DNA from: a candidate division FCPU426 bacterium
GTDB lineage: Bacteria > Oederibacteriota > PGYV01 > Palsa-1178
NCBI GenBank assembly: GCA_003159495.1
Contig: PLPI01000145.1
Coordinates: 1 to 47,954, forward strand
DNA: 47,954 nucleotides
Reading direction: 5' to 3'
The first letter of the stretch is position 1. The number at the start of each line of letters is the position of its first letter. Positions 1 to 47,954 of this stretch are shown here, piece after piece. Position numbers and translations under genes: made by a program. The notes under the pieces are model-generated. The model was not told the DNA's origin. It worked only from the letters and a program-made list of their open reading frames with translations, and searched no databases.

Positions 1-147
1 ATTTATGCCAGGGCGGTCAGGCCGCCCACGGTGCCGCAGAATACGGCGCGTTTAAGGCTCTCTGTGACGCTTGCCCATGACAGGGCCTCTTTATCTGCCG
101 CGGCCGGGAAAATAGCGGCAGCGGTTTCAAAGGCTGGAAAAGTTTGA
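1..147 (+). CDS. bioF: BioF C-terminal end (partial): 8-amino-7-oxononanoate synthase
   Basis: Frame 1 is open from the window edge to a TGA at 145-147. The 48 visible residues read RAVRPPTVPQNTARLRLSV then LAHDRASLSAAA, which matches the typical BioF C-terminus (an RPPTVP..TARLR segment followed by a terminal helix). BioF is the PLP enzyme that condenses pimeloyl-ACP with alanine in biotin synthesis. Its stop overlaps the TTG start of the next gene (TTGA), and the following genes are all biotin genes, so it is the upstream member of this operon. The N-terminal part with the PLP lysine lies outside the window. The identification rests on this short tail plus context. Confidence 0.85.
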   Translation: MYARAVRPPTVPQNTARLRLSVTLAHDRASLSAAAGKIAAAVSKAGKV

Positions 148-833
148 AAAGAAAAATAACGCTTGTATCGGGCTGGGGCGCCGGGCGGGGCGTATTTGAA
201 AGAATTGAAAAAAAACTTTCTGATGATTTTGATTTTGGCCACATTCCGTGGGAAAAATGTACAGGGAACAACGGATATGCGGCCGGATTTATAAAAAGTT
301 CCGGCAAAAAAACAATCATTATGGGCTGGTCCCTGGGCGGGCTTATTGCCATGCAAACTTCCCTTGAAATACCGGAGATGACAGCGGGGCTCGTGCTTAT
401 ATCATCAACCCCCAGGATGACCGCGGATGACGGTTATGAGGGCGCGCCGGCAAGACAGATAAAAGCAATGGCGGCCAGGCTGGAGAAATACAGGGAAGGC
501 GTCCTGGAGAGCTTCGCGGAAAAAACATTTGGCGGGAACGGCGCGGCCGTTGAAAAATATATGGAAGGGTCCGCGGGATTTGAGGGCGGTGAACTCAAGG
601 CCGGGCTTGAATACCTTGAAAAAACAGACATAAGGCAGCAGCTTGCCGGGATAAAAACGCCGGTTCTTATTATTCACGGCAGTCAGGACACTATCATCCC
701 GGTGAGTCAGGCCCGTTTTATGAATCAAAACATCAAAGCAAGCCGGATGACGCTGGTAGAGGCGCTCCACGGGCTGCCATATTCCATGCCGGATGCGGCA
801 ATTGAAATTATCAGGGGTTTTAAATGGATTTAA
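144..833 (+). CDS. BioH-like pimeloyl-ACP methyl ester esterase (alpha/beta hydrolase)
   Basis: A 229-residue alpha/beta hydrolase with a visible catalytic triad: Ser63 in the nucleophile elbow GWSLGG, Asp182 in HGSQDT, and His209 in the HGLPYS segment. The opening strand and oxyanion region (TLVSGWGAGRGVF) resemble the BioH/BioG esterases that hydrolyse pimeloyl-ACP methyl ester after the BioC/Fab cycle. It sits exactly where such an esterase is needed, between bioF and bioC, overlapping both. The start is TTG, overlapping the bioF stop, which implies translational coupling; no strong Shine-Dalgarno is visible. It could belong to BioH, BioG or another of the non-homologous esterase classes; I cannot separate these by eye, so no symbol is given. 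Confidence 0.8.
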   Translation: MKRKITLVSGWGAGRGVFERIEKKLSDDFDFGHIPWEKCTGNNGYAAGFIKSSGKKTIIMGWSLGGLIAMQTSLEIPEMTAGLVLISSTPRMTADDGYEGAPARQIKAMAARLEKYREGVLESFAEKTFGGNGAAVEKYMEGSAGFEGGELKAGLEYLEKTDIRQQLAGIKTPVLIIHGSQDTIIPVSQARFMNQNIKASRMTLVEALHGLPYSMPDAAIEIIRGFKWI

Positions 834-1561
834 AAAAAATAAAGGATCAGGCACGGCATAATTTTTCCAGGGCTGCTGATGTTTACGCAGATTATGCGGG
901 CGTCCAGAAGCAGGCCGCTGATATCCTGATTGCGATGATATCCGGGGAAAATACCGATTCTGTGCTGGATATTGGAAGCGGAACTGGATTTTTGACCGGA
1001 AAATTAATGGCAAAAGAGGTCACTGGCGTGGATTTTGCGGAAGGCATGGTAAGCATCTGCAGGCAGAACTGGCCGGACCACAAATTTGTCTGCGAGGACG
1101 CTGAAAAATTCGACCCTGGCCGCAGTTTTGACGCTGTGGTCTCCAATTTTACATTTCAATGGCTCTCGGATCTGCCGTCGGCCATGGCGCGGTTTTACGG
1201 GTGGGTGAAAGAGGGCGGTATTTTTGCCTTCAGCGCGCCGGTTAAAGGGTCGTTAAAGGAACTGAAATCCATTTCCGGTTCTTTCCACGAATTTCCGGAC
1301 GAGGGCGCAATGCTAAAGGGGATGCCGGGGGCGGAAAAATTACAGATAAAGGAAATGACGGCCTGGTATGAAACGCCTGTCGAGGCCGTGAAATCCATAA
1401 AAAATATAGGCGCAAATTATTCATCCGCGGAAAATGACGGAAAAAAAATAACGCGCGCAGGCCTGAATGATTACCGGGAAAAATACGGCAGCAGGGAAGG
1501 CAGATACCCGGTAACTTACAGGGTGCTTTTTGCGGTAATAAGAAAAGGCGGGGTCAAATGA
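824..1561 (+). CDS. bioC: BioC malonyl-ACP O-methyltransferase
   Basis: This 245-residue class I SAM methyltransferase has the SAM-binding motif I VLDIGSGTGFLTGKL at about residues 47-61 and the acidic motif II GVDFAEGM. The N-terminal YADYAGVQKQAADIL is typical of BioC (x-Y-x-x-x-A-x-x-Q-x-x-A-x-x-L). BioC methylates the free carboxyl of malonyl-ACP so that fatty-acid enzymes can build the pimeloyl chain; the neighbouring BioH-like esterase later removes the methyl group. The gene starts 10 bp inside the preceding gene and ends with an ATGA overlap onto bioD. Length is close to the family norm of about 250 residues. Confidence 0.9.
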   Translation: MDLKKIKDQARHNFSRAADVYADYAGVQKQAADILIAMISGENTDSVLDIGSGTGFLTGKLMAKEVTGVDFAEGMVSICRQNWPDHKFVCEDAEKFDPGRSFDAVVSNFTFQWLSDLPSAMARFYGWVKEGGIFAFSAPVKGSLKELKSISGSFHEFPDEGAMLKGMPGAEKLQIKEMTAWYETPVEAVKSIKNIGANYSSAENDGKKITRAGLNDYREKYGSREGRYPVTYRVLFAVIRKGGVK

Positions 1562-2274
1562 GAAAAGGATTTTTTGTCACAGCCACCGGGACGGACGCGG
1601 GGAAGACTGTTTTTACGGCCGGGGTGCTGGCCATGCTGCTGGAAAAAGGCGTCGATGCCGCGCCTGTAAAAGCAGTGCAGACAGGCATGGAAAATTCAAA
1701 GATATCGCCGGATTTGAAGGTGATTTTCAGCCTTTCGGGATTTAAACCCGCGGAAAAAGAAATTGGTTTCATGCAGCCTTTTACCTATTTAAAACCATGT
1801 TCGCCGCACCTCGCGGCCGAGCTTGATAATAAACGTCCGGCGGCGGTTGACGGAATAGAAAAAGCCGTTGAAAAACTTTACAAAAGCCATGAAGCCGTTG
1901 TTGTTGAGGGAGCGGGCGGCCTGCTCGTTCCGGTGGACAGAAAAAAAAGGATATATATGGCTGATATTATCAAGGCGCTGGATTTGCCTGTTATACTTGT
2001 TTCCCCGTCCGGGCTCGGGGCCGTGAGCAGCTGCTGCCTTAACATAGAGGCTTTAAAAAGCAGGGGGATAAAAATTGCGGGTTTTGTGCTTAACGATATC
2101 GGGCCAAAGAGCAGGGACGGTTATATTGAAAAAGACAACGCCCGTGTCATAAGGGAATTTTCCGGGGCCGGATACCTTGGCACTCTTGCCCGCATAAAAA
2201 ATATGAACAGAAAAAATCTTCTGAAGGCATGTTCTTCCATGGATGGGTTAAAAAAATTAATTGACGGGGTATGA
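1558..2274 (+). CDS. bioD: BioD dethiobiotin synthetase
   Basis: BioD closes the ureido ring of dethiobiotin from 7,8-diaminononanoate, CO2 and ATP. The 238-residue protein begins with the P-loop GTDAGKT (residues 11-17), has the substrate-lysine region VKAVQTGM, and carries the VVVEGAGGLLVPV motif in the middle, all diagnostic for BioD. The start codon overlaps the bioC stop (ATGA). The fixed gene order bioC-bioD-bioA and the tight packing support one polycistronic transcript. bioB is not in this window. Confidence 0.95.
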   Translation: MRKGFFVTATGTDAGKTVFTAGVLAMLLEKGVDAAPVKAVQTGMENSKISPDLKVIFSLSGFKPAEKEIGFMQPFTYLKPCSPHLAAELDNKRPAAVDGIEKAVEKLYKSHEAVVVEGAGGLLVPVDRKKRIYMADIIKALDLPVILVSPSGLGAVSSCCLNIEALKSRGIKIAGFVLNDIGPKSRDGYIEKDNARVIREFSGAGYLGTLARIKNMNRKNLLKACSSMDGLKKLIDGV

Positions 2275-2275
2275 T

Positions 2276-3589
2276 ATGGACAGAAAAAAGATACGCGGGG
2301 CCGATTTAAAGAATGTCTGGCACCCTTACACGAACACAGACGAATTTGAGGACTCTGATTTTCCGGTGATTGGCAGGGCGAAGGGATCTTATTTTTATGA
2401 TGTCAACGGAAAAAAATACCTGGACGCGATAGCGTCATGGTGGTGCGTGAACCTGGGCCATTCAAGGCCGGAGATAATAGCGGCTGTAAAAAAACAGGCG
2501 GGACGGCTCCAGCATGTCATACTAGGCGGCCTTACGCATGAAAAAGAGGCTATGCTGGCGGAAAAGCTTGTGGAGATAACGCCCGAAGGGCTCAACCACT
2601 GTTTTTTCTGCGGCGACGGAGCCTCTGCGGTTGAGGCGTCACTGCGCATGTGCCTGCAGTACTGGGAAAACAACGGAGAAAAAAAGAGGAAAAAATTCAT
2701 AAGCCTGGAGGACGGCTACCACGGCGACACGCTCGGCGCCGTGAGCGTGGGGTTCGTGGAGGAGTTCCACAGGGAACTTAAAGGGGCGCTGAATGAAAAT
2801 TACGCGGCAGAGTCGCCCCATTGCGCATTGTGTAAGTACGGAAAAAAACCGGATTCATGCGGGATTGAATGTTTTGAGTCGATGGAAAAGGTAATGGCGG
2901 CCCATCACGCCGAAACAGCCGCGGTGATTGTCGAGCCGCTGTGCCAGGGGTCGGCGGGGATGCGCATATACCCGTTGGAATACCTGAAGCGGCTCAGAAA
3001 ATTGTGCGACAGGTACGGGCTTCTTCTGATTGCCGACGAAATTGCGGTCGGGTTCGGCAGGACGGGTGAAATGTTCGCGTGCGAAAAGGCTGGAATTGTT
3101 CCGGATATTATGACGCTCGGAAAGGGCATGACGGCGGGATACCTGCCAATGAGCGCCTCCGTTGTGACGGATAAAATATATGACAGCTTCAGAAACGGGA
3201 AAACTTTTTTTTACGGCCATACTTTTTCCGGAAATCCCATTACTGCGGCGGCCGCGCTCGAGGCGGTGGGGCTGTACAAAAAACTTGATATAATAGAAAA
3301 GATCAAACCGCTCTCAAAAATATTAAGAGATGAGATGGCATCCGCGGCCGGCCTGCTTGGGGGCTGCTTTTTTAACTCGCTGGGTATGATAGCCATGATG
3401 CATATACCCGAAAAAGAGGGCGGGGCAAAAAGGGCGAAGCTTGCGGCGCAAAAAGCGCGCGAGGCCGGGGTATTCTTAAGGCCGCTGGGGCCGGTGCTTT
3501 ACGTCTGGCCGCCGCTTACTGTCTCTGAAAACGAGTTAAGGGAAATATTCAGGGTATTGAAAAAAGTCCTGCTGGCCGCCCGGGAATAA
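2276..3589 (+). CDS. bioA: BioA adenosylmethionine-8-amino-7-oxononanoate aminotransferase
   Basis: A class III (fold type I) PLP aminotransferase of 437 residues. It shows the BioA-type N-terminus (VWHPYT), the ASWWCVNLGH substrate-binding segment, the PLP phosphate loop (GDGASAVEASL), IADEIAVGFGRTG with the cofactor Asp, and the Schiff-base lysine in TLGKGMTAGY at about residue 283. It converts KAPA to DAPA with SAM as amino donor. The frame stays open to a TTG at 2261, but the ATG at 2276, one base after the bioD stop, is the likelier start. It ends the biotin operon; a repeat-rich gap without genes follows. Confidence 0.93.
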   Translation: MDRKKIRGADLKNVWHPYTNTDEFEDSDFPVIGRAKGSYFYDVNGKKYLDAIASWWCVNLGHSRPEIIAAVKKQAGRLQHVILGGLTHEKEAMLAEKLVEITPEGLNHCFFCGDGASAVEASLRMCLQYWENNGEKKRKKFISLEDGYHGDTLGAVSVGFVEEFHRELKGALNENYAAESPHCALCKYGKKPDSCGIECFESMEKVMAAHHAETAAVIVEPLCQGSAGMRIYPLEYLKRLRKLCDRYGLLLIADEIAVGFGRTGEMFACEKAGIVPDIMTLGKGMTAGYLPMSASVVTDKIYDSFRNGKTFFYGHTFSGNPITAAAALEAVGLYKKLDIIEKIKPLSKILRDEMASAAGLLGGCFFNSLGMIAMMHIPEKEGGAKRAKLAAQKAREAGVFLRPLGPVLYVWPPLTVSENELREIFRVLKKVLLAARE

Positions 3590-3645
3590 AACCACATTTT
3601 TCGTTCTGTAGAGCCGCCGCTTGCTGCGGCTAAAACGGGCGGTTT

Positions 3646-3880
3646 GCCGCGCTTTGTTTTGTTCCCGTATGGGCTCGACCTGTGTCGGCCCGAACCTGCT
3701 CCATACCACAGCCGTGCCCGGCTTGCCGTGCAGACGGAACTTTTTTACGGCCGTCGTCCGAAGTTTAGCTTGAGGCAGACCCGAAGAAAGAACGTTGACA
3801 TTAAAGTTTCACCTTAACTTAACTGACACAGTAGTTATTGTTGGACGACTGGCCATAAAAAAGTCCCGCCCGCCCGGCAC
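3646..3880 (+). repeat. Dispersed ~235 bp hairpin repeat, copy 1
   Basis: This non-coding block is repeated in the same orientation at 4734-4970, with roughly 80-85% identity by eye. It starts with GCCGCGCTTTGTTTTGTTCC. A first short hairpin pairs GGGC..CGAC with GTCG..GCCC (about 3671-3690). A long inverted repeat then pairs 3736-3759 with 3843-3867 around a conserved ~83 nt interior. It makes up most of the 392 bp gap between bioA and the next gene. No ORF in it looks real. Confidence 0.8.
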
Positions 3881-3922
3881 AAGGTTTATCTGCATTTTTC
3901 CAGATTCAATCAATATGCGCGC

Positions 3923-3951
3923 TTGAAGATTTACCCGATATTATATATAAT
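3923..3951 (+). promoter_or_regulatory. Sigma70-type promoter for the secreted orphan gene
   Basis: TTGAAG (3923-3928), a 17 bp spacer and TATAAT (3946-3951) lie about 30 bp upstream of the ATG at 3982. A Shine-Dalgarno GGGAGG lies in between. Confidence 0.7.
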
Positions 3952-3981
3952 TACCTGTAACAAAGTTACAGGGAGGTTGAA

Positions 3982-4719
3982 ATGAAAAATAAACTGGTTT
4001 TTATTTTTCTGACTCTTCTTATTATAATACCCGCGGGGCTGTCGGCCGGAATGATAAAGGGCAGCCAGTATGATACGGCCGTCAAATACGCGGATAAGGA
4101 CGAGTCGCCCGTGGTATTTTTTGATCCGGGAAGCGGGGACGCAAAAGGGTACATACTTTACGCCGATTTAAACGCCTCAGGGGAAAATGAGATGGTAATA
4201 CCCTACAGGATACATAAAACAGATGATGCAATAGAGGATAAGGCTGATATTTACAGGCAGACCCTTTCAGTGGATGTGGTATCCGCGGGAAAGAAATTCA
4301 GGGGTATGATGTCGGTTGACCTGGCCTACAGCTACACTCCCAGGGTATACCTTACAGCAGATAAAATAAGCGAAAACGAACTGCCGAAGGTTTTTTTGAT
4401 GGTGAATGACGGTGTGGACAAGAAATCCAAAAAGATGACCCTTATGTACTCAAGTTACGACAAAAAGGACAAAGCCAGGGAGCAGAAGATATTCGAGACG
4501 GATAAAATGCCGTGGGAGCTGATTCTTTACCAGTTTGACCCGTCCATCCCGACAATAACGGAGTTTGACATCAATTACGAGCAGAACTATGGAAAATATT
4601 ACATAAAGCCGCTGGACGACCCGTCCAAATCCGTGCGCGTCCCGCCGGCCTCAATGAAAAAATTCGAGGACGCCCTCAAAGACGCAAGGCACGACATATT
4701 TTTTGAATACGACGAATAA
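3982..4719 (+). CDS. Secreted protein of unknown function
   Basis: I do not recognise the family. The 245-residue product starts with a clear Sec signal peptide (MKNKLVFIFLTLLIIIPAG, cleavage likely near LSAG). The rest is hydrophilic, rich in Lys, Asp and Tyr, with no cysteines that stand out and no membrane segment, so a periplasmic or extracellular beta-rich protein is likely. A strong Shine-Dalgarno (AGGGAGGTTGAA) and its own promoter at 3923-3951 suggest an independent unit. The gene is framed by two direct copies of the same ~235 bp repeat, so it may have arrived or been shuffled together with them. No function is inferred. Confidence 0.85.
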   Translation: MKNKLVFIFLTLLIIIPAGLSAGMIKGSQYDTAVKYADKDESPVVFFDPGSGDAKGYILYADLNASGENEMVIPYRIHKTDDAIEDKADIYRQTLSVDVVSAGKKFRGMMSVDLAYSYTPRVYLTADKISENELPKVFLMVNDGVDKKSKKMTLMYSSYDKKDKAREQKIFETDKMPWELILYQFDPSIPTITEFDINYEQNYGKYYIKPLDDPSKSVRVPPASMKKFEDALKDARHDIFFEYDE

Positions 4720-4733
4720 TTATAAAACAGTAT

Positions 4734-4970
4734 GCCGCGCTTTGTTTTGTTCCTGTAGGGGCCGCCTCACATGGCGGCCCGAACCTGCTCCAAACCACAG
4801 CCGTGCCGGGTTTGCCTTAGCTGGCGGAACTTTTTTACGGCCGTCGTCCGAAGTTTGGCTTGAGGCAGACCCGGAGGAAGAACGTTGACATTAAAGTTTT
4901 ACCTTATCTTAACTGACACGGTAGTTATTGTTGGACGCCCGGCCATAAAAAAGTTCCGCCAGCTAAGGCC
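4734..4970 (+). repeat. Dispersed ~235 bp hairpin repeat, copy 2
   Basis: Second copy of the block at 3646-3880, same orientation. Here the short hairpin is perfect (GGGCCGCC pairs with GGCGGCCC around 4749-4770). The long arms are better preserved than in copy 1: 4817-4849 pairs with 4933-4966, each beginning at its outer end with TTAGCTGGCGGAACTTTTTT. The short-hairpin stem differs from copy 1 on both sides in a way that keeps pairing. It lies between the convergent genes at 3982-4719 and 5003-5617 and could also act as a terminator. Confidence 0.8.
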
Positions 4971-5002
4971 CGGTAAAATACCATATTGTTTTATCGGTTT
5001 TT

Positions 5003-5617
5003 TTAAAATAATTCCGTTTTTAAATCCTCGAGGAACGTCCCCTTGAAATTTCTCGTCTTCACCTTCTCGATAACCCACGTGCTCCACATGTCGGCGTAGT
5101 GAATCAATAATGTCAGCGGATAGGGGTCGCTTTTTATGTCGTCCCATGACGGCACAAAAGGGCCGTCGTGGTATGCAATGGCCTGAAGCTCGTCCTGGGT
5201 GAGGTCGACAAATTTTGATATCAGCAGGGCCGATTTGTGGCCTCCTCCGAAACCCAGCTGTTTTGTGTTCCAGAAATAAGGCTGCCTGTCCGACGTCGCG
5301 GTGTTGTTTTTGTCGTATGTCTGGTTGCCGAAACCGTCCGTTACCTTGTGCGCGTCGTGGAAAAGCGCGCACAGTATCACAGACTCCTCGCTTTTGTCAG
5401 GCATCAGGGTTTCCCTTAGTTTCAGCGCCAGCTTTGCCACGCCGACCTGATGTATCAAAAGGCCGCCTTCAACGCATAAATGGTATTTTGTCGAGGCAGG
5501 TGCCTTAAAAAGGCCGTGTTTTTCAAGATAAGACGCGAGCTCCCTTACCCCTTTTCGGGACGAAATTCTGGCCAGAAGTTTCGAGTATTGTTCCATTGTT
5601 TTTTCAAAGTCAGCCAT
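5003..5617 (-). CDS. HD-domain phosphohydrolase-like protein
   Basis: The 204-residue cytosolic protein carries the HD metal-binding pattern: His56 (GGLLIHQVG), His87-Asp88 (ALFHDAHK), a later histidine (AIAYHDGPF) and an Asp in LLIHYADMW. HD proteins are metal-dependent phosphohydrolases acting on nucleotides or RNA; the substrate here cannot be read from sequence. The start ATG at 5617 has a strong Shine-Dalgarno (AAGGAGGT) and a promoter at 5645-5673. It is divergent from the ribonucleotide reductase locus, so a role in nucleotide metabolism is possible but is inference only. The HD motif is clear; the precise family is not. Confidence 0.82.
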   Translation of the reverse strand: MADFEKTMEQYSKLLARISSRKGVRELASYLEKHGLFKAPASTKYHLCVEGGLLIHQVGVAKLALKLRETLMPDKSEESVILCALFHDAHKVTDGFGNQTYDKNNTATSDRQPYFWNTKQLGFGGGHKSALLISKFVDLTQDELQAIAYHDGPFVPSWDDIKSDPYPLTLLIHYADMWSTWVIEKVKTRNFKGTFLEDLKTELF

Positions 5618-5644
5618 AAAAACCTCCTTATGAAAGTTAACGAC

Positions 5645-5673
5645 ATCATACTACACGGCGGGGCGTAAGTCAA
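5645..5673 (-). promoter_or_regulatory. Sigma70-type promoter for the HD-domain gene
   Basis: On the minus strand, TTGACT (5673-5668), a 17 bp spacer and TATGAT (5650-5645) precede the ATG at 5617. The rest of the 518 bp gap up to nrdD holds a repeated CTAACACTNTAACAA motif (5741-5755 and 5865-5879) and the nrdD control region. Confidence 0.65.
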
Positions 5674-5929
5674 AAGGCTAAAACTGTCCGCAGACCGGGC
5701 AAAAAAATAAATTAATATTGAAAAAATGTGTAAGCGCAGGCTAACACTGTAACAAGCGGGTACCCAAGCTGTGAAACTCGATTGCGGCCATAAAAACGTG
5801 AAAAACATATATAAATAAGGCGAAAAACAGCCTGTTAGTATATGCATTAAAAGGGATGGTTAAACTAACACTTTAACAAATTTGGTTTTGTGGAAAACAG
5901 GCGTGGTTATTGACCTTTTTAACTATAAT

Positions 5930-6030
5930 ATACAATATATAGCGTAAATACAGGGTTTTATATATTATAACATACAATATATGCCCTATTTTTTATCTTG
6001 ACAATTACCCATGACTACCATATATTGTGG
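5930..6030 (+). promoter_or_regulatory. Three NrdR-box-like sites upstream of nrdD
   Basis: Three 16-mers resemble the NrdR consensus (aCaCtATATaTaGtGt): ATACAATATATAGCGT at 5930-5945 (13 of 16), ATACAATATATGCCCT at 5972-5987 (weaker, about 10 of 16) and CTACCATATATTGTGG at 6015-6030. Start-to-start spacings are 42 and 43 bp, close to four helical turns. The third box covers the -10 of the first nrdD promoter. NrdR is the ATP/dATP-sensing repressor of ribonucleotide reductase genes and binds paired boxes set at whole helical turns. The nrdR gene is not in the window. Confidence 0.75.
5998..6026 (+). promoter_or_regulatory. nrdD promoter P1
   Basis: TTGACA (5998-6003), 17 bp, TATATT (6021-6026). 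The -10 lies inside the third NrdR-like box, so bound NrdR would block it. Confidence 0.75.
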
Positions 6031-6070
6031 CCAGGAAGAAAAAAAAATACAACATAAACGGGTTTGGGGA

Positions 6071-6099
6071 TTGACAATTACTAAAAAAACGACTAAAAT
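6071..6099 (+). promoter_or_regulatory. nrdD promoter P2
   Basis: TTGACA (6071-6076), 17 bp, TAAAAT (6094-6099), about 37 bp upstream of the nrdD ATG. It lies downstream of the NrdR-like boxes, so it may escape direct repression. Confidence 0.7.
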
Positions 6100-6135
6100 G
6101 CGCGCCTACAAATTTTTGAAGGAGGACCGGGAAAA

Positions 6136-8175
6136 ATGAATAAAGTGGCACACATTAGAAAAAGGGACGGCCGCATTGATGACTTTGACCAGGTTAAGAT
6201 AACCGAGGCGATATTCAAGGCTTTCAAGGCCAATAACAACTACGAGAGGGAAAAAGCAGACGTAATATCCGAGCAGGTTGCTTCCATTATAAATGTGGTA
6301 TATAAGGACGGCAAGATACCTTCGGTTGAAAACGTCCAGGACCTTGTGGAAACCACCCTTATCAACAACGGCATGACCAACATAGCCAAATCATACATCC
6401 TTTACCGCGACCAGCACGATAAAATGAGGGATGTAAAAAACCTGCTTAAGGATTCAACCACCCTTATCGACGATTATATAAGAAAGATAGACTGGAGGAT
6501 AAAGGAAAACTCAAATATGAGCTACTCGCTCCAGGGGCTCAACAACCACGTATCATCCATAATCACCTCGACATACTGGCTTAATAAGATTTACACCCCG
6601 GAAATCAGGCAGTCGCACAACGACGGCTCGATACATTTACACGATCTCGGCCTTCTTTCAGTTTACTGCTGCGGCTGGGATCTGCGCGACCTTCTTATGC
6701 AGGGCTTCGGCGGAGTCGAGGGCAAGATAGAATCCGCGCCGCCGACACATCTTGAGTCGGCTCTCGGGCAGATAGTGAATTTCTTCTACACGCTCCAGGG
6801 CGAGGCCGCGGGCGCCCAGGCTTTCGCAAATTTCGACACACTGCTGGCCCCTTTCATCCGTTACAACGAGCTTTCCTATGAGGAAGTAAAACGCTCCATG
6901 AGAAGGTTTATTTTCAATATGAACATTCCGACAAGGGTCGGGTTCCAGACGCCCTTCACAAATATCACCATGGATTTGACGGTGCCGGGAAACATGAAAG
7001 ATGAAGCCGTTATGATAGGCGGGGAGATAAAGGAAGAAACATACGGAGAGTTCCAGGAAGAGATGTCCATGATAAACCGCGCATTCGCCGAAGTCATGCT
7101 TGAGGGCGACTCAAAGGGGAGGATTTTCACCTTCCCGATCCCCACATATAATATCACCCGCGATTTTGACTGGGACAACGCCGAGCTTGACCCGGTCTGG
7201 GAGATGACGGCCAAATACGGCATACCTTATTTTGCCAATTTTGTAAATTCCGACATGAAACCCGAGGACGCGCGCTCAATGTGCTGCAGGCTGCGCCTGG
7301 ACAACAGGGAACTGAGAAAACGCGGAGGCGGACTTTTCGGCTCCAATCCGCTCACCGGCTCCATCGGCGTGGTCACCATAAACATGCCCAGGCTCGGATT
7401 TAAGTATAAGGGAAACAAGGAAGGCTTTATGGCGGAACTTTCATATCTCATGGACGTGGCCAAGGATTCCCTTGAAATAAAAAGAAAGATGCTTGAAAAG
7501 CTGACGGACCAGGGGCTTTATCCGTACTCGAAACATTATCTGGGCGCCATCAGGCAAAAGGAAGGGCTCTACTGGAAAAATCATTTTTCCACAATCGGCC
7601 TTATCGGGATGAACGAGTCCTGCATTAATTTTCTGGGCAAAGACATTACGACCGAAGACGGAAAGAATTTAACAATCGAAGTCCTGGAATTTATGCGGGA
7701 CAGGCTCATCGGATACCAGAATGACACAGGCAACCTCTTTAATCTTGAGGCTACGCCGGGCGAAGGCACATCATACAGGCTCGCGAAGATAGACAGGGAA
7801 AAATATCCCTCCATAAAAGCAATGGGGGCAAAAGAACCGTATTACACAAATTCCACACAGCTTCCCGTATTCCACACCAGGGATGTTTTCAGGGCGCTGG
7901 AGCACCAGGATCCGCTGCAGACGCGGTATACGGGCGGTACGGTTTTTCACATATTCCTCGGCGAAAGGCTCACTTCCATTGAGGCCACAAAATCACTTGT
8001 AAGGAAAGTCGCGGAGAGGTTCCATCTGCCTTATTATTCCATAACGCCGACATTCTCCGTGTGCCCGGTCCACGGTTATATAGCGGGCGAGCATTTTGAC
8101 TGCCCCGTATGCAGGGACGCGAAAGAGGAAGGGCTGAAAAAGGAAATTGAAAAACTCGAGGCGCAGCTGGCCTGA
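6136..8175 (+). CDS. nrdD: Anaerobic (class III) ribonucleotide reductase catalytic chain, without glycyl-radical domain
   Basis: The 679-residue chain reduces ribonucleoside triphosphates to deoxy forms without oxygen. An N-terminal ATP-cone (HIRKRDGRIDDFDQVKITEA) gives allosteric control. The barrel shows HLHDLGLLSVYCCGWDL, NMNIPTRVGFQTPF and CRLRLDNRELRKRGGGLFG. The C-terminus has a zinc-type CPVHG..CPVC pair (TFSVCPVHGY..DCPVCRDA) and then ends in a helix, KKEIEKLEAQLA. What normally follows in NrdD, the RVVGY glycyl-radical loop, is absent here and is encoded by the next gene in a different frame. The strong Shine-Dalgarno (GAAGGAGG) and two promoters mark an actively expressed gene. The stop is followed by 55 bp and a new ribosome site. 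Confidence 0.93.
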   Translation: MNKVAHIRKRDGRIDDFDQVKITEAIFKAFKANNNYEREKADVISEQVASIINVVYKDGKIPSVENVQDLVETTLINNGMTNIAKSYILYRDQHDKMRDVKNLLKDSTTLIDDYIRKIDWRIKENSNMSYSLQGLNNHVSSIITSTYWLNKIYTPEIRQSHNDGSIHLHDLGLLSVYCCGWDLRDLLMQGFGGVEGKIESAPPTHLESALGQIVNFFYTLQGEAAGAQAFANFDTLLAPFIRYNELSYEEVKRSMRRFIFNMNIPTRVGFQTPFTNITMDLTVPGNMKDEAVMIGGEIKEETYGEFQEEMSMINRAFAEVMLEGDSKGRIFTFPIPTYNITRDFDWDNAELDPVWEMTAKYGIPYFANFVNSDMKPEDARSMCCRLRLDNRELRKRGGGLFGSNPLTGSIGVVTINMPRLGFKYKGNKEGFMAELSYLMDVAKDSLEIKRKMLEKLTDQGLYPYSKHYLGAIRQKEGLYWKNHFSTIGLIGMNESCINFLGKDITTEDGKNLTIEVLEFMRDRLIGYQNDTGNLFNLEATPGEGTSYRLAKIDREKYPSIKAMGAKEPYYTNSTQLPVFHTRDVFRALEHQDPLQTRYTGGTVFHIFLGERLTSIEATKSLVRKVAERFHLPYYSITPTFSVCPVHGYIAGEHFDCPVCRDAKEEGLKKEIEKLEAQLA

Positions 8176-8230
8176 AAACAGGGCCGCCGCTAAAAAATAA
8201 AAAAATTCATATTTTCAAAAGGAGAAAAAA

Positions 8231-8440
8231 ATGACGGAAAGGGAAGAACTGCAGGCAAGGCTCGATGAATTAAAGAACGAAATGCTCAATGTTAAGGGAA
8301 CCGAGTGCGAGGTTTATTCCAGGGTGGTGGGATATTTCAGGCCGGTCAAGCAGTGGAACAACGGAAAACAGGAAGAATACGCGGACAGGGTGGCATTTGA
8401 TTCGGAAATAAGGCAGGAAACAACATCAAGGGCGCTGTGA
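8231..8440 (+). CDS. Stand-alone glycyl-radical domain of the anaerobic ribonucleotide reductase
   Basis: This 69-residue protein matches the extreme C-terminus of ordinary NrdD proteins: ECEVYSRVVGYFRPVKQWN followed by GKQEEYADRVAFD. The radical glycine would be Gly34 in RVVGY, with Cys26 shortly before. The first ~22 residues (REELQARLDELKNEML) form a heptad-like amphipathic helix. It has its own Shine-Dalgarno (AAAAGGAG, 7 nt before ATG). nrdD is in frame 1 and this gene in frame 2, with 55 bp between them, so neither readthrough nor one frameshift joins them simply. It is analogous to the stand-alone spare glycyl-radical protein YfiD/GrcA of pyruvate formate-lyase, but here the main chain has no copy of its own. 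Confidence 0.9.
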   Translation: MTEREELQARLDELKNEMLNVKGTECEVYSRVVGYFRPVKQWNNGKQEEYADRVAFDSEIRQETTSRAL

Positions 8441-8451
8441 AAATAATAATA

Positions 8452-8482
8452 AAAGGAGCGGGTTTCAAAAACTCGCTCCTTT
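8452..8482 (+). terminator. Hairpin between the radical-domain gene and nrdG
   Basis: A 14 bp stem (8452-8465 with 8469-8482, one G-U pair) and a 3 nt loop, AAAGGAGCG...CGCTCCTTT. The run after it (ACATTTT) is a poor U-tract, so it may be a partial terminator or an RNA-stability element that lowers nrdG relative to nrdD. Confidence 0.6.
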
Positions 8483-8501
8483 ACATTTTAACGGAGAAAA
8501 G

Positions 8502-9203
8502 ATGAGGATAAACGGTTTTGAAGGCATTTCCCTTATTGATTATCCCGGGATTGTCGCGTCCATAGTTTATACTTCGCCGTGCAATTTTAAGTGCCCCTTC
8601 TGTCACAACCCGTCGCTTGTCGGAGCCAATGACGATACGATGGACTCCGAGGAAATAATAAACGAGATATCCGAGCGCGCGGGGTTCATAGAGGGGGTCA
8701 CCATAACGGGCGGGGAGCCGCTGCTGCAGGAAGACCTGGGGATTTTTATCGACATATTAAGAAAGACCGGGTTGAAAATAAAACTCGATACAAACGGTTA
8801 CGCCGTTGACAAGTTAAAATCCCTGCTTGACGCGGGAAAGCTTGATTATGTGGCCATGGATATAAAGACTTCGCCGGAGAAATACAGGCTTGCATGCGGC
8901 GTCAGGGTGGATGCCGGCAAAATCAAAGAATCAATAAAATTGATAATGGGTTCAGGCGCGGACTACGAGTTCCGCACCACCGTGGTGCCCGGGCTGGTTG
9001 ACCTGGACGATATGGAAAAAATAGGCGCAATGGTATCGGGGGCAAGGGCCTTTTCCATCCAGCAGTTCCGCAATGACAAAACCTACGACGAATTATACAA
9101 AAAAGTGACGCCTTACACCGATGAAAAAATTGCCGCCTTTGGCGCAATAATGGGGCGGTTTACGGAAAAAGTCCGCATCTTAAATACCGCCATGGCCGTC
9201 TGA
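8502..9203 (+). CDS. nrdG: Anaerobic ribonucleotide reductase activating protein (radical SAM)
   Basis: A 233-residue radical-SAM activase that uses SAM and a [4Fe-4S] cluster to install the glycyl radical. The cluster motif CNFKCPFC (Cys27, Cys31, Cys34) sits in [20 protein letters not shown], and the SAM-binding GGEPL follows ([12 protein letters not shown]). It is longer than E. coli NrdG (154 residues) and matches the longer NrdG-like activase type found beside many class III reductases. Its substrate is predicted to be the 69-residue protein just upstream rather than the NrdD C-terminus. The start is supported by a GGAG eight bases before ATG. Confidence 0.9.
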
Positions 9204-9228
9204 CCGCAAAACTTACCGGAAATTTTTA

Positions 9229-9257
9229 TGGAAACCCCGCACCTATTATGCTATAAT
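9229..9257 (+). promoter_or_regulatory. Probable metK promoter
   Basis: A perfect TATAAT at 9252-9257 with a weak -35 (TGGAAA, 9229-9234) 17 bp upstream, about 45 bp before the metK ATG. The 100 bp gap is too short for a known SAM riboswitch plus promoter, and I see none. Confidence 0.55.
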
Positions 9258-9303
9258 TTTTTTCATTCCCGACAATATCTTTTCCCAAGGAGGAAAATGT
9301 AAA

Positions 9304-11761
<2,458 letters not shown>

Positions 11762-11829
11762 AAATCCCGGAGGGATTTTCAGGAGAGAGTAGAAAGTAGA
11801 CAGGTGATAGGAGAAAAAACAAAATATCA

Positions 11830-11857
11830 GGGCGGCTGAAAAAGCCGCCCTTTTTTT
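11830..11857 (+). terminator. Rho-independent terminator after ahcY
   Basis: GGGCGGCT (11830-11837) pairs with AGCCGCCC (11843-11850) around GAAAA, followed by seven T residues. Confidence 0.9.
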
Positions 11858-11984
11858 GGAAATTTAAAATTTAAAACCAAAAATCACAAGTATTAAATTG
11901 ATAATTAGGGACAAAATTACCGTATTTAATTTGATTGTTTAAAAGTTGTAATTTTTGATTTTGACTTTAAAATTTTGACTTTCC
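11858..11984. repeat. AT-rich palindromic repeat, copy 1
   Basis: Left arm 11858-11889 (AATTTAAAATTTAAAACCAA then AAATCACAA) is complementary to right arm 11946-11984 (TTGTAATTTTTGATTTTGAC and following). A second copy lies at 13028-13150. The interior differs between copies, while the arms are shared. Confidence 0.65.
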
Positions 11985-11995
11985 CAATAAACAAA

Positions 11996-12024
11996 TTGAC
12001 AATACCGCGGCTTTATAATATAAC
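11996..12024 (+). promoter_or_regulatory. tRNA-Cys promoter
   Basis: TTGACA (11996-12001), 17 bp, TATAAC (12019-12024), about 14 bp before the mature tRNA 5' end. Confidence 0.7.
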
Positions 12025-12037
12025 ATTAAGACACTGA

Positions 12038-12112
12038 GGCGGCGTAGCCAAGCGGTAAGGCACGGGTCTGCAAAACCCTTATGCATCGGTTCAATTCCGA
12101 TCGCCGCCTCCA
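12038..12112 (+). tRNA. tRNA-Cys (anticodon GCA), CCA encoded
   Basis: A full cloverleaf can be drawn. Acceptor GGCGGCG pairs with CGCCGCC, followed by discriminator U and an encoded CCA. The D-arm is GCC/GGC. The anticodon arm is GGGT-CTGCAAA-ACCC with anticodon GCA. The T-arm is ATCGG-TTCAATT-CCGAT. The pair that would close the anticodon stem (27-43) is a C-U mismatch, leaving four good pairs. A promoter sits just upstream. Confidence 0.95.
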
Positions 12113-12140
12113 GATAAAAAGGGGAATTCCGGAGGCCTCC

Positions 12141-13022
12141 ATGTTAAAAAATAAATCTCTTGTTTTTATTGTCCTACTTTACGTTATGACCGCGCTTTAT
12201 TCACTGTTATACCTTAAATTTCCACTGAAATATAACGGCATGGCGCTGGCTATCACTGTTTTTTATATGTTTCTGCCCCTCATCGCGGCGCTCATACTCC
12301 AGGTGATAATTTATAAGGAACCCCTTTCCGCGATAAACATAAACTTTAAATGGTCCAACTGGTATTTTATAGCAGCCCTGGCCCCCATACTGCTTGCTTT
12401 TATTACATTCGGCATATCGCTTGTAATCCCCGGAGTCTCTTTTGACCCGGACATGGCGGCTTTCCTTGACAAAATGGCAAAGGGAATAACCCCGGAACAA
12501 CTGGCAAAAGCGAAAGTACAGCTCGAACCTTTGAAAAATTACATGATGCTTGTGGCCTCGGTGCAGGCTGTCATATTCGGCATGACCATAAACACAATAG
12601 CCGCATTCGGCGAAGAGGCCGGCTGGAGGGGATTTTTGCTCTCATCGCTGGAGCCGCGCAATTTTTATACGGCTTCCATAATCATAGGCGTGGTGTGGGG
12701 GTTCTGGCACGCGCCCGTTATACTGCAGGGGCACAATTATCCGGACCACCCGGTCATAGGGGTGTTTATGATGGTGGTATGGACAATATTGCTCTCGCCG
12801 TTTCTGATATATTTTACAAAAAAATCGGGTTCGGTAATAGGGGCGGCGGTTTTTCACGGCGTTCTCAACGCCTCCGCCGGCATTCCGCTTATGTATATAA
12901 AAGGGGGCAACGATTTGACCGTAGGAGTCACAGGCGTGGCGGGCTTTGCGGCGCTTCTCATTATGAATATTTTGCTCTTTGTTTACGACAGGTACGTTGA
13001 TAAGAACAAGATAATAAATTAA
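12141..13022 (+). CDS. CPBP-family intramembrane metalloprotease
   Basis: The 293-residue membrane protein has about eight hydrophobic segments. It carries the CPBP (Abi/Rce1-like) motifs: EExxxR in AFGEEAGWRGFLLSSL, a histidine in GVVWGFWHAPVIL, and the terminal VFHGVLNAS. These form the active site of CAAX-type intramembrane proteases, which often process peptides or act in self-immunity; the substrate here is unknown. The frame runs upstream into the tRNA, but the ATG at 12141, preceded by GGAGGCC, is the sensible start. It begins only 28 bp after the tRNA, so it may share the tRNA promoter. Confidence 0.88.
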   Translation: MLKNKSLVFIVLLYVMTALYSLLYLKFPLKYNGMALAITVFYMFLPLIAALILQVIIYKEPLSAININFKWSNWYFIAALAPILLAFITFGISLVIPGVSFDPDMAAFLDKMAKGITPEQLAKAKVQLEPLKNYMMLVASVQAVIFGMTINTIAAFGEEAGWRGFLLSSLEPRNFYTASIIIGVVWGFWHAPVILQGHNYPDHPVIGVFMMVVWTILLSPFLIYFTKKSGSVIGAAVFHGVLNASAGIPLMYIKGGNDLTVGVTGVAGFAALLIMNILLFVYDRYVDKNKIIN

Positions 13023-13027
13023 TTAAA

Positions 13028-13150
13028 AAGTTAAAATTCAAAACCAAAAATTACAATTTTTAAACCTTAAAATTTGCAAATCGCGCCGATTATAATTAAA
13101 AAATTTTACAGTTGTAATTTTTGGTTTTGAATTTAAAATTTTAAATTTCC
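13028..13150. repeat. AT-rich palindromic repeat, copy 2
   Basis: Left arm 13028-13057 (AAAATTCAAAACCAAAAATT then ACAA) is complementary to right arm 13112-13150 (TTGTAATTTTTGGTTTTGAA and following). It shares arm sequence with 11858-11984. It fills almost the whole gap between the protease and transporter genes. Confidence 0.65.
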
Positions 13151-13164
13151 AAAAGGTGGATTTG

Positions 13165-14046
13165 ATGGAAGAGACAAAAAAGAAAAGCCTGCTTCTTGTG
13201 GTTGCCATAATACTCCTTTACACCACCTGGAGCTCAACATACCTGGCTATAAGGATAGCGGTGCGCACAATATCGCCGCTTACAATGACGGCCGCGCGTT
13301 TTATAGCCGCCGGATTTTTGATGTATATAATCGCCTTGTTAATGGGTGAAAAACAGCCGACGAAAAAGGAACTTTTCGGAGCCGCGATAGTTGGCATAAT
13401 ACTCTTTCTGATATCGAACGTCATGCTCTGTTACGCCGAGCAGAGCGTAAGCTCCGGGCTCTCTGCGGTGGCAGTATCCTCCGGCGCCTTTTGGATATGC
13501 CTCATTTCTGGATTTTTCGGAAAATGGCCCACAAAAATGGAATGGTTGGGCATCCTGATAGGCTTAGCGGGGATTGTAATTCTTGCAACCGGGGGTGAGA
13601 TGCGGGTAAATATTGCAGGGACAATTATACTTCTTCTCTCGTCAATAGCATGGGCATTCGGCTCAGTACTCTCAAAGAACATTGCCGTGCCGAAAAATTT
13701 TATGGGCAGCGCCGTGGAAATGCTCGCCGGAGGCATAGGCAGCCTCGCGGCCATATACGCCACGGGCGGCAGGCTGAATTTTCATCCCTCCACTGAATCA
13801 TTATGGGCGCTTATATATCTTATAACCATAGGCTCGATGGTCGGGTTTTCCGCCTTCATGTACGTCTTCCAGAACGCCCGCGCCGCGCTGGCGTCGAGTT
13901 ATTCCTACGTGAACACAATCGGGGCGGTAATGCTGGGGGTTTATATATTAAACGAAAAAATCGGTGCGAGGGAAATTGTGGCCATAGCGGTTGTCATCTT
14001 GGCCGTGGTAATAATAGCCGTGGCCGGGAATAAAAAGCGGGTTTGA
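13165..14046 (+). CDS. EamA/DMT-family exporter
   Basis: A 293-residue inner-membrane protein with about ten hydrophobic helices in two repeats, the drug/metabolite transporter layout. The first repeat begins TTWSSTYLAIRIAVRTISPL with the family's early WSSTY motif, and the second ends in a Lys/Arg-rich tail (AGNKKRV). EamA proteins export amino acids, drugs or metabolites; the substrate cannot be told from sequence. The frame opens with GTG at 13156, but the ATG at 13165 has the better-placed AAAAGGTGG and is preferred. No gene follows for about 290 bp. Confidence 0.85.
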   Translation: MEETKKKSLLLVVAIILLYTTWSSTYLAIRIAVRTISPLTMTAARFIAAGFLMYIIALLMGEKQPTKKELFGAAIVGIILFLISNVMLCYAEQSVSSGLSAVAVSSGAFWICLISGFFGKWPTKMEWLGILIGLAGIVILATGGEMRVNIAGTIILLLSSIAWAFGSVLSKNIAVPKNFMGSAVEMLAGGIGSLAAIYATGGRLNFHPSTESLWALIYLITIGSMVGFSAFMYVFQNARAALASSYSYVNTIGAVMLGVYILNEKIGAREIVAIAVVILAVVIIAVAGNKKRV

Positions 14047-14201
14047 AAGATGTCCGCTGCATTTTATATATTAATATATCAGTCACTGCATATGATAGAA
14101 TTGTAAAGAAGGAACAAATTAATCAGGTTGCAATATATATTTACAATATGCACACAATTATGTACAACACGTTCCTTCCTGGGCTGTAGTATGATTTCAA
14201 C

Positions 14202-14230
14202 TTGAAAAGCGTTACAAAACAGTTTATAAT
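14202..14230 (+). promoter_or_regulatory. Sigma70-type promoter for the FGE-domain lipoprotein gene
   Basis: TTGAAA (14202-14207), 17 bp, TATAAT (14225-14230), about 104 bp before the ATG at 14334. The long leader has no obvious riboswitch. Confidence 0.7.
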
Positions 14231-14333
14231 TCAAAAGACCTGTAAATAAGGGATTGCGTTAATTTCAACCGGCATAAAAAATTTAATAATCATTTTCAGA
14301 GAGTAAAAGAACGAAAATTTCCGGAGGGGTATT

Positions 14334-16043
14334 ATGAACAGGGCCGCTGCTATTACTTTTTTCGTTTTAACTTCCATATCATTGATGGTTTATGGATGTT
14401 CTACCCGCAATGTGCCGATAAGCCCCATAGTGACAGCTTCGACTTCCGTCCCCCAGGGTACGTTTACGCCGACAAGAATTTTTGCGGCAACACTAACGCC
14501 GACTTTAACGCAGGCAGCGGGTGCAGCTTCCGCAACATGCACCTTAAGCCGGACAACTACAATTACCTCAACGCAAACCCCGGCATTCACCGGTTCGCCT
14601 TCGAGTTTTCCGACAGGCACCCCGACTGTCCTGCCGGGTTCATTTACGATGACCATGACTGTGACGTATATACCGGCTTCCAGCGGCACGCCGACACGCA
14701 CGTTAACTGCGACGTGGACGTCCACTTTAACCCCGACAGCGGTGCAGACAAATACTTTAATGTCGCTGACAAAGTCTGTCAGCAAACCGACAAATTTTTA
14801 CAATGACACTATCACTTATTCTATAACTTATGTCAATAACACCGGGTCGGATATAACAAATTACAGCGTTTGGGACTCGCTCCCTACGTCTTTAAACCAG
14901 ATACAGTATCTATGGAGTTCCTCCGGCTCCGCAACCGCGGGGTCCATGGTTTACTGGAACAACCTGGGCACGGTGACGTCGGGAGGCGGTGGGTCGCTGA
15001 CAATAGCCGTGCTGGCCACAGGCGCCGGGTTGGTCTGCAATAAAGCGCAGGACAGCACGGGAGCGTCCTCGAATATTTGCGCAGGTATTATGACCCCGAC
15101 TGTTACATATACACCGACCGGGACGGCCGCATCGCCTACCTTTACCGGCACGGTTACGGCAACCATGACGCTGACGCCTGCGCTTTCCTATACTGGATTC
15201 ATTTCCATATCAGGCGGGACATTCACACAGACGGACGGCACGGACAGCTTCAGCGTGACAGTTACCGGGTTTAAGATGGGGCAATACCTGGTGACATATG
15301 AATTGTGGTATACGGTATACCAGTGGGCCACAGCGAACGGTTATTCCTTTCAGGTACCCGGATGCGAGGGTTACTCCGGTATGGCCGGAGCCGCGCCCAC
15401 AAGCGCCAGATACCAACCTGTTGTATTGATGACATGGCGCGACGCAATTGTATGGTGCAACGCGTACAGCCAGATGCAGGGGCTCGAGCCGGTTTATTGT
15501 TCCGACGCTGGTTTATCCACGCCTATAACCGTATCAACCAGCGGGGCATATTCCAGCGGCGTCAACACCGCCGCAGGAAGCTTTGACAATCCGTATGTCA
15601 AATGGGGAGCAAGCGGTTACAGGCTGCCGACTGAGGTGGAATATCAGTATGCGGCGGGCTACATAGACGGCTCATCATGGACGCCATATAATTACGCCTC
15701 CGGGGATTCGTCGCCGGCAGCATCTTCGCCGACCATAGGAAACTACTGTTGGGATATATCCAATTCGGGCGGCAATACCCAGCCGGTCGGCTTAAAACTT
15801 CCAAACGCGCTAACTATCTATGATATGTCAGGTGATGTCATGGAGTGGTGCTGGGACTGGTACGGGACATATCCTTCAGTGCCGCAGTCTGACTACAGGG
15901 GGATGTCCGCCGGAACACAGCGCACAGCCAGGAGCAGGACATTCAGCAACGATCCTTCACTGCTGACAATAGGGGTCAGGGCAAATGAAGCGCCGTATTT
16001 TTCATCATACGAAACAGGCATGCGGCTTGTAAAAGGGTTTTGA
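14334..16043 (+). CDS. Lipoprotein with Thr/Pro-rich linker, DUF11-like and formylglycine-generating-enzyme-like domains
   Basis: This 569-residue surface lipoprotein has a lipobox (SISLMVYGC). About residues 30-145 are low-complexity Thr/Pro/Ser (TPT-type) linker. Residues ~150-240 resemble a DUF11-type beta domain (YSITYVNNTGSDITNYSVWD), and a second short TPT linker follows. From ~290 to the end is a SUMF1/FGE-sulfatase fold: KMGQYLVTYELWYTVYQWA, VVLMTWRDAIVWCNAYSQ, YRLPTEVEYQYAA, YDMSGDVMEWCWDW and a terminal GMRLVKGF. Such domains outside true FGE usually serve as binding or display modules, and the FGE catalytic cysteine pair is not clear here. The linker probably lifts it off the membrane. 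The ATG has a CGGAGGGG site. Confidence 0.85.
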   Translation: MNRAAAITFFVLTSISLMVYGCSTRNVPISPIVTASTSVPQGTFTPTRIFAATLTPTLTQAAGAASATCTLSRTTTITSTQTPAFTGSPSSFPTGTPTVLPGSFTMTMTVTYIPASSGTPTRTLTATWTSTLTPTAVQTNTLMSLTKSVSKPTNFYNDTITYSITYVNNTGSDITNYSVWDSLPTSLNQIQYLWSSSGSATAGSMVYWNNLGTVTSGGGGSLTIAVLATGAGLVCNKAQDSTGASSNICAGIMTPTVTYTPTGTAASPTFTGTVTATMTLTPALSYTGFISISGGTFTQTDGTDSFSVTVTGFKMGQYLVTYELWYTVYQWATANGYSFQVPGCEGYSGMAGAAPTSARYQPVVLMTWRDAIVWCNAYSQMQGLEPVYCSDAGLSTPITVSTSGAYSSGVNTAAGSFDNPYVKWGASGYRLPTEVEYQYAAGYIDGSSWTPYNYASGDSSPAASSPTIGNYCWDISNSGGNTQPVGLKLPNALTIYDMSGDVMEWCWDWYGTYPSVPQSDYRGMSAGTQRTARSRTFSNDPSLLTIGVRANEAPYFSSYETGMRLVKGF

Positions 16044-16102
16044 GGGATGATCAGTAAATAGGCTCAGGCCATCCACTGGATTTGAGGAGCGACTAATACC
16101 GA

Positions 16103-16131
16103 TTGTAAACTTGCATTTATTTTTGTATAAT
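16103..16131 (+). promoter_or_regulatory. Sigma70-type promoter for the barrel gene
   Basis: TTGTAA (16103-16108), 17 bp, TATAAT (16126-16131), about 140 bp upstream of the signal-peptide ATG at 16274. Confidence 0.6.
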
Positions 16132-16273
16132 CACAGTACGATACCAATGGGACCAACAAAATATGATATGAGGCGGCGATGGCTAAAAGCTGTGGCTCGG
16201 GTATTTTCAAAACAAAAAATTTATAAAAGAATCACAGGTATGGGATAGGCATGCGCGGTAATGAGGGGATATT

Positions 16274-17796
16274 ATGAAAAAAACGGTTCTAATTATTTTT
16301 GTTCTTTTAGTTTCCGGTTATGTATATTGCTCGTGGTGGGACGGCGGACCGGCAAAAGGGTAATGGGTCTGGGGGAAGTAGGGATAGTTCTGCCGGATGA
16401 AACTTCGGTGATTGACCTTTATTCGGAGGGGTTCAGCTCCCTTCTTACAGAAAGGGAACCGGCGGATATAATATCGTTTTCGCCGCTTTATGACAGGCAG
16501 ACTGAATATATGTATATAAAACCTATAGTGCCAAAATATAATAAGGGGCAGAGCCTCCTGATAGGACTGCCGGACGTGTATTCCAATTTTTTATTTTTTC
16601 GAATAACGCCGGATGACGCAGTTATGATCCAGCCGCAGTTTACTAATAATTTTGCTTCACCATTTGTATCAATAATTGAAAATTTAGACGCGGCTGCGAT
16701 GAAGGTTAATTACTCGCATTCGTTTGAAAATGGTTTTTCAGCAGGGGCCAAGGCGGCTTATTCTGCGGACTATAGGACTAACAAAGGGTGGACATATACT
16801 CTTTTTGACACGGCGAACATACCGGGGCCTGTATATATGATGCTTTCCGGAAGTGTGACCATCAAATATTTTGATTATTCGGTCGATGTTAGTTATAAAC
16901 TTAATGAAGAAATGACCGTTGCACTGTCAGGCGGGTCGGATGTTCCATCCGGATTTACAAAAAACTTTCCATCAAACTTATCAGGCATGAATTCAAGTAC
17001 GTACATAATGAGCCAGTCCCCGGAATATGACGGCTATTTCGGGTCTGGAAATTATTATGGCGGCGACCCAAATGTGTATTATTATTCCGCAAATGTGGGT
17101 TATAATTTTTCAACCACGGGCCACAACCTGAATATCGGTGTGCAGTATATCAAAAAAGGGGTTGTTGAAGCCCTTTTTTCAGCCGGTATAATTCCGGATT
17201 ATCACAATGAATTTAAGGAAACAACAACAGTTCCCGGCGTATATGAAAATATGGAAGAATCCGGCAGGGGGTTTAACGCTCAGCTAAAGTGCCGGCTTAA
17301 TATCAATGACGGGCTCACCGCCGGGATAATGGCTGAGGGCAAAGGCGTGGATTATTCATATAACTATGATGACTCTGGATTCGTAAACAAAGGTATGGAT
17401 ACTGAATATAATTCCGATGCAGCGGCCGGACTTACATATCAAATGGGAAACTTTACAATTCCAGCGGAATTTTTTGGTCATACGCAGAACGGGCCCGGAA
17501 ATAAATATGCAGGGATAAGAGGCGGGGTCGAGTACAAAGCGCTGGACTGGTTGAGCCTGAGGCTGGGCGGCGAATGGCCGGGTATATATGAATCTTTCAA
17601 CGACAGCGGCGAAAATTACAACTATACGTTTACAGGCGGAGCCGGCGTTATTTTCGGAAGTTTCCATGCGGATTTCGCCATTCTTTACAGCAATTCGGGA
17701 TACTGGAGCGGGGATATTGCATTTCCGTCTAGTATTCAGACGACAGATACAAGCGTGACAAAAATATCGCTGGATTTGACGTATAAATTTAACTAA
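16274..17796 (+). CDS. Outer-membrane beta-barrel protein, signal peptide out of frame (apparent frameshift)
   Basis: The long frame-1 reading (body from ATG 16363 to TAA 17796, 477 residues) has alternating hydrophobic/polar strands, many Tyr/Gly, and a C-terminal strand ending in LDLTYKFN, as in outer-membrane barrels. In that frame the N-terminus is not a signal peptide. In frame 2, ATG 16274 behind GAGGGGATATT begins MKKTVLIIFVLLVSGYVYCS, a textbook signal peptide, then WWDGGPAKG and a TAA at 16361-16363 overlapping the frame-1 ATG (TAATG). A -1 step at GGCAAAAGGG would fuse the two. This is a sequencing or true indel, or less likely programmed frameshifting. The barrel's function is unknown. 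Confidence 0.7.
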
Positions 17797-17953
17797 CAGT
17801 TGCGCGTATTTTCTATGGCGCAAGGAACACCGGTATTCTTCACGCGCATGACAACGAAATTGAAAAAACATCACCAGAGGAGTAGTTGTTATAATTGGGA
17901 CCGGGTCTTAACTTGACGCCTGAGGTTAATGGAAAAAGCGGATAATGCGGCCG

Positions 17954-18553
17954 TTAATACTCTCCCAGCAGTTTTTCCCTCATTTTCCTGTATTCTTCAT
18001 TTGTAATAATTTTTTTGTCTTTCATATCCTTTAAGTTGTTCAATTTTTGTTCCAGCGTGCTATCCGTCTTTTTTACGGGCGGTGGATTTTCATCCGCAAC
18101 AGCCGAGTATGATTCACCCGGAACATCCTTAAAAGACGCGTCGCGGCCGCTCGCGTTATCGATCAGTTCCCCGTCCTGGTATTTCCAGTAGCAGTAATGC
18201 AGGAGGATTTTGTTTTTCTTGTCAAAGTAAAAGTCGTAACGCTCGCCCCATTGGGTAGCGTTCCCGTATTTCGTCTCGGATGTGGCGTTGTCAAACATAT
18301 CGCCGTTATGATAGACCGTATTTGCCACAGCGGCGTCGTGCAGTTCGCCGTAAGTCACCAATATCACGTCCCTGACGCTGCTTGCCCCGATGAACTTCGG
18401 TTTTCCCCATGAGGGAGCCATATCGGCCAGCACTTCGTCATATGTCATTTTACCGAGCCCGGCGTGGTATTTGATCTGCACCGCATTTTCAGCGCAGCCT
18501 GAAATCAGGAATAACAGGAACAACGGTAATAACACAGCTGATATTTTTTTCAT
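17954..18553 (-). CDS. Lipoprotein with C-terminal SHOCT-like domain
   Basis: A 199-residue lipoprotein with signal and lipobox (LLFLISGC, Cys21 or close). The mid-part shows a repeated Tyr/Asp-rich pattern with the segment PSWGKPKFIG, reminiscent of small outer-membrane assembly lipoproteins. The last ~35 residues (LEQKLNNLKDMKDKKIITNE then EYRKMREKLL) match the SHOCT short C-terminal helix pair found on many unrelated proteins. The frame extends 66 residues upstream, but ATG 18553 has CTGGAGGG just before it and starts the signal peptide, so I chose it. Function unknown. Confidence 0.8.
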   Translation of the reverse strand: MKKISAVLLPLFLLFLISGCAENAVQIKYHAGLGKMTYDEVLADMAPSWGKPKFIGASSVRDVILVTYGELHDAAVANTVYHNGDMFDNATSETKYGNATQWGERYDFYFDKKNKILLHYCYWKYQDGELIDNASGRDASFKDVPGESYSAVADENPPPVKKTDSTLEQKLNNLKDMKDKKIITNEEYRKMREKLLGEY

Positions 18554-18685
18554 TTTAACCCTCCAGGAGGAAATAAACCCGTAATTCTTTTCAAGAGATA
18601 TAATACTCCAATAAAGCCATGTTTGCAATCTATAAGGCCCGCATACCGGATGAATGTTGGAGCACCGCCTTCCCCCTAACCGGTC

Positions 18686-18714
18686 TTGACAACCGGGCCT
18701 GAAAACCATATAAT
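18686..18714 (+). promoter_or_regulatory. Consensus sigma70 promoter of the grpE-dnaJ-fix-coaX unit
   Basis: TTGACA (18686-18691), 17 bp, TATAAT (18709-18714): a perfect consensus. No CIRCE (TTAGCACTC-N9-GAGTGCTAA) lies in the ~100 nt leader, so HrcA control at this site is not supported. Confidence 0.85.
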
Positions 18715-18815
18715 TAACATGTTGAAACCCATTGTAAAACCTGCTTGTCATAATACAAATAATTGGGTAAAGGAACTATGCCCGCGATTTACAGCTACTA
18801 TATGGAGGTTGCATC

Positions 18816-19430
18816 ATGACAGATGAAGTGAAAAAGGAAGAAGAGCAAAAAATCGAAGCGGCCGGGACTGCACAGGAACAGCCGAAAAAAGAGGAACAAC
18901 CCGCGGCACCGGAGCCTGAAAAGACCACGGAAGATATTTTGAGGGAAAAGGATGAAAAAATAAACGAGCTCACCGACAAATATCTCCGTTCCCTAGCTGA
19001 ACTTGACAATTTCAGGAAGCGCATGCAAAAGGAGAAGGAAGAATTTGTGAAGTACACAAGGGGAGAGGCCGTTTCCATATTTCTTCCCGTGATCGACAAT
19101 TTTGAGCGCGCTGTTGCCTCCGCGGACAAAGTGAAGGATTTTGACCAGCTTAAAAAGGGAATTGACATGGTCATAAAACAGTTTGAATCCTCCCTTAAGG
19201 AACTCGGCGCGAAAGAAATTCAGACAACGGGGGTCTTTGACCCGGTATACCACCACGCCATGCACAAGGAACACGCCGAGGGAAAAAAAGAGGGGGAAAT
19301 TACGGAAGTATACCAGAAGGGTTATATGATGGACGATAAAATAATCAGGCCGGCCATGGTAAAAGTGGCCCACAGCGAACCCCATAAAGAACACAACCAT
19401 AAGGAACATAACGAAAAGAAGGACAAATAG
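18816..19430 (+). CDS. grpE: GrpE nucleotide-exchange factor
   Basis: GrpE releases ADP from DnaK. The 204-residue protein has an acidic, charged N-terminus (residues 1-45), the long coiled-coil helix (LREKDEKINELTDKYLRSLA and DNFRKRMQKEKEE), and the beta-wing with KELGAKEIQTTG..FDPVYHHAM and VYQKGYMMDDKIIRPAMVKV. The tail is unusually His/Lys-rich (HSEPHKEHNHKEHNEKKDK) and may bind metal; this is inference. The Shine-Dalgarno is TGGAGG. It starts an apparently continuous unit with dnaJ 13 bp downstream; dnaK is not in the window. Confidence 0.95.
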   Translation: MTDEVKKEEEQKIEAAGTAQEQPKKEEQPAAPEPEKTTEDILREKDEKINELTDKYLRSLAELDNFRKRMQKEKEEFVKYTRGEAVSIFLPVIDNFERAVASADKVKDFDQLKKGIDMVIKQFESSLKELGAKEIQTTGVFDPVYHHAMHKEHAEGKKEGEITEVYQKGYMMDDKIIRPAMVKVAHSEPHKEHNHKEHNEKKDK

Positions 19431-19443
19431 AAAAGGAGTTTTC

Positions 19444-20586
19444 ATGGCAGACAGGGACCTTTACGCGATACTGGGTGTTGGAAAGAACGCCGCTCCCGAT
19501 GAAATAAAATCAGCTTTCCGCAGCAAGGCAAAAGAGATACATCCCGACATGATACAGGATGAAACGCAGAAAAAAGCGGCTGAGGAAAAATTCAAGGAAC
19601 TCGGCGAGGCTTACAGCATACTTTCAGACACGGAGAAACGGCAGAAATACGACCAGTACGGATATGACGGCATGAAAAACGCGGGCGGTTATTCCGGTTA
19701 CGGCGGCGGCTTTGGCGACATGGAGGACGTCTTCGGCGACCTTTCGGGTATATTCGGCGAAATGTTCGGATTTTCCGGCGGCTCGCGCTCATCCGGCCGC
19801 AGGCGGCGCAGCGGCGACGACCTAAGGGTTGACGAGGAATTATCATACGAAGAGGTCGTATCCGGAAAAAAAGAGACGCTTGAAGTATCAAGAAAAGAAA
19901 ACTGCGAGACGTGTAAAGGAAGCGGCTTAAAGCCGGGAACGCAGAAAAAAACCTGCAAGACATGCGGCGGCGCCGGAAAAGTAAGGCAGTCCAGCGGATT
20001 TTTTTCCGTGGTGACAACGTGCCCCACATGCGGCGGCGCGGGAAGCGTGGCCGAGGCGTACTGCCAGGACTGCGACGGTTCGGGCGTCAGGATGAAAAAA
20101 AGAAAAATCGAGGTAAAGATACCGGCGGGAGTGGACGACGGTTCTTATATGAAACTTGAGGGGCAGGGCAATTCCGGATCAAACGGCGGCGGCGCAGGGG
20201 ATCTTTATGTGGTCATGCATTTAAAACCCCACGAAATATTCAAGCGGGAGGGGCCGGACGTTTTCATGGACCTGCCCGTGACTCTTTCCCAGGCCGTGCT
20301 CGGCGACGATGTTGAAATACCCACGCTTTACGGGCCGTACACTCTCAAGGTCCCGGCCGGCTCGCAGAGCGGCGACGGGATTTCCATAAAGGAACGGGGA
20401 TTTCCGGCGTCGGCTGGGTCGTCGACAAAAGGTTCCATGCGCGTTATATTGCAGGTTGAGATACCGAAGGGAATAAATTCAAAGTTGAAAGAAGCATATA
20501 ATAATGTTAAAGTATTGGAATCCGAGGACAATTACGACAGTGTGAAAAGGTCCAGGCGGACATTTAAAAAGTACACAACGAGGTGA
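19444..20586 (+). CDS. dnaJ: DnaJ chaperone (type I Hsp40)
   Basis: This is a full type I DnaJ of 380 residues. The J-domain carries the HPD motif (His33-Pro34-Asp35). A Gly/Phe linker follows (GYSGYGGGFGDMEDVFGDL), then four zinc-finger repeats (CETCKGSG, CKTCGGAG, CPTCGGAG, CQDCDGSG), then the substrate-binding C-terminal domains. It stimulates the DnaK ATPase and delivers clients. The Shine-Dalgarno AAAAGGAG is well placed. The gene is followed only 7 bp later by fixC, which is an unusual partner for a chaperone gene. Confidence 0.96.
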   Translation: MADRDLYAILGVGKNAAPDEIKSAFRSKAKEIHPDMIQDETQKKAAEEKFKELGEAYSILSDTEKRQKYDQYGYDGMKNAGGYSGYGGGFGDMEDVFGDLSGIFGEMFGFSGGSRSSGRRRRSGDDLRVDEELSYEEVVSGKKETLEVSRKENCETCKGSGLKPGTQKKTCKTCGGAGKVRQSSGFFSVVTTCPTCGGAGSVAEAYCQDCDGSGVRMKKRKIEVKIPAGVDDGSYMKLEGQGNSGSNGGGAGDLYVVMHLKPHEIFKREGPDVFMDLPVTLSQAVLGDDVEIPTLYGPYTLKVPAGSQSGDGISIKERGFPASAGSSTKGSMRVILQVEIPKGINSKLKEAYNNVKVLESEDNYDSVKRSRRTFKKYTTR

Positions 20587-20593
20587 TGTTCAG

Positions 20594-21898
20594 ATGGCTG
20601 ATGAAAAGTTTGACGCTATAGTCGTCGGCGGCGGGCCCGCCGGGCTTTCCGCGGCGTATGTAATGGCAAAGGCCGGCATGCAGGTGATAGTGGTCGAAAG
20701 GGGCGAGTACTGCGGCGCAAAAAATGTTTTTGGCGGCATTTTCTTTACCAATGTCATGCGCGAACTTATACCGGACTTTTTAAAGGACGCCCCCATTGAG
20801 CGCAATATTACAAAAAGGCGCTTTGCCTTTTTGTCAAGCGACGGCGAATTCGGCGGAGACTTCAAGTTTGACAGGTTTAATAAGGATTTTGCGAACAATT
20901 CCTTCACGGTTTTGCGCGCGAAATTCGACAAATGGTTCTCTGAAAAGGTGGAGGCCGCGGGCGCGATGATTATAACCGGCGCGGTTGTGGACGACTTTAT
21001 ATTAAAGGACGGCAAAATAGCCGGGGTAAAGGCAAGGATGGACGACGGCGAACTTTATGGCGACGTTGTTGTGCTGGCAGACGGAGTCAATTCGCTTCTC
21101 GCGAAAAAACTGGGTTTTCATAAGGAACTTTCCCCGGATTCCACGATAGTCGGCGTCAAAGAGATACTTTCGCTTCCCGAGGAAAAGATACGCGACAGGT
21201 TCGGCCTCAACGGCAACGAGGGTGTGGCGTATGAATATTTCGGCTACGCCGCAAAAGGGGCGATAGGCTCGGGTTTTGTCTACACAAACAAGGATACCAT
21301 ATCAGTCGGGGTCGGCGCGACGATAAAATCGCTGTTGGAACACAAACTTAACCCCAACGACGTGCTTGAGCATTTTAAAAACCATCCGGCCATAAGGCCG
21401 CTTGTGCGCGACAGCGAACAGAAGGAATATTCAGCGCACCTTATACCTGACGGCGGGTTCAAGAAATTCTCAAAGTTATACGGCGACAACGTGATGGTTG
21501 CCGGCGACGCGGCGGGATTTGTAAATGCGACGCTCTTCCATGAGGGGACGAACCTCGCGATGGAAACCGGAAAACTCGCGGGTGAGACGGCTGTCGAGGC
21601 CTTTAAGAAAAAGGATTATTCCTCCGAGTCGCTTTCGCTTTACCACACAAGGCTCAAAAATTCCTTCTCATTAAGGGACATGAAACAGTTCAAGAATTCA
21701 AGCGAGACCCTTGACAAAAATCCGCAGTTGTTCGACAAGTACCCTGACATGATCGGGGATTTGATAGCGGAGCTCTTCACCGTCGACGGCGAGGCCAAAT
21801 GGCCGAAGGAGCGCAGGCTTGCGATGAAATTGCTCACATCGGAGAATCCTTTCAGGCTGCTTAAAACGGCCATTGATATGAGGAGGGTTATAATATGA
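20594..21898 (+). CDS. fixC: FixC-like electron-transfer flavoprotein:quinone oxidoreductase
   Basis: A 434-residue FAD enzyme of the FixC/ETF-QO family. It has the dinucleotide-binding GGGPAG (residues 12-17), the CGAKNVFGGIFF segment typical of FixC, a middle VVLADGVNSLLAKKLG, and VMVAGDAAGFVNATLFHEGTN, the second FAD-binding motif. FixC passes electrons between the FixAB (ETF) flavoprotein and quinone or, with FixX, a ferredoxin-like site, and takes part in electron bifurcation in anaerobes. It overlaps fixX by 4 bp (ATGA). fixA and fixB are not adjacent in this window. Confidence 0.92.
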   Translation: MADEKFDAIVVGGGPAGLSAAYVMAKAGMQVIVVERGEYCGAKNVFGGIFFTNVMRELIPDFLKDAPIERNITKRRFAFLSSDGEFGGDFKFDRFNKDFANNSFTVLRAKFDKWFSEKVEAAGAMIITGAVVDDFILKDGKIAGVKARMDDGELYGDVVVLADGVNSLLAKKLGFHKELSPDSTIVGVKEILSLPEEKIRDRFGLNGNEGVAYEYFGYAAKGAIGSGFVYTNKDTISVGVGATIKSLLEHKLNPNDVLEHFKNHPAIRPLVRDSEQKEYSAHLIPDGGFKKFSKLYGDNVMVAGDAAGFVNATLFHEGTNLAMETGKLAGETAVEAFKKKDYSSESLSLYHTRLKNSFSLRDMKQFKNSSETLDKNPQLFDKYPDMIGDLIAELFTVDGEAKWPKERRLAMKLLTSENPFRLLKTAIDMRRVII

Positions 21899-22173
21899 AA
21901 CATTTTACTTCCATGGAAGACAAGCTCGGGCTGGACAAATTCACGGCTTTTGAGAAATCACATTTAAAGATAAAACCGGGCTCCGACCCGCTCGTGGTCG
22001 AGCGCAAACTTTTCATCTGCCCGGCAAAGGTATATGAACTCAACGACAAAGGGGAGCCCATAGTTTCCTTCGAGAACTGCCTGGAATGCGGCACATGCAG
22101 GGTGGCGGCGCCGGATGAAGTGGACTGGATGTATCCGCAGGGCGGCTACGGCGTCACGTTCAAGTTCGGCTAG
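21895..22173 (+). CDS. fixX: FixX ferredoxin-like protein
   Basis: The 92-residue small iron-sulfur protein works with FixC. It shows the family layout LFICPAKVYEL, then FENCLECGTCRVAAPDEVDW with CxxCxxC, and the closing PQGGYGVTFKFG tail. With a first cysteine in ICPAKVY and three in the later cluster motif it can bind one [4Fe-4S] cluster. The ATG lies within the end of fixC, and the TAG at 22171-22173 precedes coaX by 10 bp. Confidence 0.92.
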   Translation: MKHFTSMEDKLGLDKFTAFEKSHLKIKPGSDPLVVERKLFICPAKVYELNDKGEPIVSFENCLECGTCRVAAPDEVDWMYPQGGYGVTFKFG

Positions 22174-22183
22174 GCCGCAATAT

Positions 22184-22990
22184 ATGAAACTTGTATTCAA
22201 TATAGGCAACACAAACATAACCGCGGGCATATTTTCCGGGGACAATCTGGGTTTTAAGATACGCCTGCGCACCAACATCAATTACACAGAGGACCAGTAT
22301 TTCTCGGTGCTTTACACCCTTTTGCAAAGGGAAGGGGTGGATATTTCCGACATAGACACTGCGGTCATCGGAAGCGTGGTTCCGGCCATAACGCGCGTCA
22401 TCACCCACATGACAAAAAAATACCTGAAAATTGAGCCGTTCATGATAGGGCCGAAAACACGGCTGAATTTCAGGAACCGTTATAAAAATCCCGGGGATGT
22501 CGGAGACGACAGGCTTGCCAACGCGGCCGCGGCCATATCCATTTACGGCAGGCGCGATATGGTGGTCATAGACATCGGTACGGGCACGACTTTTGACGTG
22601 ATTTCCGGAAAAAAAGGGTATCTGGGAGGAATTATTATGCCCGGGCTGAACCTGATGCTCCAGTCATTATTCACAAAAACGGCGAAACTGCCCCAGGTTA
22701 ATTTAAAGTTCCCCGCGTCGGTAATAGGCAATTCCACCGAAGGGGCCATACAGAGCGGTTTGTTGAACGGCCTTGCCGGTTCGATAAATTACCTGCTGGA
22801 CGGCATAAGAAAAGAAATAAATGTAAAAAAAATAAAGGTTATACTTACGGGCGGGGATTCCGACCTTATTCCCGCTGAAAAAATAAGGGCCAAAGACATC
22901 ATGGTTGACAAGGATTTGACCCTGAAGGGCTTCAAATATATCTACGACCTTAATGCCGGCCGCGCCAAAAAAACAGGCGGTAAAATTTAA
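22184..22990 (+). CDS. coaX: Type III pantothenate kinase
   Basis: CoaX phosphorylates pantothenate in the first step of coenzyme A synthesis. The 268-residue protein begins MKLVFNIGNTNITAGIFSGD (phosphate-1 motif) and contains NPGDVGDDRLANAAAA, VVIDIGTGTTFDVISG (acidic/phosphate-2) and VILTGGDSDL, all typical of the ASKHA fold CoaX. The frame is open further upstream into fixX, but the family's N-terminus fixes the ATG at 22184. No good Shine-Dalgarno is visible, so translation is probably coupled to fixX. Confidence 0.93.
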   Translation: MKLVFNIGNTNITAGIFSGDNLGFKIRLRTNINYTEDQYFSVLYTLLQREGVDISDIDTAVIGSVVPAITRVITHMTKKYLKIEPFMIGPKTRLNFRNRYKNPGDVGDDRLANAAAAISIYGRRDMVVIDIGTGTTFDVISGKKGYLGGIIMPGLNLMLQSLFTKTAKLPQVNLKFPASVIGNSTEGAIQSGLLNGLAGSINYLLDGIRKEINVKKIKVILTGGDSDLIPAEKIRAKDIMVDKDLTLKGFKYIYDLNAGRAKKTGGKI

Positions 22991-23005
22991 ACAACCGGAG
23001 GATTA

Positions 23006-23449
23006 ATGAGAAAAGGGCCGCTGCTTGCTTATCTTTTTATCATGCTTGCCGCGCTTGTCGGGTACATGTTTCTGGATATGAACATATCAAGGGCCGAAAA
23101 CCAGGCGGGCGACTCCATGAAAATGGCGGTCATAACAATGCTTCAGTCCGAATGCTCCGTCAATATTCAGGCCATGGACAGGGACGCCGGGCGCGATCAT
23201 GCCGATATCAGGGTATCGGGGCTGAAAAAGTTTGCGTCGTATGCCGGTAAAAATATTAAGTTAGGGGATCAGGCTGGAAAAACCTGGCAGGAACTAAAAC
23301 AGCGCGCGGCGCAGGCTGGAATGCTTTCGGCTCCCGGCGGCGATATGAGGCTGGGATCGGCAAAAGAAGCCGACGCGGCGGCTCTGGACAGGGACCTGAA
23401 GGACTTTATGAGCAGGGCCGTTGAGAACGGTTTTGATTTTAATTTTTAG
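23006..23449 (+). CDS. Small membrane-anchored protein of unknown function, paralog A
   Basis: No known family recognised. It is 147 residues: one N-terminal hydrophobic segment (LLAYLFIMLAALVGYMFLDM), then a soluble helical domain beginning near residue 30. The C-terminus reads ENGFDFNF, very like KNGNNFNF at the end of the next gene, and both proteins place a DxGxDA/WxxLK-type segment mid-way (KLGDQAGKTWQELKQRA here, KFGSDASDRWTDIKNRL there). They are therefore diverged tandem paralogs, probably single-pass inner-membrane proteins facing the periplasm. The Shine-Dalgarno is CCGGAGG. Confidence 0.8.
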   Translation: MRKGPLLAYLFIMLAALVGYMFLDMNISRAENQAGDSMKMAVITMLQSECSVNIQAMDRDAGRDHADIRVSGLKKFASYAGKNIKLGDQAGKTWQELKQRAAQAGMLSAPGGDMRLGSAKEADAAALDRDLKDFMSRAVENGFDFNF

Positions 23450-23464
23450 GAAAAAGGCGGTAAA

Positions 23465-23917
23465 ATGAGAAAATTTTTCTTCTGGTTCTTTTTGATTATA
23501 ATTACCGCGGGGATCGTGTACGCGGCAATCACACAGACACTGGAAAAACAGCGAAAGGCCGAAGAGTATAAAAGAATGCTGTTCATATCCGACCTTGAAA
23601 GGGAGGTCGATGAAAACATAGTTGTCTGCAGGGTTGCCATATCGGACAGCGAAAATAAGGGCGACTCCGTAATACTGAAAAACCGCATAATAACAAATTT
23701 TGTGAATCTGGCCGAGGCTGATTTCAAGTTCGGCAGCGACGCTTCCGACAGGTGGACGGACATTAAAAACAGGCTGAAGCTTAACGGCTTTTTGGTGACG
23801 GAAAAGATGGAGACCGAAGTGCCGGGAAAGAACGTCGCGGATGTTTATGATATTTTTGTGAATATCAAATGGCTCCTCAATAAAGCGAAGAAAAACGGGA
23901 ATAATTTTAATTTTTAA
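23465..23917 (+). CDS. Small membrane-anchored protein of unknown function, paralog B
   Basis: It is 150 residues with an N-terminal anchor (KFFFWFFLIIITAGIVYAAI), a charged helical domain, and the C-terminus KNGNNFNF. It shares its architecture, the K-x-G-[SD]-x-A-[SD]-x-W motif and the FNF end with the gene before it. It lies 15 bp after that gene and converges on lepA, which ends 3 bp away on the other strand, with no visible terminator between. Function unknown. Duplication and divergence within a transcription unit of core genes suggests the pair acts together. Confidence 0.8.
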   Translation: MRKFFFWFFLIIITAGIVYAAITQTLEKQRKAEEYKRMLFISDLEREVDENIVVCRVAISDSENKGDSVILKNRIITNFVNLAEADFKFGSDASDRWTDIKNRLKLNGFLVTEKMETEVPGKNVADVYDIFVNIKWLLNKAKKNGNNFNF

Positions 23918-23920
23918 GGG

Positions 23921-25723
23921 CTAATCAACCTTCAAAATGGCCAGGAAGGCCTCCTGCGGAATCTCGACGGAACCAATTGCCTTCATCCTCTTTTTGCCCT
24001 CTTTCTGCTTTTCAAGGAGCTTTCTTTTCCTTGTTATGTCGCCGCCGTAGCACTTGGCAAGGACGTTCTTTCTCATGGCCGGTATGGTTTCCCTGGAAAT
24101 TATATTGGCCCCTATGGCACCCTGTATGGGAACCTGGAACATCTGCCGCGGTATTACTTCCTTTAACCTCTCGACTAAATCCTTTGACTTCTGGTAGGCG
24201 AATGTTTCATGGGTTATAAAAGAGAGCGAGTCCACCTTTTCAAAATTGACGAGTATGTCCACCTTTTTAAGGTCCGACGCCCTGTAATCCATTAACTCGT
24301 AATCCATAGAGGCGTAGCCCTTGGACATGGATTTCAGCTTGTCGTAGAAATCCCAGATTATTTCGGCAAGGGGTATCTCATATACGAGAAGCGCCCGGAC
24401 AGATGATATGTATTCGGTGTTGATGTATGTCCCGCGGCGCTGCTGGCACAGCTGCATCAGCGGGCCCAGGTACTCCGCCGGGGTTATGATGTTGAGTTTT
24501 ACATAAGGCTCCTCGATGCGCTGTACGTATGCAAAGTCCGGAAAGGACGAGGGGCTGTCGCATACAAGGGTTTCGTTCTTTGTGTTGATTATTTTATACT
24601 CGACATTCGGCGCGGTGGCGATTAGGTTCAGGTTATACTCGCGCTCGAGCCTTTCCTGTATTATCTCCATGTGCAGAAGGCCCAAAAATCCGCAGCGGTA
24701 GCCGAAGCCCAGCGCCTCGGATGACTCGGGTTCGTAAAAAAGCGACGAGTCGTTGAGTTTCAATTTCCCGAGCGCGTCCTTTAACTCCGAATACTGCTCC
24801 GATACCACGGGGAACAATCCGCAGAAAACCATGGGCTTTATGTCCTTATAACCCGGCAGAGCGGTGTCGCAGGGATTCGCGGTTTCGGTGACGGTGTCGC
24901 CTATGCGGATGTCGCTTAAGGCATTTATGCCGGCCGTGAGAAACCCGACCTGGCCGGCGAATAATTCATCGACCGGGACCATGCCCGGCCTGAATACCCC
25001 GACGCTGTCGACTTCCCAGTTGTTTCCCGAGGCCATCATGCGCACTTTCATTCCCTTTTTTATGTGGCCGTCCATGAGCCTGACAAATATTATGACACCC
25101 TTGTAAAAATCAAACTGCGCGTCCATGATCAGGGCTTTTAACGGTCCGTTAACATCGCCTTTAGGCGGCGGGATGTTTTTGACTATCGACGCAAGTATTT
25201 CCTCAATCCCGATGCCGGCCTTTGCGCTGGCAAGCACGGCCTCCTCCGCCGGTATGGCAAGCAGTTCCTCAAGCTCGGATTTTACCTTCGGTATGTCCGC
25301 GTTCGGGAGATCTATTTTGTTTATGACGGGCACCAGTTTTAAGTTAAGGGTGTTTGCAATATGGGCGTTGGCCATTGTCTGCGCCTCGATGCCCTGCGAG
25401 GCGTCTATCACAAGCAGGGCCCCTTCCGATGCGATAAGCGACCTGGAAACCTCGTAGGTAAAATCCACATGGCCCGGGGTATCTATGAGATTTAGCATAT
25501 ATTCCCGGCCGTCAAGCGTGTACTTCAGCTGTACCGCTTTTGCCTTTATGGTAATGCCGCGTTCCCGCTCAAGGTCCATTGAATCCAGCACCTGTTCCTT
25601 CATTTTTCGCTTGTCAATGGTGTGCGTGAATTCAAGAAGGCGGTCGGCCAGCGTGGATTTGCCGTGGTCTATGTGCGCTATTATTGAAAAATTTCTTATG
25701 TATTTAAGGTATTCATTGTCCAA
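23921..25723 (-). CDS. lepA: Elongation factor 4 (back-translocase)
   Basis: LepA/EF4 is a ribosome-bound GTPase that aids translation and ribosome biogenesis under stress. The 600-residue protein has G1 AHIDHGKST, the effector/G2 region ERERGITI, G3 DTPGH and G4 NKID, followed by domains II, III, V and the LepA-specific C-terminus ([20 protein letters not shown]). Length and all motifs are typical. The start is TTG at 25723, directly after the TAA of the upstream gene, with GAGGT upstream; translational coupling to that gene is likely. Confidence 0.96.
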
Positions 25724-27592
25724 TTATTTAACCTCAATGTATTTAAAATCAAAGTACCTGTGCTGGGTGGATGTGCCGTTATACTGGAGCAGATAGGCGA
25801 TCATCTGCATGAAATCCCTGTTGTAGTTGGACTCCATGACCTTGACCTGAAAGGTTATAGTTTTGACCTCGCCGGGCGCCAGATAAAATTTATGCACAAT
25901 ATCGCCGAACATCTCAAGGTTTGAAACCTTGAGCATCTTCAGGTAAAAATCCATGGTGACGGCTCCGGTGTTTTTTACAGATATGTCTATTGTAAAAACC
26001 TCGCCCGGCTTTACGGAGTCGGGCAGTTCCCATTTCGATTCGAAGGGGAAGTACCCTTCTGTCTTGCGCAGGTACGTGAAGGTGGCCGCTCCGGCTACAC
26101 CCCACTCAAGCGAGGTGTAGGGGCCCTTTGAACCCTTAAAGGCGCGCGTCAAATCGTGCCAGAAAAGCCCCAGATGGGGGTTTACCGGGTATAGTTCATC
26201 CACAAGCATCTTCTGCCTGATGAAATGCTCTTCCGGCCCCGACGGCCTGTATGTGCGGCCGAGAAGGTTCCAGTCAACGCACTGACCGGCACAGAGGTTT
26301 GTCTGGCCGCGGCTCAAGTATTCGCGCCATGATTCCAGCATGTCGGGATAGGTTTTTTTATCTATCGAGTAAAACATGCCGGAGTTGATGTCGACGCCGG
26401 CGTCGATGAACATCAGCGGGTCCTGGCCGTGCTCCTTGCCCTGCCTCCATGTGAGTGAAAATATCCATAAGGGTTTTGTGATGCCTGCCCTTTTTTTGAT
26501 GTCAGCCACCACGGTTGCAATTTCATGCGCCCTCCACCAGTCCCACAACTCTATAAAGTTTTTGTCCTTTTCAACATCAAGTTTTTTTCCGAGCCAGAGC
26601 ATCCTGTTATCTTCCGTCATGGAGGCCCAGTCGGCCGGAACGCCGGTGACCGGCATGTCGTGTATGAAATTCGAGGCGTATTCGAGGCCGCCGAAATCAG
26701 TCCTCATATAATCCATGCCCAGGTAATCGACCGAGGGGTTATCCTGGAATTTTTTTAAAAGGTCTATCAGGTCCTGGCGCCTTTTCATGTCAAGGATGGA
26801 GACGTATATCATGGGCTTTAACCCGCCGGTGGATCTGTCATAAGCCGTGGACTGCTTGTACGGCGAGAGGTCCTTTCTGTTGCCAAGCACCACAAAACTG
26901 GTTATCCATGCGCCGTATTTGATGCCATATTCGTGGCATGCGGCGCCCAGTTCGGTTATCTGTCCCAGGGATATTTTATCCCACGGGAAATCATCGGGTT
27001 TAAAGGAGTTCCATATCTGGGACTGCCCCACACAGTGCCACAACGCCGAGGCACCCATGAATTTCGCCCACAGGACGTAATTTTCCCAGATCTTTACGGA
27101 TTTGCCGTCGACCCCGGGAACTCGTGTGATTATGGAGTCGCCCGGCTCGATATCCATGGCGCAGAACCCCTGCGGCATGGGAAGCGGGACCCGCCTGATA
27201 ACGGAAAAATCCACCGTGCCGGCAAATTTTTTAGCGCCGCTCTGGAAATATATAACGGCTTTGTAATCGCCCAGGCGCGGGTTCCATGGAATGGGCCAAA
27301 GCCCGGACCAGACTTTTTTCGCCGGGTCATAGGAAAATGTAATTGAATCGGTCTCGCCGACGGTTGTGACCTGCTGGTTGTTATGGAATATTTTGGCGGT
27401 GACCACCGCAGCGGCGCGCGCTTTGTCGGAAGCGTTGTTTAAATCAAGAACCGGGCCCGTGTAATCGCAGTAAAGGTCGACCAGTTCATAACGCAGGTAG
27501 GATGCCTTGCCGGACCGAATTTTTATCCCTTCCGCAGACGCCGCGCATGTTAAAATCGATAATATGGCAATAAAAAACAATATTTTCTTCAT
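25724..27592 (-). CDS. Secreted protein with N-terminal beta domain and TIM-barrel glycosidase-like core
   Basis: A 622-residue secreted protein with signal peptide (MKKILFFIAILSILTCAASA). About residues 20-130 look like an Ig-like beta domain. Residues ~140-510 look like a glycoside-hydrolase-type (beta/alpha)8 barrel: VDYLGMDYMRTDFGG, KPLWIFSLTWRQGKEHGQDP and GLFWHDLTRAF are strand-end patterns with acidic residues. Residues ~530-622 form a second Ig-like domain (SVKNTGAVTMDFYLKML). It probably acts on a polysaccharide outside the cell; the exact GH family cannot be named by eye. It is co-transcribed with lepA from a perfect promoter at 27652-27679. Confidence 0.75.
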   Translation of the reverse strand: MKKILFFIAILSILTCAASAEGIKIRSGKASYLRYELVDLYCDYTGPVLDLNNASDKARAAAVVTAKIFHNNQQVTTVGETDSITFSYDPAKKVWSGLWPIPWNPRLGDYKAVIYFQSGAKKFAGTVDFSVIRRVPLPMPQGFCAMDIEPGDSIITRVPGVDGKSVKIWENYVLWAKFMGASALWHCVGQSQIWNSFKPDDFPWDKISLGQITELGAACHEYGIKYGAWITSFVVLGNRKDLSPYKQSTAYDRSTGGLKPMIYVSILDMKRRQDLIDLLKKFQDNPSVDYLGMDYMRTDFGGLEYASNFIHDMPVTGVPADWASMTEDNRMLWLGKKLDVEKDKNFIELWDWWRAHEIATVVADIKKRAGITKPLWIFSLTWRQGKEHGQDPLMFIDAGVDINSGMFYSIDKKTYPDMLESWREYLSRGQTNLCAGQCVDWNLLGRTYRPSGPEEHFIRQKMLVDELYPVNPHLGLFWHDLTRAFKGSKGPYTSLEWGVAGAATFTYLRKTEGYFPFESKWELPDSVKPGEVFTIDISVKNTGAVTMDFYLKMLKVSNLEMFGDIVHKFYLAPGEVKTITFQVKVMESNYNRDFMQMIAYLLQYNGTSTQHRYFDFKYIEVK

Positions 27593-27651
27593 AAGTATTT
27601 ACAAACTCCTTGGCGCAAATGTATATAATAATGACTAAAGATACAAAATAT

Positions 27652-27679
27652 GATTATATAGGGAAAAAAGGGGCTGTCA
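27652..27679 (-). promoter_or_regulatory. Promoter of the secreted protein-lepA unit
   Basis: On the minus strand, TTGACA (27679-27674), 16 bp, TATAAT (27657-27652), about 60 bp before the ATG at 27592. The remaining gap up to the toxin gene (27680-27940) shows nothing further that I can support. Confidence 0.75.
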
Positions 27680-27940
27680 AGCCAAAAACATACATTATAT
27701 GAACAAATCCGTATTTTCCCCACTTTTTTCTTGCGGGCGAGGGCGAAAATATTGATAAAACATTATTTTTATGGCCGTGGCCAAGTCGTATTTCAAAGAA
27801 AACCAAGAAAAACGCAATAGAGCTGATTCAAAATCAACTGTATGGCCGCTTAATGCGCTATTATAAAACTCCACGCAAATTCCAACGAGTGAGGCTTGTA
27901 AAACCGTTTGATATAAGCGCAAAAACGGAAGAACAAATGC

Positions 27941-27969
27941 TTGACAGTATACAATTTAAATTGTATAGT
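27941..27969 (+). promoter_or_regulatory. Toxin-antitoxin promoter with embedded palindromic operator
   Basis: TTGACA (27941-27946), a 17 bp spacer and TATAGT (27964-27969). The spacer and -10 hold a perfect 20 bp palindrome, TATACAATTTAAATTGTATA, at 27948-27967. This is the usual place for autorepression by the antitoxin or toxin-antitoxin complex. Confidence 0.85.
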
Positions 27970-27984
27970 TATTAAGGAGGTTAT

Positions 27985-28320
27985 ATGGGCCAATTCACAC
28001 ACATTGAAACAGTAGAAGTTTTAGAGGCAATAGAAAAGATACAGGAAGAAGGGCTTAGAAAGAAAATTAAGATATATCAGGGTTTACTTGATGAAAGAGG
28101 CTTTAATTTGCCGTCGCAATATATGGACAAAATAGAAGGTTACAAAAATTTATTTGAATTGAGGCCTCATTTTCATAATATAGAATTTAGAATGATTTTT
28201 TATTGGAAAGGAAAAGAAGCCAGATTCATACACGCTTTTTATGAGAGAGGAAACAAAAAGACAAATCAAAGGGAATACAAAACAGCGGACAACATAAAAA
28301 AAGCAACTGAAAGGAGTTAA
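27985..28320 (+). CDS. HigB/RelE-type toxin (Gp49-like family)
   Basis: A 111-residue protein of the phage Gp49-like/HigB family of RelE-fold mRNA interferases: an N-terminal helix pair, then KNLFELRPHFHNIEFRMIFYW and ARFIHAFYERGNKKTNQREY, the family's LxELRP..xxxRi.fy...hgF.KK.qk...e pattern. Such toxins cleave mRNA on the ribosome. It is followed 4 bp later by an antitoxin and preceded by a promoter with a palindromic operator. A strong AAGGAGGT site precedes the ATG. The locus is more AT-rich than its neighbours, which fits transfer. Confidence 0.88.
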   Translation: MGQFTHIETVEVLEAIEKIQEEGLRKKIKIYQGLLDERGFNLPSQYMDKIEGYKNLFELRPHFHNIEFRMIFYWKGKEARFIHAFYERGNKKTNQREYKTADNIKKATERS

Positions 28321-28324
28321 CGAC

Positions 28325-28633
28325 ATGAAACTGACAAAAAAACAAATTACTTTTGCAAAGAAAGAGGATGTAAAAAAGGTTTTTGATAAAATTCACGTAA
28401 CACCCGAGGAATTTCAAGAAGAATTGGCTCTGAGCGATTTTTTATATAGCTTAGAAAAAGAGCTTGATAAAAGGCATATGACAAAATATGCCCTTGCAAA
28501 AAAATCTGGCCTAAAACCGCAGGTAGTGGCGAGAGTTTTTAATAACGAAAATGCGGAAATAAGTACTTTATCGAAAATGGCGCACGGAGCCGGTGGAAAA
28601 TTAGAATTAAACTTCGTATTTGGTAAAAATTGA
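28325..28633 (+). CDS. HigA-type antitoxin (XRE helix-turn-helix)
   Basis: The 102-residue DNA-binding antitoxin has its HTH in MTKYALAKKSGLKPQVVARV followed by NNENAEISTLSKMAHGAG, and a conserved tail GGKLELNFVF. It neutralises the upstream toxin and probably represses the shared promoter at the 27948-27967 palindrome. The toxin-first order is typical for HigBA. The ATG follows GGAGTTAACGAC. Two very small reading frames follow that look like further remnants or accessories. Confidence 0.88.
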   Translation: MKLTKKQITFAKKEDVKKVFDKIHVTPEEFQEELALSDFLYSLEKELDKRHMTKYALAKKSGLKPQVVARVFNNENAEISTLSKMAHGAGGKLELNFVFGKN

Positions 28634-28663
28634 TTTTACAACTGGCTTGAAGAGGTTAGAAAA

Positions 28664-28804
28664 ATGGCAAAACAAATCACGAAACATCCAACATCAACAA
28701 GTTATGACAAAAGGGTTAAAAAAATATATGCCGACCCTGTCCGCAGAGCAAGAATAAAAGCTAATTTACACAATTTGGAAAGATTAGAGATGAAAAACGA
28801 GTGA
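28664..28804 (+). CDS. Small 46-residue protein after the antitoxin
   Basis: ATG at 28664 with AGAGGTTAGAAAA before it encodes 46 basic residues (MAKQITKHPTSTSYDKRVKK, then a DPVRRARIKANLHNLERLE segment). The DPxxRAR pattern recalls the N-termini of addiction-module XRE antitoxins, whose HTH part would be missing here, so it may be a remnant. It could also be an expressed small third gene of the module. Confidence 0.45.
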   Translation: MAKQITKHPTSTSYDKRVKKIYADPVRRARIKANLHNLERLEMKNE

Positions 28805-28881
28805 TAGGAAAAATCGATGGCACAGAAATTTTCACTTATAATCCTCAAAAAGAGCACGCAAAATTATTAAAGGCATATTAA
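28801..28881 (+). CDS. Tiny reading frame (26 residues) overlapping the previous one
   Basis: GTG at 28801 overlaps the stop of the 46-residue frame (GTGA) and runs to TAA at 28879-28881: VIGKIDGTEIFTYNPQKEHA and six more residues. No homology recognised; it may be a gene remnant. Confidence 0.25.
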   Translation: MIGKIDGTEIFTYNPQKEHAKLLKAY

Positions 28882-28928
28882 AAATGAATGATTTTTAACA
28901 ATTTAAACTGTCAATGGAGTAACAAAAA

Positions 28929-29540
28929 ATGGTAATTAACGAAATTTTTTACGACCTTGAAGGCGAGGGAAAATACCAGGGGTATCCCACCCTTTTTATC
29001 CGTTTTACGGGATGCAACCTGAGGTGCTCGTGGTGCGACACAAAAAAGGCCTACCATAAGGGTAAAAACCGCTCCCTGGCTGAAATCATGAAAATTGTCA
29101 AAGCATCACCCTATAAAAACATCAATATCACCGGAGGGGAACCGCTCTCATCCGGAAAAGATGTTTTGACATTGATCGCCTCTATTAGAACAGCCAGGCC
29201 TGATATCATAATATCGGTGGAAACGAACGGAAGCCTGCCGGTTGCCGGGATAAAGGCTGACAACATTTCAATGGACCTGAAACTGCCTTCATCCGGGGAA
29301 CAGGAAAAAATGTACCTTCCGAATTTATCCGTGTTAAGGGCAAAGGACCAGTTGAAGCTTGTGATTGGTTCGGCAGGGGATATGCTCTATGCGGAAAAGG
29401 CCCTGAAAGAAAATCCCGTAAGGTGCGTTGTTTTTGCCCAGCCTGTATTTAAGAGGATGACGCTTTCAGGGATAAAGAATTTTGTCCTCAAACATAATAC
29501 CGGATGGAAAGTAAGCGTCCAATTGCACAAACTGTACTGA
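28929..29540 (+). CDS. queE: 7-carboxy-7-deazaguanine synthase (radical SAM)
   Basis: QueE rearranges CPH4 to 7-carboxy-7-deazaguanine in queuosine/7-deazapurine synthesis. The 203-residue protein starts INEIFYDLEGEGKYQGYPTL (substrate-binding) followed by the cluster motif CNLRCSWC (Cys29, Cys33, Cys36), ITGGEPL for SAM, and VETNGSLPV. Length and motifs are typical. No other queuosine genes are nearby. The Shine-Dalgarno is modest (GGAG, 11 nt upstream). The CNLRCSWCDTKKAYH segment separates it from other radical-SAM enzymes. Confidence 0.93.
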   Translation: MVINEIFYDLEGEGKYQGYPTLFIRFTGCNLRCSWCDTKKAYHKGKNRSLAEIMKIVKASPYKNINITGGEPLSSGKDVLTLIASIRTARPDIIISVETNGSLPVAGIKADNISMDLKLPSSGEQEKMYLPNLSVLRAKDQLKLVIGSAGDMLYAEKALKENPVRCVVFAQPVFKRMTLSGIKNFVLKHNTGWKVSVQLHKLY

Positions 29541-29561
29541 AAAAAAAATACGGGTGGAACA

Positions 29562-32195
29562 TTGAAAAAATTGTTTTTGATTTTAACGGCTCTGTCTGCC
29601 GCTTTTCAGCTAAACGCATATTTTGACTGGGATTCATATAAAACCGCGGATTTTACCATATTTTACCAGCAGGCTTACGAGGGGCGGGCGCTCAGGATGC
29701 TCTCCGACCTTGAGTATTACAAACACATACCCGAGGAAATTGTGGGCAATAAAATAGGCAATGTCCCCATAATGCTTGAGGACTGGGGGCAGTATGACAA
29801 CGGCCTGACTGACCCTGTTTTTTACAAAATCAACGTCCTCAATTATGAATCCACGGATGCGGACTGGCTCGCGCTTGTCTCCATACACGAATATACCCAT
29901 ATGCTCCATTTGACCGAAACAGGCGGCATTCCTTCGGCATTTGTGTTTTTATTCGGCAACGCATTTTCCTCACAGCTGACCGCGCCGGATTTTACCATGG
30001 AGGCAATTGCGGTTTACAATGAATCAAAACTTTCAAAATATATGGGCCGCCTCTCCGACGGCGGTTTTGACCGTTACATGATGATGCGGGGCTCCGAAAA
30101 CAGCCTTCCAAAACTTCTTGACGCCGTTTATACCCCTTTCGGGATGCCGGGAGGCGACGCGGTATATATTTACGGAAGTGAATTCATAAATTATCTTTCA
30201 CAAAAATACGGGCAGGATACTTTAAAAAAGTTCTATGCCTCATACAGTTCTTCCGCGCTCTCGTGGCTCTCCCCGGCGTTTCCATGGGCGGGTATGGACA
30301 GGACATTCACGGAAATATACGGACACTCCACGGAGGAACTCTGGAACGGCTGGCTCAAAAACGTCAGTGAAACATCAAAGGCTTACGCGCAGGAGGGCAA
30401 AAGGCTCACGTTCCACGGCTGGCAGTCAAGCTGGCCATATTTTTACAAAGGAAAAGTTTATTACGTGAAAAGCGAGGGGTACAAAACAGGGGCCTTTATG
30501 GAATATTATACAAATGACATTATTGAATATGACCCGAAAACGGCGCAATCGCGCTCTGTTGCATCGACAACCTCGCAGTTTATGGCGCCGCCGCAATTTT
30601 CCGGCAATAAAATATATTATACTGTGGCGGATATAAAATCCGGGTACGCCAACGAAAGCAACATGAACGGCGGCATTTATTCAGTCGTTTACGAAAAGGA
30701 TATGGTTACCGGCGCCGAACGCGAGCTTTTTTCCGACGCGGTTAGGGGTTTCTGCGTGGAGGATGACGGGGACATACTGTATTCCGTCGACGATACTTAT
30801 AGCGTCGGGTCGCGGCTGATGAGGTATAATCCGGAAAGCGGTGATAAAAAACTTGTTTTTGAGACGCCATACCTGATTTTTAACCTGGCCTGCGGGGGCG
30901 GTATAACTGCTGCCGAGGCGAAAACAGAGGGGAACAATTCCTCCATATATATACTCGACATAAATGAAAAAAAACTCATTCCGGTTTCGGATACACCCTA
31001 TTATGAAATGCAACCTGAAAATTATGACGGGAAAATATTTTACCAGGCTAATTACGGCAAAAAATACCTTTCATACTGTTATGACGTCAGGGAGAAAAAA
31101 TACTACAGCCTTGTAAGCAACGGCTATTCATCCACGCCGGCCTATGACGCCGGGAACGGCAATATGTATTTTGTGGGTTTAAACACTGACGGGTACGATA
31201 TATATTCAGAGAAGGCGGATTTTAAGGAAATAAAGCTTCCACAGGAAAACAATGATTATATCCTGCCGCCCCTGCTTGACAGTTCAAAATACACGCATGG
31301 TTCATACATGGACAATCTTGCCTCTGTTTTTCCCAGGGTGAGAGTGCCGCTATTTTATCTTGATTCCTATAACAATCCGTGCGCCGGGCTGGAAATCATG
31401 GGAGAAGACGTGATGGGAGATTTGAGCTATGACGCGGCCGCAGTCTATGATTTCGGGCTCCACAGGACAAACTGGAGCCTTGAAACATTATCCCTTTTGT
31501 TTTCCCCGGCGGAGTTTGAGATAAACACGGGAAGCGCAAATAACGGCGAATTTGCGCCCCTGCTGGCTGTTCCTTTTTACAACTCAATGCTGCCGGGGCT
31601 CTCGCTGATTTACGGCGAACTTGAATATGACATTTATGATATTTCCGCAAATCATGGCACCCGGGCGAGGATAATCCCGGCTGCGGGCGCGTCGTTTACA
31701 TGGCCGCTGACGCTTTTCAACTTAAGCGCGGGGAAGATACTCGAGCCGGGCGGCGGAAATTTTGACGCAAGGGGGATAATGTTAAACGCGGGCTTTACGC
31801 AATACTGCGGAGAAATCAGGTTCAATATAAATTCCGGCTATGTATATGACCCGGATTTTGACGGCAATATACTGCAGGGAATCAGGGGCTACGCCAATGC
31901 CCTGCCCGGGAACAGCGGCACAACCCTGTCGCTGGATCTGACAGGGCCGCTAATAAAGGTGAGGAACGGGTTATGGAACCCGGTCAATGTATATATTGAG
32001 GACATCTGCGGAGGGTTATTCACAGACTCACAGTTCTCAGGTGGCAAAACACAGCTCTCATACGGCATTGAGATTTCAGCGGAGACGAAATTTCTTTTTG
32101 CCTTAAGCGGACCGGTGATACTGAGATTTTCATATAATAAAGAGGATGAATTCAAAACAACGCTCACATTCGGGAACCTGTACCTGCCGTTTTAG
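29562..32195 (+). CDS. Secreted HExxH metallopeptidase-like protein with beta-propeller
   Basis: An 877-residue protein with signal peptide (MKKLFLILTALSAAFQLNA) from a TTG start. A zinc-peptidase motif, HEYTHMLHL, lies at about residues 109-117, and a possible third ligand Glu lies in FTMEAIAVYNESKL further on, as in gluzincin-type peptidase MA folds. Residues ~270-570 show repeated YDGKIFYQANY-like blades of a TolB/PD40-type propeller. The C-terminal ~250 residues look like outer-membrane beta-strands (LTFGNLYLPF at the end). The combination suggests an envelope-attached peptidase or assembly factor; substrate unknown. It follows queE by 21 bp. Confidence 0.75.
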   Translation: MKKLFLILTALSAAFQLNAYFDWDSYKTADFTIFYQQAYEGRALRMLSDLEYYKHIPEEIVGNKIGNVPIMLEDWGQYDNGLTDPVFYKINVLNYESTDADWLALVSIHEYTHMLHLTETGGIPSAFVFLFGNAFSSQLTAPDFTMEAIAVYNESKLSKYMGRLSDGGFDRYMMMRGSENSLPKLLDAVYTPFGMPGGDAVYIYGSEFINYLSQKYGQDTLKKFYASYSSSALSWLSPAFPWAGMDRTFTEIYGHSTEELWNGWLKNVSETSKAYAQEGKRLTFHGWQSSWPYFYKGKVYYVKSEGYKTGAFMEYYTNDIIEYDPKTAQSRSVASTTSQFMAPPQFSGNKIYYTVADIKSGYANESNMNGGIYSVVYEKDMVTGAERELFSDAVRGFCVEDDGDILYSVDDTYSVGSRLMRYNPESGDKKLVFETPYLIFNLACGGGITAAEAKTEGNNSSIYILDINEKKLIPVSDTPYYEMQPENYDGKIFYQANYGKKYLSYCYDVREKKYYSLVSNGYSSTPAYDAGNGNMYFVGLNTDGYDIYSEKADFKEIKLPQENNDYILPPLLDSSKYTHGSYMDNLASVFPRVRVPLFYLDSYNNPCAGLEIMGEDVMGDLSYDAAAVYDFGLHRTNWSLETLSLLFSPAEFEINTGSANNGEFAPLLAVPFYNSMLPGLSLIYGELEYDIYDISANHGTRARIIPAAGASFTWPLTLFNLSAGKILEPGGGNFDARGIMLNAGFTQYCGEIRFNINSGYVYDPDFDGNILQGIRGYANALPGNSGTTLSLDLTGPLIKVRNGLWNPVNVYIEDICGGLFTDSQFSGGKTQLSYGIEISAETKFLFALSGPVILRFSYNKEDEFKTTLTFGNLYLPF

Positions 32196-32276
32196 AGACG
32201 GGATTTTCTTTGCTGGAAAAGCGCCGGAAAATGTAATATAATCAGTCAAAGAGAAGCACACATAAAGGCGGTATTG

Positions 32277-33500
32277 ATGAAAAAAGTTTTTTTGTTTTTA
32301 ATATTTTTGGGGTTAAGCGCCTGCGCTTATGCATCCACGGCCTCAACGTCGTGGCTGCTCACGGATGTTTACCCGGAGGCCGCGGCGGAGGGTTCTTCAG
32401 CCGGTTATTCATCATTCGGCGTCGGATACGCGTCCCTGAATCCCGCGGCCATGGCGGGCGTGGAAAATTTTTCATTTGAGGCCATGCAGGCCCTTTATCC
32501 GGCCGGCATATCCGTTGAAAAAATAACAGCCGGGAAATATTTTGACTTTGGCATCATAGGTGTGGATTTGGGTTATTATAATTTCGGGCAGGTTTTTAAC
32601 CTGGGGGTGGATTCGTCGCTCGCGCCAGTCGTGACCGGCGGGGTTACCTCGCCTTATGCCTTTCTCGGATCGCTCATATACGCGAAAAAAACAGATTATT
32701 TCTCGCTGGGATTTTCCCTGAAAATGGCCTGTGAAAACCTTGACGGAAACACGGCAATAAGCGGCCTTGCCGACGCGGGAATTATCGCCAATGACATCTT
32801 AACGGACGGGCTTGACTTCGGGGCCGGCATCACAAATATATCCACTAATCAGGACGGATTTTCCGCGCCGCTCGACGCCGGGGCGGGATTAGCATACATC
32901 ATCAGGGGAAAAACGGCTGAAATCCTGAAAATATCCCTTTCCGGGGATTACATACCTGCATTTGACGAATTAAAGGGTTCGGCCGGGTTTGATTTTCCGG
33001 TCACCGGGGATTTTATATTAAGGGGCGGAATCACTGCGCCGTGGAACGGGCCGGTGAAATTTTCGGCCGGATTGTCCATAAAGGCAATGGGGTTATCGTT
33101 TAATTACGCATATCTTCCGGACAGCCTGCTCGGGGATGTCCACAAAGTCTCCATAGGCGCGGCATTCGGCAGGCCTGTTGTGAAACCGGCGGTTCTGCCG
33201 GCGGAGAAAACGGCGGATATTTTCGGCGGCTATATGAAGTCCGGGGATTTTTATTACGACAGCAACGATTTCAGGCAGGCTGTTAAATATTACGAATATG
33301 TGAATTTATTGTACTGGAAGGAACTTGAATCCCTTACTGATGTGGAAAAATCAAACTTTTACCAGAAACTCGGGATATGCTATTATAATATGAGGGACAA
33401 CGGGCGCGCATTGCAGTATTTTGAAAGGGCGTTTTATTACGACAAGGAAAATGAGATATTAAAACACTGGATAAGGCTGTTGAAAAATGAAAAAAACTAA
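32277..33500 (+). CDS. PorV/UPF0164-like outer-membrane protein with C-terminal TPR
   Basis: A 407-residue protein with a signal peptide (MKKVFLFLIFLGLSACAYA), then a barrel opening AAAEGSSAGYSSFGVGYASL followed by NPAAMAG, the hallmark of the PorV/PorQ and UPF0164 group. Residues ~310-407 add a TPR unit (GDFYYDSNDFRQAVKYYEYV; GRALQYFERAFYYD). The frame opens with TTG three bases earlier; the ATG at 32277 is preferred. It overlaps the next gene by 14 bp, so the two are probably co-translated. PorV acts in type IX secretion, but related barrels also occur without that system. Confidence 0.8.
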   Translation: MKKVFLFLIFLGLSACAYASTASTSWLLTDVYPEAAAEGSSAGYSSFGVGYASLNPAAMAGVENFSFEAMQALYPAGISVEKITAGKYFDFGIIGVDLGYYNFGQVFNLGVDSSLAPVVTGGVTSPYAFLGSLIYAKKTDYFSLGFSLKMACENLDGNTAISGLADAGIIANDILTDGLDFGAGITNISTNQDGFSAPLDAGAGLAYIIRGKTAEILKISLSGDYIPAFDELKGSAGFDFPVTGDFILRGGITAPWNGPVKFSAGLSIKAMGLSFNYAYLPDSLLGDVHKVSIGAAFGRPVVKPAVLPAEKTADIFGGYMKSGDFYYDSNDFRQAVKYYEYVNLLYWKELESLTDVEKSNFYQKLGICYYNMRDNGRALQYFERAFYYDKENEILKHWIRLLKNEKN

Positions 33501-34185
33501 ATATTGCGCCATGAAAATAACCACACTTATGCTTGCTGTGATGTTATGCGCGGGGCTGGCTTTCGCGGATACCCCGTCAGTCACGCCCACAGTGACGGAA
33601 ACTGTCACTGAAACCGTGACCGGGACAATTACAGAGACCATATCTGAAACCATAACTTTTACGCAGACACAGCAGGAAAGCGGAACATTTACGCCGACAC
33701 AGACACAGCAGGAGAGTGAAACATTCACCCCGACGCAGACGCAGCAGGAGAGCGAAACGTTCACGCCGACACAGACGCAGCAGAACAGTAAAACATTTAC
33801 ACCCACCCTCACTTTTTCGCCGACGATAACGATAACATTAACAATGCCCCCGACAGTTACCGTGACCCTGACGCTAATTCCGACGGCAACGGTGATTGAA
33901 TCATATTATGACAGCCTGGCGCTCACTATTTATCCAAACCCGGTAAAAACCGGCTCTAATATTTACATGCTTTATAGTTATCAGGGGCAGTGCTCGCTGT
34001 CTCTGGGTATTTATTCCCTGGACGGCACGCGTGCCATGAATGAAAATTATGCAGTTTCCGGCAGGGGAAGGATAACGGCCTCCACCGCCTCCCTGGCGCC
34101 GGGGGTTTATTATTATATTGTTGAATCAGTCCAGTCCGGGATAACGGACAGCACAAAGGTAAAAAAACTGGTGGTTTCAAGGTAA
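33487..34185 (+). CDS. Secreted protein with Thr-rich tandem repeats and T9SS-like C-terminal domain
   Basis: A 232-residue protein with a signal peptide (ITTLMLAVMLCAGLAFA), a ~115-residue low-complexity stretch (TETVTET, then 12-residue repeats TFTPTQTQQESE), and an ~85-residue beta domain: LTIYPNPVKTGSNIYMLYSY, LGIYSLDGTRAM, SLAPGVYYYIVES, and the ending TKVKKLVVSR. This domain strongly resembles the type A sorting domain of type IX secretion. It overlaps the PorV-like gene. The repeats are likely a flexible stalk that is exposed at the surface. Confidence 0.78.
   Translation: MKKTKYCAMKITTLMLAVMLCAGLAFADTPSVTPTVTETVTETVTGTITETISETITFTQTQQESGTFTPTQTQQESETFTPTQTQQESETFTPTQTQQNSKTFTPTLTFSPTITITLTMPPTVTVTLTLIPTATVIESYYDSLALTIYPNPVKTGSNIYMLYSYQGQCSLSLGIYSLDGTRAMNENYAVSGRGRITASTASLAPGVYYYIVESVQSGITDSTKVKKLVVSR
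33655..33792 (+). repeat. 36 bp in-frame tandem repeat
   Basis: Three full 36 bp units (33685-33720, 33721-33756, 33757-33792) preceded by a 30 bp partial one, coding T-F-T-P-T-Q-T-Q-Q-[EN]-S-[EK]. Third-base changes dominate between units, so selection on the peptide is likely. Copy number probably varies between strains. Confidence 0.85.
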
Positions 34186-34234
34186 AAAAATCTGCCGGAC
34201 AATTATCCGGTTCCGAAACCTTCAGGAGGCGATA

Positions 34235-34636
34235 ATGAAAGTTGAAGTCAAGGCAATTGAATCTCCCGGGATACCCGATCTGTGGGATTATATTCCGGAT
34301 AATAAACCCGGCGATATCGCAATGGATTTCAAATTCCGCCTTGAAATGTTTATAGGCCCGGTCGGAAGTGAGAGTTCGGATCTATTTACGGCCACTGTAT
34401 GCAGCGCTTCAATGGCAGAGGGGTTTGTTCCAAAGAAAGATTTTTTGATAGAACATTACAGGGCGAAAAATGGCCATTATCTTGTCATGAAACAATATAA
34501 TTACGACACATTAAGGTCATTTCTCGATGATTATACCGGCAAATGCGGCGGATGGTGGCGGGGTATTGTTTTATGGAAAATCGGGAGAATTGCAAAATGG
34601 GAACGCAGGGCCAAAAACATGACGGCTGATATATAA
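34235..34636 (+). CDS. Imm8-like immunity protein (orphan)
   Basis: A 133-residue cytosolic protein that resembles the Imm8 immunity family of polymorphic-toxin systems: a short N-terminal strand, then FRLEMFIGPVGSESSDLFTA followed by TVCSASMAEGF, where Imm8 members have an IGP..G.E.F.f.VC pattern, and a C-terminal Trp-rich tail (GGWWRGIVLWK). Such proteins neutralise a cognate nuclease or other toxin tip from neighbouring cells. No toxin gene or CT fragment lies next to it in the window. AGGAGG precedes the ATG. The family call is from memory of the pattern and is moderately sure. Confidence 0.65.
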   Translation: MKVEVKAIESPGIPDLWDYIPDNKPGDIAMDFKFRLEMFIGPVGSESSDLFTATVCSASMAEGFVPKKDFLIEHYRAKNGHYLVMKQYNYDTLRSFLDDYTGKCGGWWRGIVLWKIGRIAKWERRAKNMTADI

Positions 34637-34671
34637 TAAATCAGGAACTTAATACGGAGCACTCTCCTGAT

Positions 34672-35445
34672 TTAAATCGGGCAGGCGCATGCGTAACTGG
34701 AAACAGTGGACATATTTACAAGCGGGTTGGCCTGAAGCACGCTTACTGTGTCAAGGGGCATTGAACCTGCCGGGAGCTGGATGAGATATTCGTCGCCGAG
34801 TACGGGCGGCGTGCCTGCTGTTACAATATACTGGTTATTTAAAATAACTGTTCCGCCAATGCTGTTTATCAGCGCTGATTCGTCAGACGCGCTTACCCCG
34901 CTGTTAAAATATATTAAAACTTCTTCCGGATGGAACAGGTATGTGGAATTCATATTAGTTTCCGCGTTCTCGGCTCCGGCCGTCACACTTATGGATACCA
35001 GGGTATAAACAGAATATCCGGGTATGGTTATCTGCACCGAATATGTACCTGGCGCAAGGCCGCTTACCTTATAAAAACCGTTTGAGTCGGTGGTTGTGTT
35101 TGCCACAACAGCGGCTCCGTTTAATATTTTGACAGGCGCGCTTGCAATAGGGCATGAGGCATGCGGCGTCATATCAGGGGTTGGCGTAGCCGTCGCGGTC
35201 GGAATTATTATAATAGTGGGTGTGCCTGTTATTGTCCCGTAAGGAACGGGAGTTCCGAAAATCTCAGTGCCGCAGGAGCATTTAAAGGGACACATGCTTA
35301 CAAAACCGCTTATTGAGCCGGTGTGAGAACATACAACGGTTTCTGTCGGAAATACCGGCATTGTCGGGTTCCTGTGAGGGGAACATCCGGAAAGCATCCA
35401 GAGAGTGAATATTGTTGCTGAAACCGCGGCTGATATTTTTTTCAT
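34672..35445 (-). CDS. Lipoprotein with TPT linker and carboxypeptidase-regulatory-like domain
   Basis: A 257-residue lipoprotein: lipobox LWMLSGC, a cysteine-rich short segment (SMCPFKCSCGTE), a Thr/Pro linker (IPTATATPTPDMTP), and a CarboxypepD_reg-like beta-sandwich (GFYKVSGLAPGTYSVQITIP). The last part, with SALINSIGGTVILNN, looks like an inhibitor_I9-type alpha/beta fold. It ends in YACACPI. The start is ATG 35445 after AGAGGTGAG, not the GTG two codons before it. It converges on the Imm8-like gene. Function unknown; it is a surface-displayed adhesin-like or binding protein by architecture. Confidence 0.75.
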   Translation of the reverse strand: MKKISAAVSATIFTLWMLSGCSPHRNPTMPVFPTETVVCSHTGSISGFVSMCPFKCSCGTEIFGTPVPYGTITGTPTIIIIPTATATPTPDMTPHASCPIASAPVKILNGAAVVANTTTDSNGFYKVSGLAPGTYSVQITIPGYSVYTLVSISVTAGAENAETNMNSTYLFHPEEVLIYFNSGVSASDESALINSIGGTVILNNQYIVTAGTPPVLGDEYLIQLPAGSMPLDTVSVLQANPLVNMSTVSSYACACPI

Positions 35446-35518
35446 GCTCACCTCTTATCTTATTTTATAATAAGACAAAAAAGAATGAAAAAAGTTCCAT
35501 ATTTGTTTCCGGATAAAA

Positions 35519-35640
35519 AAAGCATATGGATTTGCGGAAAATATATGTTAAAATAAAGAAAAAAGAGGAAATGCTGTATATTTGAACTTGAAGGGTACAA
35601 CCTGAAACGGATATAGAATCATGAATCAGGACCAGACCCC
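35519..35640. repeat. Family-A intergenic repeat, copy 1
   Basis: The block GGATTTGCGGAAAATATATG (35528-35547) and a 30 bp core at 35601-35630 (CCTGAAACGG...ATGAATCAGG, ends inverted CCTGA/TCAGG) recur at 36720-36898 and, core only, at 37822-37851. It has no coding signs. Confidence 0.75.
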
Positions 35641-35650
35641 GGAGCATTTT

Positions 35651-36199
35651 TCACAGCTTCATTCTTTTTGATCTGGACAGGTCCTTTATCAATGTAATTA
35701 AAGCGTCGCTCAACAGGCCGAAACTTAATCCAATGAAAAGGCCAAAGCCAAACCCTATAAGGGTGTTTATCCACGTATGGCCCAACATGAACCCGAGAAA
35801 AACCCCGATGGTGCTGCCCAGTATAATGAAGGCGCCATAAAAAAGTCCCGTGGCCGGACTCCTTTCTATTGCACGCATCATTATTTTCTTCATTACGATG
35901 TCAGAGTATTTTATGTCCCTGTATTCATCGACTCCAAACCACTCGAATTCCTTCGCAAAATCACTGAAATTTTCCTTCAGTTCGGCCACGTCAAATTTCT
36001 CCATCGTCAGCTTCAGGGACTCCTCCTCTGTGCGCCCGGCATCCATGAGTTCCATGAGGCCGTCTTTCAGGTAGGTTCTTATTTCCTCGGCAAAATCCCG
36101 GTCAAACGATTTATGGGCGTCTTTTTTTGCACGGCCCGCGACACGCTCCACCATCCTGTTGATTTTTTCCATTGTTTCCGCGCTTAAAGTCCTATCCAT
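35651..36199 (-). CDS. PadR-associated membrane protein
   Basis: A 182-residue protein: the N-terminal ~100 residues are a helical, charged cytosolic part of the permease-prefix/DUF1700 kind (DFAEEIRTYLKDGLMELMDA then RTEEESLKLTMEKF), followed by two or three hydrophobic helices (TGLFYGAFIILGSTIGVFLG; INTLIGFGFGLFIGLSFGLL). It overlaps its upstream PadR gene by 8 bp, a standing pair in many bacteria in which the membrane protein is the regulated target. Function is not established; the pair may sense envelope state. Confidence 0.75.
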   Translation of the reverse strand: MDRTLSAETMEKINRMVERVAGRAKKDAHKSFDRDFAEEIRTYLKDGLMELMDAGRTEEESLKLTMEKFDVAELKENFSDFAKEFEWFGVDEYRDIKYSDIVMKKIMMRAIERSPATGLFYGAFIILGSTIGVFLGFMLGHTWINTLIGFGFGLFIGLSFGLLSDALITLIKDLSRSKRMKL

Positions 36200-36533
36200 T
36201 TTCTGTTACCTCCCTGAGGAATATGTCGACTATTGTCTTTAAATGTTCCCATTCTTTTTTTCTTTCGCGCAAATGTTTCTTTCCGGCGGCCAGCAGTTTG
36301 TAATAACGGCGGCGTCCGCCCGTGTTTTCATCGCCCCAATATGAGGATATCAGGCCGTTTTGCTCAAGACGCTTGAACGCAAGGTAAAGAGTGCCTTCTT
36401 TCATTTCAAAAGTGTTTTCCGTATCGATTTTTACCCGCTTGGCGAGTTCATAACCATATAAGTCCTCCCTGAAAAGCATGGATAATATTATTATATCTAT
36501 ATATCCTTTTAACATTTCCTTTTCTATATCCAC
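36192..36533 (-). CDS. PadR-family transcriptional regulator
   Basis: A 113-residue winged-helix repressor with the PadR core: LSMLFREDLYGYELAKRV, FEMKEGTLYLAFKRLEQNGL, and SYWGDENTGGRRRYYKLLAA, followed by a dimerisation helix with ERKKEWEHLKTIVDIFL. It starts with GTG at 36533, behind AAAAGGAGG. A palindromic TACATGTA and outer TTACAT/ATGTAA pair over its promoter (36571-36605) fits autorepression. It is transcribed together with the membrane protein downstream. Confidence 0.9.
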   Translation of the reverse strand: MDIEKEMLKGYIDIIILSMLFREDLYGYELAKRVKIDTENTFEMKEGTLYLAFKRLEQNGLISSYWGDENTGGRRRYYKLLAAGKKHLRERKKEWEHLKTIVDIFLREVTENG

Positions 36534-36570
36534 GGCGCTGCCTCCTTTTCGTCTTTACCATGTTACTACA

Positions 36571-36605
36571 TTACATGTATTACTCTATATAACGATGTAA
36601 GTCAA
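36571..36605 (-). promoter_or_regulatory. PadR-operon promoter with palindromic operator
   Basis: On the minus strand, TTGACT (36605-36600), 17 bp, TAATAC (36582-36577). The -10 overlaps TACATGTA (36572-36579). TTACAT (36571-36576) and ATGTAA (36595-36600) form a wider dyad. This resembles PadR operators in layout. Confidence 0.65.
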
Positions 36606-36719
36606 GTTAATTTTTATTTATTTTAAAATTTGCGGCAATGGTTGCGTATGTGTTTATGAAAAATCATATAGCCCGCCTGCCGGTTAAAGCGCAACTGATG
36701 CGGACAATGTTATAAAAGA

Positions 36720-36898
36720 AGCAATTGGATTTGCGGAAAATATATGTTAAAAGGTAAATTAGGGGATAAAGACGGGGCCATGCAGGATCATAAAAAGCGG
36801 CGGACTTGATAGGAAAGAAAAGTAAATATTCCATATTTGAACGTGAGTGGTGAATCCTGAAACGTATATAGAATTATGAATCAGGGACTGACCCTGAA
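36720..36898. repeat. Family-A intergenic repeat, copy 2
   Basis: Same order of elements as copy 1 (GGATTTGCGGAAAATATATG at 36726-36745, core 36856-36885) but with ~55 bp extra between them. Copies 1 and 2 bracket the PadR operon in direct orientation. Confidence 0.75.
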
Positions 36899-36915
36899 GA
36901 AAAGAAGAGGAGCAT

Positions 36916-37263
36916 ATGGTATCACCCGAAAAAACAGAGGCGCTTGAAGCAAAGTTCAAGGCGTTAAATATTCTTCCAACCGATATAATCGAGAAGTTCA
37001 TGACCTCGGGCAAAAAGGGAGGGCAAAAGGCCAATAAGAGCTCAAATTCCGTTTACTTAAAACACCTTCCCACCGGGATCGAGGTAAAGTGCAATGAAAC
37101 CCGGGAAAGGGAACTGAACAGGTTCCTGGCACGCAGGACGCTGGCATATAAGATAGAGGAAAAATTAACAGGAACATCCGACAGGATAAGGGAATTTGAA
37201 AAGATACGCAAGCGAAAGGCAAAGCACGGAAGAAAATCCAACCAGAATTGGGCCCTGCTTTGA
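36916..37263 (+). CDS. Stand-alone GGQ-domain release-factor-like protein
   Basis: A 115-residue protein consisting of the RF-1 catalytic domain only. It has GGQ at residues 35-37 within SGKKGGQKANKSSNSVYLKH, then a basic C-terminal tail (IRKRKAKHGRKSNQNWALL). The GGQ motif triggers peptidyl-tRNA hydrolysis. Without codon-recognition domains it belongs with ArfB/YaeJ- or RF-H-type rescue factors that free stalled ribosomes or process peptidyl-tRNA. The tail is basic like ArfB's mRNA-channel tail but ends differently. AGAGGAG precedes the ATG. It lies directly after a family-A repeat. Confidence 0.85.
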   Translation: MVSPEKTEALEAKFKALNILPTDIIEKFMTSGKKGGQKANKSSNSVYLKHLPTGIEVKCNETRERELNRFLARRTLAYKIEEKLTGTSDRIREFEKIRKRKAKHGRKSNQNWALL

Positions 37264-37346
37264 AGAGTCCTAATAAAAGAGGATATAAGTCTTTGACAGC
37301 CTGATTTTATGGGGAAAATGCTTGCAGACTCGAAAGGAATATTAAT

Positions 37347-37706
37347 ATGGTTAAAAACAAAGTAATAAAGATCGTGGAATATCTTTCAAGCAGGCTCGAG
37401 GCCAACGGCGTCGATGTTTCCGATATAATACTTTTTGGATCCCAGGCAAGAGGCGACGCCAGGCGGGGCAGTGATATTGACCTTATAATCATATCGAATT
37501 CTTTCAGGGGCAAAAACATTTTTGAAAGAGCCGAAATGGTGGGCCCCGCAGAGATGGAAACAATAAAGAAATATAATGTGCCTTTTGACATAATTATGAA
37601 AACCAGGGAAGAGTATAAATCGGGCAAATCGCTCATAGCCGGATATGCAATGGAAGAAGGCATATCCATAGGAGCACGAAAAAATCCGTGTGGTATTTTT
37701 GTCTGA
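37347..37706 (+). CDS. MNT-type nucleotidyltransferase domain protein
   Basis: A 119-residue minimal nucleotidyltransferase with the signature GSQARGDARRGSDIDLII: Gly31-Ser32 and the metal-binding Asp43/Asp45. Such proteins are commonly the antitoxin (MNT/MntA) half of HEPN-MNT toxin-antitoxin pairs, which AMPylate the HEPN toxin. No HEPN gene is found on either side here, and the usual third Asp is likely in VPFDIIM. It may be an orphan or a remnant. The Shine-Dalgarno is GAAAGGAAT. Confidence 0.85.
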   Translation: MVKNKVIKIVEYLSSRLEANGVDVSDIILFGSQARGDARRGSDIDLIIISNSFRGKNIFERAEMVGPAEMETIKKYNVPFDIIMKTREEYKSGKSLIAGYAMEEGISIGARKNPCGIFV

Positions 37707-37821
37707 TTTTGTTGCGTATCAGATAAAGTTTTAAATTCGATTTTGAATAGAAACATGAATCAGAAGATAAAGGGCAAACCTTGATTTGAGCTTTGACCCG
37801 ATTTGAAGTTATAGATAATAA

Positions 37822-37851
37822 CCTGAAACGGATGTAAAATCATGAATCAGG
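37822..37851. repeat. Family-A repeat core, copy 3
   Basis: The 30 bp CCTGAAACGG...ATGAATCAGG core alone, between the nucleotidyltransferase and the next minus-strand gene. The nearby segment at 37756-37764 (CATGAATCAG) is a degenerate fragment of the same end. Confidence 0.7.
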
Positions 37852-37881
37852 ACACCTTTTTGTTGTTCCTTTTTGTTAAAT

Positions 37882-38514
37882 TTATATTTTTAGTTTAATT
37901 GCAATCCCTAAAGTATCATTTGTATCATTTGTATTATTTGCAAATTTTTCAGGATTTAAATAAGGATAAAACATTAGATCATATTTTTTCGCTCTTAGTT
38001 GGCCTGCAGTATTCACGCCGTCCCAATATTGTAAGAAACCTGTACCAGATATTATTGTTCCTACCAAAGCTACTGTATATTCAACAACACTTACTCCCAG
38101 AGAAGCATTTGAATCATTTGGTTTAACTAAGTAAGCTATGCCGGCATCAATAAGAACGGCGGCAATTGGCCCGGCATAAATTAATTCTGTTGCCTGGTTC
38201 ATTTTATATTCAGTATCTATAATTTCACGTTCAATAGCGGCAAATTTCGCTATTTTGACTTCGGAAGTAGTTGGAGCAACATTTTTCGGCAGAAGTATTT
38301 CATCAGTTGTTCCATTATCATTTGAGATTTCACTTATTGAATTTTTACTAATTACTTTATTATCTTCACGCGCATCAAGGGTTACTAAAATTGTACCGGT
38401 ATCAATGATAGTTCCATTATATACTTTGCCGTCGATAGTTTTAATAGTATCAAAACCTAACGAGGAACAAAACATTGATAGGATAATGGCAATCGTAATA
38501 AATAATTGTTTCAT
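37882..38514 (-). CDS. Secreted/membrane-associated protein of unknown function
   Basis: A 210-residue protein with a signal peptide (MKQLFITIAIILSMFCSSLG), a small beta segment (IKTIDGKVYNGTIIDTGTIL) often seen in proteins sensing or displaying charged ligands, then a helical region with two hydrophobic stretches (LIYAGPIAAVLIDAGIAYLV; VVEYTVALVGTIISGTGFLQ). I chose ATG 38514 (AAAGGAGAATTC before it) over an upstream frame extension of six residues. The composition is more AT-rich than the core genes of the window. Family not recognised. Confidence 0.7.
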   Translation of the reverse strand: MKQLFITIAIILSMFCSSLGFDTIKTIDGKVYNGTIIDTGTILVTLDAREDNKVISKNSISEISNDNGTTDEILLPKNVAPTTSEVKIAKFAAIEREIIDTEYKMNQATELIYAGPIAAVLIDAGIAYLVKPNDSNASLGVSVVEYTVALVGTIISGTGFLQYWDGVNTAGQLRAKKYDLMFYPYLNPEKFANNTNDTNDTLGIAIKLKI

Positions 38515-38700
38515 GAATTCTCCTTTTATCATTTTATCGTCTTATAAGCCCCTATATTTATTATCCGTCAAACAGATAAAAAAGCAAGTATTGTGTAAAC
38601 TTTATTTAAAAATTTAAAAAAGAAGGGGGCCTTTACTTTATGACTTTTCCTTCCAACCTAACGCATATTTTTATATTTTCGCCGGTATTGAACAGGCATA

Positions 38701-39306
38701 TCAGATAAGTTTATCAGTATTCAAGGTAATATATTCGACGATGTTATCCATGGCGTGATCAATTGCGTCCAGATGGGCCAATATATAGGCGGCTTTTTGA
38801 TCGTCATAATATGGCAACTTTTCTTGAAGGTCGCATTTAAGTTTGCATATCAATTGGTTCGAATATGCATCGTAGAATTCTACGGTAAATATAACTTTGG
38901 CAAAAGTTCCGCTGCTTTCAATGCTATCAATCATCGACAAAGTGTTTAAAGGTATAAATGAAACATCTGCAATTCCAAATTCCTCTATATACACAAAAAT
39001 ATTCAGGTTCGCTTTTTTTGCACCGCCGTAATCGAAAACATCGGTAAATATTTTTGCACTCTTAAGTTTCATAAGAAATGAATTGCGTACACCCTGTTTT
39101 TCAGCCAAAGTCGGTTTGTATACGCTATATAAAGGACCAGAAACCTTTATTGCCGCAGTCCTGTAATATTTGAAAGGCAGGGTAACCGGAATCTCAGCAA
39201 TTATAAATTTCGGAAAGGTCTGGCATCCGGCAATGAAAAAAATAATCACTAATAAAAATAAAACAGCTCCATTACTCTTAATTATCCTTGTTTTAGGTAG
39301 TTTCAT
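38701..39306 (-). CDS. Lipoprotein of unknown function, paralog of the next gene
   Basis: A 201-residue lipoprotein with lipobox IIFFIAGC. Its mature part shows the order [VT]LPFKYYRTAAIKVSGPLYSV, LMKLKSAKIFTDV, NLNIFVYIEEFG, VIFTVEFYDAYSNQLICKLK, then a C-terminal amphipathic helix. The neighbour encoded just upstream (39303-39884) has the same order, TVPFNRYKTVAVGVFGPSEV, LLDMELLFSKI, LFIFIRDNG, IKLSVRFYDAHLRQYVAQID, so the two are diverged tandem paralogs overlapping by 4 bp (ATGA). Possibly periplasmic outer-membrane assembly or stress lipoproteins; function unknown. Confidence 0.75.
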   Translation of the reverse strand: MKLPKTRIIKSNGAVLFLLVIIFFIAGCQTFPKFIIAEIPVTLPFKYYRTAAIKVSGPLYSVYKPTLAEKQGVRNSFLMKLKSAKIFTDVFDYGGAKKANLNIFVYIEEFGIADVSFIPLNTLSMIDSIESSGTFAKVIFTVEFYDAYSNQLICKLKCDLQEKLPYYDDQKAAYILAHLDAIDHAMDNIVEYITLNTDKLI

Positions 39307-39884
39307 CGGTTCACCCCGTTAAAATTCAGTTTTATAAAATTTATTATACCGTCAATGGCGTTGCCGAGCGCGGCGTCCTCCGCTTTTGATGCAAAACCGG
39401 AATAAGCAAGCGAAGAATTGCCTTCCACGTCAATCTGCGCCACATATTGTCTTAAATGGGCGTCATAAAAACGGACGGATAATTTTATTGTCCCTTTTGT
39501 TTCATTAATCAAATTCAGTCCATCGTATCCAAAATCATCGCATGCCAATAAACCACGTGAAGCCTTTACGCCATTATCGCGAATAAATATGAACAGGGAT
39601 GCATTGCTGTATTTGCTGTATGCCGATATTTTCGAGAACAAAAGTTCCATATCCAGCAATGAAATAAAGGTGTCCCTTATGACATTTAGTTGGGCGGGAT
39701 CGGATCGGGGATCATCTGTGACTTCCGACGGCCCGAACACCCCAACTGCAACCGTCTTATACCTGTTAAATGGCACAGTTACGGGTTGTGAGATTTTTAT
39801 TGTTGAAGAAGCGCAGGAAGAGGAAATAAGCAAGCCGGTCAAAAGAAAAATAAATAATTTTAAATTTCCCGGTATGTTCCTCAT
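39303..39884 (-). CDS. Lipoprotein of unknown function, paralog of the previous gene
   Basis: A 193-residue lipoprotein with lipobox LISSSC and the conserved block order described for its neighbour (PFNRYKTVAV, RFYDAHLRQY). The first gene of a two-gene unit; its stop overlaps the next start. The upstream gap (39885-40190) contains the tandem REP-like array and the left end of the transposase element, so its promoter is probably in that region, but I cannot point to one. AAGGATGG upstream of the ATG is a weak Shine-Dalgarno. Confidence 0.75.
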   Translation of the reverse strand: MRNIPGNLKLFIFLLTGLLISSSCASSTIKISQPVTVPFNRYKTVAVGVFGPSEVTDDPRSDPAQLNVIRDTFISLLDMELLFSKISAYSKYSNASLFIFIRDNGVKASRGLLACDDFGYDGLNLINETKGTIKLSVRFYDAHLRQYVAQIDVEGNSSLAYSGFASKAEDAALGNAIDGIINFIKLNFNGVNR

Positions 39885-39975
39885 TTTAGTTGACCATCCT
39901 TATTTTTTTACCCTGAATTATTTTACAATATCTGATGCTGTCCTTCAAGTTTAATCCTTCCGCGATACCATGCAA

Positions 39976-40063
39976 AATCCGGAGCATGACGATCACCTAA
40001 TCCGGTGCATGGCGACCATCAATTCCGTTCCATGACGACCAGCCAATCCGGTCATGACGACCG
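39976..40063. repeat. REP-like tandem array (~22 bp units)
   Basis: Four imperfect units with the pattern AATCCGG-GCATGACGACCA: starts near 39976, 39999, 40021 and 40045. It stands just upstream of the transposase gene and probably represents the REP/BIME-type repeat that such transposases recognise. The rest of the gap up to 40190 contains the left inverted repeat and a promoter-like region. Confidence 0.6.
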
Positions 40064-40088
40064 CTTTTTCCATATTGGAAAGGAGAAA

Positions 40089-40116
40089 AGGTGTCAGAGC
40101 CGGAATCATGTATCTA
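40089..40116. repeat. Left inverted repeat of the REP-associated transposase element
   Basis: AGGTGTCAGAGCCGGAATCA then TGTATCTAT. It is complementary, with one mismatch, to 41153-41181. The two flank the transposase gene. Confidence 0.85.
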
Positions 40117-40190
40117 TAAAAACTTGACAATATCAATAAAACCGATAGAATACAAAACAAGGGAATTAAATAATTAGTAGAGGGCTAATT

Positions 40191-41156
40191 ATGGGGCGGC
40201 CATTACGTATTTTTTTACCCGGGTATTCATATCATGTGATAGCCCGTGGTAATGAACGCAAAAATATTTTTAAGGATGATATAGACAGGAAAAAGTTTTT
40301 TAAGATAATCGGAGAAGCCGCAAAAGAATACCAATTTTTTGTTTTGTCCTACGTATTGATGAGCAACCACTATCATTTTCTGATTGAAATAAAATTACCC
40401 AATATATCCCGTGCCATGCAATTCATTAATTCGAGTTATTCAATATACTTCAACCGAAAATATAAGAGAAGCGGACACCTGTTTCAGGGGAGGTTTGAAG
40501 CAATATTGGTCGAGCATGGACAGGATTTGCTTTATGTATCGGCATATATACACTTGAATCCCGGGCGGGCAGGTATGGTAGAACAGGTTATAGATTACCC
40601 CTGGAGCAGTTACAGGCAGTTTACCGGAGGAGCTGATGGAGGAATAGCCGTACCGGAAATAATACTGAAAATACTCTCGGAAAACAGGGTTGAAGCAGTA
40701 AAAAAATATGAAGAATATGTTAAAGCAACTGCGATAGAAAGCCCTGATAATGTAAGGAAACGAGTGTATGGCGAGTATATAATGGGAAGCGAGAGTTTTG
40801 TGCGAGATATAAAATTGCTGCTTAAGGGTAAAAATCTATCACAAGGCATAACCGGACGAAAAAAATTGAGGAAAATATATAATGAAGATCAGATAACCGA
40901 AGCTGTAAAAAAACATTACGATGCAGTAGATGAACTGTTATATAATAGGAGCAGGTGGGAAAATGGAAAGAACGTCTTAATGTTCCTGCTAAAAAGAGAT
41001 GGAGGCATGACATATGCCGCCATAGCAAAAAAGCTGGGAGACCGGGATTCGAGCGGCATAAGTAAGGCATGTAAGAAAGTTCTTGAACAAAATAGGAAAG
41101 AAGGGGAAATAAAAAAATGCATAAAAGACATAGAAAGAGAATACATTGAAAAATAG
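40191..41156 (+). CDS. REP-associated tyrosine transposase (Y1/HUH)
   Basis: A 321-residue single-strand transposase of the IS200/IS605-related RAYT group. It opens MGRPLRIFLPGYSYHVIARG, the family signature, then has the HUH metal-binding His60-Tyr61-His62 in LMSNHYHFLIE and the catalytic Tyr (most likely Tyr115) in LLYVSAYIHLNP. The C-terminal half adds a DnaA-like helix-turn-helix (GGMTYAAIAKKLGDRDSSGI). RAYT enzymes nick REP sequences at palindromes. Here the gene is flanked by 28 bp inverted repeats at 40089 and 41153; the right repeat overlaps the stop codon. A small promoter-like TTGACA (40123-40128) lies upstream. Confidence 0.92.
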   Translation: MGRPLRIFLPGYSYHVIARGNERKNIFKDDIDRKKFFKIIGEAAKEYQFFVLSYVLMSNHYHFLIEIKLPNISRAMQFINSSYSIYFNRKYKRSGHLFQGRFEAILVEHGQDLLYVSAYIHLNPGRAGMVEQVIDYPWSSYRQFTGGADGGIAVPEIILKILSENRVEAVKKYEEYVKATAIESPDNVRKRVYGEYIMGSESFVRDIKLLLKGKNLSQGITGRKKLRKIYNEDQITEAVKKHYDAVDELLYNRSRWENGKNVLMFLLKRDGGMTYAAIAKKLGDRDSSGISKACKKVLEQNRKEGEIKKCIKDIEREYIEK

Positions 41157-41181
41157 ATTCATGATTCCGGCTCTGACACCT
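41153..41181. repeat. Right inverted repeat of the REP-associated transposase element
   Basis: ATAGATTCATGATTCCGGCT then CTGACACCT, complementary to the left repeat at 40089-40116. It overlaps the transposase stop codon (41154-41156) and the start of the truncated gene at 41177. Confidence 0.85.
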
Positions 41182-41479
41182 TTGCTTCCCCGCAATCCAG
41201 ACTAAAGCGGGTATAGGCACGGTAGATAATAAATACGTGCTTACGAACGGATGGAACCTGACAGATTATAACGATAAAAGGGACTCCAAAGCCACAGATT
41301 GGTTGACGTCGCTTGCCGGATTAGTGGCACAAACCAAAGGAGTTAACCTGGAACTAAGTGCGGAAGAGCTTACAGGGAAAAAGGATGAAACACAGGAGGT
41401 CACTGTGCCCGGGCTGTATGCACTGATATATGACGCAAATGGAATGATATCGGGTGTAAAACAAATAATGAAATTTTAG
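41177..41479 (+). pseudogene. C-terminal remnant of a disrupted gene
   Basis: The frame is open from just inside the right inverted repeat to TAG 41477-41479, about 100 codons, with no sensible start (first GTG at 41237, no Shine-Dalgarno). The peptide (GTVDNKYVLTNGWNLTDYND through VPGLYALIYDANGMISGVKQ) looks like the end of a larger, regular protein. Its 5' part is missing, and it stops at the element boundary, so insertion or excision of the transposase element is the likely cause. Family not recognised. Confidence 0.65.
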
Positions 41480-41693
41480 TACCACTGAGTCCGGGATGTC
41501 TGCAGATTTATTGGGGGTCAAACTTCGGGGCTAAGTTACACAGCTGCAGGAAACAAACTGTGCCAGACCTTGCAAATTGCTTTCTTGAATACTCACCAAA
41601 TATACAGAAGGGCGGGAATAATATGAAAAAAGGCAAATGTATTTTTATATCGGGTGAAGTTTTTCAATACGCCGGTGTATCCTGTCATTAAAA

Positions 41694-42206
41694 TTATTCT
41701 TCTTTGCCGGGAAAGCCCTTTCTGTCATTATTAATATTGCGTTTGAACATGCCTTTTAGCATCTTTTGCTGTTCCCCGGTAAGTACCATTTTGAATTTAA
41801 GCATATTGTGCACCTGGTTGGTCATCATTTCCTTTTGTAAGACTGACATTTCTGCAATTATCTCATCAAGTTTTTTTTCATCGGGAGAATCTTTGTTTAT
41901 TTCGGATTTCATCTTTTCCATATTTTTGCGCATGAGTTTACGATTTTTTTCTTCAACCGCCGAAGTTTCCTTTTCTATGGCTTTTATTTTATCAAATTGG
42001 TCGCCTGTTAAATTGAGTTCATCCGCAAAATATAGTATTGAAGGCGGCTGCATCGGGCCTCCGGGCCCTCCATGTGCCATGGCAGGGGGAGGAAAACCAT
42101 CCGGATTCGCTCCGTCATTGCCAGCCGGGGGCGTGCCGGCATAAAGGATAAAGGCTAAAGCCGAGAACAATAAAACAAGAAATGTTGTTAAAAGATTTTT
42201 TTTCAT
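41694..42206 (-). CDS. Spy/CpxP-like periplasmic protein
   Basis: A 170-residue periplasmic protein with a signal peptide (TTFLVLLFSALAFILYAG) and a Gly/Pro-rich start. It then has the LTxxQ-type motif twice: DELNLTGDQFDKIKAIEKE and MVLTGEQQKMLKGMF, as in the Spy/CpxP/CnrX family of envelope-stress chaperones and metal sensors. It overlaps the anti-sigma gene by 4 bp (ATGA) at the end of the sigma operon, so it is most likely a sensor or effector of the same stress response. Confidence 0.85.
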   Translation of the reverse strand: MKKNLLTTFLVLLFSALAFILYAGTPPAGNDGANPDGFPPPAMAHGGPGGPMQPPSILYFADELNLTGDQFDKIKAIEKETSAVEEKNRKLMRKNMEKMKSEINKDSPDEKKLDEIIAEMSVLQKEMMTNQVHNMLKFKMVLTGEQQKMLKGMFKRNINNDRKGFPGKEE

Positions 42207-42631
42207 TTGCTACCCCCTGCAAAAGCGATATCGTACCCGTCAATATAATTTTGTTTGAAATAGTCGTAGTCATATATTGAAGCGTACGTTTTATAAACAA
42301 AGTCAAGTTCCTTTTCCTTTGATACAGAACTTCTGCCAAAAAAAACAGCGGCTGATACGGCTATCACAAGCGTCGCGGCAATTGCAAACCCTCCGTTTTT
42401 AAAGAGCGATGCGGGCGAAATTCCGGACCTGCGGCGTTTTCTGGACATCAATTCTGAAAGCGGCGGCGGCGTCAGGAGAGTCCCATTAATAAGCGAAGAT
42501 ATTAAGGAAACTTTTTGCAATTTTTTTGCGCACTCGGTACAAGCCTCTAAGTGAGCGGCTATTTCAAAAGAGGATTCAGCGGTGAAATCGCCTTTTGAAT
42601 AAAAATATAACTCCTCGTCGGTGTAATGCAT
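42203..42631 (-). CDS. ZAS-type anti-sigma factor
   Basis: A 142-residue single-pass membrane protein: an N-terminal zinc-binding anti-sigma (ZAS/zf-HC2) motif His27-x3-Cys31-x2-Cys34 (EIAAHLEACTECAKKL), a linker, one transmembrane helix (GGFAIAATLVIAVSAAVFFG) and a short periplasmic tail. It should hold the sigma factor encoded directly upstream and release it on an envelope signal. A strong AGGAGG precedes the ATG. Gene order sigma, anti-sigma, Spy-like protein mirrors known metal/envelope-stress units such as CnrYXH. Confidence 0.88.
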   Translation of the reverse strand: MHYTDEELYFYSKGDFTAESSFEIAAHLEACTECAKKLQKVSLISSLINGTLLTPPPLSELMSRKRRRSGISPASLFKNGGFAIAATLVIAVSAAVFFGRSSVSKEKELDFVYKTYASIYDYDYFKQNYIDGYDIAFAGGSK

Positions 42632-42632
42632 T

Positions 42633-43103
42633 TTATACCTCCTTGCATGCTGATGCGGCCATTTTTGTTATGCCGCTGCTTATTCGTGATCTTATGGTAC
42701 CCAGACTAACATTTAATATTGAAGCCACTTCTTTTTGTGAAAAACCACATATTTCATAAAGCAGTATCGCGGAACGCTGCTCAACCGTTATAGTTTCAAG
42801 CATGAAATAGAGCAGTAATGAATCGTCGTTCATGGCTGGTCTTATATCCAGCATAGATTTTTCCGCCCTGCTGGTCTGGGAACGGTGTTTTCTTATATAA
42901 TCAATTGACTGATTTATAACCATCCTGTAAAGGAACGTTTTTATTGAAGAATCGCCGTTAAATGAAGACAGCTTATTCTCCAGTTTGACAAAAACATCCT
43001 GCAGTACGTCTTCTGCATCCATTGTGTTTCCCAGCATGCGCAATGCTACATTATATACGAATTTCGAGTACCTGGAATAGATATCTTTCAAATTTTCGCC
43101 CAT
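42633..43103 (-). CDS. ECF-type RNA polymerase sigma factor
   Basis: A 156-residue sigma70-family extracytoplasmic-function factor with region 2 (YSRYSKFVYNVALRMLGNTM then DAEDVLQDVFVKLENKL) and region 4 (EICGFSQKEVASILNVSLGT then IRSRISSG). Regions 1 and 3 are absent, as expected. It starts at ATG 43103 with AAGGAG. Its upstream sequence has an ECF-type promoter on each strand (GGAAC ... GTCTAA), so it should positively autoregulate its own operon and also drive flgD. A truncated 5' copy of this gene sits at 46464-46565. Confidence 0.93.
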   Translation of the reverse strand: MGENLKDIYSRYSKFVYNVALRMLGNTMDAEDVLQDVFVKLENKLSSFNGDSSIKTFLYRMVINQSIDYIRKHRSQTSRAEKSMLDIRPAMNDDSLLLYFMLETITVEQRSAILLYEICGFSQKEVASILNVSLGTIRSRISSGITKMAASACKEV

Positions 43104-43135
43104 TCGGCTCCTTGTCCATTAGTTCTTTATACAAT

Positions 43136-43164
43136 TTAGACGCAACAACCGTAAAATAGGTTCC
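43136..43164 (-). promoter_or_regulatory. ECF-type promoter of the sigma operon
   Basis: On the minus strand, GGAAC (43164-43160), 18 bp, GTCTAA (43141-43136), the RpoE-type pattern. The transcript would start about 25 nt before the ATG at 43103. Confidence 0.75.
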
Positions 43165-43177
43165 GTGCATTTTTTAT

Positions 43178-43207
43178 GGAACAGTATGCACCCCGGGTTG
43201 CGTCTAA
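43178..43207 (+). promoter_or_regulatory. ECF-type promoter of flgD
   Basis: GGAAC (43178-43182), 19 bp, GTCTAA (43202-43207). The leftward promoter has the same elements; TTTAGACGCAAC and GTTGCGTCTAAA form an inverted repeat across the pair. A strong AGGAGGTGA follows before ATG 43252. Confidence 0.72.
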
Positions 43208-43251
43208 AGTAATGAAAGTGAAAATATTTAAATAGAAAGGAGGTGAACCTT

Positions 43252-43569
43252 ATGACAATATCGTCAATTTCTTTCACAACGGTTACAGGGTATGTAACTT
43301 CGTCATCCGCTTCGACAAACCAGGTAACCAATCCGGACAGCGACCTGACGGAAAATGATTTTCTGGAGATGTTTATAACAAAACTTGAAAATCAGGATCC
43401 GCTGTCTGTGAGCGACGAGGATTTTACATCCGAAATTGCACAGTTTTCTTCTCTGGAACAGGAAACAACGACAAACAGTTCACTGAGTACAATGTCCACT
43501 TCAATCTCGAGCCTGGAAACCGAAATGACCGCTTCGGTTACTGAGGACGGCACGTCACAGGCGGTTTAA
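43252..43569 (+). CDS. flgD: Short FlgD-like flagellar hook-capping protein
   Basis: FlgD caps the growing hook and guides hook-protein assembly. This 105-residue protein has the conserved FlgD N-terminal pattern DFLEMFITKLENQDPLSVSD followed by FTSEIAQFSSLEQ, preceded by a Ser/Thr-rich leader. The C-terminal FnIII/tudor-like domains of full-length FlgD (over 200 residues) are absent, as in the minimal FlgD of some bacteria. The ATG at 43252, after AGGAGGTGA, is preferred to GTG 43243. The upstream promoter is ECF-type rather than the usual flagellar sigma54/sigma28. A truncated copy lies at 46717. Confidence 0.82.
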   Translation: MTISSISFTTVTGYVTSSSASTNQVTNPDSDLTENDFLEMFITKLENQDPLSVSDEDFTSEIAQFSSLEQETTTNSSLSTMSTSISSLETEMTASVTEDGTSQAV

Positions 43570-43619
43570 ATGGTGGGCAAAAGTGTGTTAAAAAATTGGG
43601 TTTATGGAGGATTTGTCAG

Positions 43620-43790
43620 ATGAATGAATGTAAAAGTAATACTTTAAAAGAGGAAAAAATAAAAGGCATAATGCGCACATACAATTTCGACCGCAAAACG
43701 TCCGAAAGGATATATATAATGATAAAGGATACGGACATACTGGAATCAAATTTTCTGGATATCAGCCCGGAAGATAAAGACGATAGGTAA
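43620..43790 (+). CDS. Small 56-residue protein downstream of flgD
   Basis: ATG at 43620 behind ATGGAGGATTTG gives 56 residues (MNECKSNTLKEEKIKGIMRT, then KTSERIYIMIKDTDILES). It is charged and helical, without a known family or signal peptide. It lies in the same direction as flgD, 50 bp downstream, so it may be a second flagellar accessory. The frame continues 8 codons upstream to a TTG, but the ATG fits the ribosome site better. Confidence 0.55.
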   Translation: MNECKSNTLKEEKIKGIMRTYNFDRKTSERIYIMIKDTDILESNFLDISPEDKDDR

Positions 43791-44105
43791 TTGAACAAAC
43801 AGAGTCTAATGCAATTATAACAGCATTATTTTGTAATCAAAATGGTATTACTTTGTTTTTTAAAAAGAAGGAATGGAATGGATTAATGCAGATGCTTGCG
43901 GTTTGGGCCCGTCAGAAGTTTTAATAATATCTAATGCGTATATAAAGTTATTTACGATGATCTTAATATCCTTTTTAAACCCTCTTTCGGTCCTGATGAA
44001 ACCCAAAAAATTCCTTAAATTTGAATATATTTTTTTCAATTTAATATAATACATCACACGGCTTTGTGAATAAAAAAGCCCGGCTTTTTGTATACAATAA
44101 AAAAA
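43791..44105. other. 315 bp gap between convergent genes
   Basis: AT-rich, no gene. The only feature I can support is the hairpin terminator at 44073-44089. Confidence 0.7.
44073..44089. terminator. Bidirectional hairpin terminator
   Basis: AAAAAGC (44073-44079), CCG loop, GCTTTTT (44083-44089). A/T tracts on both sides let it act for the leftward flgK and the rightward small gene. Confidence 0.65.
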
Positions 44106-46268
44106 TTAATCGGAGGTAGTTGAAGAAGTGGATGAGGTTCCGGTATTGTTAATAAGCGTATTGAGCATCTGGTCTATCACATTCTCCAGCCTGACAGCTG
44201 CGTCATATCCACGCTGGTAAATAGCGGCCTGCGCCTCTTCGTTGTCGGAATTAACCTGTGTCACCTGTTTCTGCATTGTCTGAAGCTGCGTCAGGGAATC
44301 CTGATACTGGGTCAGCATGTTTGAAGCTGTCGTGGAATCGGTGGACAATTTGTCCATATTGGACTGGTAAATATCGTCAAATGTAACATTGCCCACAAGA
44401 TTTAGGGCCTGGGTAAAATTGCCCTTTAAATCCGTCACCTGAAATGACTGGACCACATTTGTGCTCAATTGTGAAGCCGGTTGGTTGCCAAGGACAAATT
44501 TTTGTCCCGCGGCCTGGGTTGTGGCGTAGCCGTTTGGAAAAGACGACATTATGGCCATGCCATCCATTTTTATCCAGTCGCCGTTGTTCCAGTTTGTCAC
44601 AGTTTCCGTACCGTTTGTTGTCAGCGCAACCTGTCCCGAGGAAGTAGGCATTGTATTAAGTTTGTACTCCTGATTAAGCCATGAAGCTGAAGTAAGGTTC
44701 ACTCCGGCATTGCTTGAATATGGATAATCAACATTCGCGGCAGACCACTGCTCTTCTTTTAAACCCCATTTTGAAAGCAATACAGATGCCTCAGTTGTTG
44801 ATTTTGTGTCCGTGATGTTAAGCCCCTGGCTGCTGAATATCCAAAGCGACTTTGTGCTGTCGTTGAAAACAGCTGAAACAGTTCCCCCTCCGGCCGTATT
44901 GATGGCATCCACAAGCCCCGCCACGGTCGTTGTCGAGTTATAATTAACGGTTATACTGTTATTAATGGTTATAGTATCCGGACTGGCCGCCGTGGCCGTC
45001 ACGCCGGCCAGAGATAGCGTCTGGTTGCTGCTCAGCCCTATATTTGTAGTGTAAGTGAAGGTTGAAACGAGCTTATTACCCAGATTCCCCAGTATTGAGG
45101 CAATATCATTGGATACATAATCTGATCCGGAAAAATTGGATGAGTAGGCAATATTAGACGGCGTAGACTTTGTCGGATCAACTCCAATGTTCATTGCGTC
45201 AGTTCCTGTAAAAAAATTCGTTGCCTGCGCCCCGCCTGCCACCAGCTTGCCCGATGTTTCAACCTGATTGACAACCGTAATAAGGCTGTTTGCGGTTTCA
45301 TCAAGGGCGGTCTGATATGACTGGACAATCGTGTCCCTGGAGTTAAGGATTCCCGCTATTTCTCCGCCGGTTACAGCCGCGGTTGGAATTACAGTTCCGG
45401 TCCCGCCGCCGCCTGCCGCAGTTATTCCAAGCAGCGGATAATTAGGATCCTGTGACTGGAGCGTTAATGCCGATGGATCATTGCCTGTTACAGGCACCAC
45501 GGTTGTAAGCAAATTATAACTGGTTGCTCCGCTTACAAGCGGGTTGCCGTCTATAATAAGTGTAACGGTACCGTCTGTGCTTGTCTGTGTGGTGAAATTT
45601 ATCAGTTCGGAAAGACTTGTCATTGCCGCAGTGCGCTGATCAAGAAGGTCGTTGGGGCTCTGGCCCGAAGCGTAAACCTGTTTTATTTCTCCGTTTAACG
45701 TATATATCTGCTTTATATAATTATTTGCCTTATTAATATCGTCTTTCAGGTCTGTCGTCAAATCCGTCCTCATATTGCTTAAACTTTCTGCTTCTGAATT
45801 TAGCGTGCTTGTCATGGCGGTGGCGTCCTGATACAACGTGTTCTGAGCGCTTAAGATTCCGCTGGCCGAGCCGGACGCGGACTGTGTGGCAAGGTTCTGC
45901 CAATCCGTAAAAAACTGCGTTATCTGTGTCTGCAGGCCGCTTGTCGTACCGTCTTCTTCCGGAAAAATCGCATCCAGGTTCTGGTACGTCCTGTTAATTA
46001 TGGATTCACTTCCAACCTTATTTTCCGCTTCCATTATCTGGCTGTCGAGGTAAATATCCCTTATCCTTTCGACCCCGCTTAGCTGTGAGCCCGTCCCTAT
46101 CTGCCCGCCGGTGATGGAAAAAGGTTGGCTTGAGGTTATATCGGCAAGCTGCCTGGAGTAGCTTGAATCCGACATATTGGCCACGTTGTGCACCGTGGTG
46201 TCAATGGCATAAGAATAGACCTGCAAAGCCTTCATCGCGGTATTAAGCCCCATCATTAAATTAAGCAT
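44106..46268 (-). CDS. flgK: FlgK hook-associated protein 1
   Basis: FlgK joins the flagellar hook to the filament. The 720-residue protein has the conserved N-terminal helix pair (LNLMMGLNTAMKALQVYSYA then TTVHNVANMSDSSYSRQ) and LSGVERIRDIYLDSQIMEAE. The central part is long and Ser/Thr/Asn-rich. The C-terminal coiled coil includes ASNMLTQYQDSLTQLQTMQK and ends with a hydrophobic EN(V)xxQML segment. Typical FlgK is 450-650 residues; the extra length is in the middle, exposed domain. AAAGGAG precedes the ATG. Upstream, the duplicated ECF promoter at 46600-46628 points toward it. Confidence 0.93.
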   Translation of the reverse strand: MLNLMMGLNTAMKALQVYSYAIDTTVHNVANMSDSSYSRQLADITSSQPFSITGGQIGTGSQLSGVERIRDIYLDSQIMEAENKVGSESIINRTYQNLDAIFPEEDGTTSGLQTQITQFFTDWQNLATQSASGSASGILSAQNTLYQDATAMTSTLNSEAESLSNMRTDLTTDLKDDINKANNYIKQIYTLNGEIKQVYASGQSPNDLLDQRTAAMTSLSELINFTTQTSTDGTVTLIIDGNPLVSGATSYNLLTTVVPVTGNDPSALTLQSQDPNYPLLGITAAGGGGTGTVIPTAAVTGGEIAGILNSRDTIVQSYQTALDETANSLITVVNQVETSGKLVAGGAQATNFFTGTDAMNIGVDPTKSTPSNIAYSSNFSGSDYVSNDIASILGNLGNKLVSTFTYTTNIGLSSNQTLSLAGVTATAASPDTITINNSITVNYNSTTTVAGLVDAINTAGGGTVSAVFNDSTKSLWIFSSQGLNITDTKSTTEASVLLSKWGLKEEQWSAANVDYPYSSNAGVNLTSASWLNQEYKLNTMPTSSGQVALTTNGTETVTNWNNGDWIKMDGMAIMSSFPNGYATTQAAGQKFVLGNQPASQLSTNVVQSFQVTDLKGNFTQALNLVGNVTFDDIYQSNMDKLSTDSTTASNMLTQYQDSLTQLQTMQKQVTQVNSDNEEAQAAIYQRGYDAAVRLENVIDQMLNTLINNTGTSSTSSTTSD

Positions 46269-46463
46269 ATTATTTCTCCTTTCACTCCATTATATTTTTT
46301 CTGACAAAAGATATATCGTGTAATTAACAGAAAACTTTAGCGTATGTGTTTTTTGGAAGTTTTAATCACACTAGAATATTTACCTACCCTATATTGGGTG
46401 ATTTCCACCCATCTATTTTTTTTACGGCCTTCTTCTGTGTCGTTGTTTGCAACAGGAGAGAGT

Positions 46464-46565
46464 TCACACGTCTTCCGCATCCATTGTGTTTCTCAGCATG
46501 CGCAATGCTGCATTATATGCGAATTCCGGGTACCTGGAATAGATATCTTCCAAATTTTCGCCCAT
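46464..46565 (-). pseudogene. Truncated 5' copy of the ECF sigma gene
   Basis: 33 codons matching the start of the sigma factor (MGENLEDIYSRYPEFAYNAA then LRMLRNTMDAEDV, stop TGA at 46464-46466). It lies in the same orientation as the functional gene relative to its promoter. It is the remnant carried over in the duplication. Confidence 0.85.
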
Positions 46566-46599
46566 CCGGGCTTCCTTGTCCATGTGTGCTTTATACAAT

Positions 46600-46628
46600 T
46601 TAGACGCAACATCCGTAAAATAGGTTCC
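46600..46628 (-). promoter_or_regulatory. Duplicated ECF-type promoter facing flgK
   Basis: On the minus strand, GGAAC (46628-46624), 18 bp, GTCTAA (46605-46600), identical elements and spacing to the sigma operon promoter. It faces flgK, whose ATG is about 330 bp away with no gene in between except the 33-codon remnant. Confidence 0.65.
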
Positions 46629-46641
46629 ATGCGTTTTTCAT

Positions 46642-46671
46642 TGAACAGAATACACCCCGGGTTGCGTCTAA
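46642..46671 (+). promoter_or_regulatory. Duplicated ECF-type promoter facing the edge gene
   Basis: TGAAC (46642-46646), 19 bp, GTCTAA (46666-46671). One base of the -35 differs from GGAAC, so it may be weaker. Confidence 0.55.
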
Positions 46672-46716
46672 AATAATGTAAGTGAAAATATTTTAAAAAG
46701 AAAGAAGGTGAACCTT

Positions 46717-46821
46717 ATGACGGTATCGTCAACTTCTTTCACAACGGTTACAGGGTATGTAACTTCGTCATCTAATGTAAAAGAAAAGTTTCAAGCGGGT
46801 TCTATTACCCCGCGACACTGA
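46717..46821 (+). pseudogene. Truncated 5' copy of flgD
   Basis: 34 codons from ATG 46717 (MTVSSTSFTTVTGYVTSSSN, then unrelated residues to TGA 46819-46821). The first ~19 codons match flgD; the reading then leaves the homology. Confidence 0.8.
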
Positions 46822-46864
46822 TGGCCTGGACCGTAAGGAGGGCCTTAAGTACGGAGGACGGACT

Positions 46865-47954
46865 GTGGTCAATTCACTTTTGTTCGCAAACAGCTCTTTA
46901 ATAAGTCTGCCCGTACTTTCAGGCAACGGCGCTGTTTCTTCTTCCAATAATTCTGATAAAACAAATAATTTTAACAATATAATAAACGGGCTATTATCCG
47001 ATGCGGCTTCCGCTGAAAATCAGACACAATTATCCGGCATTGCTTTCAATCAGCAGATAAAATCGGCGCTATATCAGGCTGCTGCTATGCTCTATATAAT
47101 CGGAGGAATTTCAAATATTGCTTCACAGGATACGGCATCAATCGCAAAAAATACCGTTGTATCAACTGTCATTCAGAATAATAATTTAACGCCGTCTCAG
47201 ACACAGGTATTTTTAACAACCCTTAAATCGGCGGCGATGTCTATCGTTTCAGAGCCTTCAATATTTGCGGCATCCAAGAACGGTTCCGTTGATACGCTCT
47301 CGTCTTTAATACAGAACGGTAATAATAATGGCGCACCTGTAAATTTATCATATCAAAAAGCTCCGGCGTCAGCGGTAAATCAGAATGTCGGACAGTCTGA
47401 TAATGCATTAAATAATACATCAAATGATAATTCACAGCTTCCTGCAGCGGTGGTTTTACAGCAGTCGTTGAATCAGGAACAAATCGTTGATAATACGGTT
47501 CAGACAGCTGACACGGCTGATAATACTACAGCACCGACAGCCGACGCGGTAAAGGGAATAAACACCCAGTTGAACAAACTTCAGAAGCTGGCTGATACGA
47601 TTGAAAATACTTTATCAGTGAATGCCGCCGGAGCAAATAATAACACGGCCGTGGACAATACAACTGTAAACAGCGGAACAACAGCGCCGGTCCTGATGAT
47701 AAAAGAACTTAATGACGATATTGCGGGCGCTTTAAAGTCGCTTTCTTCGGTAAGTTCAGGGGACTCAACGCAGTCAGTTTCAAAAAAACTTTTAAATGTC
47801 AAAAACCTTATGGTTGATGCGGCTTCCACACTGAACTCAATAATAGCTTCAGCCGCGGCCCTGCAGATGATTCCGCAGTCCCTGGCCGTGCCCGTGGCTG
47901 TTGTGTCATCAAATGATATTTCAATTGCAAACCAGCCCTCAAACGGAAATAACC
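46865..47954 (+). CDS. Ser/Asn/Thr-rich protein, possibly FliK-like hook-length control (partial)
   Basis: The frame is open from GTG 46865, behind GGAGG (46853-46857, 7 nt spacing), to the window end, giving 363 codons with no stop. The product is Asn/Ser/Thr/Gln/Ala-rich with alternating helical patches (LNKLQKLADTIENTLS; KSLSSVSSGDSTQSVSKKLL). Low-complexity, extended N-terminal halves like this are typical of hook-length control protein FliK, and the placement after flgD and near flgK fits, but the diagnostic C-terminal domain is outside the window. It could also be another secreted flagellar protein. It is not an edge artefact, as the frame is clearly protein-like. Confidence 0.5.
   Translation, partial: MVNSLLFANSSLISLPVLSGNGAVSSSNNSDKTNNFNNIINGLLSDAASAENQTQLSGIAFNQQIKSALYQAAAMLYIIGGISNIASQDTASIAKNTVVSTVIQNNNLTPSQTQVFLTTLKSAAMSIVSEPSIFAASKNGSVDTLSSLIQNGNNNGAPVNLSYQKAPASAVNQNVGQSDNALNNTSNDNSQLPAAVVLQQSLNQEQIVDNTVQTADTADNTTAPTADAVKGINTQLNKLQKLADTIENTLSVNAAGANNNTAVDNTTVNSGTTAPVLMIKELNDDIAGALKSLSSVSSGDSTQSVSKKLLNVKNLMVDAASTLNSIIASAAALQMIPQSLAVPVAVVSSNDISIANQPSNGNN

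Follow-up and report, generated by a model that had tools for sequence, protein, structure and literature searches.

A duplicated divergent ECF-type promoter block next to second copies of flagellar hook genes in a candidate division FCPU426 bacterium

Results

Gene content of the locus

The window, a contig of 47,954 nt analysed over its entire length (C26), belongs to a 3.05 Mb assembly consisting of 145 contigs with a completeness of 97.8% and a contamination of 1.5%. G000 refers to this genome, G001–G013 to 13 relatives of the same order, and C numbers to contigs. The features of interest (Table 1) comprise an operon for an ECF sigma factor, a putative anti-sigma factor and a Spy-like protein, followed by genes of the flagellar hook apparatus. 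The latter are second copies, as the primary flgK resides on C51 and the primary fliK and flgD on C13.

Table 1. Features of the sigma/flgD2 locus and of the adjoining flgK2–fliK2 region (positions in the window)
Feature	Position	Strand	Basis or remark
Spy/CnrX-like periplasmic protein	41694..42206	-	Pfam LTXXQ 2e-8, Metal_resist 3e-8
Putative anti-sigma factor, ZAS-type HX3CX2C motif (HLEACTEC) and one hydrophobic segment	42203..42631	-	sequence reading
ECF sigma factor gene, 156 aa, regions 2 and 4	42633..43103	-	Pfam Sigma70_r2 4e-19, Sigma70_r4_2 3e-12
Cassette copy 1	43006..43307		sigma gene start, two divergent ECF promoters, flgD2 start
ECF promoter GGAAC-N18-GTCTAA	43136-43164	-	faces sigma operon
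ECF promoter GGAAC-N19-GTCTAA	43178-43207	+	faces flgD2
flgD2, second FlgD paralogue, 105 aa	43252..43569	+	Pfam FlgD 1e-14; comparison with G003 and C13 FlgD
orfS, 56-aa protein, family unassigned	43620..43790	+	adjoins flgD2
flgK2, second flgK copy	44106..46268	-	TIGR02492, 251.6 bits, cut-off 170.75
flgM-flgN-flgK promoter-region homologue	46266..46354	-	C51 25463-25551, 87%; joined directly to flgK2
Sigma28-type promoter TAAA-N15-CACGATA of flgK2	46314..46339	-	conserved before flgM
Sigma gene stub	46464..46565	-	severed at left border of cassette; 33 codons
Cassette copy 2	46468..46772		sequence match to copy 1
ECF promoter GGAAC-N18-GTCTAA	46600-46628	-	faces flgK2, ~325 bp from flgK2 start
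ECF promoter, altered -35, TGAAC-N19-GTCTAA	46642-46671	+	faces fliK2
flgD2 stub	46717..46821	+	begins at its ATG, passes from cassette into fliK leader
fliK leader (structured RNA)	46773..46864	+	copy of the leader in the C13 fliK operon; sigma70-type promoter lacking
fliK2, second fliK copy, GTG start, cut by contig end	46865..47954	+	homology to C13 fliK

No Pfam match to region 3 was obtained for the window sigma factor, and a search with its protein sequence yielded only distant ECF genes from other phyla. The profile matches of the anti-sigma candidate all stay below the cut-off (NCBIfam ChrR 4e-5 and RsrA 3e-4; zf-HC2 0.07). The periplasmic protein reaches 35.3 bits against LTXXQ (cut-off 24.3) and, below the cut-off, 2e-11 against NCBIfam Spy. 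An ECF-type promoter precedes the sigma gene both in the window and in the relatives, and the three genes are best explained as an autoregulated envelope-stress operon.

The FlgD N-terminal domain is clearly recognizable in flgD2 (54.8 bits, cut-off 27), which ends with an in-frame TAA at the expected start of the Tudor domain. This C-terminal domain is absent from the window flgD2, scores above the cut-off in the C13 copy (flgD1) and gives weak sub-cut-off matches in G003 and G009; after its loss, the window flgD2 may be turning into a pseudogene. The neighbouring orfS has a single paralogue, found on C38 (stretch L072, 3908-4117) directly behind an ECF promoter of its own. Among the 41 genomes searched, orfS (56–69 aa) occurs only in this genome, with both copies behind ECF promoters. 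Its identification as a FlgM-like anti-sigma28 factor was rejected (hhalign probability 0.1%).

The duplicated cassette

A segment of ~302–305 bp is present twice in the window at a spacing of ~3.46 kb (90% identity, E 2e-116; 276 matches, 18 transitions, 8 transversions and 3 gap columns in the alignment), and a search of the rest of the genome yielded no third copy. The repeat as such was correctly recognized in the preliminary description, whose observations are partly confirmed. Of the two divergent GGAAC-N18/19-GTCTAA promoters reported for each copy, three sites are exact, while the -35 element of the fliK-facing site reads TGAAC. The -10 blocks are identical at all four sites, and the 12-mer GTTGCGTCTAAA is found exactly at each of them and nowhere else in the window.

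Two further statements on copy 2 need correction. The flanking gene ends, described as decayed to stubs of 33 and 34 codons, instead stop where the repeat stops, and the adjoining bases are different sequence, which on the right is the fliK leader known from C13. Moreover, the promoter elements had been regarded as kept, but their conservation is no better than the ~9% background divergence of the two copies, at which at most one change among the 22 promoter bases is expected with P = 0.42; selection on the copy-2 promoter bases is therefore indistinguishable from background. The sigma stub itself has accumulated six nonsynonymous and two synonymous changes, a near-neutral pattern.

A genome-wide ECF promoter type

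Exact matches to GGAAC-N15..21-GTCTAA number three in the window compared with 0.09 expected by chance. Scanning the genome with GGAAC-N16..20-GTCTAA retrieved 10 matches, every one of which reads CGTCTAA and is 29–30 nt long, neither property being imposed by the pattern; a second scan with GAAC-N17..19-CGTCTAA retrieved 14. Nearly all of them precede sigma genes, bamA, tolC-like, spy-like or dnaJ-like genes, or orfS. Among the products of the downstream genes are BamA with its POTRA repeats, outer-membrane and chaperone-like proteins of the TolC and DnaJ types, proteins resembling Spy, small secreted proteins and, on C51, another ECF sigma factor; together they form an envelope-stress set. 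The data support the assignment of the window sites to a genome-wide ECF promoter type with such targets, in line with the promoter class originally proposed. A few matches may have arisen by chance because one on C10 lacks a convincing target gene and reversed control patterns give 4–5 matches in the genome. The targets are not assignable to a single sigma factor, since the C51 sigma factor, 44% identical to that of the window, uses a similar promoter; its orthologues in G001, G002, G003, G004 and G013 are associated with the same promoter kind.

Age of the sigma–flgD2 pairing

Two FlgD genes were found in four genomes of the phylum sample, and in three of these (G000, G003 and G009) the second one is located at an ECF-sigma locus. 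In G003 (C72), which represents another genus, the sigma gene and a full-length flgD2 are divergently arranged with GCAAC-N18-GTCTAA in both directions. The matched -35 change in the two promoters would fit a co-evolution with the sigma factor. The flgD2 proteins of G000 and G003 group together in the tree (support 82/97), and the G009 FlgD is unplaced. In G009 (C200), a member of another family, the sigma, anti-sigma and spy genes and one further gene precede flgD on the same strand; downstream of flgD come an ECF-type promoter and a gene of the tolC type. The comparison with relatives suggested earlier thus recovers the sigma–flgD2 link in G003 and G009, and indicates that the pairing is ancestral in the family and much older than the cassette duplication. 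With an ECF promoter directly 5' of flgD2 that is conserved in G000 and G003, predicted ECF control of this gene is well supported.

flgK2 and its sigma28-type promoter

Window positions 44019-46298 match C51 26398-28709. The two flgK copies share 88% of their amino acids (dS 0.80), and purifying selection acts on flgK2 (dN/dS 0.10). On C51, flgM-flgN-flgK come after flgF-flgJ, and the segment joined to flgK2 corresponds to the region before flgM, so that flgM and flgN are missing between the operon promoter region and flgK2. This segment has retained a sigma28-type promoter ~45 bp upstream of the flgK2 start, and the site (TAAA-N15-yACGATA) is conserved before flgM in C51, G002, G003, G005 and G013. 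No promoter exchange is thus visible at flgK2, and any ECF control of this gene would at most be additional to that by sigma28.

fliK2 and its leader

The gene tentatively named fliK in the preliminary description is indeed a fliK paralogue. It is 78% identical at the amino acid level to the C13 fliK, which carries the FliK domain PF02120 (C-terminal Flg_hook), and is open over 363 codons with dN/dS 0.29 and dS 0.44. Its leader is 92% identical to that of C13. The homology starts at C13:11889, just past the -10 box of a sigma70-type promoter TTGACA-N17-TATACT (11856-11884), which precedes fliK in most relatives compared; fliK2 has thus retained the leader without the promoter, and the cassette is joined in its place. 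The junction shows a replacement of the native sigma70-type promoter by the cassette exactly at this point, which makes ECF control of fliK2 plausible. Because the cassette has diverged by only ~9%, its duplication probably postdates the copying of flgK2 and fliK2, provided that neither gene conversion nor constraint has distorted the comparison.

The leaders compared (window 46773-46864; C13 11889-11976 in L071; fliK leaders in L154, L161 and L166–L172) contain a hairpin of 7 bp in which six of the seven pairs show double compensatory changes (seven sequences), followed in 11 fliK leader sequences of the order by an invariant GGCCYGGACCGYAAGG..GGCC. Rfam gave no real match for the window region and two relatives' fliK leaders. 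At the contig end (47853-47954) fliK2 reaches 99% identity to C13 fliK, and the remainder of the gene was found on no other contig of the genome; the contig end is likely a collapsed repeat.

Primary flagellar genes and the apparent lack of flagellin

Control of flagellar hook genes usually lies with sigma54/sigma28 or is of the sigma70 type. The primary fliK is embedded in flgB-flgC-fliE-F-G-H-I-J-K-flgD-flgE on C13. A search for further GGAAC-N18/19-GTCTAA sites before flagellar genes had been recommended; in the C13 and C51 stretches examined, none was found at the primary flgK, fliK and flgD, the only ECF site being that before the C51 sigma gene. A spread of ECF control to the primary flagellar operons is thereby ruled out for these stretches, and the primary genes seem unaffected by it as far as seen. 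The idea that ECF control acts in place of sigma54/sigma28 is not supported, in view of this result and of the retained sigma28-type promoter of flgK2.

A search for Flagellin_N (PF00669), the family comprising flagellin and FlgL, gave no match in the 14 genomes of the order (G000 and its 13 relatives), although genes for the hook, FlgK and motor-type proteins are present; four other genomes of the phylum have three matches each. After flgK, an lnt-like gene and not flgL is found in G000, G002, G003, G005 and G013. Judged from reading the translations, G002 and G005 seem to possess motB, fliL, fliM and flhA genes; an apparent motA was recognized in G002 alone, the stretch from G005 being cut at that point. 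A FliA-family sigma factor in G005 scores above the NCBIfam cut-off. A divergent filament protein in the order is possible. Because Flagellin_N was not found in 14 of 14 genomes, the flagellar product of the order may be a hook structure without a filament; a literature search for flagellin-less hook structures in candidate phyla gave nothing useful.

Discussion

The repeat, the promoter motif, the junctions, the promoter exchange at fliK2, the retained sigma28 site at flgK2 and the conserved sigma–flgD2 arrangement are seen directly in the sequence; transcription, induction by envelope stress and any effect on hook assembly are inferred. The most satisfactory explanation, to which we assign a probability of roughly 0.6, is that an old divergent ECF/flgD2 promoter was copied between flgK2 and fliK2 and swapped in at fliK2. 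In this scenario, the divergent promoter of the sigma operon would also drive flgD2 and orfS. Extra copies of flgK and fliK would have come to lie beside the sigma/flgD2 locus in this lineage, before the ~300-bp block was copied between them and landed in place of the sigma70-type promoter of fliK2 and upstream of the sigma28-type promoter of flgK2. Upon release of the sigma factor by the anti-sigma factor, flgD2-orfS would be transcribed and, with the weaker -35 element, probably fliK2 as well, and flgK2 might acquire a second transcript that depends on stress; for the primary flagellar operons, the usual control would persist. The original interpretation is thus partly supported: the duplication may have extended ECF control to fliK2 at most, and perhaps to flgK2, but the link to flgD is far older.

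A doubtful but serious alternative regards copy 2 as a neutral by-product of segmental duplication, with flgK2 expressed from its sigma28 promoter, fliK2 silent or read through, and only the old sigma/flgD2 pair at work. It would account for the background-level conservation of the copy-2 promoter bases, the near-neutral sigma stub, the drifted fliK-facing -35 element and the presence of an own promoter at flgK2. Less easily reconciled with it are the unchanged -10 blocks at all four sites and the state of fliK2, whose reading frame has stayed open without the native promoter, at a dN/dS of 0.29 and behind a leader still 92% identical to that of C13.

That repeats misled assembly or binning, so that flgK, cassette and fliK from a single genome or from a strain mixture were joined, appears improbable. 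The fragmentation into 145 contigs and the contig end inside fliK2, at the 99% stretch with the rest of the gene on no other contig, would be compatible with such an error. However, 26 sites distinguish the two cassettes, and both flgK2 and fliK2 are 17% different from their partners, which argues against one sequence having been used twice; the dS of 0.8 between the flgK copies is far beyond strain variation, and contamination is low (1.5%). We consider it highly improbable that the cassette motifs are chance matches without any ECF promoter. A consensus match is no proof, and the reversed patterns also find a few sites, but the uniform CGTCTAA and length of all matches, the expectation of 0.09 in the window, and the divergent pair with matched -35 changes in another genus are hardly explained by coincidence.

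The enterobacterial sigma-E (RpoE) regulon and CnrYXH-type ECF operons use GGAAC/GTCTAA promoters, have BamA, periplasmic chaperones and outer-membrane proteins as targets, and combine the sigma factor with an anti-sigma factor in the membrane and a Spy/CnrX-like partner in the periplasm. Promoter type, kinds of targets and, with an anti-sigma factor that is putative, the sigma/anti-sigma/Spy-CnrX set recur here, whereas a flgD paralogue and orfS in the predicted regulon are peculiar to the present system. The promoter capture by duplication seen at fliK2 resembles the case of citT in the Lenski experiment, in which a duplicated segment reportedly placed a promoter before a gene lacking one; here, by contrast, the duplicated piece is a short block of divergent promoters that carries gene stubs, came to lie between two paralogues and has since diverged by ~9%. 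The term promoter capture occurs in PMC4718724.

In Azospirillum brasilense, the ECF sigma/anti-sigma pair RpoE6/Asf6 controls genes of the hook-filament junction and the filament, and is encoded beside flgD, flgE, flgK, flgL, fliC2, fliD and fliS (PMC12826043). The likeness, an ECF sigma factor and an anti-sigma factor (putative in the window) encoded beside flagellar genes, is a parallel which does not imply orthology of the sigma factors. RpoE6/Asf6 acts on filament and junction genes including flagellin; here, second hook-cap and hook-length genes would be concerned, a Spy-like protein belongs to the operon, and no flagellin was detected in the genome.

If correct, the conserved link between ECF sigma factor and hook cap together with the promoter swap at fliK2 would show envelope-stress control grafted onto hook assembly. 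That the order seemingly has no flagellin raises the question of what role a hook, a motor and a sigma28 system play without a known filament. As a speculation, which we rate as unlikely, the ECF sigma factor might direct the formation of a stress hook with alternative cap (FlgD2), length-control (FliK2) and distal junction (FlgK2) proteins, by which a filament-less rotating or secreting hook is remodelled upon envelope damage in an order apparently devoid of flagellin and FlgL.

Other repeats were noticed elsewhere in the window. A direct repeat (3683-3873 and 4772-4963; 92%, spacing ~1.09 kb) flanks a gene at 3982-4719. Repeats of ~53 nt (CCTGAAACGGATATAGAATCATGAATCAGGA) occur at 35580-35632, 36835-36887 and 37801-37853, a few kb from a gene for a Y1-type (IS200-like) transposase with a DnaA-C-like tail (40191-41156), with which they possibly constitute a REP/RAYT pair.
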